This document shows positions 1 to 42,836 of a DNA stretch of 42,836 nucleotides, piece by piece. The notes below the pieces were generated by a model. The model had not been told where the DNA came from, made no database searches, and worked only from the letters and a program-made list of their open reading frames with translations. The position numbers were made by a program, and so were the translations under genes. Numbering within the stretch: the first letter of the stretch is position 1; each line of letters opens with the position of its first letter. The stretch covers positions 1 to 42,836 of the forward strand of contig JAGWRO010000058.1 of assembly GCA_028876495.1 (NCBI GenBank). Direction: 5' to 3'. The stretch comes from Bacteroidota bacterium (GTDB lineage: Bacteria; Bacteroidota; Bacteroidia; Chitinophagales; Chitinophagaceae).

Positions 1-140
1 GGGCTGTCACCCTGAGCCTGTCGAAGGGCTGTCATCCTGAGCCTGTCGAAGGGCTGTCATCCTGAGCCTGTCGAAGGGCTGTCATCCTGAGCCTGTCGAA
101 GGGCTGTCATCCTGAGCCTGTCGAAGGGCTGTCGAAGGGC
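1..140. repeat. Family A repeat: five 25-bp tandem copies plus a partial copy
   Basis: Five near-identical 25-bp units occupy 1-125, each containing CCTGAGCCTGTCGAAGGG. A shortened copy follows at 126-140. Only one position varies (CAC in the first unit, CAT in the rest). The core can fold as CCCT/AGGG with two G.A mismatches and a G-C pair closing a CCTGT loop. The same core recurs at about 1550-1750, 2100-2350, 37.05, 37.14, 38.1, 39.3, 39.4, 41.65 and 42.5 kb. There are no unique spacers, so this is not CRISPR. The array runs off the left edge. Confidence 0.93.
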
Positions 141-225
141 TTTTAATCCGTGCTTGAAAAACCACTAATTTACCCTGGAGTAAAAATAGCCTTGAATAGC
201 CTTCCTTCACCTTTGCTTCAATACG

Positions 226-1518
226 CTACGGAATATAAACGCTTCCTGCATTGCCGGTAACCGGGCCACTGAAGCTGCAATTATCAAAAGTGGCAATTCC
301 CTTAAAATGCAACGTATCCGAATACCTTCCATAATACCTGAACAGGCAATTACTAAATTTGATAAATGGGCTGTTTGAGGTAAATAAAACCTGTCTGCCG
401 GCTATGGAAGTATAGGCAAAATCAAAAACACAATTGCTGATAGAAGTCGGCAATTTGTTTTTACTGTCGCCCGCAGTTATGGTTCCTATACTACCTAAAG
501 ATTCACAATATAAATTGGAAATATGGGTGGGGAACCAGCCTGATTCGGGATTATAGATCAACCGGATGGGCATTCCGGCAATATTACCGCCATCAATTGT
601 ATAATTGCCCGCCTGGTGTTTACCATACATATTGGTAGCAAAAATAGTATGAATGCGCCCCCAGCTATAAAGTCCGCGAATCACATTTCCTTTTTCCTGT
701 GCCTGCCCTGAAGATATTCCCAGCCTCGCATCGCCACAACGGATGTTTTCCATTAAAATAATATCAGCATTGGAAGTAACCCCGTTAGGCGAAATCTCAT
801 AATCAATCGCAAAATTTCCCACATTCAGATCATGTAACTGTACCGCCGTAGAACCTCCTTTGTTTTTCGATCCATCATAATCTATTACGATCCCCGCCAG
901 GTTTTGTCCGGTTGTGGGATCATTATAATCTGAAAAAGGAATGGAATAATAAGCCGACCCGTTCACAGAAGGAGAATGAAAATTTCCTGTCAATGTCAGG
1001 TGATCTATTTCAGCGCCTTTCAGGTACTGGCCTCCCAAAGCAAAATCGTTACCGGTATAATGCAATACGGTACCATCATTCCATATACCTCCCTCCCCGT
1101 AAATATGGATTGACGCGCCAACATAACGATTATGATCTAATACATATATCTTCAATGATTGCGAGAATTTATAAACACCCTTGGGTATAAACAAAGGCAT
1201 CGAATTGATACAAGTGTGGATCGATTGAAGCAACGCTGCTGAATTATCCGGGTTTTGCGGGGAAGCACCATACCACATGGCCGAAAATTCCCTTGCGCGG
1301 CAACCTTCTAATTTTATAGAAGGCTCAAATATCTGAATAAAAGGATTGGCCTCTATCAATGCATTCTTAATGGTGCCTTTCCCCTTGATTTTGGCCGATA
1401 TATGTAAAACCTTTCCCTGCAAATCCCACGTCCCGGAAATCGTGGTATCCCTTGTAACTGACGTAGCGGAAGTTTTAAAAAAAACCAAAACCAGTAAAAA
1501 CAGAATGGAGATTTTCAC
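226..1518 (-). CDS. Secreted right-handed beta-helix (pectate-lyase-like) protein
   Basis: This 430-residue protein starts with a clear export signal: a Lys, then a hydrophobic stretch over residues 4-14, then a small-residue region near 17-20. Around residues 80-120 it has the entry motif of the pectate-lyase/tail-spike superfamily: WYGASP, then NPDNSAALLQSI, then PLFIPKGVYKF. The rest is rich in Asn, Gly and short beta-strand-like segments, as expected for a parallel beta-helix. Such proteins cleave or bind acidic polysaccharides, or act as phage-tail-like depolymerases. No catalytic residues can be assigned by eye. It lies at the distal end of the glycan locus, separated from it by the GIY-YIG gene and repeats, so it may belong to the locus or be independent. 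The start at the signal peptide Met is well supported. Confidence 0.8.
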   Translation of the reverse strand: MKISILFLLVLVFFKTSATSVTRDTTISGTWDLQGKVLHISAKIKGKGTIKNALIEANPFIQIFEPSIKLEGCRAREFSAMWYGASPQNPDNSAALLQSIHTCINSMPLFIPKGVYKFSQSLKIYVLDHNRYVGASIHIYGEGGIWNDGTVLHYTGNDFALGGQYLKGAEIDHLTLTGNFHSPSVNGSAYYSIPFSDYNDPTTGQNLAGIVIDYDGSKNKGGSTAVQLHDLNVGNFAIDYEISPNGVTSNADIILMENIRCGDARLGISSGQAQEKGNVIRGLYSWGRIHTIFATNMYGKHQAGNYTIDGGNIAGMPIRLIYNPESGWFPTHISNLYCESLGSIGTITAGDSKNKLPTSISNCVFDFAYTSIAGRQVLFTSNSPFIKFSNCLFRYYGRYSDTLHFKGIATFDNCSFSGPVTGNAGSVYIP

Positions 1519-1546
1519 AGAATAGAAATTTGAATTATTTATTTAC

Positions 1547-1748
1547 TGTCATCCTGAGCCTGTCGAAGGGCTGTCACCCTGAGCTTGTCGAAGGGCGATT
1601 CAAAAAGTTAATCACCCCGGTAAGTTAATGTCACCCTGAGCTTGTCGAAGGGCGATTCAAAAAGTTGATCATCCCGGTAAATTAATGTCACCCTGAGCCT
1701 GTCGAAGGGCGTTTCAAAAAGTTAATATCAACCTGAGTTTGACGAAGA
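1547..1748. repeat. Family A repeats in a 57-bp tandem arrangement
   Basis: Two short-spaced copies come first. Two full 57-bp units then follow (1574-1630 and 1631-1687). Each joins the CCTGAGC core to a constant tail containing GATTCAAAAAGTT and CCCGGTAA. A third, degenerate unit begins at 1688, and at about 1728-1748 it carries a mutated core (CCTGAGTTTGACGAAG). That last copy lies inside the 3' end of the GIY-YIG gene. The same 57-bp tail reappears on the other side of the gene at 2290-2334. Confidence 0.9.
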
Positions 1749-2060
1749 AGCAGAAGGCGGATGTTCTGTATAATTCTTAGCCAGTTTTTTTATTTCTTCC
1801 CAATCCTCTTTAAAAAGTGCCTCTTTCTTTTTCCTTGACCATCCTTTGATTTGTTTTTCCCATAAGATAGCCTGTTTTATATCTGTCGCATGAATAGAAT
1901 ATTTCAAAGACACCGGCCTTCTCTTAAAAGTATAACATTTGGCATTAAAACCAGTTTCATGTTCCCACAACCTCCTTTCCAGGTTATTGGTTACACCGGT
2001 ATAATAGCTTTTATCACTGCACTCCAGGATATAAACATAATAATGATGACCTTGTTTCAT
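1728..2060 (-). CDS. Solitary GIY-YIG endonuclease-domain protein (UvrC/URI-like small family)
   Basis: This 110-residue protein is a single GIY-YIG domain. It has VYIL at residues 9-12 and YTG at 20-22, then LERRL with the catalytic Arg (29 or 30) and WEKQIKGW with the catalytic Glu at 68. These match the small stand-alone GIY-YIG proteins common in Bacteroidota, which are often annotated as excinuclease subunit C-like. The family hydrolyses DNA using one divalent metal ion. Residues 101-110 (PPSASSSNSG) lie beyond the domain and are encoded by a degenerate family A copy, whose TCA also supplies the reverse-strand stop. The gene is bracketed by oppositely oriented family A cores (about 1732-1747 and 2101-2116) inside a longer array. 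This resembles RAYT transposase/REP arrangements. A role in mobilising the repeat is inference. Confidence 0.9.
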   Translation of the reverse strand: MKQGHHYYVYILECSDKSYYTGVTNNLERRLWEHETGFNAKCYTFKRRPVSLKYSIHATDIKQAILWEKQIKGWSRKKKEALFKEDWEEIKKLAKNYTEHPPSASSSNSG

Positions 2061-2099
2061 TATTTATTCTTTCTTAAAAACCCCTTCATTATAACCCGC

Positions 2100-2117
2100 C
2101 TTCGACAAGCTCAGGCT
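2100..2117. repeat. Family A core in inverted orientation upstream of the GIY-YIG gene
   Basis: CCTTCGACAAGCTCAGG is the reverse complement of the family A core. It lies about 40 bp upstream of the GIY-YIG start codon. Together with the forward copy at 1732-1747 it forms terminal inverted repeats around the gene, matching at about 14 of 16 core positions. It is the only inverted copy in the left array. Confidence 0.9.
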
Positions 2118-2150
2118 GACACTGCAATTAATTGCTTTAGAAGTTACTGT

Positions 2151-2349
2151 CACCCTGAGCCTGTCGAAGGGCTGAGCCTGTCGAAGGGCTGAGCCTGTCG
2201 AAGGGCTGAGCCTGTCGAAGGGCTGAGCCTGTCGAAGGGCTGAGCCTGTCGAAGGGCTGAGCCTGTCGAAGGGCTGAGCCTGTCGAAGGGCGATTCAAAA
2301 AGTTAATCACCCCGGTAAGTTAATGTCACCCTGAGCCTGTCGAAGGGCT
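2151..2349. repeat. Family A array: eight 17-bp copies plus a 57-bp unit
   Basis: Eight direct 17-bp copies of CTGAGCCTGTCGAAGGG run from 2155 to 2290 without interruption. They are followed by the 57-bp-type tail (GATTCAAAAAGTT to CCCGGTAA) and a further core copy at about 2329-2348. The stop codon of the next gene (methyltransferase, minus strand) starts right at the end of this copy. The 17-bp unit is the hairpin alone, without the spacer seen in the 25-bp and 57-bp forms. This suggests expansion by slippage or recombination. Confidence 0.93.
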
Positions 2350-3060
2350 TCATTCAACCCGTTCATAAACAAAAAAATCACAAAAAGGTTGATTGCTGAT
2401 TTGTTCGGACAACCTGAAATTCAAAACATGCTGCTCAATCCATTTGGAAAACCGTCGATGCCGCACATGATATTTCTTTTCCTCATCCACATCCCATGCA
2501 TAAATGATCACATATTTTGTGGCAGCATTAAACAACCCGCTCATGTAACTTTCAAACACTTCATCTTCCACCAGGTGATAAATCACATCAAGCGATAATG
2601 CCAGTTCCCCAAAAAAAAGTTGCCCGTCTTCCGGTAATGTTTTTTGATCACAAACAAAAAAACGCTTAGACAAATCCTCTTTAAAAAGGCCCCTGCATTT
2701 CTTAATAGCTGTTGGTGAAACATCCAGTCCTGTGTAAGATGGGAATCGAAAATAACTGAGTTGATTTCCATCTCCACAGCCAAATTCTATAATGTTTTGT
2801 ATCTTTTTTTTAGCAACAAACCGGTTCAATACAGACGCTTTATACAAAGCCTTTTCACCATATGAGCCTGCGCCTGAATTACCGTTTGTAAGATATCTTT
2901 TCTCCCAGTAACCGGCAGATCCCGGAAAAGCCCTGTTAAAGGTTTTTGTGAATAAATACCTGCTTAACCGGTTGCCCATCAATAACCGGTACCCGGTTTG
3001 TTTCATTGATTTCATGTAGATTCCACTTACTTTTTCATCTCTATTGGCGTACAAAAACAA
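2350..3060 (-). CDS. Class I SAM-dependent methyltransferase
   Basis: This 236-residue protein has a SAM-binding motif I at residues 90-98 (IIEFGCGDG) and an acidic motif II near YTGLDVSP. A motif IV-like segment follows (LALSLDVIYHLVED). The upstream YWEKRY...NSGAGSYG segment is typical of small-molecule and glycan-locus methyltransferases of the Methyltransf_25 type. The likely role is methylation of a sugar or lipid intermediate, but the substrate cannot be read. It is the last gene of the glycan block and lies 34 nt after the polymerase-like gene. The start is uncertain: residues 16 and 19 are also Met, and homology is expected to begin near there. The stop codon abuts the family A repeat. 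Confidence 0.85.
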   Translation of the reverse strand: MFLYANRDEKVSGIYMKSMKQTGYRLLMGNRLSRYLFTKTFNRAFPGSAGYWEKRYLTNGNSGAGSYGEKALYKASVLNRFVAKKKIQNIIEFGCGDGNQLSYFRFPSYTGLDVSPTAIKKCRGLFKEDLSKRFFVCDQKTLPEDGQLFFGELALSLDVIYHLVEDEVFESYMSGLFNAATKYVIIYAWDVDEEKKYHVRHRRFSKWIEQHVLNFRLSEQISNQPFCDFFVYERVE

Positions 3061-3094
3061 TATAAAGTTTCCGCATAAGCAGGAATAGTATGAA

Positions 3095-4483
3095 TCAACC
3101 GGCCGGCGTTTTACTGGTCTTGATCTTTTGTGGATTAAGCCTGAATTTTACTTTCCATGCTTCCACCATTACATAAATTAAAAAACAGGATTTTACCAAA
3201 TGCCCCATGATAGTTTGCAGCTCGCAATCCGGGCGGATCGGATAATAAAAAACAAGGGGTATAAATAAAATGAGCACAGGATATTTAAATGAGTGTTTAT
3301 AAAAAGCGTTCAATACTTCACTGAACAACAACCCATAAAAAAACATGAAGATTACACCGCCTAAGGTGCCGAAATTCACATACGCATCTCCCAGGGAACT
3401 TAAAGCCATCGAGGTCCCCGGTAACAATACCATGCCGGAATACTTCATAAAGATGGTTCTGTCTCCAGCCCTTAATTTATTGGGCGCCAATATTCGGGGC
3501 AAAACGGCTGATCTAACAATTTCCATCATTTCAGCTCCATCCTCATAAGGTACCTTATAAGGCACAGTCTGCATAATGTTCGTAACAATATATCCCTGGT
3601 TGATCCGGATATTACTTTGCGCAATACTGGCTAGACTGAAACTGCCCTGGGATTGGGACTCGTCATACGAATTGGCAAACGATTCGATATTCCCCTGTTC
3701 ACCTTCTTTCCAGGTAGCTTGCCTGTAATTCGCTTTCAATTGTTGAATCACCAATGCGAGCAACATAAAACCACCTACAAAAATGGCCTTCACTTTAATG
3801 CTCGGTTTATATTTAATGGCAAATATAGTCCCAAGAAATATCACCCAGATCAGGAGATCGTGAAACATCGCTGCGCGTAAGGAAGATATAAGGATAGCCC
3901 CATATACCAATACCAGGAAGCCGGGTTTTAAATGTTTATTACCCAGGATAATTAAGAAAACACCAATAAATTTTAACCCGGATATAAGTACGAAAACAAA
4001 TCCGAGTTCAGCACCAAAAAAAGGAGCCACAAAGCTGGATAAAAATCCCATTCCTACAAAATAATAAGGTAAGGTTTCGTTTTCGCTCACGTACCGTTTT
4101 ATTTTTTCCTCATTCACAAACTCGCCCTTCAGGTTACCTGCTGTAACATGCAAACCAGCTATAAAGCATAGCATGGCCGGAATGGCATAAGAAAGGTATT
4201 CAAATTCAGGGATCTGCATCTGCGACTCAGGCCGTTGGTAATGGTCCAATCCGTTGTAAGCTAATGTGGGTCCCAGTAACATTTGCAGGCACATTAGTGA
4301 GCCTGCCAGGTATCGTACCGGGATTATATATCCTATCGAGTAAAATAATAAAAAAAACTGGTGCAGGGTAATTAAAATGGCTAAGTACGACATCCATGAA
4401 ATATGGAAAAATGCCACCCTGATGAGGATAGCCATAAGAGTATACACTCCCCAATCTATCTTGCCCTTAAATAGTGAATTCAA
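3095..4483 (-). CDS. O-antigen polymerase-like polytopic membrane protein (Wzy-type)
   Basis: This 462-residue protein is very hydrophobic, with roughly ten predicted membrane segments. A long loop between about residues 250 and 330 contains charged stretches and RQATWKEGEQGN. The last third includes GDAYVNFGTLGGVIFMFFYGLLF, a layout typical of O-antigen and oligosaccharide repeat-unit polymerases (EpsG/Wzy-like). Members polymerise lipid-linked repeat units on the outer face of the inner membrane. Ligase (WaaL-like) function cannot be excluded, since the families share topology. It lies in a glycosyltransferase operon, 9 nt downstream of a GT4 gene. No Wzx flippase is seen in the window, while an ABC exporter is present about 28 kb upstream. 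Confidence 0.78.
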   Translation of the reverse strand: MNSLFKGKIDWGVYTLMAILIRVAFFHISWMSYLAILITLHQFFLLFYSIGYIIPVRYLAGSLMCLQMLLGPTLAYNGLDHYQRPESQMQIPEFEYLSYAIPAMLCFIAGLHVTAGNLKGEFVNEEKIKRYVSENETLPYYFVGMGFLSSFVAPFFGAELGFVFVLISGLKFIGVFLIILGNKHLKPGFLVLVYGAILISSLRAAMFHDLLIWVIFLGTIFAIKYKPSIKVKAIFVGGFMLLALVIQQLKANYRQATWKEGEQGNIESFANSYDESQSQGSFSLASIAQSNIRINQGYIVTNIMQTVPYKVPYEDGAEMMEIVRSAVLPRILAPNKLRAGDRTIFMKYSGMVLLPGTSMALSSLGDAYVNFGTLGGVIFMFFYGLLFSEVLNAFYKHSFKYPVLILFIPLVFYYPIRPDCELQTIMGHLVKSCFLIYVMVEAWKVKFRLNPQKIKTSKTPAG

Positions 4484-4492
4484 TTTTTAAAA

Positions 4493-5638
4493 TTAATGTC
4501 CTTTAAAAACCTTTTCCAATGCAGGTTTGAAGTGCATTTCAAAATTAAGTGAATTTTCAAACTCCTTCCTGCCCGATTTACAGTCAGAAGGAATATTTTT
4601 TATGATGGCTTCAAGCATTTTCCTGGTTACAATTTCAGAACCGTCGGTAAAATAAACCCAGCCATAACTGCCAAGGTATTTGTTAAACTGTTCGTTATTA
4701 TTTACAAGTACAGGAAGGCCGCTTGCCGCATATTCATAGATCTTATTGGAAGAAGTACCTTGTGTAAGGCTTACCGCATCAGAATTCGCATTAATACCAA
4801 TGCCAATATCGCAACCACGGGTCAGAGAGGGTAAATCCCTGTATCCGCCTATTCCTATCCAGTTCACCTGGCCGGTAACATTGTATTCTTTGGCAAGTTG
4901 GTCGATAGAGGATCTATAATCGTCGCTCACAGAACCTTTTAAAACTAATTGTAATTCATAACCGTTTATTTTTTCGCCCAGCAATTTCGTGATCACTTCA
5001 AGGCCGTGCCCCGGCCCGATAAATCCCTGGTAAATAATACGAACCCTGTCGTTTTCAAAATGAGTTTTGTGTTCTCTTTTATAAACCTGTAAGGATGGAT
5101 AGTTGGGTATAATGAAGACAGGTATTTCCGGCTTCAACATGGGGTAGAAGGCTAACCTTTCGCGGGAAGGCAGTGAAAAAAAGTCAATATGCTTCATCGC
5201 TTTCAATTCATACTTTGCCGCCCAATAACCTAACGAATATTTTCTTAGCTTTCCCAAATCCGGAAGGTCATGATTGTGATACCATACCTTTTTCTTATGC
5301 CAGAAACGTCTTAAAACGAAAAAGGCAAAAAGCGCGAATGGGTCATAAAGTAATACCAGGTCTGTAGCCTTATTTTTTGCCTCACGATAAAGTGAAAAAG
5401 AAAATTGCAGGAAAGAGGAAATTTTTGTCAGCAAAGGTTGTTTCTCCATATCCCTTACCGATACCTGCTTCCCTATTTTCCTTAACCTCACATTGGGTGG
5501 ATAAGGGTAATCGTCAACACTGTTATTTCTGCTGATCACCACCACTTCATCCATTTGCCCCGCAAGGTTCAATATGGCATTGATCGTTGGAGGAAAAAAA
5601 TCGGGATCAACATAAACAGCAACTACCGCTCTCTTCAA
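4493..5638 (-). CDS. GT4-family glycosyltransferase
   Basis: This 381-residue protein has a GT-B fold. The N-terminal domain includes VWYHNHDLPD at about 125-140, and a linker leads to VRIIYQGFIGPGHGLE. The C-terminal nucleotide-sugar site is SSNKIYEYAASGLPVLV, the E-x7-E region of GT4 retaining enzymes. It probably adds a sugar to a lipid-linked glycan at the cytoplasmic face of the membrane. The start matches the usual beta1 strand (MKRAVVAVYVDPDFFPP). It is followed downstream by the polymerase-like gene with 9 nt spacing. Upstream there is a 686-bp repeat-containing gap, so it may have its own promoter, though none was recognised. Confidence 0.88.
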   Translation of the reverse strand: MKRAVVAVYVDPDFFPPTINAILNLAGQMDEVVVISRNNSVDDYPYPPNVRLRKIGKQVSVRDMEKQPLLTKISSFLQFSFSLYREAKNKATDLVLLYDPFALFAFFVLRRFWHKKKVWYHNHDLPDLGKLRKYSLGYWAAKYELKAMKHIDFFSLPSRERLAFYPMLKPEIPVFIIPNYPSLQVYKREHKTHFENDRVRIIYQGFIGPGHGLEVITKLLGEKINGYELQLVLKGSVSDDYRSSIDQLAKEYNVTGQVNWIGIGGYRDLPSLTRGCDIGIGINANSDAVSLTQGTSSNKIYEYAASGLPVLVNNNEQFNKYLGSYGWVYFTDGSEIVTRKMLEAIIKNIPSDCKSGRKEFENSLNFEMHFKPALEKVFKGH

Positions 5639-5667
5639 TTATCTAAGTATTTTATCAGTAAAAATGA

Positions 5668-5936
5668 GATTGCCACGTCGCTATTTAAACTCTGTAAAGT
5701 GATTGGCATCCGTTCAGTTCCCCCACAATGACGTTCCAAATGACAATCTGTTCATTAAGGAACATGAAGCCCGTCGTTTACGTCATTGCGCATAATAAAA
5801 GTTGTAATTTATAAAATCTTTTGCGCCGTGGCAATCTGTTCATTAGAAAAGCAACAAACACCCTTTTAAAGATTGCCACGTCGCTATTAAAACTCTGTTA
5901 AACAATTAACATCCGTTCCGCTCCTTACAATGACAT
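5668..5936. repeat. Family B palindromic repeat, copy 1
   Basis: The left arm GATTGCCACGTCGC (5668-5681) is answered by GCGCCGTGGCAATC (5823-5836), matching at 13 of 14 positions. CAATGACG (5726-5733) is answered by CGTCATTG (5781-5788). This gives an imperfect palindrome of about 170 bp, and a third arm repeats at 5871-5936. A conserved RGCAATCTGTTCATTA-like tail follows the arms. The structure resembles a non-coding MITE- or REP-like element. No ORF lies inside it. Related copies lie at about 6290-6315 and 7434-7717. Confidence 0.85.
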
Positions 5937-6324
5937 TCATTGTAATAATTGATTTCCAAATTCTATTGGAGAACGTCATTTCAGATTTTTTCCTTTAAAT
6001 CGCAAAAGGTAGCAACTCGCAAGGACGCAACCGGAAGAATGCCACAATCAATGAAAATAACTTAAACTACAGGCTTTTGCCGCGCGCCAGCAGGGAAAAA
6101 CGCGCGGAGCGATCGGGTTTTCCTTGATTTTTTGTTTCTTTTGTATCAAGACAAAAGAAAGGGTAAAGGCTTAGAAGCCGATCAAATATAGTAAACCAAC
6201 AAATTTTTTCATTTCTTCTTTTACCTCATAGCAAAATATTGCCAAAGCGCCATTAAACTAAAAACAGGCGATAATGATTAATGAAGGCTTCTTACAATAA
6301 CGTTCCAAATGACAGTACCTCTCC
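5937..6324. other. Gene-free stretch with two hairpins and a family B fragment
   Basis: No convincing gene lies here on either strand. The visible structures are a GC-rich inverted repeat (CCGCGCG at 6080-6086 against CGCGCGG at 6101-6107) and a perfect 10-bp stem (TTTCTTTTGT at 6135-6144 against ACAAAAGAAA at 6151-6160, loop ATCAAG). A partial family B end follows at about 6294-6315. The second stem lacks a following T-run on either strand, so it does not look like an intrinsic terminator. Confidence 0.6.
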
Positions 6325-7350
6325 TCACCCAAATATCTTCTCCAACACCTCCTTTAACCTCGCTTCATGCGAATAACCACTGGCGAGGCACCTTGCACGC
6401 CCTGCCTCCGCAATCAACTTTCGTTCTGCCGGATGTTCCAGGTAGTACTTTACTTTTTCCAGTAATTCTTTTTTGCTTTCAAAAAAAACAGCTTCCTTCC
6501 CTTCTTCAAAAAGCCACTGATGTACACCACTCTTTTCTGCCAGCATAAATGCGCCGCAAGCAGGAAGCTCAAAGGTCCTGCTATCCTGCTCATCCCTGTT
6601 GGCGTGACGCAAAAAATGCAACGCAATGTCAAACCCGTTAATCGTTTTTACATAAGCCTCTCCATAAACAGACGGCCCTTGATAATAGGGTTGAATCATT
6701 TTCCAATGCCTGCCCTTTTCCCAATCATTACCGGTAATACTGACCCGGATGTTATTTTTTAGAAGGTGCACAATAGATTCTTCACGCGCGCTTTCATAGG
6801 TTCCGATAAAACCTATGGGTGTTTTATATTGTTGTAGGTCTGGACCGGTTAAAGTAAGAGGGCGGTGCAATCCGGGATCATAGGACCGGTAGCATATTTC
6901 CACGCGATTCGCACCATATTTTTTCAATTCTGCTATATTGATATTGCGTTGCACAAAATGAATATCATAAAATGGAGCGGTATGTAAACCAAGCCTCCAC
7001 GCATTTTTATACTTTCCCGTTGGATCATCCGTTATAAGATTAATGATCTTTACAGAAGGCACTGCTTTCCTTATTTTCTTTAATGTCACTGATCTAAGAA
7101 AAGGTTTATTATCAACCCATATAATTTCCGGGGCAGTTTCTTCAATGGCTTTCAATATCTTCTTATTTAAAGCAAGTATCCCGGGCCCCACATTCAGGTG
7201 GTGATGAAATTTTTCAAACAAACCGCCAAAAATATAGGGATCCGTATCAATGGGTATCATTTTATTTCCCATTGATTTCAGCGTCTTATACCTGCCATAA
7301 GAATTGCTGTATTCATTTAAACTGCCAATGTATAGTATTGATTTTTCCAA
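6325..7350 (-). CDS. CgeB-like glycosyltransferase (Glyco_trans_1_2 family)
   Basis: This 341-residue protein has the CgeB/YkvP-type layout. The N-terminal half is loosely GT-B-like, with PEIIWVDNKPFL near 94-105. The C-terminal part is characteristic: an SRTFELPACGAF-like segment, then a conserved EGKEAVFF stretch and the terminal helix after YSHEARLKEVLEKIF. CgeB in Bacillus modifies the outer spore surface. In glycan loci this family acts as a cytoplasmic sugar transferase with unknown specificity. The gene stands alone between two gaps, both holding family B repeat copies, so it is probably transcribed separately or by read-through. It could have been inserted as a unit. Confidence 0.87.
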   Translation of the reverse strand: MEKSILYIGSLNEYSNSYGRYKTLKSMGNKMIPIDTDPYIFGGLFEKFHHHLNVGPGILALNKKILKAIEETAPEIIWVDNKPFLRSVTLKKIRKAVPSVKIINLITDDPTGKYKNAWRLGLHTAPFYDIHFVQRNINIAELKKYGANRVEICYRSYDPGLHRPLTLTGPDLQQYKTPIGFIGTYESAREESIVHLLKNNIRVSITGNDWEKGRHWKMIQPYYQGPSVYGEAYVKTINGFDIALHFLRHANRDEQDSRTFELPACGAFMLAEKSGVHQWLFEEGKEAVFFESKKELLEKVKYYLEHPAERKLIAEAGRARCLASGYSHEARLKEVLEKIFG

Positions 7351-7433
7351 ATACTTTTCAGGTTTAGCGGCAAAATTCAGTCCCGATTCCCATTTAAAAT
7401 TTAAGACAAGGAAGCCTCTTATTTATGTCAGTA

Positions 7434-7717
7434 ATGACGTTCCAAATGGCAATCTCTTAATTAAGGAACTCGAAGCCCGTCATTTACGTCATTGCGAGGC
7501 GCATGACAGAAGTTGTAGTTTGACAAATCTTCCGCTCCATGGCAATCTGTTCATTCAGAAGGCAAAACTGTACAAATAATAAGATTGCCGCGTCGCCATT
7601 AAATTTTCTTACACGATTAACATCTGTTAGGGCTCCTTACAATGACGGTCAGGTCGCGTCGCCAAAAAAATTCCGGAAGCGATTGAAATTCATTTAGCTA
7701 CCTTCCAAATGGCAATC
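7434..7717. repeat. Family B palindromic repeat, copy 2
   Basis: This repeats the parts seen at 5668-5936: AATGACGTTCCAAATGGCAATC (7434-7455), CGTCATTGCGAGG (from 7488), GGCAATCTGTTCATT (7541-7555), GATTGCCGCGTCGCC (7583-7597), CAATGACG (7640-7647) and CCTTCCAAATGGCAATC (7701-7717). Arm order is shifted relative to copy 1. The right end lies 3 bp from the stop codon of the next gene. With copy 1 it brackets the CgeB-like gene. The rest of this 369-bp gap shows nothing coding. Confidence 0.83.
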
Positions 7718-7719
7718 TT

Positions 7720-8889
7720 TTACCCAATCGCCTCTTTCATATTTTGAACAATATGCTTTACGGAAAAATCCTTAATGATTTGTAAGGAAGCAGCGCCATA
7801 TGCCTCCCTCAAATGCTCATTGTCCAATAACCGCTTCACCGCATCGCTTAATGCTCCTATATCACCTTCCTCAAATAAAAATCCATTTTCATCCTCATGT
7901 ACCAGGTCATCAGCACATCCGCAAGTCTTAGATACCACCACTGGTAAACCAAAATTCATCGCCTCATTTACTGAAAGTCCCCATGTCTCTCCCGGCCCGG
8001 AACACATCACAAATACATCCGCCGCTGCATAGTATTTCGTGATGGCCGACTGGTTGATAAACCCTGTTAAAACCACATTTTTCAAAGCATGTTCATCAAT
8101 GTAGGTTTCCATTTCTTCACGAAGCATACCCTCTCCCACCATTACCAGCGTCGTATCCCCCGGTTCCATTAAATTGAAAGCTTTTAAAAGATCCAATGGC
8201 TTTTTCTTTTCAATATATTTGCCAGTGAAAAGGATGACTTTTTTATTCACCGGCAAACCGAGTTCTTGTTTTATGGCGTACTTATCTTTTAAAACAGCAG
8301 CCTCCTTTTGAAACCAATCATTATCTACCGCGTAAGGCGTATAGATCAATCGAGACGGCTTTACTCCATAATATTCAAAAAAAAGCCTGCTCTGCTTGCC
8401 TATATAAAGAAATTTACTAACGAAAGGGAAAAGAAAAAACTTCAAAATAAGTTTCTTTACTGTACGTAATTTCCGGTTTTTGAGCAACTCCTGGTTCAAA
8501 GGGTTTTCTGCCCTTAACCATACTTTTTTGCCTGATAATTTCGCAGTTATTATTACCAGTAAATTAGAAAAGTAACTCCAGCCGTTGACAATAACTATGG
8601 AAGAATTACTTTGAAACAGGGTTTTTATTACAGAAGGATTTACCACATCCCACATCCTGTTGGATAAGGATTTTCTTTTGGAAAGATTTTTAAGAAAAGT
8701 ATAGTAATACCCCTCAAGCAATGGGGTGTCCCATTGTACGTTCCTGCCAAAGCCAACGTCCACATTACCTTTAACACTGGCATCAGAAAAATAATAAACC
8801 TGCAGGTCAAATTCCTTATTCATCTCTTTTAACAGCGGGGAAAAATATTGAATGGGATGGCTTAAATAATAAGATATTTTAAGTTTCAA
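7720..8889 (-). CDS. GT4-family glycosyltransferase
   Basis: This 389-residue GT-B enzyme begins MKLKISYYLSHPIQYFSPLL, a familiar N-terminus in this family. The domain linker is followed by KVILFTGKYIEKKKPLDLLKAF near 215-235. The retaining GT4 donor site is GETWGLSVNEAMNFGLPVVVS. It probably transfers a hexose or related residue during assembly of the lipid-linked glycan. Its start lies 2 nt after the stop of the upstream GT-A gene, so the two are surely cotranscribed. Downstream, the operon is interrupted by the family B repeats. Confidence 0.9.
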   Translation of the reverse strand: MKLKISYYLSHPIQYFSPLLKEMNKEFDLQVYYFSDASVKGNVDVGFGRNVQWDTPLLEGYYYTFLKNLSKRKSLSNRMWDVVNPSVIKTLFQSNSSIVIVNGWSYFSNLLVIITAKLSGKKVWLRAENPLNQELLKNRKLRTVKKLILKFFLFPFVSKFLYIGKQSRLFFEYYGVKPSRLIYTPYAVDNDWFQKEAAVLKDKYAIKQELGLPVNKKVILFTGKYIEKKKPLDLLKAFNLMEPGDTTLVMVGEGMLREEMETYIDEHALKNVVLTGFINQSAITKYYAAADVFVMCSGPGETWGLSVNEAMNFGLPVVVSKTCGCADDLVHEDENGFLFEEGDIGALSDAVKRLLDNEHLREAYGAASLQIIKDFSVKHIVQNMKEAIG

Positions 8890-8891
8890 TT

Positions 8892-9716
8892 TTAGTAATT
8901 AACCTGCCTATTTTTTAAAGAATATAAGCCAAACTCTTCACGCAATTTTTGAGTGATCAATTTCCCGAAAAGTATTTTCTTTAGCAATAGTTTTATTGAA
9001 TTTGCTGAGATGATATTCTTCACTTCGGAGTAATTGTTGCTATGGATCAAATAAATTACAGCGTAAAACGGGACTTCTTCTAATTTTTCTTTTTCAAAAT
9101 CAATTAACCGCTGATACGTATAAACATGACTTTGAAATAAACTGTAATCAAATAAATTGAAATTGCTGGTAAAATCAGGAATCTTAACGAGGTCTGCTCT
9201 TATAATATGCGTACTGCCATTCATTTGCCAGATATTTTTATTTTTAATGGCTAAAACTTCATTTTCTTCGTATACAAATCCTTTGACTATCCTCCAGCCT
9301 GGCACATTTTTTTCGGGATAATTACTGATAAAAGAAGCAAGTTTAGATGAAACAAGATCATCACTATCTACTCCCATCAAATAGGTACATCCTAACGATT
9401 TTGCCATTTGGCATCCCAAAATAATTTTCCGCGATTTGTCCATCATTCTTTCCGCAAATACTGGTGAATACCATTGCTTACGATCCTCCCAATCAGTAAT
9501 CTGAGCGACTGTCACTTCTTCATAGGGGAAATGCAAATAATTAAGGTTTTCATGTTCATAATTAATTTCAGGCTTATCGGTATAAACAATTATTAATTTA
9601 AATCCATTGGAATCCTGGTTACAAACAGACCTGGCCGTCCTTTCCAGAACAAGATTATCCAATGGCCAGTTCTTAGAGTATTTTTTTGGTTTAACAGGAA
9701 CTATAAAACCTATCAA
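8892..9716 (-). CDS. GT-A-type glycosyltransferase (putative rhamnosyl-transferase-like), paralogue 1
   Basis: This 274-residue protein starts MIGFIVPVKPK and carries a DSDD metal/nucleotide-binding motif at 117-120 inside TYLMGVDSDD. It resembles the small group annotated as putative rhamnosyl transferase or GT-A-like proteins in Bacteroidota glycan loci. The segment NGSTHIIRADLV follows at about 165-180. The next gene upstream encodes a close paralogue: by eye about 60% of the first 120 residues are identical, and DSDD sits at the same position. A recent tandem duplication is likely. Donor and acceptor are unknown. Confidence 0.82.
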   Translation of the reverse strand: MIGFIVPVKPKKYSKNWPLDNLVLERTARSVCNQDSNGFKLIIVYTDKPEINYEHENLNYLHFPYEEVTVAQITDWEDRKQWYSPVFAERMMDKSRKIILGCQMAKSLGCTYLMGVDSDDLVSSKLASFISNYPEKNVPGWRIVKGFVYEENEVLAIKNKNIWQMNGSTHIIRADLVKIPDFTSNFNLFDYSLFQSHVYTYQRLIDFEKEKLEEVPFYAVIYLIHSNNYSEVKNIISANSIKLLLKKILFGKLITQKLREEFGLYSLKNRQVNY

Positions 9717-9751
9717 AAGCTAAAATTAATTACAGTAATAAGAAAGTGTTT

Positions 9752-10567
9752 TTATATACTGGTGTACAATTTATACAAACCAAACTCCTTCTTCATTTTT
9801 CGACCAACAAGCTTTCCTTTCAAAAGCTTTTTTGCCAGCAGCCTGATCGGTTTTCCCGTAACGAACTTTTTTATGGATGAGTAATTATTTTTGTGCACGA
9901 GGTAAATAACTCCATAAAAGGGAAGGGTTTGCAATGTTTGATTATTTACATGAATTAATCGTTGATACGTGTACGCATGATTCTCAAATAAACTATAGCT
10001 CCAGAATTTAAAATCAGTTTCAAAATCAGGCACATCTACCAGGTCAGCCCTGATGATATGTGTACTTCCGTTAATAAACCATATCTTATGATTTTTGATC
10101 GCTATCATACTGTTGTCCTCATATAGATATCCGTCATTTATCCTCCATCCGGCAATATTCTCACCAGCATTTTCTGCTACGAAAGCCGCCAGTTTACACG
10201 AAACAAGGTCATCGCTATCCACTCCCATTAAATAGGTGCACTTCAATTCCTTTGCTTTTTGGCAACCCAAAGCGATCTTCCTGCCCTTGTCCATCATCCT
10301 TTCTGCAACTATCGGGCTGTGCCATTTTTTCCTTTCTTCCCAATCGATTAATTTATGGTGACTGACCATGATATATGAGAAATGGATGTAATGAATATTT
10401 TTATGCGAAAAATTAATTTCGGGTTTATCGGTATAAACAATGATCAATTTAAAATCATCAATTTCCTGGTTGCAAATCGAGCGCGCCGTTCTTTCCAAAA
10501 GCAGGTTGTCTAACTCCCAGTTTTTTGAAAACTGTTTAGGTTTAACAGGTACTATAAATCCAATCAT
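9752..10567 (-). CDS. GT-A-type glycosyltransferase (putative rhamnosyl-transferase-like), paralogue 2
   Basis: This 271-residue protein is collinear with its neighbour at 8892-9716. It shares the MIGFIVPVKPK start, LERTARS near 24-30, IIVYTDKPEIN, ERMMDK, DSDD at 117-120 and NGSTHIIRADLV. The C-terminal third diverges more. The duplicated pair may add two consecutive identical residues, or may have split in acceptor specificity. Spacing to both neighbours is short (35 and 21 nt), consistent with one transcript. Specificity cannot be read from sequence. Confidence 0.82.
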   Translation of the reverse strand: MIGFIVPVKPKQFSKNWELDNLLLERTARSICNQEIDDFKLIIVYTDKPEINFSHKNIHYIHFSYIMVSHHKLIDWEERKKWHSPIVAERMMDKGRKIALGCQKAKELKCTYLMGVDSDDLVSCKLAAFVAENAGENIAGWRINDGYLYEDNSMIAIKNHKIWFINGSTHIIRADLVDVPDFETDFKFWSYSLFENHAYTYQRLIHVNNQTLQTLPFYGVIYLVHKNNYSSIKKFVTGKPIRLLAKKLLKGKLVGRKMKKEFGLYKLYTSI

Positions 10568-10588
10568 TAGAAACTTTTGTCTTAAAAG

Positions 10589-11806
10589 TTAACAGTAATA
10601 TGAAATGATTTCTTCAACATCCTTTTCAGGATTTTCAGGGTAAGTAAAAGCCGGTTGCCATCCTTTCTTTTTCAAATCATAAGCTTTATCGATGGTTGCA
10701 GCAAGGTCCCTGGCATTGTCATACTCAAAAAGAAAGCCGTTGATACCATCTGTAACCATGTCCATGTTTCCTTTTGAGTTTGATGCAATTACCGGTACGT
10801 GCTCAAAAAATGCTTCCTGCAAAATCATTGAATACATTTCGGTACAAACACTTGGTAGAATTAAAAAGTCGTAATTCGTTAATAATATTAAGAGCTTTTC
10901 TCTTGGCATTACCCCTTTATAGTTAAAAGCATATTCTTTGTTACATGCATTGAAATATTCTTTATCTACTTTGTTTCCAAAAACATCCAATTCGATATTT
11001 TTGGAAGCAATTCGATTCATTGCCTTGCAAAGGAGATGCAAACCTTTTTGTTTTTCAACGCGCCCTGCAAATACCATTTTCTTAGAAATATCAACGCTGC
11101 TTTCGGGCAACGGGGTATTTGTTGTTTTCGCTATCGGTGGAAACTTCTTAATCTTTGCTGAATTTATCCCGTTATCTTCTAAAATTTTCCTGAACCAATC
11201 TGCAACTACAAAAACAATGTCGCAGGTATCTATCAATTCGTTTAATCCCTTTCTGCTTAATTGGATATTTGCTTTGATCTTTTTTATTGGCGGTAACATC
11301 TTAATAGCCGGTATCGACAGATCTATTAGTGAATTCTTAATATCCCAACCCGCATTTTTAGTATAATTCATTTTTTCAGCAAGCAGGCAATTCAAACATC
11401 TTTCAGTGGACGAAAAATTATTACAATCTTCTATTCCGCGATAACGAAAATCAGCTTTATAACAGGTGAAATAAGGTAAGTGAAATGTGAAATATACTTT
11501 ATTACAATATTCCCTTGCTTTTGTAAACCAGGGAATTTCAATACCCCCGAATGCAGAATATTCATGAAAATGACAAATGTCGAAATCTCCTTTATGCAAA
11601 AGGTTTTCAAAGTTAAACAGGCTCCCGTTCATGTAGTTTACGTTCACACCATCATAGAAATAATCAGCATTTTCTATTACGTTTAATGCGGCAACTTCTA
11701 CTATTATTTGGTGCTGCAATAAAACGGTTGCAACCCAATGAACATAATTTTCAATGCCTCCATTTTTGCCTGGAAGATAATTACCTGTTACAAATAAAAT
11801 CTTCAA
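10589..11806 (-). CDS. GT4-family glycosyltransferase with Cys-rich insert
   Basis: This 405-residue GT-B protein starts with MKILFVTGNYLPGKNGGIENYV, the Gly-rich acceptor-side loop typical of GT4. Around residues 125-145 it has a Cys cluster (DCNNFSSTERCLNC) that may bind metal. This insert is known in some GT4 proteins. KKMVFAGRVEKQKGLHLL marks the start of the C-terminal domain, and the donor site is PSVCTEMYSMILQEAFFEHVPVIAS. The protein probably acts at the cytoplasmic membrane face. A 49-nt gap separates it from the upstream GT2 gene. Confidence 0.88.
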   Translation of the reverse strand: MKILFVTGNYLPGKNGGIENYVHWVATVLLQHQIIVEVAALNVIENADYFYDGVNVNYMNGSLFNFENLLHKGDFDICHFHEYSAFGGIEIPWFTKAREYCNKVYFTFHLPYFTCYKADFRYRGIEDCNNFSSTERCLNCLLAEKMNYTKNAGWDIKNSLIDLSIPAIKMLPPIKKIKANIQLSRKGLNELIDTCDIVFVVADWFRKILEDNGINSAKIKKFPPIAKTTNTPLPESSVDISKKMVFAGRVEKQKGLHLLCKAMNRIASKNIELDVFGNKVDKEYFNACNKEYAFNYKGVMPREKLLILLTNYDFLILPSVCTEMYSMILQEAFFEHVPVIASNSKGNMDMVTDGINGFLFEYDNARDLAATIDKAYDLKKKGWQPAFTYPENPEKDVEEIISYYC

Positions 11807-11855
11807 AATAAATCACTGCTTTTAATGTGGAAATTGACTACTGAGCTTACATTTA

Positions 11856-12707
11856 TCAAAGCAGGTCTTTCAGTTTTATTCCTGATATCCTAAAAGCCCG
11901 GAATGTCTTTTTGATCTCACCTGTATTCTTAATATTTCTTAAAAAGGAGAGCATATTGGCACGGGCGCTTTTCTTTAAAATATTATTTTTCTCTTCCTTT
12001 GTCAAAGGCAGATCAGTTCTCTGCATCAGGTCTGCAAGGTACCTGTGGCCATCACACAGGTAACTGAAGGTATTGTTGATTTCCTGCTGCTCATGTCTCC
12101 GGTAATTCAAATAATCATAAGGAAGTAATAAAATGTTAGTATTGGCAGCAGCTTTCACATTATAATATTTATCTCCTATCGGACCATATTTTTCAGGAAA
12201 CCCACCTATTGATTTAAAATAGGAGGATTCTATAACAGTTCCTCCGGGTCCTATATTTAAAAAACCTTCTTTAAAATAATTGTTGCGAATGCTATCTTCG
12301 GGCTTCATAACTGTAGGCGTATGCAGGTCGCCTTTTTGGTATATGGTACTAAATTTCACTTCCGGGTGCGCCATAAATTGGGTAACCACATATTCAATAG
12401 CATCCGGTTTTATGGTATCGTCAGAATCTACCCAAAATATCAACCACCCGTTTGCTAGCGAAGCTGCCTTATTCCTGTTAGGAAACTGACCAAGGTTATT
12501 TTCATTAACATACACTTTTATGCGATCGTCTTTTTTGCCATAGCTCTTTGCTATGGTTACTGTATCATCTACAGAGGCATCATCCACAACAATCAACTCG
12601 AAATTTTTATAAGTAGAATTCAGTACACTTTCTATTGCTTCTGCTATATATTTTTTACGATTATAGGCAGTCATCAAAACACTTACTAACGGCTGATCGC
12701 CTGGCAT
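11856..12707 (-). CDS. GT2-family glycosyltransferase
   Basis: The reading frame opens at 12743. The preferred start is the internal Met at 12705-12707, giving 283 residues. This leaves PLVSVLMTAYN near the N-terminus, as in the paralogue upstream, and removes an overlap with that gene. From that start the inverting GT2 motifs are ELIVVDDASVDDT at about 37-50 and DSDD at 94-97. The acceptor-side region contains GPGGTVIESSYF. The protein is a soluble or membrane-associated cytoplasmic transferase. It is clearly related to the adjacent 12710-13558 product (shared EENLG/NENNLG, PNRNKAASLA and DSDD), so the two form a tandem duplicate pair. Confidence 0.9.
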   Translation of the reverse strand: MPGDQPLVSVLMTAYNRKKYIAEAIESVLNSTYKNFELIVVDDASVDDTVTIAKSYGKKDDRIKVYVNENNLGQFPNRNKAASLANGWLIFWVDSDDTIKPDAIEYVVTQFMAHPEVKFSTIYQKGDLHTPTVMKPEDSIRNNYFKEGFLNIGPGGTVIESSYFKSIGGFPEKYGPIGDKYYNVKAAANTNILLLPYDYLNYRRHEQQEINNTFSYLCDGHRYLADLMQRTDLPLTKEEKNNILKKSARANMLSFLRNIKNTGEIKKTFRAFRISGIKLKDLL

Positions 12708-12709
12708 AT

Positions 12710-13558
12710 TCAAATCTTTATTCTTACAGTAAAAAGCAAGCATTTCAAATACGCGCCTGCCTGCTTAAAATTAAAATGCCTAATCCCTGACAATATAAAA
12801 CGGGTATATCTTTGTATCCGCTGATTACGAATCTGCTTTATTTGTTCGTTTACTAACGGGCATTTTGCTACCAACAAATATTTCCATTTTATTTTTTCTC
12901 TTTCTACAATATAGACCTGCGATTCTGCAAGTTCCTGTTCCGCATGGATCCTTTGCCATACAAGCCCGCTTTGCATCAGTACTACCTGGTATTGTAAACC
13001 CATCCTGTACCACATATCAGTATCGCTGGTCATCCGGGAAGGTTTAAACCCTTTCATTTTATCAAAAGCTGATTTTACAAAAATGGAAGTGAGCGGGCCC
13101 TTATGAAATAATCCCGGCCCGAAAAAATGATATTCATACGCTTCTTTCGGATTAAGCAAAAAAGGGAATGGCTTTTCAGCATCCGGTTTTAAGGAACACA
13201 ACCCAAACCCGGCACCAGGGAAACGTTCCATACTATTCACCATTATTTCCAAACCATATGGATAAATATAATCGTCACTGTCTACATACTTTAAATATTT
13301 TCCTTTCGCAAGTGAGGCTGCTTTGTTCCTGTTTGGATAATCTCCAAGGTTTTCTTCGTTGATGAATAATTGAATCCTGGAATCTTTTGCAGCATATTTT
13401 TTTACGATGTTCACTGTTTCATCAGTTGAGGCGTCATCCAAAATTATTAATTCAAAATTGGAATAGGTGGAAGCAAGTACACTTTTAATGGCAAAGCCAA
13501 TGTATTTTTCACGGTTATGGGCAGTCATTAACACGCTTACCAAAGGTGAATTATTCAT
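12710..13558 (-). CDS. GT2-family glycosyltransferase
   Basis: This 282-residue protein has the canonical GT2 layout. The N-terminus reads PLVSVLMTAHNREKYIG, followed by LDDASTDETV near 40-49 and DSDD at 93-96. A C-terminal acceptor region contains MTSDTDMWYRMG. It shares motif order and wording with the downstream GT2, indicating duplication. Its start overlaps the end of the upstream GT4 gene by 8 nt, so translation is probably coupled. The sugar it transfers cannot be deduced. Confidence 0.9.
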   Translation of the reverse strand: MNNSPLVSVLMTAHNREKYIGFAIKSVLASTYSNFELIILDDASTDETVNIVKKYAAKDSRIQLFINEENLGDYPNRNKAASLAKGKYLKYVDSDDYIYPYGLEIMVNSMERFPGAGFGLCSLKPDAEKPFPFLLNPKEAYEYHFFGPGLFHKGPLTSIFVKSAFDKMKGFKPSRMTSDTDMWYRMGLQYQVVLMQSGLVWQRIHAEQELAESQVYIVEREKIKWKYLLVAKCPLVNEQIKQIRNQRIQRYTRFILSGIRHFNFKQAGAYLKCLLFTVRIKI

Positions 13559-14777
13559 TATTTATAAATGCAGATAGATCATTGCCAATAATATTCCAGT
13601 CATATTTCCTTTCCACCAGTTGCCTGGCATTTTTTTGTATCAGCAATCGTTGTTCTTTATCTTTTAACAAGTGAATAATTTGTTGTGCAAATAATTTTTC
13701 CTCATCGGCGATTATAATATCAACGCCATCTGTATAACCGATCCCTTCGGCACCCTGCGAAGTAGACACAACAGGTACTCCATAGCTCATCGCTTCCAGT
13801 ATTTTTAGCCTCGTTCCGCTCCCCGTTTTTAAAGGAACTATTGAAATAGCAGACTGATTATAAAAAGGTTTTACATCCTCCACTAGTCCTGTAAAAAGCA
13901 AGTCTTCATCATTTAATATTTCACCCATTCCTGCAGGTAATGTTCCGCTGCCCAAGACCACTAATTTCAAACCGGGGAACTCCGTCTTAACCATTGGCCA
14001 GATAAAAGGGTAAAACCAAAAAAGACCTTCACTATTGGGTTTGGCGCTTAGGTAGCCGCAAAATAAAAGGTAGCCGGGTTTATCGCAGCGTACTCCTTTG
14101 TCGTACAATTTCTCACCTACACTTACTCCGTTAGGAATGACACAGATGTCCAGCCTTTCATTGTTCAAGCGGTTAAAATCATCTCTGTCCTTGTCGCTGC
14201 ACGCAAGTACCGCATCCACCGTTTTATATAATTGGCTTTCAGTTTTCCTGGTATGTAAATACCGGCTTTTACTAATTTCCTTTCTATCGAGAAATGCTGC
14301 ATCCAAATTCGTATTTACGTTATGCGCATCAAAAATGATCTTTACTTTTTTATCGTACCTCCTTATGAGGCTTACCGCATTGAGTGTGGCAGGGCTTTCT
14401 AAAATAACGGTATCAAATTTTTCTTTTTGAAGCAATGTTTTTACAATGGGGTAATACGCAAGATAGTTTCCATCTGCAGGCCCCTTTAAATTCCTTTTAT
14501 ACCATCGATATCTCAACGCTTTCTGCATTTTCTGCGGCAAAATACTGAAAATATCTTTTGGCTTTGGGTTTTCGTTTGCACTTAAAACAGTTATATTTTC
14601 AATAGCCGGGTATTCACTTTTTACCGGTAGAAATTCATTGGTCTTCTGCCTGGAAATCACTGTCAATTCAGTATACTTTGCCAGTTGGTGGATAATATTG
14701 AAAAACCTTTGCATGCCGCCGTTAATGGGTGGGTAGAGGTTTTCAAAGGGAACAATTATAAGTACTCTCTTCTTCAA
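13551..14777 (-). CDS. GT4-family glycosyltransferase (Glyco_trans_4 type)
   Basis: This 408-residue GT-B protein begins MKKRVLIIVPFENLYPPINGG, with the acceptor-domain loop NGGMQRFFNI. FDAHNVNTNLD lies near 165-175. The C-terminal donor site is KTGSGTRLKILEAMSYGVPVVS, with the Glu-x7 spacing of GT4. The form SGTRLKILEAMAYG is common in exopolysaccharide enzymes transferring hexoses. Its gene follows the FkbM gene by 9 nt and overlaps the next GT2 gene by 8 nt, so it lies in a tightly packed operon. Confidence 0.9.
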   Translation of the reverse strand: MKKRVLIIVPFENLYPPINGGMQRFFNIIHQLAKYTELTVISRQKTNEFLPVKSEYPAIENITVLSANENPKPKDIFSILPQKMQKALRYRWYKRNLKGPADGNYLAYYPIVKTLLQKEKFDTVILESPATLNAVSLIRRYDKKVKIIFDAHNVNTNLDAAFLDRKEISKSRYLHTRKTESQLYKTVDAVLACSDKDRDDFNRLNNERLDICVIPNGVSVGEKLYDKGVRCDKPGYLLFCGYLSAKPNSEGLFWFYPFIWPMVKTEFPGLKLVVLGSGTLPAGMGEILNDEDLLFTGLVEDVKPFYNQSAISIVPLKTGSGTRLKILEAMSYGVPVVSTSQGAEGIGYTDGVDIIIADEEKLFAQQIIHLLKDKEQRLLIQKNARQLVERKYDWNIIGNDLSAFINNE

Positions 14778-14786
14778 ATGATTTGC

Positions 14787-15551
14787 TTATACTTTTATGG
14801 CGGTCACAATGCCAAAGGAAGCCGAAAGCGGGTTATGGATGAGGATCTTAAAATTCAACTTTTCCAATATCCTTTTAATATCATCAAACGAACTTCCTTC
14901 CCTTGCCCAAAGATGATATTCCATTGTCAGCGACCTGATTTTTTTCCAACTGTCTTCATCTTCCAGTAATTCCCATTCTGCTCCTTCACAATCAAGTTTC
15001 AACAGATCAATATTTCCGCCGGCTCTTTCAATCACCTTTTTAAAAGCAGTACCTGCTATTTCACCATTTAAAGAAACTTTGGTCGTATTCTGCAAGTCAG
15101 TCTCGCCAAAGGCTAATTCAACCTTGCAATCTTTTTTTGTAACAGCTTCGTACCAGGCGTTCGCATTTAATTGCATTGAATTATGATCCAACACATTTTT
15201 TAGTTGCTTATTGGGCTCATAACAGAAAATTTTAGCCTTAGGAAATTGTTGCCGGGCTGCAATAGTAAACAACCCCTGGTTGGCACCAATATCAAGAATT
15301 GTAGTTACGCCTTGCAAATGCTTCTTTAGTTCTTTAAGATGGTAACCATCATTGATACAAATCTCCCGGAATTCGTATGTGAAGTATCGGTGCCTACTAT
15401 CTAAAAATTTAAATTCTTTATAAGTTCCGTTTATCTTAAGCCGGGTTGGAATTTTAATATCAGAACTTTTAAGGTAAAATATTCCTATCGAAGAATACCT
15501 CAACCGAAGCCGCAATCCGTTGTATTTTGTTTCTAAAAACCCCATTGTCAT
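14787..15551 (-). CDS. FkbM-family SAM-dependent methyltransferase
   Basis: This 254-residue protein has SAM motif I ILDIGANQGLF at about 85-95, motif II-like IFCYEPN and the FkbM signature LLKLDCEGAEWELL near 180-193. The family O-methylates hydroxyl groups on sugars and macrolides. In a surface-glycan locus a sugar hydroxyl is the likely target. The start overlaps the stop of the upstream GT2 gene as ATGA (15548-15551), so the two are translationally coupled. It is one of five FkbM proteins in this window and is not closely similar to the others in its N-terminal 80 residues. Confidence 0.9.
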   Translation of the reverse strand: MTMGFLETKYNGLRLRLRYSSIGIFYLKSSDIKIPTRLKINGTYKEFKFLDSRHRYFTYEFREICINDGYHLKELKKHLQGVTTILDIGANQGLFTIAARQQFPKAKIFCYEPNKQLKNVLDHNSMQLNANAWYEAVTKKDCKVELAFGETDLQNTTKVSLNGEIAGTAFKKVIERAGGNIDLLKLDCEGAEWELLEDEDSWKKIRSLTMEYHLWAREGSSFDDIKRILEKLNFKILIHNPLSASFGIVTAIKV

Positions 15552-16477
15552 TTTCTCAATTTCAGAAATTGTAAGGGGCGCAGAATAAACTTGCCTAATT
15601 TATAACTTATACTTTGCTGGTAAACCCTATGCGTTTCATTGAGCGCTTTTATTGTTTCAGCAAGTGCCTCTTCACAGGCGTCCAGTTCCAACGACTTAAG
15701 CGCATAGGGATCTCCGTTATTTAAAATATCAATTCCCTCATGAACATCTTTATAGATAATTTTTGATAACAATTGCACAGAATAATTGTATTTGGGATTT
15801 TCCCCGGTAGACGAGATTTCAGTTAATGAACCTTCTCTCACGGTATAATTGTATAATGGCTTATCAACAGTAATTCCTTTAAAATCTTTCAATATCCTGT
15901 ATATCCATTGGATATCTTCTGCTACCCTGCCCGCAAAAAAAGGATGATAGCCCCCGGTTTTTTCCAATGCCGCTTTTGAAATCATCATGGTTGGGCAATT
16001 GGTAGGGGAAGTACCTGCTTCCCTTTTGTAGGAATAGTTCAAAAATTCATTCTTCAATTCTTTATCTGTCAAAGATATTTTTTCCGGTAAACCATTCTTT
16101 TCTCCTGTATACCTGTAATTGGTAAAACAAATTCCAAGATCAGGATCATGTAAGAATTGTTCCACTTGTTCTTTTATGCGGGTAGGCTCCGACCAATCAT
16201 CTGCATCCTGGAAGGCGATATAATCACCTTGAACTTTTTGTAACACCTCATTTACTGCCCCTACCTTTTTTGTGTTTTTGGTAAATGAAATTACCCTGAT
16301 GCGGTCATCCTCAAACGAGTTTATTTTTTCCACTGTATCATCAGTTGAAGCATCATCAATCAACCAGAGTTCAAGGTTAGTATAATCCTGTTTCAAAATA
16401 GAATTAACCGCCCTTTCAACCAATGCCGAAACATTGTAGCAGGGAATTAAGACAGAAACAAGAGGTTCGTTTTTCAA
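15548..16477 (-). CDS. GT2-family glycosyltransferase
   Basis: This 309-residue protein carries PLVSVLIPCYN at the N-terminus, LIDDASTDDTVE near 39-50 and DADD at 91-94. CPTMMISKAALEKTGGY and AEDIQWIYRI (the catalytic-base region, ED) follow near 160-195. The C-terminal helix is basic (KLGKFILRPLQFLKLRK), suggesting membrane association. It overlaps both neighbours by 4-nt ATGA junctions. It probably extends the glycan chain, but the donor is unknown. Confidence 0.92.
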   Translation of the reverse strand: MKNEPLVSVLIPCYNVSALVERAVNSILKQDYTNLELWLIDDASTDDTVEKINSFEDDRIRVISFTKNTKKVGAVNEVLQKVQGDYIAFQDADDWSEPTRIKEQVEQFLHDPDLGICFTNYRYTGEKNGLPEKISLTDKELKNEFLNYSYKREAGTSPTNCPTMMISKAALEKTGGYHPFFAGRVAEDIQWIYRILKDFKGITVDKPLYNYTVREGSLTEISSTGENPKYNYSVQLLSKIIYKDVHEGIDILNNGDPYALKSLELDACEEALAETIKALNETHRVYQQSISYKLGKFILRPLQFLKLRK

Positions 16478-17505
16478 TTCAGGTTGTTCTTATAGTTTTC
16501 CAGGTTGGTTAAAAGCCGCTGCAATTGGTTACGGTTTCCATAATAAAACGACGGGTAATTGCTGAGCAGCGATTGAAAAACTTTCTCAGCCGAAATTCCG
16601 GGCCGGTAATTGCTTTTAAATTGGATAAGCTGATCAACCAATTGTGCCTCATTTTTATAAACAGTAAAACATTCAGGCAAAATGCCGTCTCCATGTACAG
16701 TCGGCTCTTTATCTAATCGCCACGACATCGGCCACCACGAAAAAGGAGTAAATACCTGGCAACCGCAACAAAGGCATTCTAATACCGGTAAGCCAAAAGC
16801 TTCTGAAGACTGCATGAAATAAATACTTCCCTGCCGGTAAATATTTCTTATTTCCTCAATGGTGTAAGATCCTTCCAGCGAGATGTATTTTATTCCTACC
16901 TTCTTTAATGCCTCTGTTTGGAGCTTTCTGTGTTCTTCATAACCGGGTTGTACAAAATCAAGAATCGCGATTATTTCTTCGTTTACTGCCGGCATTAAGT
17001 TCCAGCTTTTAGCATAAAGGCCAATTGGAAAATAAATATCAGAAGACGGTTGTTTTATTTCGGTTACATCAGAAACCGAAAGATGAAAGTCATATCTGTC
17101 CACCAAAGTATCTCCGTTGCTGCTTAATATATCGATCTGGGTAGGTGCATTACCGAGATAATATACTTCATAAAGAAGGACCGGTTTTCTTAGTAACTTC
17201 CTGAATTTTTCCACATTATACAATCTTTTCCAAAATCCATTTGGGCTGCATTCAGAAATAAACACTGCATCAAATCTTTTCAGTTTTTTTACCAATTCCC
17301 TGTCTTTCAAGAAATGATTGATCTTTTTCTTTAGCCAAAAATAAAAACTTAGTTTACTTTCTTTCTGCGCCACTAACCTGGTTAAAATATCAATTTTGTA
17401 AAATACTTCTACATACACTTTCTCATCTTCCAATTGGAGTTTTAAAGAATCAGCCAACACTCTCGGGCTCCTGTTGTCCGGTCTTGTTAAAATGGCAATT
17501 TTCAT
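16474..17505 (-). CDS. GT-B glycosyltransferase, GT4/GT1-like
   Basis: This 343-residue protein begins MKIAILTRPDNRSPRVLADSL. A basic region with predicted helices spans 45-75. The donor site near 230-250 reads QSSEAFGLPVLECLCCGCQVF, with the Glu and Gly pattern of GT4 enzymes and an unusual pair of Cys. PFSWWPMSW follows. Part of the linker between domains is shorter than usual. The ends overlap both neighbouring GT2 genes as ATGA. It is most likely a glycosyltransferase of the same pathway, with unknown specificity. Confidence 0.8.
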   Translation of the reverse strand: MKIAILTRPDNRSPRVLADSLKLQLEDEKVYVEVFYKIDILTRLVAQKESKLSFYFWLKKKINHFLKDRELVKKLKRFDAVFISECSPNGFWKRLYNVEKFRKLLRKPVLLYEVYYLGNAPTQIDILSSNGDTLVDRYDFHLSVSDVTEIKQPSSDIYFPIGLYAKSWNLMPAVNEEIIAILDFVQPGYEEHRKLQTEALKKVGIKYISLEGSYTIEEIRNIYRQGSIYFMQSSEAFGLPVLECLCCGCQVFTPFSWWPMSWRLDKEPTVHGDGILPECFTVYKNEAQLVDQLIQFKSNYRPGISAEKVFQSLLSNYPSFYYGNRNQLQRLLTNLENYKNNLN

Positions 17506-18563
17506 TCAGAAAGAATAACTGTTTTTTTATATCCTGCAAGACATTTAATCACAAAAAAGAAAGTAAGTTTTTTACCGAGGTATTTGTAAGGCCTGTATTT
17601 TTCATGTAAAAATGAATTCAATAACGTGAGATTATATTTCTTTTGATTATAGTATTTCTGAAAGAAGTATTTATAGAAATTATTCTTCACTTTTAATTCA
17701 AATAATTCATTGGTTGCTCTTGTAAGTATGTGGTGAGGATATACCACTTTCTTTTTATTCCCTTCAATTATTTTTATTTTATATTCATTTACTTCCTTAA
17801 GCCAATCGGCGTTGGGAATACCTTTTTCAGAAAAAAAAGTGTACAACCATTGTGAGTCATTTTTTGTTGGAGAATCAAATGTTCTTAGGAATAACTTAGT
17901 TTGAATATTGCATTTATGCCCGAATTGTTGTCTCCATTTTTGGTTTGAAACTTGCGTATTGTGGATTCTATATTTAAGCAAAACGTTTGGAAGGTTTTCA
18001 ATTTTAAAATGCACACAAGCATCTGCTAACAAATTATAATCCTCGGTATAATAGTAATTGTTATCGTAACGTAAATTAAATTTCTTCAACAAATCATTTC
18101 GCATCATAATAGTAGGATGTGCGGTAGGCGAGCCAAAAAAGATTGCGTGCATTACCTGGTCAGATGATACGGGCAGTTTTGCAATACCTTCCTTGTCCCC
18201 AATAAACTCCGTCCAACATCCGCATATGCCTACCTCAGTATTTTTTTCCAAATGATCAACTTGCTTTTTAAAACGATTTGGCAATGCAATATCATCTGCA
18301 TCCATCCTGGCAATATATTTTCCTTTTGCCACTTCCAGGCCCTTATTTAATAAATTAAGATAACCGGCATTTTTCTCTATTCTACTATAGACAATTCTTG
18401 TATCAATAAAAGAAGAAATTATAGACTGTGTATTATCGGTAGAACCATCGTCAAAGATCAGTAATTCAAAATCAGTAAAGGTTTGATTTAAAATACTATC
18501 TATTGCATCTTTAATATATAATTCTGCATTATATACAGGAAGGATAACCGAGATTTGAGGCAT
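17502..18563 (-). CDS. GT2-family glycosyltransferase
   Basis: This 353-residue protein has ISVILPVYNAELYI at 4-17, FDDGSTDNTQSI near 37-48 and DADD at 88-91. The stretch SPTAHPTIMMRNDLL and EDYNLLADA near 150-180 are typical of the Bacteroidota GT2 group that resembles beta-1,3-galactosyl or N-acetylglucosaminyl transferases. A long C-terminal extension (about 260-350) is rich in Lys, Tyr and Phe. The stop overlaps the start of the next gene as ATGA. The upstream gap to the fucosyltransferase is 60 nt. Confidence 0.92.
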   Translation of the reverse strand: MPQISVILPVYNAELYIKDAIDSILNQTFTDFELLIFDDGSTDNTQSIISSFIDTRIVYSRIEKNAGYLNLLNKGLEVAKGKYIARMDADDIALPNRFKKQVDHLEKNTEVGICGCWTEFIGDKEGIAKLPVSSDQVMHAIFFGSPTAHPTIMMRNDLLKKFNLRYDNNYYYTEDYNLLADACVHFKIENLPNVLLKYRIHNTQVSNQKWRQQFGHKCNIQTKLFLRTFDSPTKNDSQWLYTFFSEKGIPNADWLKEVNEYKIKIIEGNKKKVVYPHHILTRATNELFELKVKNNFYKYFFQKYYNQKKYNLTLLNSFLHEKYRPYKYLGKKLTFFFVIKCLAGYKKTVILSE

Positions 18564-18623
18564 AGAATTATTTAAAAACCCATTCGGATTTTTTATATGA
18601 ACGGGGTTAATCGGTAATAGTCA

Positions 18624-19520
18624 TCAAATACTAATCCAGTTGGAAGGAATTAATGAGCTGGCATTAAAATTTTTGTCTTCTATTTTAAACCATTGCCTCG
18701 GGGCAATTATCATTTTTTCGGGATTATTATTTAGCCATGCTGCCCACCAACTGAAACTACTATTGGCAATAATATTATGTTTACAAGAACTCATTAAGAA
18801 CATATCTTTCCAGCTATCTTTTGCATGATTGCCTGAAATCAGGGTGCTATTTGGAAAATACTTTAGCAAATTATTTTGTATCCATTCTGCATCATCAGAA
18901 AAAAAGTATAATGAAGCGTTTGGATATTTTTTTTTGATTCGTTCAATTGCATTTACATAATATGATTTTTCGCAAATACCATGTACTTTAAATATTTCAG
19001 GGATCAAATAATCTCCCCGCCGTACATGAATAGATACGCTTTCAGTTTTTTGTATTGCCTGAAGTAAATCGTTGTTGCTATCTCCCAAATCCTCAAGTGG
19101 AAACCTGAAAGACTGCCTGATAATTTTCTCAAATCTTATAAAATAATTTTCAGATTGAAAATATCCTTTGAGTAAAACAGGTGGTTTTAAATTAAAGTAA
19201 TGGTCTGAATAAACAAATTCATTTTCCTGGTAAACTTTATAATTTGGGAGGCCTAACTTTCTTTTTATTTTATTCAGTTGAGAGCCATGGAGGAATTTTA
19301 ATAAATCTTTATTTTTTACAATTTCAATCTCCAAATTTTGAAAAATATTCAATTCATAAGAACGGGTATGCAAATAATTATTTGAGAAAGTATCATTTTT
19401 AGATTCAAGTATATTTAAGTCAACTTTTAATGAGCAATTGAGTTGAAGAGATAAGGCCTTACCTGCTGCATATTGAAACATTTGATTTCCAAGGCCCCCT
19501 TGTAATTGTACTACTATCAT
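18624..19520 (-). CDS. Alpha-1,2-fucosyltransferase, GT11 family
   Basis: This enzyme transfers fucose from GDP-fucose in alpha-1,2 linkage. The chosen start (ATG at 19518-19520) gives 298 residues beginning MIVVQLQGGLGNQMFQYAAG, the standard GT11 N-terminus. The longer frame to 19553 would add 11 atypical residues and overlap the upstream gene further. HVRRGDY at 165-171 is the GDP-fucose-binding motif. YFFSDD at 205-210 and NSSFSWWAAWLN at 253-264 complete the GT11 set. The start forms an ATGA junction with the upstream methyltransferase. No GDP-fucose synthesis genes (gmd, fcl) are in the window. It predicts terminal or branching fucose in the glycan. Confidence 0.95.
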   Translation of the reverse strand: MIVVQLQGGLGNQMFQYAAGKALSLQLNCSLKVDLNILESKNDTFSNNYLHTRSYELNIFQNLEIEIVKNKDLLKFLHGSQLNKIKRKLGLPNYKVYQENEFVYSDHYFNLKPPVLLKGYFQSENYFIRFEKIIRQSFRFPLEDLGDSNNDLLQAIQKTESVSIHVRRGDYLIPEIFKVHGICEKSYYVNAIERIKKKYPNASLYFFSDDAEWIQNNLLKYFPNSTLISGNHAKDSWKDMFLMSSCKHNIIANSSFSWWAAWLNNNPEKMIIAPRQWFKIEDKNFNASSLIPSNWISI

Positions 19521-20267
19521 TTTTTCTGAGCAACAATATGATAACCGAAACACAAAAGCTCGGAGGAACCGTGGTCATTCTTTGACAGTTGATTTAAGCT
19601 TCGTAAGATGTTGTTTGTTAATACCTTTTCTTTTTTTGAAAAATCATGAGACGCATATTTTTGTCCAACAAAAGACAGTCTTCTTAATTCCTGAGCCAAA
19701 TATTCAAAATAGTTTCCGTTTGGTATTATTTCCTGTATAATAAAATTATTAGCTGCCAGTTCTTTTTCATAAAAAAATTTACTAAACCCGGAATAGTAAT
19801 GATATGGTGCAAAATGAGTAAGGGAGCAAAAGGGTGCCGACAGCAATAATGTCCCATTGTTTTTTAATAATCTTCCAAACTCTTTGATTGCTTCTCTTGG
19901 ATTTATAATATGTTCTAAAACTTCAGTACAAATTATTGCATCAAACGATTTATCCGGTTCCGGAATTAAAGCGATATCTGAAATAATATCTAGTTGTCCA
20001 TAATTCCAACTATTCATTTGTAACCCTAAATTCATTTTCTTAGGATCATACTTAGCAAAATCCTGAGAAACGTAATTTAAATGATTGCAAAACATTTTAA
20101 ATGGCTGTTCTCCTGCTCCTGCATCGAGAATTCTTGCACCCGCAGGAATTTCTTTTAATGATTTCTCAATCCAATTTACCCGGGTTTTTTCGTTTAAAGT
20201 CCCTGCAGGAATTTGAACAGGTGTTCTATAACGAATTATTTTTTTTAATTAGAGTTTTTAAATCCAT
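19517..20267 (-). CDS. Class I SAM methyltransferase, apparently frameshifted near its N-terminus
   Basis: The uninterrupted frame starts at an ATG at 20093-20095 (192 residues) but lacks the SAM motif I. The same frame continues upstream without an ATG and encodes PAGARILDAGAGEQPFKMF, which is motif I, until a stop at 20249-20251. An ATG at 20265-20267 opens a different frame reading MDLKTLIKK. The two frames join if one base is removed from an 8-A run (plus-strand T's at 20239-20246). The result is a 249-residue protein with motif I at 46-53. Downstream parts (TEVLEHI, LLKNNGTLLLSAPF, YHYYSGFS) match Methyltransf_11-type enzymes. The shift could be real inactivation, slippage rescue or an assembly error. 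Confidence 0.82.
20239..20246 (-). other. Poly-A (8) tract at the site of the methyltransferase frameshift
   Basis: On the coding strand this reads ATT, eight A's, then TAATTCG. Seven A's would restore one continuous frame from the ATG at 20267 into the motif I region. Runs of eight or more A's are known to promote polymerase slippage in AT-rich bacteria, so a mixed pool of mRNAs could still make full-length protein. A sequencing indel is an equally simple cause. Confidence 0.7.
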
Positions 20268-20347
20268 TTTCTCAGTTCTAAAATATTTTCTTTACCAATT
20301 CTAAATCTATCTATGCTAATCATCCTAAAAAAACACTGCCACTTGCT

Positions 20348-21085
20348 TTACTTTTTCACATACCAAAAGCAGCCACATCCATAAAAAAGATCCTTAACTA
20401 AATCTGCCTTCGCATTTTGTATATAAGTTCCTCTGTCATCAATCAGCGAAAAATTTTTTAATTCAAACTCTCCAAACAAGCTATTGATTAATTCAAAGCT
20501 ATAGATCCTGTGGGCATTATATTGAATTTTGGGTTGCCCTACAGGTGTCACCAATAATAAGCTTCCACCTCTTTTAACTACACGCTGTAATTCTTTAATT
20601 GCCTTTAAATCCCCATCAGGATCTACTGCATCCCCATATCTTCCAAGTCCAATATGTTCTATTGTGTGCATACATGAAATAGATTCTACAGATTCAGATT
20701 CAAAAAATAAATTAGTTAAATCCGCTTTTCCAGTTGTTAAAGATGATAAGGTTAAATTAGCTGGTCTGTAATCATAAAATTCTGTTGGTATAAAAGCAGA
20801 TAACATTGTACAAAAGTGGAGACTTGATGAAATATCAATATGATTAACAGGATTAATTTCTTTAATTATCCTAGCCGCCCACGCAGGATGGTAAACGTAA
20901 TGAGAATCAAAAGGGGTAATTTCCAAATTATCATAAAGGCAAGGAAAAATATCTTCCCAATCATTTTTTAATCTTTTTTCGGAATCCATAGAATTAAAAT
21001 AATCGAACTCTGAACGAAACCGTCTAAGAACTAACTTTCTGTTTTTTTCATATCTAATTTTCTTTATTATTTTTTGTAGCAGCAT
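20348..21085 (-). CDS. DUF268 family protein, methyltransferase-like
   Basis: This 245-residue protein contains the DUF268 hallmark CMHTIEHIGLGRYGD at about 138-152, followed by DPDGDLKAIKELQRV and GGSLLLVTPVG. The arrangement HTIEHI plus GGSLLLV mimics motifs IV-V of class I SAM methyltransferases, but the usual Gly-rich motif I is replaced by HIDISSSLHFC. Its activity is not established. It is found in surface-polysaccharide loci, and here it sits next to a canonical methyltransferase. The C-terminus is short and Cys-containing (FYGCGCFWYVKK). It may be a methyltransferase variant or a non-catalytic partner. Confidence 0.82.
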   Translation of the reverse strand: MLLQKIIKKIRYEKNRKLVLRRFRSEFDYFNSMDSEKRLKNDWEDIFPCLYDNLEITPFDSHYVYHPAWAARIIKEINPVNHIDISSSLHFCTMLSAFIPTEFYDYRPANLTLSSLTTGKADLTNLFFESESVESISCMHTIEHIGLGRYGDAVDPDGDLKAIKELQRVVKRGGSLLLVTPVGQPKIQYNAHRIYSFELINSLFGEFELKNFSLIDDRGTYIQNAKADLVKDLFYGCGCFWYVKK

Positions 21086-21145
21086 ACTTATCTCTTTTTA
21101 TTGAAGGAACTTTAAGATAAACATTAGTGAGTGATTTAATAATTA

Positions 21146-21994
21146 CTATTTTAAAAAGTTTCTTAACCTGTTTTTAAAATTTTGTATTCGATATCCCCAT
21201 TTATAAGAGCGTGTTTCTTGATAATTATTTATCACTCTATTTAGCTTTTCATTTTCCTGGATAAGGTGAACAGGTGAATCAAATTGCTGTTTATAAACAT
21301 CAATATGATTCAAATACATTTTCAATTGATGTCTGAACAGGCGTTCCTTATCCCTGATAAGGTCACGGAAAACACATTCGTTTTTTTGCCGGTAGTGATA
21401 GCCTGCAAATGGAAGAACTTTAACGGTACCGCCCGTTTTTAATATAGAAATCCATAGGTCCCAGTCTTCCAAACCAAAAATTTCTTCATCGTAACCATTG
21501 GTTTTGTCAAAATCTTCCCGCCTGTATAAACTGGTATTGAACAGGTAATTTACAATCAGTAACTCCCGCAGGTTAAACGCTGGTATAGGAATTACTTTAT
21601 TTACATCTCCAAACATTTGTGCAGGAGACGCCACTATTTTCACATCAGGATCGCTTTCAATAATTTCTAAAGCTTTTTCAATAAAACCCTCAGCTATCAT
21701 ATCATCAGGATCAAGTGGAAGTATGTATTTTCCCGCTGATAATTTAATACCAAAATTACGGGCCGATGCAGGGCCGCCATTCTCCTTATGCAGGTATTTG
21801 AATCGTTTGTCCTTATTACAATATTGTAAAGCTATTTCTTCTGTATTATCCGGAGAGCCATCATTGATAATGATACATTCCCAATGAGAATAAGATTGAG
21901 CCAATACACTATCCAATGCTTCTCCAAGGAAGTGGGCATAATTATAACAGGGTAAGATAACAGAAACGACAGCCTTTTCAGCAGGTTGTAACAT
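21146..21994 (-). CDS. GT2-family glycosyltransferase
   Basis: This 282-residue protein carries SVILPCYNYAHFL at 11-23, INDGSPDNTEEIA at 43-55, the GGPASARNFGI acceptor strand at 73-83 and DPDD at 95-98. GLEDWDLWI near 170-180 supplies the catalytic base region (ED). The wording GGPASARN...GKYILPLDPDD is common in enzymes adding GlcNAc, galactose or rhamnose in O-antigens. The gaps to its neighbours are 60 and 73 nt. The C-terminal helix is basic. Confidence 0.92.
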   Translation of the reverse strand: MLQPAEKAVVSVILPCYNYAHFLGEALDSVLAQSYSHWECIIINDGSPDNTEEIALQYCNKDKRFKYLHKENGGPASARNFGIKLSAGKYILPLDPDDMIAEGFIEKALEIIESDPDVKIVASPAQMFGDVNKVIPIPAFNLRELLIVNYLFNTSLYRREDFDKTNGYDEEIFGLEDWDLWISILKTGGTVKVLPFAGYHYRQKNECVFRDLIRDKERLFRHQLKMYLNHIDVYKQQFDSPVHLIQENEKLNRVINNYQETRSYKWGYRIQNFKNRLRNFLK

Positions 21995-22067
21995 AAAAAT
22001 TTTCTTTGTTAACTTTCAGCAATTACATTGGTTTAACGAGTCTCTGCCAAAGTAGTCTTTAGCGGCT

Positions 22068-23123
22068 TTAGTTTTTCTGAATCAAATAATTCTTGTAATT
22101 TTTGATAAAAGAATTGTCTTTAAAAAACCGGGCCTGTATCCTCACTTTAAAAAACAGGATCAATTCTCCCAGGTTTTTTCCAAAAACAGTTTTACAGCAC
22201 GGATTGAAACATGAACCCATGGTGAGAAAATACTTATTTGAAAAACTTTGGCTAATAAAAATCATAAAGGCTTTCCGCCATTTTGAACGCCCTATTTTCT
22301 CAGCGGCCCAATTTGCTTCAAAAAACTTTTGTAGATATTTATTTTTGTGTGCCTCCACAGACCATTGAGACATGTACTTCCACATCAAAAGCCTGCTTTG
22401 CGGATTTTCAGAACTTTTAGTAGTCCTGTTATTATCATGAACTCCTCTCATTGCTACGGGCCTGTCCAAAATCCCTGGTTCAATAACACAATTTAAAGCA
22501 AGCTGTAAAATTAACACAGTGTCCTCACCTAATTCCAAGTTATTGAAGCGATCTGTTTTTCCGAAAAAAATGTTTCTTTTTACGGTGAGGGTATCTACTG
22601 AAAAGTAGCCGTTCACTTTTGGGTGAAGCCAAAGCATCGATAAAAACAACTCTTCAGGCGCTACTTTACCTGGCATAGTGGTAAGGTTACCGGTTTGCAG
22701 TTCGGGAAATTTATCTTTTTCTTTCTCTGAATAAAAGTGAAACCCTAAAGCGCCATAAACGCCATCAGTTTCTGGTTTGTTTATAAAAATCTCTCTTTCA
22801 GCTTCAAAGCGATTAGATAAAAAATAATCATCGGCATCTAAGAATGCTATATAATCAGAGGTGGCATTTTCAATACCTACATTCCTGGAAAGGCCTGCTC
22901 CTTTATTTACATTATTTGGATGGGTAAATAATTTCACCTTTTCATATTTACCGGCTAATTGCCTGCATTCATCTAATGAATTATCCGTACTGCCATCTTC
23001 AATTAAAAGAACCTCTGCCACCTCAGGTAATATCAAAGCTGATTCAACGGCTTTTGATACATAAAGGCCGGCGTTGTAAACTGGAATGATAACTGAAATA
23101 TTGTTTTCTAAAGCCGTATTCAT
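22068..23123 (-). CDS. GT2-family glycosyltransferase, paralogue of 24877-25923
   Basis: This 351-residue protein has ISVIIPVYNAGLYV at 9-22, IEDGSTDNSLDEC at 41-53, the GAGLSRNVGIENA strand and DADD at 96-99. GVYGALGFHFYS follows, then an extended C-terminal region (180-350) without recognisable motifs apart from ELGEDT, the likely catalytic base. The product at 24877-25923 matches it almost segment by segment (GAGLSRN, FLDADDYFL, GVYGAxGFH, LTVKR). The locus therefore contains a duplication separated by two genes. The substrate is unknown. Confidence 0.9.
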   Translation of the reverse strand: MNTALENNISVIIPVYNAGLYVSKAVESALILPEVAEVLLIEDGSTDNSLDECRQLAGKYEKVKLFTHPNNVNKGAGLSRNVGIENATSDYIAFLDADDYFLSNRFEAEREIFINKPETDGVYGALGFHFYSEKEKDKFPELQTGNLTTMPGKVAPEELFLSMLWLHPKVNGYFSVDTLTVKRNIFFGKTDRFNNLELGEDTVLILQLALNCVIEPGILDRPVAMRGVHDNNRTTKSSENPQSRLLMWKYMSQWSVEAHKNKYLQKFFEANWAAEKIGRSKWRKAFMIFISQSFSNKYFLTMGSCFNPCCKTVFGKNLGELILFFKVRIQARFFKDNSFIKNYKNYLIQKN

Positions 23124-23173
23124 GAATATTAAAAAAATCTCGTGCCATATGTATTCAACAGCAATAAAAAAAA

Positions 23174-24007
23174 TTATACAATAATCTTAAATGGAATGTT
23201 GTTAATTCTTGCTGCTGTTTCGCTAAATGAACTATAATAGGACCCTATTATTCTATTCGTTTTACTTAATGCATACAAATCAATTACTGCATTCTCTATC
23301 CCTTTTCTGGTTCCTCTGCTAAAATCTTTATTTTCCTGTGTAATTATATATTTTTCAAATCTTTTTCTAAGTAGATTTTCAACTTCCAAATCATCAGTAG
23401 CCAAATAAAATAAATAATTACTTTCTTTTTCCAAAATGTCAGCAAGCGTATTTATAAATAATTTGGTGGTACTTTTTTTAATAGATTCGATATTATCGGT
23501 TCTGCGAATGTGTACGCCAATTGTTGTTTTGGTAAATTTTTTTACCTGGCTGTCAATTAATGATTGTAATTGAGCAACAGGTTTAAATGCCTGATAATTA
23601 TTAAACTTTTGTGAATCATAAAATTCAGAATAACTATTTATTACAAAATTATTTTTAGCCGTATCCCAATATTCTTCCTGAAATCTGAATGGCAAAATAA
23701 TATCGTTATCATAGTGTTTATAATTTAGCAAACAATAATGAAATATATTTTTCTTAATCCTGGATTTTAAGGGTAATGTACGGTTATTATGATAGTACAA
23801 AAAATAAGTAAGAGCCGGATGTGATCTTATTATTTTAATATTTTTAATTGGTTGAAAAATATCATTAAAATCAGAATTCAACAGTTCATTTTTTTCCCAT
23901 ATCATTTGGATTTCTCCTGCATTCGGATTTCTGTTTTGTAAAGAGATACATGAATTGATCACCCTCATCCGATTACATAAACCAGCTAATGGCTTTACTA
24001 TTATCAT
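23174..24007 (-). CDS. Fucosyltransferase-like glycosyltransferase with HxRRxD motif
   Basis: This 277-residue protein begins MIIVKPLAGLCNRMRVINSC, the phosphate-binding-like GLGNR/GLCNR strand of GDP-fucose-using GT-B enzymes. GVHIRRTDN at about 164-172 is the HxRRxD motif shared by GT11, GT23 and O-fucosyltransferases. LATDDLEVENLL and IGSYYSSFSETAA follow near 205-265. It probably uses GDP-fucose or a related GDP-sugar, but no single CAZy family can be assigned by eye. Its start overlaps the upstream FkbM gene as ATGA, suggesting that the two act together, for example on a methylated fucose residue (inference). Confidence 0.75.
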   Translation of the reverse strand: MIIVKPLAGLCNRMRVINSCISLQNRNPNAGEIQMIWEKNELLNSDFNDIFQPIKNIKIIRSHPALTYFLYYHNNRTLPLKSRIKKNIFHYCLLNYKHYDNDIILPFRFQEEYWDTAKNNFVINSYSEFYDSQKFNNYQAFKPVAQLQSLIDSQVKKFTKTTIGVHIRRTDNIESIKKSTTKLFINTLADILEKESNYLFYLATDDLEVENLLRKRFEKYIITQENKDFSRGTRKGIENAVIDLYALSKTNRIIGSYYSSFSETAARINNIPFKIIV

Positions 24008-24876
24008 CTATTTTTTAAAACATCATTAATTGAATCCATAACATACCAATCATCAAATAAACTTATTGAAGTAAATACCCGTGTATAGCCTTTTTCAGTT
24101 AATAACTTAAATATGCTTTCCCGGTTTGGAGTGTAATTGTGTTCAACAGTAATTATTTTTATATTATACCTGGCAAAATCAAAAGCATCGAGTATGTCAA
24201 ACTCCGAACCTTCCGTATCAATTGATAAATAATCTATGTCAAATGGTGCATTATACTCCTTAAGCAAATCATTCAATGTTATACTATTGACATTATAAGT
24301 TTGCTTACTTTTTCGGTAGCCATAGTTAGAATCAGAATTAGTAAATATATCGACCGTCGAATACTCAGCGATACTGGTTTCATCAAAGTTTAGAACTTCA
24401 CCGGATTTTGACCAAACACACCTGTTGTCAATAAAACAATTTCTATTTTCTTTTAATTTTTCGTTCCAGATTATGGCAGGTTCAGCAAGGATTCCGTTCC
24501 ATTGATATTCATTTTCGAGTAAGAATGAATTACTATAAGCAATGCCATCAGCTGCACCAAATTCAATAAAAAATCCATTCTTTTTATTATTTAAACAGTA
24601 AAGAACAAAAAGGTCCTGGAATAATTGAGACTTAGATACTATTAATTTATCAATTGCATAATTAAAGAAATCATATGAATCAAAATTGTTTGATTTTTTA
24701 TAACTGCTATTTCTAACTATAAATGTAAGCCTGTCAAGCGCATATTTTAATTCAGTATTTTTATTTTGAGTTAATGTTAGTTCTTTTTGGTACTTAGTAA
24801 ATGTATTCAGGTTAAATATTTCAAGTCCAACCAGGTTAAATACTTTTTTAATAAATTTCTTCAAAGATGTTTGCAT
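24004..24876 (-). CDS. FkbM-family SAM-dependent methyltransferase
   Basis: This 290-residue protein has an N-terminal 80-residue extension, then SQLFQDLFVLY and SAM motif I GFFIEFGAADGIAYSNS at about 101-117. ILAEP serves as motif II, and the FkbM signature DYLSIDTEGSEFDIL lies near 215-230. The form SQxxQDLFV...FFIEFGAADG is a distinct FkbM subgroup common in surface-glycan loci. Its stop overlaps the start of the fucosyltransferase-like gene (ATGA), and its start follows the upstream GT2 stop directly. It is one of five FkbM proteins here. Confidence 0.9.
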   Translation of the reverse strand: MQTSLKKFIKKVFNLVGLEIFNLNTFTKYQKELTLTQNKNTELKYALDRLTFIVRNSSYKKSNNFDSYDFFNYAIDKLIVSKSQLFQDLFVLYCLNNKKNGFFIEFGAADGIAYSNSFLLENEYQWNGILAEPAIIWNEKLKENRNCFIDNRCVWSKSGEVLNFDETSIAEYSTVDIFTNSDSNYGYRKSKQTYNVNSITLNDLLKEYNAPFDIDYLSIDTEGSEFDILDAFDFARYNIKIITVEHNYTPNRESIFKLLTEKGYTRVFTSISLFDDWYVMDSINDVLKNR

Positions 24877-25923
24877 TTAAGACTTATAAAAAAAGTCATC
24901 AAGAATCAAGGAATTTGTATCACTATGATATAGTCTATGTTGAATTTGCTCCTTAAAATTGATACAATACCAAACTAGTTTCCTGTTCAATACATGTAAA
25001 CATGCCGGTCGAAAAAAGATGGCTTTACTAAGGAAGAGCTTATTAGTTAAGCTAAACCAGCATAATTTAAACAAACCTAAAAACTTACCTGAAATCAGTA
25101 TTTCTTCCTTCATTAATAGGGCCTGAAACAATTTCTCATACGGTTGGCCATTTTTATCAGTTGAAGCCCAGTTATAAAGGCTTTTCCAATACTTAACATG
25201 ACTCCCACTGTTTTTAGGGTTATTAATAATTCGATTTTGATCATGTACTCCGTACATCGCAATTGGTTCATTAATAACACCTGCCTCTAAACTGCAATTG
25301 ATGGAAAGCTGTACAAGAAAGGCTGTATCTTCATGCATCATGAGAGAATTAAACACCGGTGTCCTTCCATAAAAAACTTCTCTTTTTACGGTCAATGTAT
25401 TCAAATGAATTTGCCCTCTGACTCTGGCATGTATACCCATTAATAAAAAGCACAGCTCTCTTGAGGGAATTTTTTCGGAAATTGTTGTTATTTCAGGGTA
25501 CCCTTTTTGTTTATATTTTTTCTCACCGTCAACTGAATAATAATGAAAACCCATAGCTCCATAAACACCGTCAACTGTAGCATCATTTTTAAATATGGAT
25601 CTTTCTGCTCTAAAGCGGTCTGGTAAAAAATAATCATCTGCATCCAAAAATGCAATAAAATCACTTTTCGATTTTTCTATACCAAGGTTACGCGAAAGGC
25701 CTGCACCTTTATTGATATTACCCGGGTGCCGGTATAGTTTAACCTTCTCATATTTTTCAACTAAATTTTTACAAACTTCAAGAGAATTATCACTACTGCC
25801 ATCTTCAATTAAAATAACTTCTGAAGTTTCCGGTTGACCTAATGCAGATTCAGCAGCTTTAGTTACAAAAGATGCTGCATTAAAGACAGGAATTATAACA
25901 GATATATTGTTTTCTAAATTCAA
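24877..25923 (-). CDS. GT2-family glycosyltransferase, paralogue of 22068-23123
   Basis: This 348-residue protein has ISVIIPVFNAASFV at 7-20, IEDGSSDNSLEVC at 39-51, INKGAGLSRNLGIE at 70-83 and DADD at 94-97. MMHEDT is the probable base region. Its length and segment order match the 22068-23123 product throughout. The two proteins may add the same sugar at different positions, or may have diverged. The stop is immediately adjacent to the FkbM start, with no gap. Upstream spacing to the next GT2 is 19 nt. Confidence 0.9.
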   Translation of the reverse strand: MNLENNISVIIPVFNAASFVTKAAESALGQPETSEVILIEDGSSDNSLEVCKNLVEKYEKVKLYRHPGNINKGAGLSRNLGIEKSKSDFIAFLDADDYFLPDRFRAERSIFKNDATVDGVYGAMGFHYYSVDGEKKYKQKGYPEITTISEKIPSRELCFLLMGIHARVRGQIHLNTLTVKREVFYGRTPVFNSLMMHEDTAFLVQLSINCSLEAGVINEPIAMYGVHDQNRIINNPKNSGSHVKYWKSLYNWASTDKNGQPYEKLFQALLMKEEILISGKFLGLFKLCWFSLTNKLFLSKAIFFRPACLHVLNRKLVWYCINFKEQIQHRLYHSDTNSLILDDFFYKS

Positions 25924-25942
25924 GCTGCTGATAAAACGCTTT

Positions 25943-26782
25943 TTAAAGCCTGGTAAACGAACCGGCTATTCGCTTGACAGACCTATAGAAGTTTGAGCTT
26001 GTGATGTTTTTCACAAATTTATAACCATTGGAATTAATAGTATTTTTTAATAGCAATCTACATTCTTCTAGCGCAATAGCCTTATCATTCGCCATTTGAT
26101 AATCCTTAATGAAGGCAGAATAATATTGATCTATCACTTCATTTCTCTCTTTTTTGAATAATTCAACGTAGACTGGGTCTGAGCTTATCCCATTTGTAGG
26201 AAATATTGAAACACAATTATCTACATGCTTGTAGGATGCCTGGTATAAACAAATTGCATTCATACTAACCAGCCAATCTGATACAATCTTAAAGGATTCA
26301 TTGTATAACCCTGTTTTTTCAAAAACAGATTTTTTTAAAATTATACTTTGATGATGTAATGAGTCCTGCAAGAAAAAACTAAAAGAAAGCTGTGAAGGAT
26401 ATGATTTCATTAGCTGACTATCCGGGCTGACTCTTAAAACATCTCCATAAACAATATCTTCCCCATTACTGTTATCAAAAAAGTCCGAAAGACTGGATTC
26501 GGAATAAAGAAAATCACCGGAGTTTAAAAACAAAAGGTATTCTCCATTGGCTTTAACGATGCCTTTATTCATCGCATGATAAACGCCCTTATCTTTTTCA
26601 CTAACCCAGTAAACCAACTTATTCTCATGATTCTTAATCAGCTCCTTACTGTCGTCATCTGAACCTCCGTCTATAACCAGGTATTCAAAGTCAGTAAATG
26701 TTTGCTCAAACACACTATCCATGGTTTTTTGTAAACCGGTTGCGTTATTGTAATTGATGGTAATGATGGAAAGCTTAGGCAA
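25943..26782 (-). CDS. GT2-family glycosyltransferase, WcaE-like subgroup
   Basis: This 279-residue protein opens LSIITINYNNATGLQKTMDS, with VIDGGSDDDSKELI at 36-49 and YHAMNKGI near 68-75. In place of DxD it has FLNSGDFL (about 85-92), normal for the GT2 subgroup related to colanic-acid WcaE, PglI and similar enzymes. HHQSIILKKSVF follows near 143-155. It is a cytoplasmic transferase of the same pathway. Only 9 nt separate it from the upstream MptE-like gene. Confidence 0.9.
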   Translation of the reverse strand: MPKLSIITINYNNATGLQKTMDSVFEQTFTDFEYLVIDGGSDDDSKELIKNHENKLVYWVSEKDKGVYHAMNKGIVKANGEYLLFLNSGDFLYSESSLSDFFDNSNGEDIVYGDVLRVSPDSQLMKSYPSQLSFSFFLQDSLHHQSIILKKSVFEKTGLYNESFKIVSDWLVSMNAICLYQASYKHVDNCVSIFPTNGISSDPVYVELFKKERNEVIDQYYSAFIKDYQMANDKAIALEECRLLLKNTINSNGYKFVKNITSSNFYRSVKRIAGSFTRL

Positions 26783-26791
26783 AATAGTAAT

Positions 26792-27649
26792 TTAAAGCGC
26801 AGATTTTTTTTTGGCCAATTTCAATGCCTCATCAAAATTCACCTTGGGGAATATCGTTAGTTTACCATCGATGGTAGCATCATAAATATTTCTTCCGTTG
26901 GCGTGAAACTGGTGTCTGGCCATGGCATACGAGGCCTCATTTCCCTCAAGGTCAGCAAGGTGCCATTGGTGTCCTTTAAAATAATCAGGATGAAAATGAT
27001 TTACATCTTCTTCTTTGTGATGCTGTTCTTCATTGGGTTTGCCGGATTGCTTAAAATTATGATCCATTCCCACTAAATACACATTTTCGAAACCCATGTA
27101 AAAGGCAATTTGCATGGCAACGTAGGTTACGGTGTAGCCCTCTGATATAGGTTGAGTAATATCTTTATAAAAAGACCACGGAGCATTGGTTAATATTTTA
27201 TATACATTCTTAATGTTGTTTTCAATGTTCGTAGAAGCCTCGTAGGATAAAAAACTTGGGCAATTATAAATGTTATTTTTTAACTCCTCTTTCGTTTGGT
27301 CAATCACCAGCGGGTTGGCAGCTACGTGGTAGGTAAGATCCAGGGGGTGCTTGTCAAAAATCAAGTGGATCTTATTTAATCCAAATACATAAAAGTCATT
27401 CAGGAGACTAAGATTGGTTTTGTTGAGAGAAGGGCCGTTTCCTATGATAAAACAATCCTGCCCTTTATGAATATTTTGATATTGAAATAAAGAGGGCCTG
27501 CAATTGAGAAACCAGTTGATATAATCTTCATCCTTTCTTCGGTCAAAGGGAATTCCCATATTTTTTTCATTGTAAAACCAATCAAGGTATTCCTTATGCT
27601 CCCGGCGATTCCTGTAAACTCTGCGGAGAAGTTTTAATTGTTTGATCAT
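26792..27649 (-). CDS. MptE/DUF115-like protein, possible Rossmann-type transferase
   Basis: This 285-residue protein has the nucleotide-site strand CFIIGNGPSLNK at 66-77, a motif shared by DUF115/MptE-like pyrophosphokinases and CMP-sialic-acid transferases of the Cst/GT42 type. GYTVTYVAMQIAFYMGF lies at 171-187, followed by VYLVGMDHNF at 190-199. HLADLEGNEASYAMARH and IYDATIDGKLTIFPKV match the end of this fold. MptE proper acts on hydroxymethylpterin in archaea. In bacterial surface-glycan loci, family members are linked to glycan or flagellin modification, and the true activity is open. It is followed by a GT2 and preceded by a GT61. A CMP-sugar module lies just upstream. Confidence 0.75.
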   Translation of the reverse strand: MIKQLKLLRRVYRNRREHKEYLDWFYNEKNMGIPFDRRKDEDYINWFLNCRPSLFQYQNIHKGQDCFIIGNGPSLNKTNLSLLNDFYVFGLNKIHLIFDKHPLDLTYHVAANPLVIDQTKEELKNNIYNCPSFLSYEASTNIENNIKNVYKILTNAPWSFYKDITQPISEGYTVTYVAMQIAFYMGFENVYLVGMDHNFKQSGKPNEEQHHKEEDVNHFHPDYFKGHQWHLADLEGNEASYAMARHQFHANGRNIYDATIDGKLTIFPKVNFDEALKLAKKKSAL

Positions 27650-27659
27650 GTTTTATTAT

Positions 27660-28853
27660 CTAAATATCAGCCTGGGGTTCATCAATGCTTTGCCCGGCAA
27701 ATATTTCACTGAATACGCTTTTCACTGAATCCATTTCAACTGCCATATTATCATTTATTTCTTTGCCTGTAGAATAATAATAGGTAAGGCCAAGGGCCAT
27801 CGCTAAAGTAAAGTAGCAGGGGTTGACATAATTTTCGTGAAACAGCTCTAAGATTATGCTACCCGGCCGTGAAAATATAATGTTGGTAATTCCTGCGCCA
27901 TGAGGTGCTACAATAAAAGAGGCCTTTGAAAATAATTGAACTTGCTCTGTAAAAGAATACTCTTCAAGATTTACTTTAATAAACCCATTGCCCAAAAGAA
28001 AATCAGTTAGTTCATCCTCATTAATAACTTTCCGCTTAGTCGCCAGTTCTCTTGAGATATAAATTCGCAGTCCGCCTGGCTGCTGAGCTGTATTTATGTT
28101 AAGAGACGAAAAGATTTTCTCTCTCAGCCATTTGCAGGCGTGTGTTGAAGTATAACCACACTGGCGTCTGAAAGAAGGAAGGATAATTTTTTTTGCAAAA
28201 TTTCTTTGATGAGTATAATAAACCAGGTCGCTCTCTTCAAACCCCAACAATAACAGTGATTCCTTAATATATCCGGTAGGGTTCTGATCAATTAAAAGTT
28301 TTACTCTCGTCGATTTTTGATGTTCATATTGCCTTACCATCTCCAGCCTCGTTAATCCTTCAAGTATCCAATGAAAATATCCTTTGCTCCATACATTAAC
28401 CAGATTACATATTACAATATCCGGACTGAAAATGTTTTTCTTTTGAGAAGAGCCGGGCGCTCCCAAATAATAGCAATCAGCAGCCTGTAAAACAGATTTT
28501 TCAAAACAATCATACCTGCCGATACTGTTTTCGAGAACAGGCCTTTTTTTGTAAAACAGTAATGCAGAAGCACCAACCAGTTCCACATTATCCAATTGAC
28601 AAATAAAGGGTTTACTAAATGTAAAAGGGGCTATTTTTTTTTGAAACTCATCATGCAAATTCTCAGAGTTGTAAAGACCATTTTTATCAAAACCCAAACT
28701 TTCAACTTCGGGCAAAAACTCTATAAAACTTTCATTTTTATGTACGATATTAAAAAGTTCATTATTATCAATCACGCTACCCAGTAGCTTCTTCACCAAC
28801 TTTTCCCTTTTATATTTTAAAAACGGGCTAAACAGTAAATTCATTTTAGTCAT
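27660..28853 (-). CDS. GT61-family glycosyltransferase (DUF563)
   Basis: This 397-residue protein has the GT61 marks. GYFHWILEGLTRL at 158-170 corresponds to the NYFHWxxDxLPRL motif. RIYISRELATKRKVINED lies at 263-280, and APHGAGITNIIFSRPGSIILEL at about 316-337 is the conserved HGAG donor region. GT61 enzymes in plants transfer pentoses and in animals GlcNAc. Bacterial members occur in polysaccharide loci with mostly unknown products. The start (MTKMNLL) could also be the second Met, three codons on. It lies 24 nt after the SDR gene and 10 nt before the MptE-like gene. Confidence 0.88.
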   Translation of the reverse strand: MTKMNLLFSPFLKYKREKLVKKLLGSVIDNNELFNIVHKNESFIEFLPEVESLGFDKNGLYNSENLHDEFQKKIAPFTFSKPFICQLDNVELVGASALLFYKKRPVLENSIGRYDCFEKSVLQAADCYYLGAPGSSQKKNIFSPDIVICNLVNVWSKGYFHWILEGLTRLEMVRQYEHQKSTRVKLLIDQNPTGYIKESLLLLGFEESDLVYYTHQRNFAKKIILPSFRRQCGYTSTHACKWLREKIFSSLNINTAQQPGGLRIYISRELATKRKVINEDELTDFLLGNGFIKVNLEEYSFTEQVQLFSKASFIVAPHGAGITNIIFSRPGSIILELFHENYVNPCYFTLAMALGLTYYYSTGKEINDNMAVEMDSVKSVFSEIFAGQSIDEPQADI

Positions 28854-28877
28854 GCAGGCAAATCAAATTCTGAAACA

Positions 28878-29612
28878 TTAATCCAGGTCTTTTAATACAT
28901 TGCTGATCCCGCCATCAATATTGATGTTGGCACCGTTGATAAACCCAAGTTCATCTTCCGCAAGCAGCAATGCCAGTTTAGAGACTTCTGCCGGCTTGCC
29001 GATTCTTTGCATCGGGTGAAGTTCATTTAGCTGTTGTACTTTTTCTTCATTATTATCAAATCCATCTCTAAGCATCTTGGTATCTATTGCTGCTGGGCTT
29101 ATGGCGTTTACCCTTACCCGTCCTTGCAGATCAACCGACATGGATTTGGTAAGCGCTATCAATGCACCTTTTGAGGTGGCGTAGGAAACAAATCTTTTTT
29201 TGGTGAGTTGCTGATGAATGCTGGCGATATTAATGATACAGCCATGTACTTCTTCCAGCCTGTCTAAAAAAAGCTGGCTTAATAATAAGGCACCGGTGAG
29301 GTTTACATTTAGGGTCTCATTCCAGTCATTTAATTCAATTTCTTTTACGCTGCCTAATAATTGAACGGCCGCGTTATTGATCAAAACGTGCAGCTCCGGT
29401 ATTTCTTCTTTGAATTTTGCATTCATCTCAAGCCGGTATTGCGCATCTGTACAGAAACGGTTGAGGTCAAAATGGATCAACCTGTCACAATGATCACAGG
29501 TGTCCTTCCTGATATCAAGCCCGGTTACGTGGTAGCCATTCTCTTTAAAAGCTTTTGCCAGCCCGCTCCCGATGCCTCCCAAAACTCCTGTGATCAAAAC
29601 CTTTTTTGCCAT
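28878..29612 (-). CDS. SDR-family NAD(P)-dependent oxidoreductase
   Basis: This 244-residue classical short-chain dehydrogenase has the TGVLGGIG cofactor loop at 9-15 and LDIRKD after beta2, suggesting NAD preference. It has NNAA at 79-82, the catalytic Ser at 131 and YATSK with Tyr144 and Lys148. INIDGG near the end is typical. The family oxidises or reduces hydroxyl and keto groups on sugars and lipids. It overlaps the upstream D-2-hydroxyacid dehydrogenase by one base (TAATG). With the CMP-sugar synthetase-like gene further upstream it forms a probable three-gene sugar-acid module. PtmA of Campylobacter flagellin glycosylation is a possible parallel (inference). Confidence 0.92.
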   Translation of the reverse strand: MAKKVLITGVLGGIGSGLAKAFKENGYHVTGLDIRKDTCDHCDRLIHFDLNRFCTDAQYRLEMNAKFKEEIPELHVLINNAAVQLLGSVKEIELNDWNETLNVNLTGALLLSQLFLDRLEEVHGCIINIASIHQQLTKKRFVSYATSKGALIALTKSMSVDLQGRVRVNAISPAAIDTKMLRDGFDNNEEKVQQLNELHPMQRIGKPAEVSKLALLLAEDELGFINGANINIDGGISNVLKDLD

Positions 29613-30553
29613 TAGCCGATATTTAAAAATTGAAATAAAATTTCGATGGCTTTATTACTGGCTCTTCGTACTGCTTCCGTGGTATTGGAACCATTGTGGG
29701 TTCCAAAGATGCATTGATCAAATCCACGTAATCCACTTTCCAAAGGCAGGGGCTCGGTTTCAAATACGTCCAAAGCCGCCGCCGCGATTTTCCCTGACTG
29801 CAGGCCTTCTGTTAAAGCTGCTTCATCGATCAAGCCACCCCTTGCCACGTTTATTACAAAGATCCCGTTTTTCATTGAAGCAATTGAAATAGCATTAATC
29901 ATGTGCCTGCTTGAAGCAGTGAGGGAACAACAAAGTACTAAAAAATCTGCTTGCCCCAATAGGTCAGGGAAGTTCAATATTTCTTTAACACCTGCTTCTT
30001 CTGCAGTACAAAGCGCGAAGGGATCATAGGCATATGTATTTACATCAAAACCCTGCAATCTTTTGATCAATGACCGGCCTATGTCTCCCAGCCCTGCTAC
30101 AAACACATTCTTCCCTGCCACAGAAATGGCTGTGGGCTTTATCCATTCTCCTCTCTTCACCGCTTTGTCGATTAAATAAGAATGTCTTGCGAGGCCAAGA
30201 AGGTACGCCATAGCCAGGTCGGCCACTTCGCCTCCAAACATATGGGGCGTGTTGGCTATAGGAATATCCAATTTTTTGCAAGCTTCAAAATCCACATTGT
30301 CTGTTCCTACCCCCCATTTAACGGCGCATTTCAATTTCCCTTTTTTGCCGGCAATAAATACTTTTTCTGTAGCAGGATCATCACCGATGATCCAGGCATC
30401 TGCCTGCGGCACCAGTTCGATCAGTTGCGCTTCACTCAATACCTGCACTACATCCGGTGTTACTAATTCTATATTTTTATTGGTAAATATTTGCCTGAAT
30501 TCCTCTATGCTGTTCAGCATCGGCGGGCAGGTGATCAATACCTTGAAAGGCAT
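29612..30553 (-). CDS. D-2-hydroxyacid dehydrogenase (phosphoglycerate-dehydrogenase-like)
   Basis: This 313-residue protein has a complete 2-hydroxyacid dehydrogenase layout. KWGVGTDNVD lies at 79-88 and the NAD loop VAGLGDIG at 152-159. The active-site Arg is in NVARGGLIDE (about R238), the Glu in LDVFETEPLP (about 265-267) and the His in GTHNGSNTTEA (about H286). The family interconverts 2-hydroxy and 2-oxo acids with NAD(H). True serine synthesis (SerA) is unlikely given the position inside a glycan locus beside SDR and CMP-sugar synthetase genes. A role in making or trimming a 2-keto sugar acid precursor is inferred. Confidence 0.9.
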   Translation of the reverse strand: MPFKVLITCPPMLNSIEEFRQIFTNKNIELVTPDVVQVLSEAQLIELVPQADAWIIGDDPATEKVFIAGKKGKLKCAVKWGVGTDNVDFEACKKLDIPIANTPHMFGGEVADLAMAYLLGLARHSYLIDKAVKRGEWIKPTAISVAGKNVFVAGLGDIGRSLIKRLQGFDVNTYAYDPFALCTAEEAGVKEILNFPDLLGQADFLVLCCSLTASSRHMINAISIASMKNGIFVINVARGGLIDEAALTEGLQSGKIAAAALDVFETEPLPLESGLRGFDQCIFGTHNGSNTTEAVRRASNKAIEILFQFLNIG

Positions 30554-30666
30554 AAAAGAGTTTTAAAATTGTATAAGAGGCTTGCCATTCTTAATTTTGG
30601 CACCGGTGATTAAATTTCATTTCGTGTAATTCGCCTCCATTCGGGTAATACCAAAAACATTCGACG

Positions 30667-31353
30667 CTACTTTTGGCTGTTGAATTCTTTAAATAAAAAC
30701 TCGGCCATTTTAAAATTCAGTTCCACATCAATATCATGCGCTTCTATTTCGGGAATTTCAAAGAGGAAAGGCCTATCGCCAATGCGATTATGCTTACGTT
30801 CCAAAATCTCCTTTGTAAAAATATACATGCCCGAATTTTCTTCGTAAAACGGGGGAAGGTCCTGTGTTCTCAACAAAATATTCGGGTTATGGTTGATCGG
30901 CCTTGATAAAGAATCCCACAACCGTACATGCCTCGAGGTGACACTGAACAGGGAATCATACATCGGGTATATTTCAAGAAACTTACTCAATGCTTTTTCA
31001 ATGGTGGCTGCCTTTAAAAGAGGGTTGGTGCTGTGGGTCTGTAAATAAAAATCAGCAGGAACCTGGTTTATCGAATTCATCAACACATCGTTCATGGATA
31101 TGCCGCCGTCCCTTAAATGAACAGGCCTTACCAAAATGGTTACTGTATCACCAAATTTTTTTTCTGCCAGGTCAATCACTTCATCGCTGTCAGTATCAAT
31201 AACCACTTTTGAAATTGCATCGCATTGCAACAGGCTTTCTATGATGTGAAAGAACAAAGGTGCGCCTGCAAAATCCCTGTAATTTTTTCCGGGAACCCTT
31301 TCACTGTTGTGCCTCATGGGCACTATGGCAGCTATCGAATAATTTTTCATCAC
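30667..31353 (-). CDS. Acylneuraminate/CMP-sugar cytidylyltransferase family protein
   Basis: This 228-residue protein begins with the cytidylyltransferase signature: VPMRHNSERVPGKNYRDF, with Arg14, Ser17, Arg19 and GKN at 22-24. DTDSDEV lies near 53-59, QTHSTNPLLKAATI near 105-120 and EIEAHDIDVELNF near the C-terminus, where Asp residues bind metal. The family makes CMP-activated acidic sugars from CTP, such as CMP-sialic acid, CMP-legionaminic acid or CMP-Kdo. No NeuB-type synthase or dedicated aminotransferase is in the window, so the exact sugar is unknown. The 113-bp gap before the next gene holds only short open stretches with no recognised product. Confidence 0.9.
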   Translation of the reverse strand: MMKNYSIAAIVPMRHNSERVPGKNYRDFAGAPLFFHIIESLLQCDAISKVVIDTDSDEVIDLAEKKFGDTVTILVRPVHLRDGGISMNDVLMNSINQVPADFYLQTHSTNPLLKAATIEKALSKFLEIYPMYDSLFSVTSRHVRLWDSLSRPINHNPNILLRTQDLPPFYEENSGMYIFTKEILERKHNRIGDRPFLFEIPEIEAHDIDVELNFKMAEFLFKEFNSQK

Positions 31354-31378
31354 TTCACTTTTTTGTCTTCATTTAATT

Positions 31379-32149
31379 TTAATTACTACGGACTAATTTG
31401 CAAAGAATTTGCTGATCTCTTTTTGTATTTTCAATAAGATCATATTTTAATTCTGACAGGAAGTCGAATATTTCTTCTACAGTTGCATTAAAAGAAGGTA
31501 AAAATTCAGGATGCAACTCTATAAATAAAACCCTCGGCCTGTCTACACTGCTTAATAACTTTTTCATTCCTTTTAAAGCCATCAGTTCTGCTCCTTCAAT
31601 ATCTATCTTAATCACGGTGGGCAATGGAATAGCTTTTCTTTCCAAAAGATTATCGATTGAATCTACTTCTACTTCCATGGAGGTCTTGATTCCGTTTACG
31701 CTTTCCAGGCTTGGCGAATAGTTATTGGATCCCCCGGTATATAAGTGCATTACCGTTTTACGGTCACCAATTGCTATCGGCCGGATCATAAAATTTTCCA
31801 TGGTGTTCAGCGCAAAATTTTCCTTTAATCTCATAAGATTTTCCGGATCTGGCTCAAAGCTGACCACAGTACCATTTGTAAGTTTTTGGGCTGCCATCAC
31901 AGAAACCAATCCTACTGAAGATCCAATATCAAAGAAGATATCACCTGTTTTAAGTTCTCCAATCATTTGCTTTACATAGGCTTCTTCACCACCCCATCTT
32001 ACCAGCCGGAATTCCTCTGTTGAGTTGTTGATACAAAACTTCAACTGGTTTTCATTTTCTACATAAACAAAAGGATATTTTTCTTTCACCTGCGTGCTTA
32101 CAGGCTTTTTGTTTCTTTTTTTAAATATTTTCTTAAGGCTTAATAACAT
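31379..32149 (-). CDS. FkbM-family SAM-dependent methyltransferase
   Basis: This 256-residue protein has SAM motif I IFFDIGSSVGLVS at about 71-83, with Ser-Ser in place of the usual Ala-Asn, and VSFEPDPENLMRLKENF as motif II. The FkbM signature VIKIDIEGAELMALKGM lies near 185-202. VLFIELHPEFLPS matches motif VI. It is the first of three FkbM genes that alternate with the ABC exporter genes (FkbM, wzt, FkbM, wzm, FkbM). O-methylation of a sugar in the exported glycan is the probable role. Confidence 0.9.
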   Translation of the reverse strand: MLLSLKKIFKKRNKKPVSTQVKEKYPFVYVENENQLKFCINNSTEEFRLVRWGGEEAYVKQMIGELKTGDIFFDIGSSVGLVSVMAAQKLTNGTVVSFEPDPENLMRLKENFALNTMENFMIRPIAIGDRKTVMHLYTGGSNNYSPSLESVNGIKTSMEVEVDSIDNLLERKAIPLPTVIKIDIEGAELMALKGMKKLLSSVDRPRVLFIELHPEFLPSFNATVEEIFDFLSELKYDLIENTKRDQQILCKLVRSN

Positions 32150-32196
32150 GTAATGGAGGTGGTTGCGATTTTAAAATTAGCTGTTATGAATAATCA

Positions 32197-33483
32197 TTAA
32201 CCTATTTTTTCCCAATTTAAGATAGCAGGAATAACGCCCCCTCTTCCTGCTGCAAAAGAGGCATTTGCTGGATTGAAGCTCAATTCATCTACCTTAAACT
32301 GCACAGCATCATAGGCAACATCTATATTGCCAACCCCCGGCTTTCCGATATTGCCGTGAATATTATATACCCCTTTTTTTAAAGGGCTAGGCAATTGTAC
32401 TTTAAACTTATGCCTTCCCATAGGTAATGAATCCAGTATGCCGGGCTCAAGATCAGATGCAAAGCTCCAGAACAATTCGACTCCGTCTTTTTCAACCAGT
32501 AAAATTGGAGTAATAAAGCTTGCATCCTCCTTTTTTATGATCATTTCAAATTCAACCAAAACAGGATCGAATACATCAAAGATTCCTTTTTCATTTCCTG
32601 CCTCATCCAAAATTTTTATAGCAAGTATCTGTATGTCTTTTTCGTTTGATTCTTCAGCATAGTACGCACTTTTATGGCTTTTACTGAATACGATCGATTG
32701 CTGGTAAGCATCTATCGTATCCTCAATTTCTCCTGCATGATGTACTAATCCATTTACAAGGTACATGCCTTTGTTGCATAGCTTTTTAATGGACACTATA
32801 TTGTGGCTAACAAATAATACCGTTCTCCCTCCCTGCGTGCTTACGTCCTGCATCTTACCTAATGCTTTCTTTTGAAACTCCGCATCCCCAACCGCCAATA
32901 CCTCGTCCACAATAAGGATCTCGGGGTCAAGGTGCGCCGCCACGCCAAAGGCAAGGCGTACATGCATACCTGACGAATATCTTTTTACAGGCGTATCAAT
33001 GTATCTTTCAACACCGCTAAAGTCAACGATCTCATCAAACTTGCTTTTTATTTCCCTTTTGCTCATACCAAGTATGGCACCGTTTAAAAATATATTTTCC
33101 CTTCCTGTAAGTTCAGGATGGAAGCCGGTTCCTACTTCCAGTAAAGACGCGACGCGACCCTTTATTTTGATACTGCCACTGGTAGGTGAAGTAGTACGGC
33201 TGAGTAATTTTAGCAACGTGCTTTTTCCTGCCCCGTTGCGGCCGATGATCCCAAGCACTTCGCCTTGTTTGACCTCAAAATTAATATTCTTTAAAGCCCA
33301 GATATAGTCGCTGCTTCCCTTTACACTGCGGTCGTTCTCTTCCCCTATTTTTAAATAAGGATCTTCCTTACCAAGCAGGCGGTACCATGTCCTGTTGATG
33401 TCATGAGCAAAAGAACCTGTACCAACATTACCGAGACGGTATTGTTTGGAGAGATTTTCTACTTTGATAACGGTATTACTCAT
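32197..33483 (-). CDS. ABC polysaccharide exporter ATPase with C-terminal domain (Wzt-type)
   Basis: This 428-residue protein has Walker A GRNGAGKST at 81-89, the signature YSSGM at 169-173 and Walker B EILIVDEV at 188-195. GVAAHLDPE and FVSHN follow. Residues 1-60 match the extended N-terminus of Wzt/TagH proteins. After about residue 250 there is a 175-residue beta-rich extension (EIEDTIDAYQQ, then FDVFDPVLVEFEMIIKK). This corresponds to the Wzt_C carbohydrate-binding domain, known in E. coli O8/O9a to recognise the methylated or capped chain end. It works with the permease at 34536-35414 to export the finished lipid-linked glycan. The ATPase and permease genes are not adjacent, which is unusual. 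Confidence 0.95.
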   Translation of the reverse strand: MSNTVIKVENLSKQYRLGNVGTGSFAHDINRTWYRLLGKEDPYLKIGEENDRSVKGSSDYIWALKNINFEVKQGEVLGIIGRNGAGKSTLLKLLSRTTSPTSGSIKIKGRVASLLEVGTGFHPELTGRENIFLNGAILGMSKREIKSKFDEIVDFSGVERYIDTPVKRYSSGMHVRLAFGVAAHLDPEILIVDEVLAVGDAEFQKKALGKMQDVSTQGGRTVLFVSHNIVSIKKLCNKGMYLVNGLVHHAGEIEDTIDAYQQSIVFSKSHKSAYYAEESNEKDIQILAIKILDEAGNEKGIFDVFDPVLVEFEMIIKKEDASFITPILLVEKDGVELFWSFASDLEPGILDSLPMGRHKFKVQLPSPLKKGVYNIHGNIGKPGVGNIDVAYDAVQFKVDELSFNPANASFAAGRGGVIPAILNWEKIG

Positions 33484-33524
33484 TTCACTATCCTACGTTA
33501 TTTTGTAAATTGGCATCTGAAAGT

Positions 33525-33532
33525 CAAATTTA
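33525..33532 (-). promoter_or_regulatory. Possible Bacteroidota -7 promoter element upstream of the exporter ATPase
   Basis: On the minus strand this reads TAAATTTG, matching the Bacteroidota -7 consensus TAnnTTTG. It lies 41 bp before the ATPase start in a 102-bp gap. No clear -33 TTTG was found at the usual distance, so the call is weak. Confidence 0.25.
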
Positions 33533-33585
33533 TGTTTCTAGATTCAGAAACCGCTTAGTCACCGCTTTAATGAACTCATGGTTGT

Positions 33586-34359
33586 TTACTTATTTGGCAC
33601 TAACTTGTCACAGTATTGGCTCCAATTAACAAGATCATTATTAACAAACATAAAATCTGCCCAGGCTAAAACTTCGTTTCTGAAATTAGCTTCATATAAG
33701 TTGGCAAACTTAAACCCCTTCTCTCTTAAAAATAGTAGCACCTCATCTAACTCCGGCAGGTTTTTATATAAAGGATAAATAGTAATTTCCGTTAAAATAA
33801 TGCTTACATTAGGAAGCATATTCAATGCGCCTTTTAGAACTTCCAAATCGAATCCTTGCGTATCTATTTTTAAAACATCAATTTTTTTAATGTCATGCGT
33901 CATGCAAAAATCGTCTACCGTTGTTAACTCTATTTCTCTGGTTTCTATGATCTCCCCAAAGTGTATTTTGCTGCCATTTTCTAAAAATGAGGACATCACA
34001 TTATATTCATTGTCGTGAAATATTAACCTTGATTTTTCAGCCCCAAACGCAATATTATGTAAATGAACATTCCCAGTGTGCTTATATAATTGCTGTAAGT
34101 AATTAAATGTTTCTATCCCCGGCTCAAATGCATATATTATACTTTCAGGGAACTTTGCCCTGAAGCCCTTTATTGTTTGACCGGTATTAGCGCCAATATC
34201 AAATATTACAGGATCAGGTTTATTGAGTATTCTTTCAATGTCTAAATGTTGCTGTTTATACTCTACAGGTTTAATTTCTACCGGCTTTCGTATTCTGTAA
34301 AACCTGATACCCATTTTTTCTGAAGCCCAATGAATAAATAGTTTGATCTTTTTCAACAT
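33586..34359 (-). CDS. FkbM-family SAM-dependent methyltransferase
   Basis: This 257-residue protein has SAM motif I VIFDIGANTGQTIKGF at about 51-66, motif II YAFEPG and the FkbM signature DVLKIDTQGFDLEVLKGA near 170-187. ILTEITIYPLY is the final strand. The NTGQT form of motif I is shared with the 35443-36228 product, so these two are closer to each other than to the other FkbM proteins. The gene lies between the exporter ATPase and permease genes. Methylation of the glycan before export, perhaps at its end, is an inference from the known link between capping and Wzt recognition. Confidence 0.92.
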   Translation of the reverse strand: MLKKIKLFIHWASEKMGIRFYRIRKPVEIKPVEYKQQHLDIERILNKPDPVIFDIGANTGQTIKGFRAKFPESIIYAFEPGIETFNYLQQLYKHTGNVHLHNIAFGAEKSRLIFHDNEYNVMSSFLENGSKIHFGEIIETREIELTTVDDFCMTHDIKKIDVLKIDTQGFDLEVLKGALNMLPNVSIILTEITIYPLYKNLPELDEVLLFLREKGFKFANLYEANFRNEVLAWADFMFVNNDLVNWSQYCDKLVPNK

Positions 34360-34415
34360 TTATTACGTATTATTTCTTCTTAACTCGATTCTTAAATATC
34401 AAATCTTGTTACTCC

Positions 34416-34534
34416 GGTAAACGAACAAATAATCCGGAAATTTATTTTTAATCCACGTCCAGCCCCGTTGGTTGCCTGTCATTTTTTTTATTCATTTGAA
34501 CAGTAAACAAACAAATAATCAGGATTTTTATTTT
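34416..34534. repeat. Pair of imperfect direct repeats downstream of the permease gene
   Basis: Two roughly 33-35 bp segments (34416-34450 and 34502-34534) share the pattern GTAAACRAACAAATAATC followed by a T-rich tail, with a few mismatches. They enclose about 51 bp. The second copy ends 1 bp before the permease stop codon. They could be a remnant of a duplication or insertion. No coding potential is seen. Confidence 0.6.
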
Positions 34535-34535
34535 C

Positions 34536-35414
34536 CTACACTGTATCCATAAAGGTCCTTTCTACCTTGCTAAAAATTAATAACCCCAAAAATAAAATAG
34601 CAGCAATTACCCCGGTGCTGTATAAGAGGGTACCCGCGGTAAAACTGCCCTGGCCAAAAAGGACATAGCGCCATGATTCAACTATCGGTGTCAGCGGGTT
34701 CCATTGAATCCATCGTGCATAGGATTTTCCTTTTAAAAATGATAGAGGGTAAACGATAGGGGTAGCATACATCAGCAGTTGCACGGCGAAACCAACCAGT
34801 ACGGTAAGATCACGGTACTTGGTAGTTAGTGAAGAAATAATGATACCAAGTCCCAGCCCCAGCCCCGCCATCATCAAAATTAATACAGGAATCCAAAGCC
34901 AGGTAATTCCAAAATGAATGGGATACCCCCTGAACGAATAGAAGGCCATCATTGCCAGCAACAGCAAGAACTGTATGCCAAATTTTACCATGTTCGATAA
35001 TACATTCGACAAAGGAATCACCAGCCTGGGAAAATAAACTTTCCCGAAAATGCCTGCATTGGCCACAAAGGTGTTGGAAGTGGAATTGAGGCAACTGGCA
35101 AAATAATTCCAGATGGTAATTCCGCTCATGTAAAACAAAACAGGAGGAACAGCATCTGTAGGTATGTTGGCAATCTTTCCAAATATCAGCAGGAACATGA
35201 TCGTGGTAAAAATGGGTTGTATTATATGCCACAGCGGCCCGAGGATCGTTTGTTTGTATTGGGCAATAAAATCTCTTTTTACAAACAGCAATAACAGGTC
35301 TCGGTACCGCCACACTTCCTTTAAGTTAAGGTCAAGCAAATGAGCCTTAGGCTGGATCACCATATCCCATTCTTCTTTAGCAGCTATGGAGGTATCTTCG
35401 GTATTTTGTATCAA
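34536..35414 (-). CDS. ABC polysaccharide exporter permease (Wzm-type)
   Basis: This 292-residue protein has a charged N-terminal segment (LKEVWRYRDLLLLFVKRDF), then about six membrane helices starting near residue 60. YKQTILGPLWHIIQPIFTT is the conserved ABC2 exporter motif just before helix 1. FGQGSFTAG and SKVERTFMDTV mark the end, where Wzm proteins carry a short cytoplasmic tail. It forms the membrane channel for the Wzt ATPase at 32197-33483 and moves lipid-linked glycan across the inner membrane. An FkbM gene separates the two partners. A further FkbM gene lies 28 nt upstream. Confidence 0.95.
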   Translation of the reverse strand: MIQNTEDTSIAAKEEWDMVIQPKAHLLDLNLKEVWRYRDLLLLFVKRDFIAQYKQTILGPLWHIIQPIFTTIMFLLIFGKIANIPTDAVPPVLFYMSGITIWNYFASCLNSTSNTFVANAGIFGKVYFPRLVIPLSNVLSNMVKFGIQFLLLLAMMAFYSFRGYPIHFGITWLWIPVLILMMAGLGLGLGIIISSLTTKYRDLTVLVGFAVQLLMYATPIVYPLSFLKGKSYARWIQWNPLTPIVESWRYVLFGQGSFTAGTLLYSTGVIAAILFLGLLIFSKVERTFMDTV

Positions 35415-35442
35415 TTCAATTTTTTGGTACTTGTAAATTTAA

Positions 35443-36228
35443 TTATGAGCCGGTCAATTTAGATATTGAGCGCTTCATAAATAAGGCGTTCGCATAAAGT
35501 AATATCTTATTTGCAGTATACATTTTCTCAAATAAACCTGATAATCCATAACCATAATTTTCAAGTTCATCGATTACGTTAGTTATATAGGTGTGTTGCA
35601 AATCCTGCTTATTAAATCCAACCTCGATATAGAGTATGTCAATTAACTGATTCTCCAAACAATGCTTAGCTCCCTTTAAAACTTTAAGTTCATACCCTTC
35701 CGTATCTGATTTAAAGAAATGGATTCCTGAAATATATTGTTGTTTTACAAAGTTATCAACTGTATCTATTTTGATAATTTCAGAATTAGCTCCTTTCGCT
35801 TTGGCCATTTCATTCACAGCAACATCAAGGGAATTCCATTCAGAATTTTCACGAAGAAATATTTCCATTTCACCCGTATTTTCACCAAAAGCAAAATTGA
35901 ACGAATTTATATTCTTGTATTCCTTTGTGTTCCCGTATAATGATTCATAAGTTTTTTTAACCGGTTCAAAACAATATATAGTTGAATTAGGAAAATAGCC
36001 GCGTATTTTTTTTGCGGTCTGTCCGACATTAGCCCCTATGTCAAAGCAACAGATCGGTTCTTCTTTATCAACTACACTTTTAAGGATATGGTGAAAATCA
36101 AGCTTATTAAGGGTACCGAAATCAATAAAATTGTAGGCGTTACTTACATTGATGAGGTTCTTAAAATAGCTGTTTTTTACAAGTCTGTAACCTAATTTAG
36201 CTAACAAAAACTTTATGATTGATTTCAA
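35443..36228 (-). CDS. FkbM-family SAM-dependent methyltransferase
   Basis: This 261-residue protein has SAM motif I CCFDIGANVGQTAKKI at about 60-75, motif II IYCFEPVKKTYESL and the signature FFKSDTEGYELKVLKGA near 178-194. ILYIEVGFNKQD follows. Asp in KSDTEG replaces the more common KIDxEG pattern only slightly. N-terminal residues 1-58 are poorly conserved. It is the third FkbM gene of the exporter segment. An upstream gene for a different methyltransferase starts 46 nt away, so it lies near the 5' end of the whole operon. Confidence 0.9.
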   Translation of the reverse strand: MKSIIKFLLAKLGYRLVKNSYFKNLINVSNAYNFIDFGTLNKLDFHHILKSVVDKEEPICCFDIGANVGQTAKKIRGYFPNSTIYCFEPVKKTYESLYGNTKEYKNINSFNFAFGENTGEMEIFLRENSEWNSLDVAVNEMAKAKGANSEIIKIDTVDNFVKQQYISGIHFFKSDTEGYELKVLKGAKHCLENQLIDILYIEVGFNKQDLQHTYITNVIDELENYGYGLSGLFEKMYTANKILLYANALFMKRSISKLTGS

Positions 36229-36273
36229 TTAAAAGGTTGTAGTTGTAATGAGATGTTAGTTTAAAAAATACCG

Positions 36274-36969
36274 TTAAAAAAGGATGCCAAGCCCATTATA
36301 ATAAGGATAATTATAAAACCTTTTACCGGTTTTCTTTGCAATATTTCTTACTGCTTTTTTAACGGAAGAAAAACTTTCTGTATCATGAAAAAGGGTGCAA
36401 TTTGAATGTTCAGCAGCCCAAAGTCCACACTCATAGGTATCTTCGTAAGTATGTATAATATCGACATGAATTAAGTCGTAAGTAAGGTCGTGATCTTTAA
36501 TAAAATCTTTGTAATCGTTTTTAATTAAGGTGATATTTTTAAAATCTTTTAAATTGGCAGAAGCCACTTCAAATACATTTCCCTTAAAACCTGCATGAAG
36601 ATCTCCGGTAAATAAATCCACACCGGTAACTTTATCAAAATAATTGGCGAATACCGCTGTTGAATACCCATATTCTACTCCGAATTCAAGACAAGACTCA
36701 CATTTTATTTCACTTTGGCTTATCACATCCCCAATAATTAATTCCAATCCTTTCCAGGCTGAGAAATTACGGGTAGGCAAATTATGAAAGGATTTTAATT
36801 CTTTGGGCATGTAAGTTCTGATTCCATCAACATACTGATCTTTAACATGTTGTAATCTCTTGTATACCACGCGCAATGCCTTGTATAATTGAGGATTATT
36901 ATTTTCAAGCGACTTTACCAATTGCATAGATATAGAATTGCATGCACTGTATTTTCCGGTTCGAACCAT
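36274..36969 (-). CDS. Class I SAM methyltransferase (Methyltransf_24-like)
   Basis: This 231-residue protein has SAM motif I CLEFGVEYGYST at about 93-104, VTGVDLF as motif II and the motif IV region DLIHVDIIHTYEDTYE near 165-180. LFHDTESF follows. The HVD-H-YED arrangement is typical of the Methyltransf_24 group often found in glycan and antibiotic loci. It is the first gene of the minus-strand glycan block, before a repeat-rich gap. The start is uncertain: Met15 (at 36925-36927) is an alternative, and neither start has a strong ribosome-binding site. Confidence 0.83.
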   Translation of the reverse strand: MVRTGKYSACNSISMQLVKSLENNNPQLYKALRVVYKRLQHVKDQYVDGIRTYMPKELKSFHNLPTRNFSAWKGLELIIGDVISQSEIKCESCLEFGVEYGYSTAVFANYFDKVTGVDLFTGDLHAGFKGNVFEVASANLKDFKNITLIKNDYKDFIKDHDLTYDLIHVDIIHTYEDTYECGLWAAEHSNCTLFHDTESFSSVKKAVRNIAKKTGKRFYNYPYYNGLGILF

Positions 36970-36990
36970 GGCTCAGCACTGGCTGCCCCT

Positions 36991-37237
36991 TCATCATTCA
37001 ATGTTCCTTGTTCGATATTCATTATTCAAACTCTAACTCTTAACTCCTAAACACCCTTCGTCAGGCCCAGGATGACATTCACTAAACCGGAAATTTAAAC
37101 TCATAACTGATAACCTTCAACTGATAACTTTTAACTCCTAAACACCCTTCGACAAGCTCAGGATGACATTAAGTTAGCCGAAACTTATAACTTATGACTT
37201 AAACCTTTAAACTTTCAACACCCTTTCAACAAGCTGT
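36991..37237. repeat. Mixed dispersed repeats (families D and A) upstream of the glycan block
   Basis: This stretch holds a family D copy (TTCCTTGTTCGATATTCATT near 37003-37024) and inverted family A cores at 37052-37076 (CTTCGTCAGGCCCAGG variant) and 37143-37168 (CTTCGACAAGCTCAGG). A decayed third family A copy lies near 37217-37235. Between them are AT-rich, low-complexity TAACT-type strings. No gene is seen. The promoter of the glycan block may lie here, but no TAnnTTTG element was recognised on the minus strand. Confidence 0.8.
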
Positions 37238-37256
37238 GTAAAATTTCTTCAATTAA

Positions 37257-37715
37257 TTATTCTTCACCTGCATTTCGCAATATTTCCTCTATTATTTTCG
37301 GGTTTATTCTAAATCCAATTTCAGCTAATTGTAAGACTTTTTGTTTCAATGAATTTATTAGACCTTTTTCTTTTAGCTTAAATAAGACACCCAATGTGCC
37401 TGTTATTTTAAATCCTAATGCAATTGCCTCTTTTCTTGCTTTTAAATCATCAATGATTAAAATTACATCGTCAAAACTGTAGGCTAATGCAATAGCTGAG
37501 GCTTCCCCCGGATCTAATGTAAGCGATAATACGGCTTGAATGGTTATATTGAGTGGTTCCTGTATAAGTATCCAATCTGGTAATGCAAGCTGAAATTCTT
37601 CTTCGATTTTTTTTGTAATATAGATTTGATGGTATAAATCCTGAATTTCATCAAATAAATGCATTTTCTGAATTGCAATAAGAAAACTCGTATCTGCAAT
37701 TACGATCCTAGGCAT
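37257..37715 (-). CDS. PIN-like DUF3368 toxin of a type II toxin-antitoxin pair
   Basis: This 152-residue protein has the PIN-like N-terminal strand MPRIVIADTSFLIAI with Asp8. LTLDPGEASAIALA near 84-97 carries the next acidic residues, and VILIIDDLKARKEA near 105-118 the final Asp pair. GFKITGTLGVLFKLKEKGLI is the DUF3368 hallmark. PIN-type toxins act as RNases, but the target is unknown. The gene overlaps the UPF0175 antitoxin gene by 8 nt, the standard order with antitoxin first. Confidence 0.9.
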   Translation of the reverse strand: MPRIVIADTSFLIAIQKMHLFDEIQDLYHQIYITKKIEEEFQLALPDWILIQEPLNITIQAVLSLTLDPGEASAIALAYSFDDVILIIDDLKARKEAIALGFKITGTLGVLFKLKEKGLINSLKQKVLQLAEIGFRINPKIIEEILRNAGEE

Positions 37716-37935
37716 TTGAAATATCTGATTTCAAATCATTTAAAGATTCTCCAAATGCTGAGACACCATAATGCCCTAATATTTCAATAAAAGCCCTTTT
37801 TGAAATGCCCGCAATTTCCGCTGCCTGGCCTGCTGATAATATAGCATCCTCATAAAGCTTTGCTGCAAGATAGATTTGCACGTCAAATGTTTTGGTATTT
37901 ATTTGGGGAGGAATATTTATAGTTAGAGTGTCCAT
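37708..37935 (-). CDS. UPF0175-family antitoxin
   Basis: This 75-residue protein has the UPF0175 pattern: LAAKLYEDAILSAGQAAEIAGISKRAFIEIL at about 28-58, then a GVS-type tail near LGHYGVSAF. The segment SAGQAAEIAGIS is a small helix-turn-helix-like unit. Members neutralise DUF3368 toxins and probably repress their own operon. It directly precedes and overlaps the toxin gene by 8 nt. A weak -7-like element lies 22 bp upstream of its start. Confidence 0.9.
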   Translation of the reverse strand: MDTLTINIPPQINTKTFDVQIYLAAKLYEDAILSAGQAAEIAGISKRAFIEILGHYGVSAFGESLNDLKSDISNA

Positions 37936-37956
37936 TTTATTTTTTTATTTATTACT

Positions 37957-37964
37957 CAAAATTA
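37957..37964 (-). promoter_or_regulatory. Possible Bacteroidota -7 element for the UPF0175/DUF3368 pair
   Basis: The minus strand reads TAATTTTG, matching TAnnTTTG, and lies 22 bp before the antitoxin start. No convincing -33 element was found. The surrounding DNA is AT-rich, so a chance match is quite possible. Confidence 0.3.
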
Positions 37965-38108
37965 AAGCCTTTTTTCAGAATATCCCCTTTTCTTGATAAC
38001 ACGAATTTTAGCAAATATATTTTCAGCAAAATTTGTTTGTTAACTGTATTTAAATAGATTAATATCAATCAAACTATGAACTATGAACTATGAACTTTGA
38101 ACTCCAAA

Positions 38109-38134
38109 CACCCTTCGACAGGCTCAGGGTGACA
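38109..38134. repeat. Family A repeat, single inverted copy
   Basis: CACCCTTCGACAGGCTCAGG followed by GTGACA is a full-length, undamaged family A core in the reverse orientation. It sits alone in the 531-bp gap between the toxin-antitoxin pair and the LmbE gene. Confidence 0.9.
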
Positions 38135-38192
38135 ACTTACTAACCTTAACGCTTAACTCTTAAACCTTCTTTCTTTCTACTTCAAAAAAAAG

Positions 38193-38430
38193 TTTTACCA
38201 CTAAGACACTAAGGACTCAAAGGGAGAAATACTTTGCATTTCATATTTCGAAGAAATGATTCTTTCGTGCTCTTTGTACCTTCGTGGTTGACTTCTTTTT
38301 CTTCTCTTCCTTTGCCCCTTTGTGTCTTCGTGGCCAACTTCTTCAATCTCCCTTTTTCTTCTCTTCCTTTGAGTCTTTGTGACTTCGTGGCCCCTCTTCC
38401 TCTTTCTATCGTTCAGGCCGCCAAAGGCAA
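38193..38430. repeat. Family C palindromic repeat and related fragments
   Basis: TTTACCACTAAGACACTAAGG (38193-38214) is answered by CTTTGTACCTTCGTGGTTGA near 38272-38292, with TTTCGAAGAAA in the middle. This gives an imperfect palindrome of about 100 bp. Two further right-arm fragments (CCTTTGTGTCTTCGTGGCC and CTTTGTGACTTCGTGGCC types) follow up to about 38395. A plus-strand ORF across this region is repeat-derived and not a gene. The rest of the gap to 38466 shows nothing recognisable. Confidence 0.75.
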
Positions 38431-38466
38431 GCGTCCTGACCAGTTAACCATCCTCACATTGGCACA

Positions 38467-39234
38467 TCAGCTAATCAGCACATTAGACTCCTTCTTCCCC
38501 ACTATCCTCACAAATCCCTCCGCAGCTTTCACCCCCAGTTCGCGCCCGCGAAAATCTTCCATAGCCGCATGGCCGCATTCGTATATTCCCGGCGGATCCT
38601 GGCTTACATGACAATAAACCGCTAGTTTCTTTTGCTCCTGTGTATCCGTAATGTCTACATAATCAGTTGGATGAAAAATAAGCGTTTGTTCACCTATGCA
38701 CACCTCAAAAAAGTAAAGCGAAAATTGTTGCGGCTCCTGTATCCAGCTTTGGATGGTCAGCAAACTTGCCGATTGGTGGTCTTTATGCGAATCCAAAGGC
38801 CAGTGAGTAAATACGATATCCGGCTTTTCATCCATGATCAGTTGTTTAATACGACTTACCCATTCATTGTTCACTATGGAATCACCATCTATCTGACCGG
38901 CAAATATGGGTTTTGCATTCAGCACTTTGCAGGCATTGATCGCTTCCTGTTTGCGGATGGCAGCCGCCTCATCATGGCTCTTACCGGGAATACCGGCTTC
39001 GCCGGTAGTTAAATAAATGATCGTTACCTCGTGGCCGGCATGTCTCAACTTAGCCAGGGTTCCGCCGCACCCGCTCTCCGGGTCATCGGGATGTCCGCCA
39101 ACACAAACAATTTTCTTTTTTGCCTCCGGCGTATTCCGGGATTCCTTATTAAAAAGGGAAGGCAGGGTCACCAGGCCAAGGCCCAGTGCTCCTGTATTTT
39201 TTATAAACCCGCGGCGTGTGTTGGTGGTGGACAT
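38467..39234 (-). CDS. PIG-L/LmbE-family deacetylase with Tat-type signal
   Basis: This 255-residue protein begins MSTTNTRRGFIKNTGALGLG, a twin-arginine leader with a hydrophobic stretch, so export by the Tat system is likely. GGHPDDPESGCGGTLA at about 46-61 is the zinc-binding motif, with His48, Asp50 and Asp51. THWPLDSHKDHQSAS near 134-148 gives the third ligand region. The family removes N-acetyl groups from sugars such as GlcNAc-containing lipids and glycans. It may act on extracytoplasmic glycan. It stands alone between repeat-filled gaps, and a link with the polysaccharide locus is only positional. Confidence 0.92.
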   Translation of the reverse strand: MSTTNTRRGFIKNTGALGLGLVTLPSLFNKESRNTPEAKKKIVCVGGHPDDPESGCGGTLAKLRHAGHEVTIIYLTTGEAGIPGKSHDEAAAIRKQEAINACKVLNAKPIFAGQIDGDSIVNNEWVSRIKQLIMDEKPDIVFTHWPLDSHKDHQSASLLTIQSWIQEPQQFSLYFFEVCIGEQTLIFHPTDYVDITDTQEQKKLAVYCHVSQDPPGIYECGHAAMEDFRGRELGVKAAEGFVRIVGKKESNVLIS

Positions 39235-39265
39235 GATTAAAATTTATTTGACCAATAAAAACTTT

Positions 39266-39420
39266 TTGTATTTCATTTTTGTGCTCTTTGTGCCTTTGCG
39301 GTTACTTTTCTTCCCTCCTGAGCCCGTCGAAGGACTTTTATTTCGCAGAAATAATCTTTGTGCCCTTAGCGCCTTTGTGGTATCCCTTTTTCTCTTTGTC
39401 CTCTGAGCCTGTCGAAGGGT
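39266..39420. repeat. Composite: family A copies inserted in family C-type repeats
   Basis: Family C-like right arms (TTTGTGCCTTTGCGGTTAC near 39286 and CCTTTGTGGTATCCC near 39372) alternate with family A cores at 39317-39333 and 39401-39419. The middle piece TTTCGCAGAAATAAT resembles the central hairpin of family C. The pattern suggests family A insertion into an older family C element. No gene is seen in the remaining gap up to 39541. Confidence 0.7.
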
Positions 39421-39541
39421 TTTAAGAGTTGAAAATGTTAGAGATTACAGTAAATCAATAAATAACCTGAATTGTTATTCTTAAATCCCCAATGAATATT
39501 GGAAGGAAAGGCGTAAAGTTAAAAGTTATCCATAGCCAACT

Positions 39542-40177
39542 TTAGAATGAAGCAAATAATTTTTGGGGACTACGTACCATTTCAACTATCCTGGATTCTA
39601 TTTGTTTCCATACAATAGGCTGGTTGTGAAATTGAACATCCACATCAAAATTAATATCTTCAAAATAGCACAACGATTTGAGTGCAATCACTGAGTTGTT
39701 ATTTGGATATTTTTTTCCAAAAAAATCAAGCATTTGTTGTAAAGAAAAATAACCAGATAGAAAGGCAACATCTGCATAATCTTTTAGCCTGGTGCCATTT
39801 CCAACAATTGCATTTAATTTCATGGCAGCAATATCTTCCATTCCTGCCATCCTGATTCCTTCTTCTGTAAAAGTATCCCTAAGCCACTTGTATTGATGGC
39901 TGATAATATCTACTTTAATATTATTTACTGTGCCCATTAATGCATTTCTGAATCTTGTCTGAACTTTAAAATCATAATTGTTTTCTAAAAACTCTGCCAT
40001 CCTTTCAGAATCAAAAGGATTCGAAGAAAAAAGATCAATATCAATGCTTTTTCTATGGCCAATTTGCATTGCCAATGCTGTACCGCCCACCAATACAAAA
40101 TCATTCAACTCCTGGTGCTTACAAAGCTGTCGGATTAATCTAAAAAATTCCGGGCTAACCGTTTCCGTGTATAACAT
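39542..40177 (-). CDS. AbiEii/AbiGii-type nucleotidyltransferase toxin
   Basis: This 211-residue protein has the nucleotidyltransferase core FVLVGGTALAMQIGHR at 27-42, followed by IDIDLFS with Asp46 and Asp48. It is the AbiEii toxin fold. Further support comes from DIAAMKLNAIVGNGTRLKDYAD near 115-140. Relatives modify RNA (MenA/AbiEii block tRNA or translation) and can protect against phage or act as toxin-antitoxin systems. It overlaps the upstream DUF6922 gene by 43 nt, so the two are translated from one message. The start is the Met just before YTETVSPEFF, and a later start is less likely. Confidence 0.92.
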   Translation of the reverse strand: MLYTETVSPEFFRLIRQLCKHQELNDFVLVGGTALAMQIGHRKSIDIDLFSSNPFDSERMAEFLENNYDFKVQTRFRNALMGTVNNIKVDIISHQYKWLRDTFTEEGIRMAGMEDIAAMKLNAIVGNGTRLKDYADVAFLSGYFSLQQMLDFFGKKYPNNNSVIALKSLCYFEDINFDVDVQFHNQPIVWKQIESRIVEMVRSPQKLFASF

Positions 40178-40428
40178 TTCAATTCGTTGAGCGGAATATC
40201 AAAATAAATATTGACAAAAGCAATGTCTCTTTTTTCCAAATATGGGATTTGTCTTATAATACTTTTTAGTTCCTGAATTCCATAATGATCTGTTACTTCT
40301 TTGATCGCATTTAGAGACCCACGTTGTATTACACGTTCCACTATCAATTGCTTATGCCTGTTCCAGTCTAATTTAGAAATATCAATATCCCAGAAGAGCG
40401 AAGAGGAGATGTTGGAAGAAACTACCAT
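40135..40428 (-). CDS. DUF6922-like protein, probable antitoxin of the AbiEii-type pair
   Basis: This 97-residue protein has LFWDIDISKLDWNRHKQLIVERV at about 11-33, then a GSLNAIKEVTDHYG segment and LEKRDIAFVNIYFDIPL. The wording FWD, LD, H, IxERV, RG and YG matches the DUF6922 family that regularly precedes AbiEii-like toxins in Bacteroidota. It probably neutralises the toxin and may bind DNA. The 43-nt overlap with the toxin gene is long and points to strict coupling. Confidence 0.85.
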   Translation of the reverse strand: MVVSSNISSSLFWDIDISKLDWNRHKQLIVERVIQRGSLNAIKEVTDHYGIQELKSIIRQIPYLEKRDIAFVNIYFDIPLNELKCYTRKRLARNFLD

Positions 40429-40439
40429 TTTAAAATATT

Positions 40440-40748
40440 TTTGTGGTCAACTTTTTTCTTTATACGCTACAATAGGGTTTACCACTAAGGCTCTAAGGAC
40501 TCTAAGGCAGAAAAACTTTGTATTTCATTATTTCGAAGAAATAATTCCTTCGTGCTCTTTGTGTCTTGGTGGTTAACTTTTTCTTTTGCTTCACAATAGG
40601 GTTTACCACTAAGACTCTAAGGACACTAAGGCAGAAAAACTTTGTACTTCATTATTTCGAAGAAATAATTCCTTAGTGCTCTTGGTGTCTTGGTGGTCAA
40701 CTTTTTCTTTTGCTTCACAATAGGGTTTACCACTAAGGCTCTAAGGGC
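40440..40748. repeat. Family C: 124-bp tandem repeat, two full units plus partial ends
   Basis: Unit 1 spans 40471-40594 and unit 2 spans 40595-40718. A third begins at 40719 and breaks off after about 30 bp. A remnant of a preceding unit occupies 40440-40470. Each unit has ACCACTAAGG-type left arms, TTGTGTCTTGGTGGT-type right arms and a perfect central hairpin ATTATTTC-GAA-GAAATAAT (40527-40545 and 40651-40669). The array fills the gap between the DUF6922 gene and the broken PIN gene. It has no coding potential. Confidence 0.9.
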
Positions 40749-40761
40749 AAATAAAGCTTTC

Positions 40762-41137
40762 TTAAATTATTCTCAATTGAAGTTCTTTAACTTTTTTAAA
40801 TCCTTTATCAGCGGTTATCAATATTGCGTTATTGATAATTGCGGTTGCTGCTATGATTGCATCCGGTAGTTTTAGTTTATAGGTATTTCTGATTTCTATG
40901 ATTTTATTTTTAAGAATAATATCTGAAGATAGTAAATCCAGCACCTTAATGATTGATACAAAAGCATCAAACCACTTCTATATCATTCAAAGACAAGCTT
41001 GAAAAAGATTTGAACTCTAATTCATTTATCACTGAAATAAAGATGGAATCCGCATTATTAGTTGCTTCTGTTACACTCGCATTTTCATTTAATAAGGCAA
41101 TAATTGCATTAGTGTCAAGAAGTAATCTTATTCCCAT
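40762..41137 (-). pseudogene. VapC-like PIN-domain toxin, frameshifted
   Basis: The N-terminal half starts at ATG 41135-41137 and reads MGIRLLLDTNAIIALLNE, then SVINELEFKSFSS, and stops at a TGA about 57 codons on (near 40966-40968). The C-terminal half continues in another frame as FDAFVSIIKVLDLL, LKLPDAIIAATA and ITADKGF. Removing one T from the GTTT at the junction joins them into a 124-residue protein. It would hold all four PIN acidic residues (the Asp in LLLD, the Glu in NELEF, and the Asp in LPDA and TADKG). PIN toxins cleave RNA. A start at GTG (40942-40944) would make only the second half. The antitoxin gene upstream is intact. A sequencing error is possible. Confidence 0.85.
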
Positions 41138-41376
41138 TCAGCTCTAATTTTTTTTTGCTCAGCTAAAGCATTCCCTTTCCACTCCAATTTTCCATATAGA
41201 TGGGAAAAATCATATTTCTTATTTGCTTTTTTTTCCGCGATATTACTTGCAGATGTCTCTTCTTTTTCCTGGATAACCAATACTACATCTACATTTTTTT
41301 CAATTAGCGTAGTTGGCACATCTATGACAAGGTGCCCATCTAATTTTGTTTTTTGTTTTAAATTTATGGTAATCAT
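41128..41376 (-). CDS. Probable antitoxin of the VapC-like pair
   Basis: This 82-residue protein overlaps the start of the PIN gene by 10 nt. The first half (ITINLKQKTKLDGHLVIDVPTT) resembles the beta-strand DNA-binding part of small antitoxins. The second half is charged and helical, ending GKLEWKGNALAEQKKIRAEWE, as in antitoxin tails that wrap PIN toxins. The family is not one I can name with certainty. Its intact reading frame beside a broken toxin fits late loss of the toxin. Confidence 0.8.
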   Translation of the reverse strand: MITINLKQKTKLDGHLVIDVPTTLIEKNVDVVLVIQEKEETSASNIAEKKANKKYDFSHLYGKLEWKGNALAEQKKIRAEWE

Positions 41377-41489
41377 ACTTTTAAACTGTTTTAAAAAATT
41401 TCTAAGTTAAATACTCACAGCAACAATCTTTGCGAATTGTATTTTAAAATATTTTTTGAGTAATTGAACTATAAAGATAAAACATTAAA

Positions 41490-41679
41490 AGTTTCATAAC
41501 ATTCCATATTCCTTGTTCGATATTCAAAATTCCATGATGGTGCTCTTCCTGGTAATCAGTAAATCAGGACGATCAGAAGTTCTGACTTTTGCTTTTCCTT
41601 CATTATTCAATATTCCTTGTTCGATATTTAATATTTAGCTCTCAACTTTTAACCCTCCTCCGACAGGCGCAGGATGACA
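41490..41679. repeat. Family D copies and a degenerate family A copy
   Basis: TTCCTTGTTCGATATT occurs at about 41510-41525 and again near 41613-41628, each inside ATTCAATATT-type flanks. A single decayed family A core (CTCCGACAGGCGCAGGATG) lies at 41657-41675. The 361-bp gap between the antitoxin gene and the YdcF gene shows nothing else recognisable apart from the heptamer string that follows. Confidence 0.75.
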
Positions 41680-41703
41680 TTAACTTAGCCGGGAACTTAT
41701 ATC

Positions 41704-41738
41704 ATTAACCATTAACCAATTAACCATTCACCATTAAC
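41704..41738. repeat. Short tandem repeat of the ACCATTA type
   Basis: Four to five imperfect heptamers (ATTAACC, ATTAACC, AATTAACC, ATTCACC, ATTAAC) run directly into the stop codon of the YdcF-like gene. Such strings recur in gaps of this window and may be slippage products. Confidence 0.75.
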
Positions 41739-42487
41739 TACTTCATCCTATACCACCAATACCCAAACGTCTCTTTCAAATAAGTATCCCAGCTCATTAA
41801 AACGGAAGGACGCGGTATAAAGTCGGATAGTTCGGTTCCTCCTATTCCGTCTGTATAATTACAGGGATAAGGAATCACATCAACGCCTGCTTTTTTAAAA
41901 ATAAGAGCCGCACGTGGCATGTGGTATGCCGAAGTTACCAAAAGGTAAGGTGGTTTCAATTGTAAAGAATCAAGCACCTGTTTTGTGTTCAATGCATTTT
42001 CGGCGGTATTGTCGGATCGGTCCTCCGTAAAAACAACAGAATCGGGAATGCCCATTTGTAGCAATTGCCCCTTTACCCACGCCCCTTCCCGGAAGCTGTT
42101 AGCCTCCGGTTTGCCATTCCCACCGCTGATCATGATGTGCTGAATATGTCCTGTCTTATAAAGCTTCATTATTTCGATAAACCTGTCTGCAGCGGAATTA
42201 AAATAACCATGTACATGAGCATCCGGACTGGCAAAACCTCCAACCACAATTCCACAACTGTAGGGAGTCGCCGCATTCAAAACTACCGGTGCCGGCTGCC
42301 AGTTTTTGGCATACACATTTAAAAGCCAGGTATTGCCAAAGATTAAAAAGACAAAAAATGCCGAAATAAAACACGCTTTCCGCCTGCCTTTCTTTTTAAA
42401 TATAAACCCTGCTATCAATAAAATCACCAGCCAGTTAAACGGCGATAAAAAAAACGTTACTATGGATGAAATAAAAGAATGCAACAT
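41738..42487 (-). CDS. YdcF/DUF218 (ElyC-SanA type) membrane protein
   Basis: This 249-residue protein has two N-terminal membrane helices (about 15-28 and 38-55). The DUF218 domain follows: CGIVVGGFAS near 78-87, IMISGGNGKPEANSF at 117-131, EDRSDNTAENALNTK at 155-169 and LLVTSAYHMPRAALIFKKAG near 180-200. ElyC and SanA in E. coli support cell-envelope precursor traffic and barrier function. YdcF binds SAM in vitro. It lies at the right end of the repeat-rich region and is probably envelope-related. A family A copy lies 24 bp upstream of its start, and a group II intron lies beyond that. Confidence 0.92.
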   Translation of the reverse strand: MLHSFISSIVTFFLSPFNWLVILLIAGFIFKKKGRRKACFISAFFVFLIFGNTWLLNVYAKNWQPAPVVLNAATPYSCGIVVGGFASPDAHVHGYFNSAADRFIEIMKLYKTGHIQHIMISGGNGKPEANSFREGAWVKGQLLQMGIPDSVVFTEDRSDNTAENALNTKQVLDSLQLKPPYLLVTSAYHMPRAALIFKKAGVDVIPYPCNYTDGIGGTELSDFIPRPSVLMSWDTYLKETFGYWWYRMK

Positions 42488-42511
42488 AAAATTTTAAGAG
42501 ATTAATTAATG

Positions 42512-42536
42512 CCACCCTGAGCCTGGTAAAGGGCAG
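42512..42536. repeat. Degenerate family A repeat next to the intron end
   Basis: CCACCCTGAGCCTGGTAAAGGG keeps the left half of the core (CCCTGAGCCTG), but CGA is changed to a GTA-type sequence. It lies between the YdcF start and the group II intron. Confidence 0.8.
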
Positions 42537-42568
42537 TTAAAAAATCTGATTTGGTGGTTCGTGAGACA

Positions 42569-42836
42569 GTCGAGTAGGCAAGGACATTACAGTCCAAACC
42601 GCTCAAGGAACCGTACGTGAAAGTCTCCCTTCATACGGCTCGAACTATCCAATCACGCTTTTATTCCAAGTTTCCAATGATAAAACAGCAAGGGATTTTC
42701 GGCTTGAACCAGTCGATATTTCTTATACAATTTGTCCCGGCCGATTATTTTATAGGTGTTCTTCATCCACTTTCGGATTAAATCATTCAAGTAATAAAAT
42801 ACACCCTTTGCTTCTTCCTTGTTAAACTTTGTGTAA
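42569..42836 (-). ncRNA. Group II intron, 3' part (domains V and VI) entering from the right edge
   Basis: On the minus strand, 42641-42608 is a 34-nt domain V. It starts GAGCCGTATG, has the AAGGGAGACTTTC loop region and closes with ACGTACGGTTC. After it, a domain VI-like helix (GGAC...GTCC near 42580-42600) ends in CCTACTCGAC, the usual 3' terminus style. The exact 3' end near 42569 is an estimate. Upstream the encoded reverse transcriptase ends at 42653. The 5' part, with the GUGYG start, lies outside the window. The intron lies upstream of the YdcF gene, next to a family A repeat. Confidence 0.88.
42653..42836 (-). CDS. Group II intron reverse transcriptase/maturase, C-terminal fragment
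   Basis: The frame entering from the edge gives about 60 residues ending at TGA 42653-42655. They include YYLNDLIRKWMKNTYK and end RLVQAENPLLFYHWKLGIKA. This matches the tail of LtrA-type proteins, where a basic region is followed by NPxLFxHW and a Gly. The protein would promote intron splicing and mobility. Only the end is visible, so activity cannot be judged. The stop is 11 nt before domain V, the standard arrangement. Confidence 0.88.
   Translation of the reverse strand, partial: YTKFNKEEAKGVFYYLNDLIRKWMKNTYKIIGRDKLYKKYRLVQAENPLLFYHWKLGIKA

Follow-up and report, generated by a model that had tools for sequence, protein, structure and literature searches.

The window analysed here, the whole stretch of 42,836 nt, is contig C46 of a 4.70-Mb draft genome that is 99.96% complete. 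As a preliminary description of this DNA had claimed, it carries a gene for a 110-residue GIY-YIG protein, for which PF01541 is the sole Pfam match, and this gene lies among short hairpin repeats (Table 1). On the gene strand the upstream hairpin reads TGTCA-GCCT-GA-G-CTTGT-C-GA-AGGC and ends 37 bases before the reading frame; without its tag this intact copy spans 2098–2116 on the minus strand. The intact copies downstream, the first of them at 1686–1709, read TGTCA-CCCT-GA-G-C(C/T)TGT-C-GA-AGGG and face the upstream hairpin.

Table 1. Positions of the nuclease gene and hairpin copies in the window, and of tandem arrays of other GIY-YIG genes.
Feature	Position	Strand	Remarks
GIY-YIG nuclease ORF, 110 aa	1728..2060	-	PF01541, E 5e-16; last codons from decayed hairpin copy
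Intact hairpin, TGTCA tag, stem GCCT/AGGC, loop CTTGT	2098..2121	-	upstream of gene
Intact hairpin, TGTCA tag, stem CCCT/AGGG, loop CCTGT	1686..1709	+	downstream of gene, faces upstream one
Decayed hairpin copy, stem now unpaired	1732..1747	+	overlaps 3' end of ORF
Three more tagged hairpins in direct order (1553, 1577, 1634)	1547..1652	+	downstream of gene
Upstream array: tagged hairpins at 2153 and 2329, between them seven 17-bp tandem copies (2171-2288)	2148..2347	+	
Five-hairpin tagged array	10..127	+	core matches in window
Tagged hairpin, dispersed	37146..37162	-	core matches in window
Tagged hairpin, dispersed, 6-bp stem	38109..38131	-	core matches in window
Dispersed hairpin, no recognisable tag	39316..39334	+	core matches in window
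GIY-YIG tandem arrays	L296 (G051:C19:258126-260071); G085:C1:4316286-4317708; G172:C11:1119610-1120569; G174:C2:31062-32289; G342:C29:73647-74984		

The preliminary description had the gene bracketed by oppositely oriented cores of a repeat that it called family A. The inverted bracketing is confirmed, with core CCTGAGTTTGACGAAG at 1732–1747 and the opposite core CTTCGACAAGCTCAGG at 2100–2115, one base off the 2101–2116 first given. The core at 1732–1747 is indeed present, but this copy is decayed and encodes the last codons of the gene, and the nearest intact downstream partner is at 1691–1709. Since the decayed copy forms the 3' end of the reading frame (1728–1747), a repeat has here been turned into coding sequence. 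Direct arrays are seen outside the brackets on both sides, as had been reported. The 'nine other places' attributed to family A are nine copies with at most one mismatch, but only five places: five copies lie in the array at 11–126, and the others are at 37147, 38113, 39317 and 39402. Core copies at 37056 and 41658 have two mismatches each. Allowing up to two mismatches, core CTTCGACARGCTCAGG has 26 matches in the window and none in six Markov-shuffled windows, and CTTCGACAAGCTCAGG has 55 matches in the genome (21 + 34) and none with a reversed-pattern control. Two arrangements that could be toxin-antitoxin pairs also lie among the dispersed copies: at 39542–40428 an AbiEii-like nucleotidyltransferase ORF directly preceded by one of 97 aa, and at 37257–37935 a DUF3368 ORF directly preceded by one of 75 aa.

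Five residues of the protein, Y10, Y20, G22, H34 and E68, which we take to be catalytic, are invariant among 59 sequences, and R30 is present in at least 90% of them. An AlphaFold2 model has a mean pLDDT of 88.3, and the nearest solved structures are UPF0213 proteins 1zg2 and 1ywl, followed by SLX1. By its domain, its conserved Tyr, Arg and Glu residues and its fold, the bracketed protein belongs to the GIY-YIG superfamily and is a predicted nuclease. Five of six Chryseobacterium orthologues were used to estimate dN/dS (the sixth, L210, was missed by the motif used), and the ratio is 0.07–0.22 in nine of the ten pairs and undefined in the tenth; judged by these ratios, the gene is under purifying selection.

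To compare this locus with its relatives we searched 195 genomes of the same bacterial family by tblastn with the window protein, which gave 75 matches in 54 genomes, from which 30 loci were taken, one per genome (L001–L030). GTDB species genomes were scanned with a 24-row alignment and a pattern including W-[SR]-R, and the best 80 of 527 relatives were added (L031–L110); removal of duplicates L037, L038 and L078 left 107 loci, mostly from Bacteroidota. In Pseudomonadota, the phylum of a Litorilituus genome, 231 of 398 genomes have a match, and 30 loci (L245–L274), again one per genome, were drawn from these. The protein motif W-x-R-x-K-[KR], located after E68, is present in 101 of the 107 and 29 of the 30 associated proteins (130/137) and in none of 26 lower-scoring GIY-YIG proteins, and a looser form in 104/107 and 30/30 (134/137) against 1/26, with the motif present in L031–L110 by construction because these were found with a pattern that holds it. 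It is a candidate determinant of hairpin recognition.

The literal family A sequence is found at only some of the relatives' loci, and hairpins of the same grammar at nearly every one. This grammar is constant and its sequence variable: a tag, a paired stem, GA, a closing pair, a loop, the closing pair, GA and the returning stem. The tags are GTCA or TGTCA in the window and CGTC, TGTC or CCTC elsewhere, and the loops in relatives commonly have 3, 5 or 6 bases, or are long. We examined pairing at every occurrence of GTCA NNNN GAG N5 CGA NNNN in the loci taken, pairing not being required, and in these 208 sites from 53 loci the stem positions pair in 94, 96, 92 and 90% of cases from inner to outer, as against 90, 76, 26 and 34% when the 3' arms are shuffled. 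The corresponding values for N6 loops (112 sites, 33 loci) are 94, 88, 86 and 80% against 74, 60, 31 and 33%; not all sites are independent, because several come from one locus. Calculated DNA folding energies of six oligonucleotides fall within the range of shuffled sequences, so that the case for hairpin formation rests on covariation, which shows that the hairpins are maintained as paired structures.

When all 16 dinucleotides were tried as the internal mismatch, only GA/GA (equivalent to TC/TC on the opposite strand) was enriched, with a density of 3.99/kb in the flanks of 137 GIY-YIG genes and 0.17/kb for 732 random ORFs. The closing pair is GC in 492 cases, CG in 23, AT in 21 and TA in 5. 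Left and right stems of a locus usually differ (the inner three bases are the same in 17 of 58 pairs), and therefore recognition cannot rest on stem sequence. Sheared G.A pairs can stack in a folded strand. With GA on both sides of one strand the hairpin does not form a duplex palindrome and can stack when folded, which makes a folded single strand or a cruciform the likelier substrate of the putative nuclease, rather than a duplex.

For the main comparison, hairpins with a loop of up to about 45 bases and a stem of at least 4 were sought within 300 bases of each gene. At least one is present at 104 of the 107 GIY-YIG loci, hairpins are on both sides at 79, and at 65 they face each other (plus upstream, minus downstream). 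The nearest upstream hairpin is in the plus orientation, towards the gene, in 62 of 79 cases (p = 4e-7), and the nearest downstream one in the minus orientation, back towards the gene, in 65 of 81 (p = 4e-8). Random ORFs of at least 200 aa (n = 237), sampled from twenty 20-kb stretches of this bacterial family, have any hairpin in 20 cases and none on both sides or facing, and 26 lower-scoring GIY-YIG genes (20 loci and six more, with profile E of about 1e-12 to 1e-17, mostly in other clades of the tree) have any in two cases and likewise none on both sides or facing. Thus, once family A is widened to the hairpin grammar, homologues do mostly have flanking copies, as the preliminary description supposed. 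The 30 Pseudomonadota loci have a hairpin in 26 cases, on both sides in 21 and facing in 14, and 495 random ORFs from 20 stretches of that phylum have 78, one and one, respectively. Tagged GA hairpins occur at 0.15 and 0.27/kb beside random genes and at 6.04 and 3.91/kb at the GIY-YIG loci.

We also measured the association independently of any motif, by scoring the best ungapped match of one flank to the other in inverted orientation. A score of at least 15 is reached by 58/107 and 21/30 GIY-YIG loci, by none of the random ORFs (0/237 and 0/495) and by 4/26 lower-scoring GIY-YIG genes; at a score of at least 18 the numbers are 28/107 and 16/30, with none in either random set or among the lower-scoring genes. 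Among the 96 of the 107 loci that have long enough flanks on both sides, 58 have an inverted match of at least 15 between their own flanks, compared with 62 of 474 with swapped partners. Direct, same-strand matches of at least 15 are frequent too (58/96), because many loci hold arrays. The association of this GIY-YIG clade with the hairpins is as good as certain, and in layout the gene and its inverted hairpins make up one unit, hairpin > gene < hairpin, in which each tag is on the side away from the gene.

The repeats might instead be common transcription terminators, or RNA hairpins, that lie by chance on either side of a small gene: they are intergenic and partly self-complementary, and in the intergenic DNA of two Chryseobacterium loci (L169 and L171) there are terminator-like sequences that begin like the hairpin. 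Such an origin would leave the one-sided tag, the strand-specific GA/GA and the facing orientation without explanation; facing pairs are nearly absent around random genes, and nothing in positions 1–3000 of the window reached the gathering score in Rfam. We regard it as extremely improbable.

The preliminary description likened the layout to that of RAYT genes with their REPs, and the layouts are alike, but the 30 RAYT genes taken from this bacterial family are not themselves arranged in this way. With a motif of shorter loop and a stem of 3, only 2 of 30 RAYT (PF01797) genes have any hairpin and none has hairpins on both sides, whereas the same motif finds any hairpin at 89/107 and both sides at 71/107 GIY-YIG loci. 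RAYTs as the real partner of the hairpins were rejected on this ground.

The association extends beyond Bacteroidota. Pseudomonadota repeats are exemplified by CCTCATCCTGAGGTG...CCTCGAAGGA and CGTTTGTCCCGAGCGAAGTCGAGGGAC. In the phylum of a Janibacter genome 26 of 246 genomes match, and among 30 loci an inverted-arm score of at least 15 is found at 9 of 14 with high-scoring and 0 of 16 with low-scoring GIY-YIG genes; hairpins of any kind are at 11/14 and 6/16, respectively, and on both sides at 7/14 and 0/16. The named GTDB loci also include records from Nitrospinaceae, Ignavibacteria, Chlorobiota and Eremiobacterota. Relatives are few in plasmid (15) and phage (23) records, and of four plasmid loci examined among the 15, three have inverted arms scoring at least 16 and one (L213) scored 8. 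Two Methylobacterium loci (L211 and L214) have repeats of the CCTCATCCTGAGGTG...CCTCGAAGGA type beside GIY-YIG genes, with the GA grammar and a long loop. As a separate observation, short lower-scoring GIY-YIG genes occur in tandem arrays of three or four, about 350–600 bp apart, without the hairpins (Table 1).

If the hairpins are cognate to the nuclease, hairpin type and nuclease lineage should correspond. When the loop classes of the 133 associated genes are placed on a 148-protein tree, they require 33 changes, as against 54–72 in 200 shuffles, and the named GTDB set alone (n = 75) requires 15 against 29–40; the class is that of the commonest hairpin found, so that crowded arrays may be miscalled 'long', and a second, similar tree has few columns and many open forks. 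For some clade members no such hairpin was seen (15 of the 148 tree rows). Paralogues within one genome bear different hairpins: in G343, L221 has 5-nt loops and L228 long loops, and in G099 L215 and L231 carry different types. In seven genomes with clear repeats (G205, G218 and G340–G344) the commonest loop of the dispersed copies, judged by eye among the matches listed, is that seen beside the genome's own gene; the Janibacter genome (G207) was set aside, its listed places being chance-like. A generic hairpin pattern exceeds its reversed control in 24 of 24 named genomes of the first search; in the 12 records of a second search it does so in all but three, being at control level in G336 and G337, which have the gene, and absent from plasmid record W02. 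These comparisons indicate that loop type follows the nuclease clade and that copies are scattered through the genomes that bear it.

Copy number follows the gene as well. The pattern CTGAGCN{2,3}GTCGAAG has a mean of 38 and a median of 17 copies in 23 close-clade genomes, and a mean of 3.2 and a median of 0 in the other 172 (Mann-Whitney p = 2e-11). At least five copies are present in 17 of the 23 and 27 of the 172, and the repeat is thus rarer where the gene is lacking, in line with the preliminary description. Fifteen genomes have at least 10 copies and no strong hit, and in three of these (G023, G072 and G133) a search for GIY-YIG gives no hit at E<=1e-6. The presence of a RAYT is also correlated with copy number, though less strongly (mean 9.5 versus 1.2, p = 0.0025; p = 0.046 among genomes without the strong clade). 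This correlation, the abundance of RAYT-type genes in the family (PF01797 has matches in 144 of its 195 genomes) and a MITE in G343 that carries hairpin pairs (see below) would suit a reading in which the hairpins are spread by another enzyme, whether a RAYT or one not yet described, while the GIY-YIG gene merely sits in repeat-rich intergenic DNA. We consider it very unlikely, given that none of the 30 RAYT genes and none of the 26 lower-scoring GIY-YIG genes is bracketed, that loop class tracks the nuclease tree, and that the paralogues of single genomes (L221/L228 and L215/L231) have different hairpin types.

Evidence bearing on mobility comes from a Chryseobacterium unit (L077) located between two conserved genes. 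Its joined flanks, or part of them, matched in all 118 genomes of the genus. Of the first 30 of 50 site loci, one is from the genome of the reference itself and the other 29 show 45–101 bp at the site and no unit, three of them (L169, L171 and L178) with hairpin-like remnants. The next 20 loci were selected for having a gap there; G219, G297, G256 and G317 carry an orthologous unit, as does G285, with one hairpin recognised, while G293 (L205) retains both hairpins with no GIY-YIG frame found in the interval and may illustrate how pairs without a gene come about. The remaining 14 have other inserts, in which the motif is absent. Occupied and empty alleles therefore occur at a single intergenic site; the empty sites did not reveal exact insertion boundaries or any target duplication, because the intergenic DNA has diverged.

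Comparison of G195 with G219 shows a unit that is 97–100% identical per 60-bp block over the left hairpin and the gene, and fully identical as far as some 70 bases past the right hairpin, between genes whose 60-bp blocks are 77–98% identical, with a mean of about 88% (a difference of about 12%). A near-identical unit amid diverged flanks indicates that the unit was recently transferred or converted. Within 400 kb of Mucilaginibacter genome G214 there are 22 tagged hairpins, including seven facing pairs 21–23 bases apart that, judged by eye, share their interior and not their flanking sequence, as expected of a small non-autonomous element; in this one genome, 8 of 10 neighbouring hairpins less than 120 bp apart are in plus-minus order. 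The fixed 49-bp spacing of 16 pairs in G343 (Flavobacteriaceae) was considered as an instance of REPIN mobility and rejected, since the pairs sit inside a larger MITE, about 130 bp long and ending in sequences like AGAGGCTGTCTAAAAAGTG, that has captured a hairpin pair at fixed spacing (L315–L329). Because this MITE has ends of its own, some of the spread has another cause. The case for mobility is built on a single polymorphic site, a single unit of recent transfer and the dispersed pairs of one genome.

An alternative without movement is that the protein is a domesticated host nuclease and the hairpins are regulatory or protein-binding sites, for control of its own gene and at dispersed positions. 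The purifying selection and the retention of the gene at one site in several Chryseobacterium species are consistent with this, and a similar proposal has been made for RAYTs (PMC8266576). Units are nevertheless missing from the same site in relatives, one has recently moved or been converted (G195/G219), and the dispersed pairs of G214 have a similar interior and unrelated flanks; we think domestication of this kind unlikely.

We conclude with considerable confidence that a clade of small GIY-YIG proteins is the dedicated partner, and putative enzyme, of a large class of tagged GA-mismatch hairpins. A widespread class of hairpin repeats in bacteria probably has its missing partner in this predicted nuclease. 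DNA is hydrolysed by GIY-YIG enzymes, which are not known to form the covalent intermediate used by RAYTs, and for this reason we propose a copy-by-repair route. The nuclease would recognise the hairpin, either single-stranded or as a cruciform, by its tag, tandem G.A pair and loop, and would cut there or immediately next to it. Repair of the break with another copy as template would then spread the hairpins and their facing pairs in a homing-like manner. Gene-less facing pairs would represent the non-autonomous form. Cutting with repair-driven spread by the nuclease is a plausible mechanism.

With less assurance, we lean towards a broader proposal, in which this clade, present in three phyla or more, is responsible for mobilising or maintaining a second tagged REP superfamily composed of the orphan CGTC repeats and their GA-mismatch relatives, as an analogue of the REPtron with an unrelated enzyme and hydrolytic chemistry. 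This would explain many of the abundant short repeats of Bacteroidota and Alphaproteobacteria. If so, proteins annotated only as 'GIY-YIG nuclease family protein' would acquire a function, and the REP life style would have arisen with two unrelated enzymes. The nuclease clade is now defined by a testable signature and by its probable cognate hairpins. Among the matches listed in a literature search, with preprints and most subscription papers outside its coverage, there was no paper linking GIY-YIG proteins with RAYT, REPIN, COG2827 or REP-like repeats, and none that by its title was related to the literal core sequence.

Several known systems share features with the one described here. UPF0213-type GIY-YIG proteins and SLX1, a nuclease of branched DNA, have the same fold, but the W-x-R-x-K-[KR] motif belongs to the hairpin-associated clade. 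Free-standing GIY-YIG homing endonucleases resemble it in having a single gene, occupied and empty alleles, and one near-identical tract around the gene; we know of no homing element that includes brackets of dispersed cognate hairpins.

The repeats overlap with the CGTC-tagged REP superfamily, to judge from a comparison of described features. According to PMC3733652 those REPs, which comprise four families and count dRS3 of Neisseria and RPE of Rickettsia among their members, have TGTC and CCTC variants, form mostly facing (HH) dimers, are common in Alphaproteobacteria and occur in Bacteroidetes too, and consist of an 8–9 bp stem with AT in the first and second position and a 4–5 nt loop; unpaired CGTC/TGTC/CCTC tags, facing pairs and hosts agree with those seen here. 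The flanks of one GIY-YIG paralogue (L240) contain CGTCATTCCCGTGAAAACGGGAATCC, with a CGTC tag, an 8-bp stem starting with AT, a 4-nt loop and a CC tail, and another locus (L233) is flanked by CGTCATGCTGAACTTGTTTCAGCAT, with an 8-bp stem and a 5-nt loop. Most hairpins here differ in having a shorter outer stem and GA/GA instead of that 8–9 bp stem. We also propose a nuclease partner, whereas the CGTC-tagged REPs are reported to have no associated transposase genes (Di Nocera 2013, PMC3733652).

The closest resemblance is to the RAYT/REPtron system, in which one nuclease gene likewise lies near inverted tagged hairpins dispersed in the genome. As described in PMC8266576 and PMC3733652, the palindrome of a REP is preceded by a conserved tetranucleotide, the stem of the E. 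coli type holds an internal mismatch, and facing pairs are found genome-wide. The enzyme there is an HUH (Y1) tyrosine transposase and here a GIY-YIG protein, so that the chemistry should differ; the tag is GTAG there and GTCA, TGTC, CGTC or CCTC here, and the internal mismatch here is a tandem GA. The layout equals that of a REPtron, but because enzyme and tag differ it is not one, and the GIY-YIG/hairpin system is best read as an analogue, not a member, of the RAYT/REPtron group.
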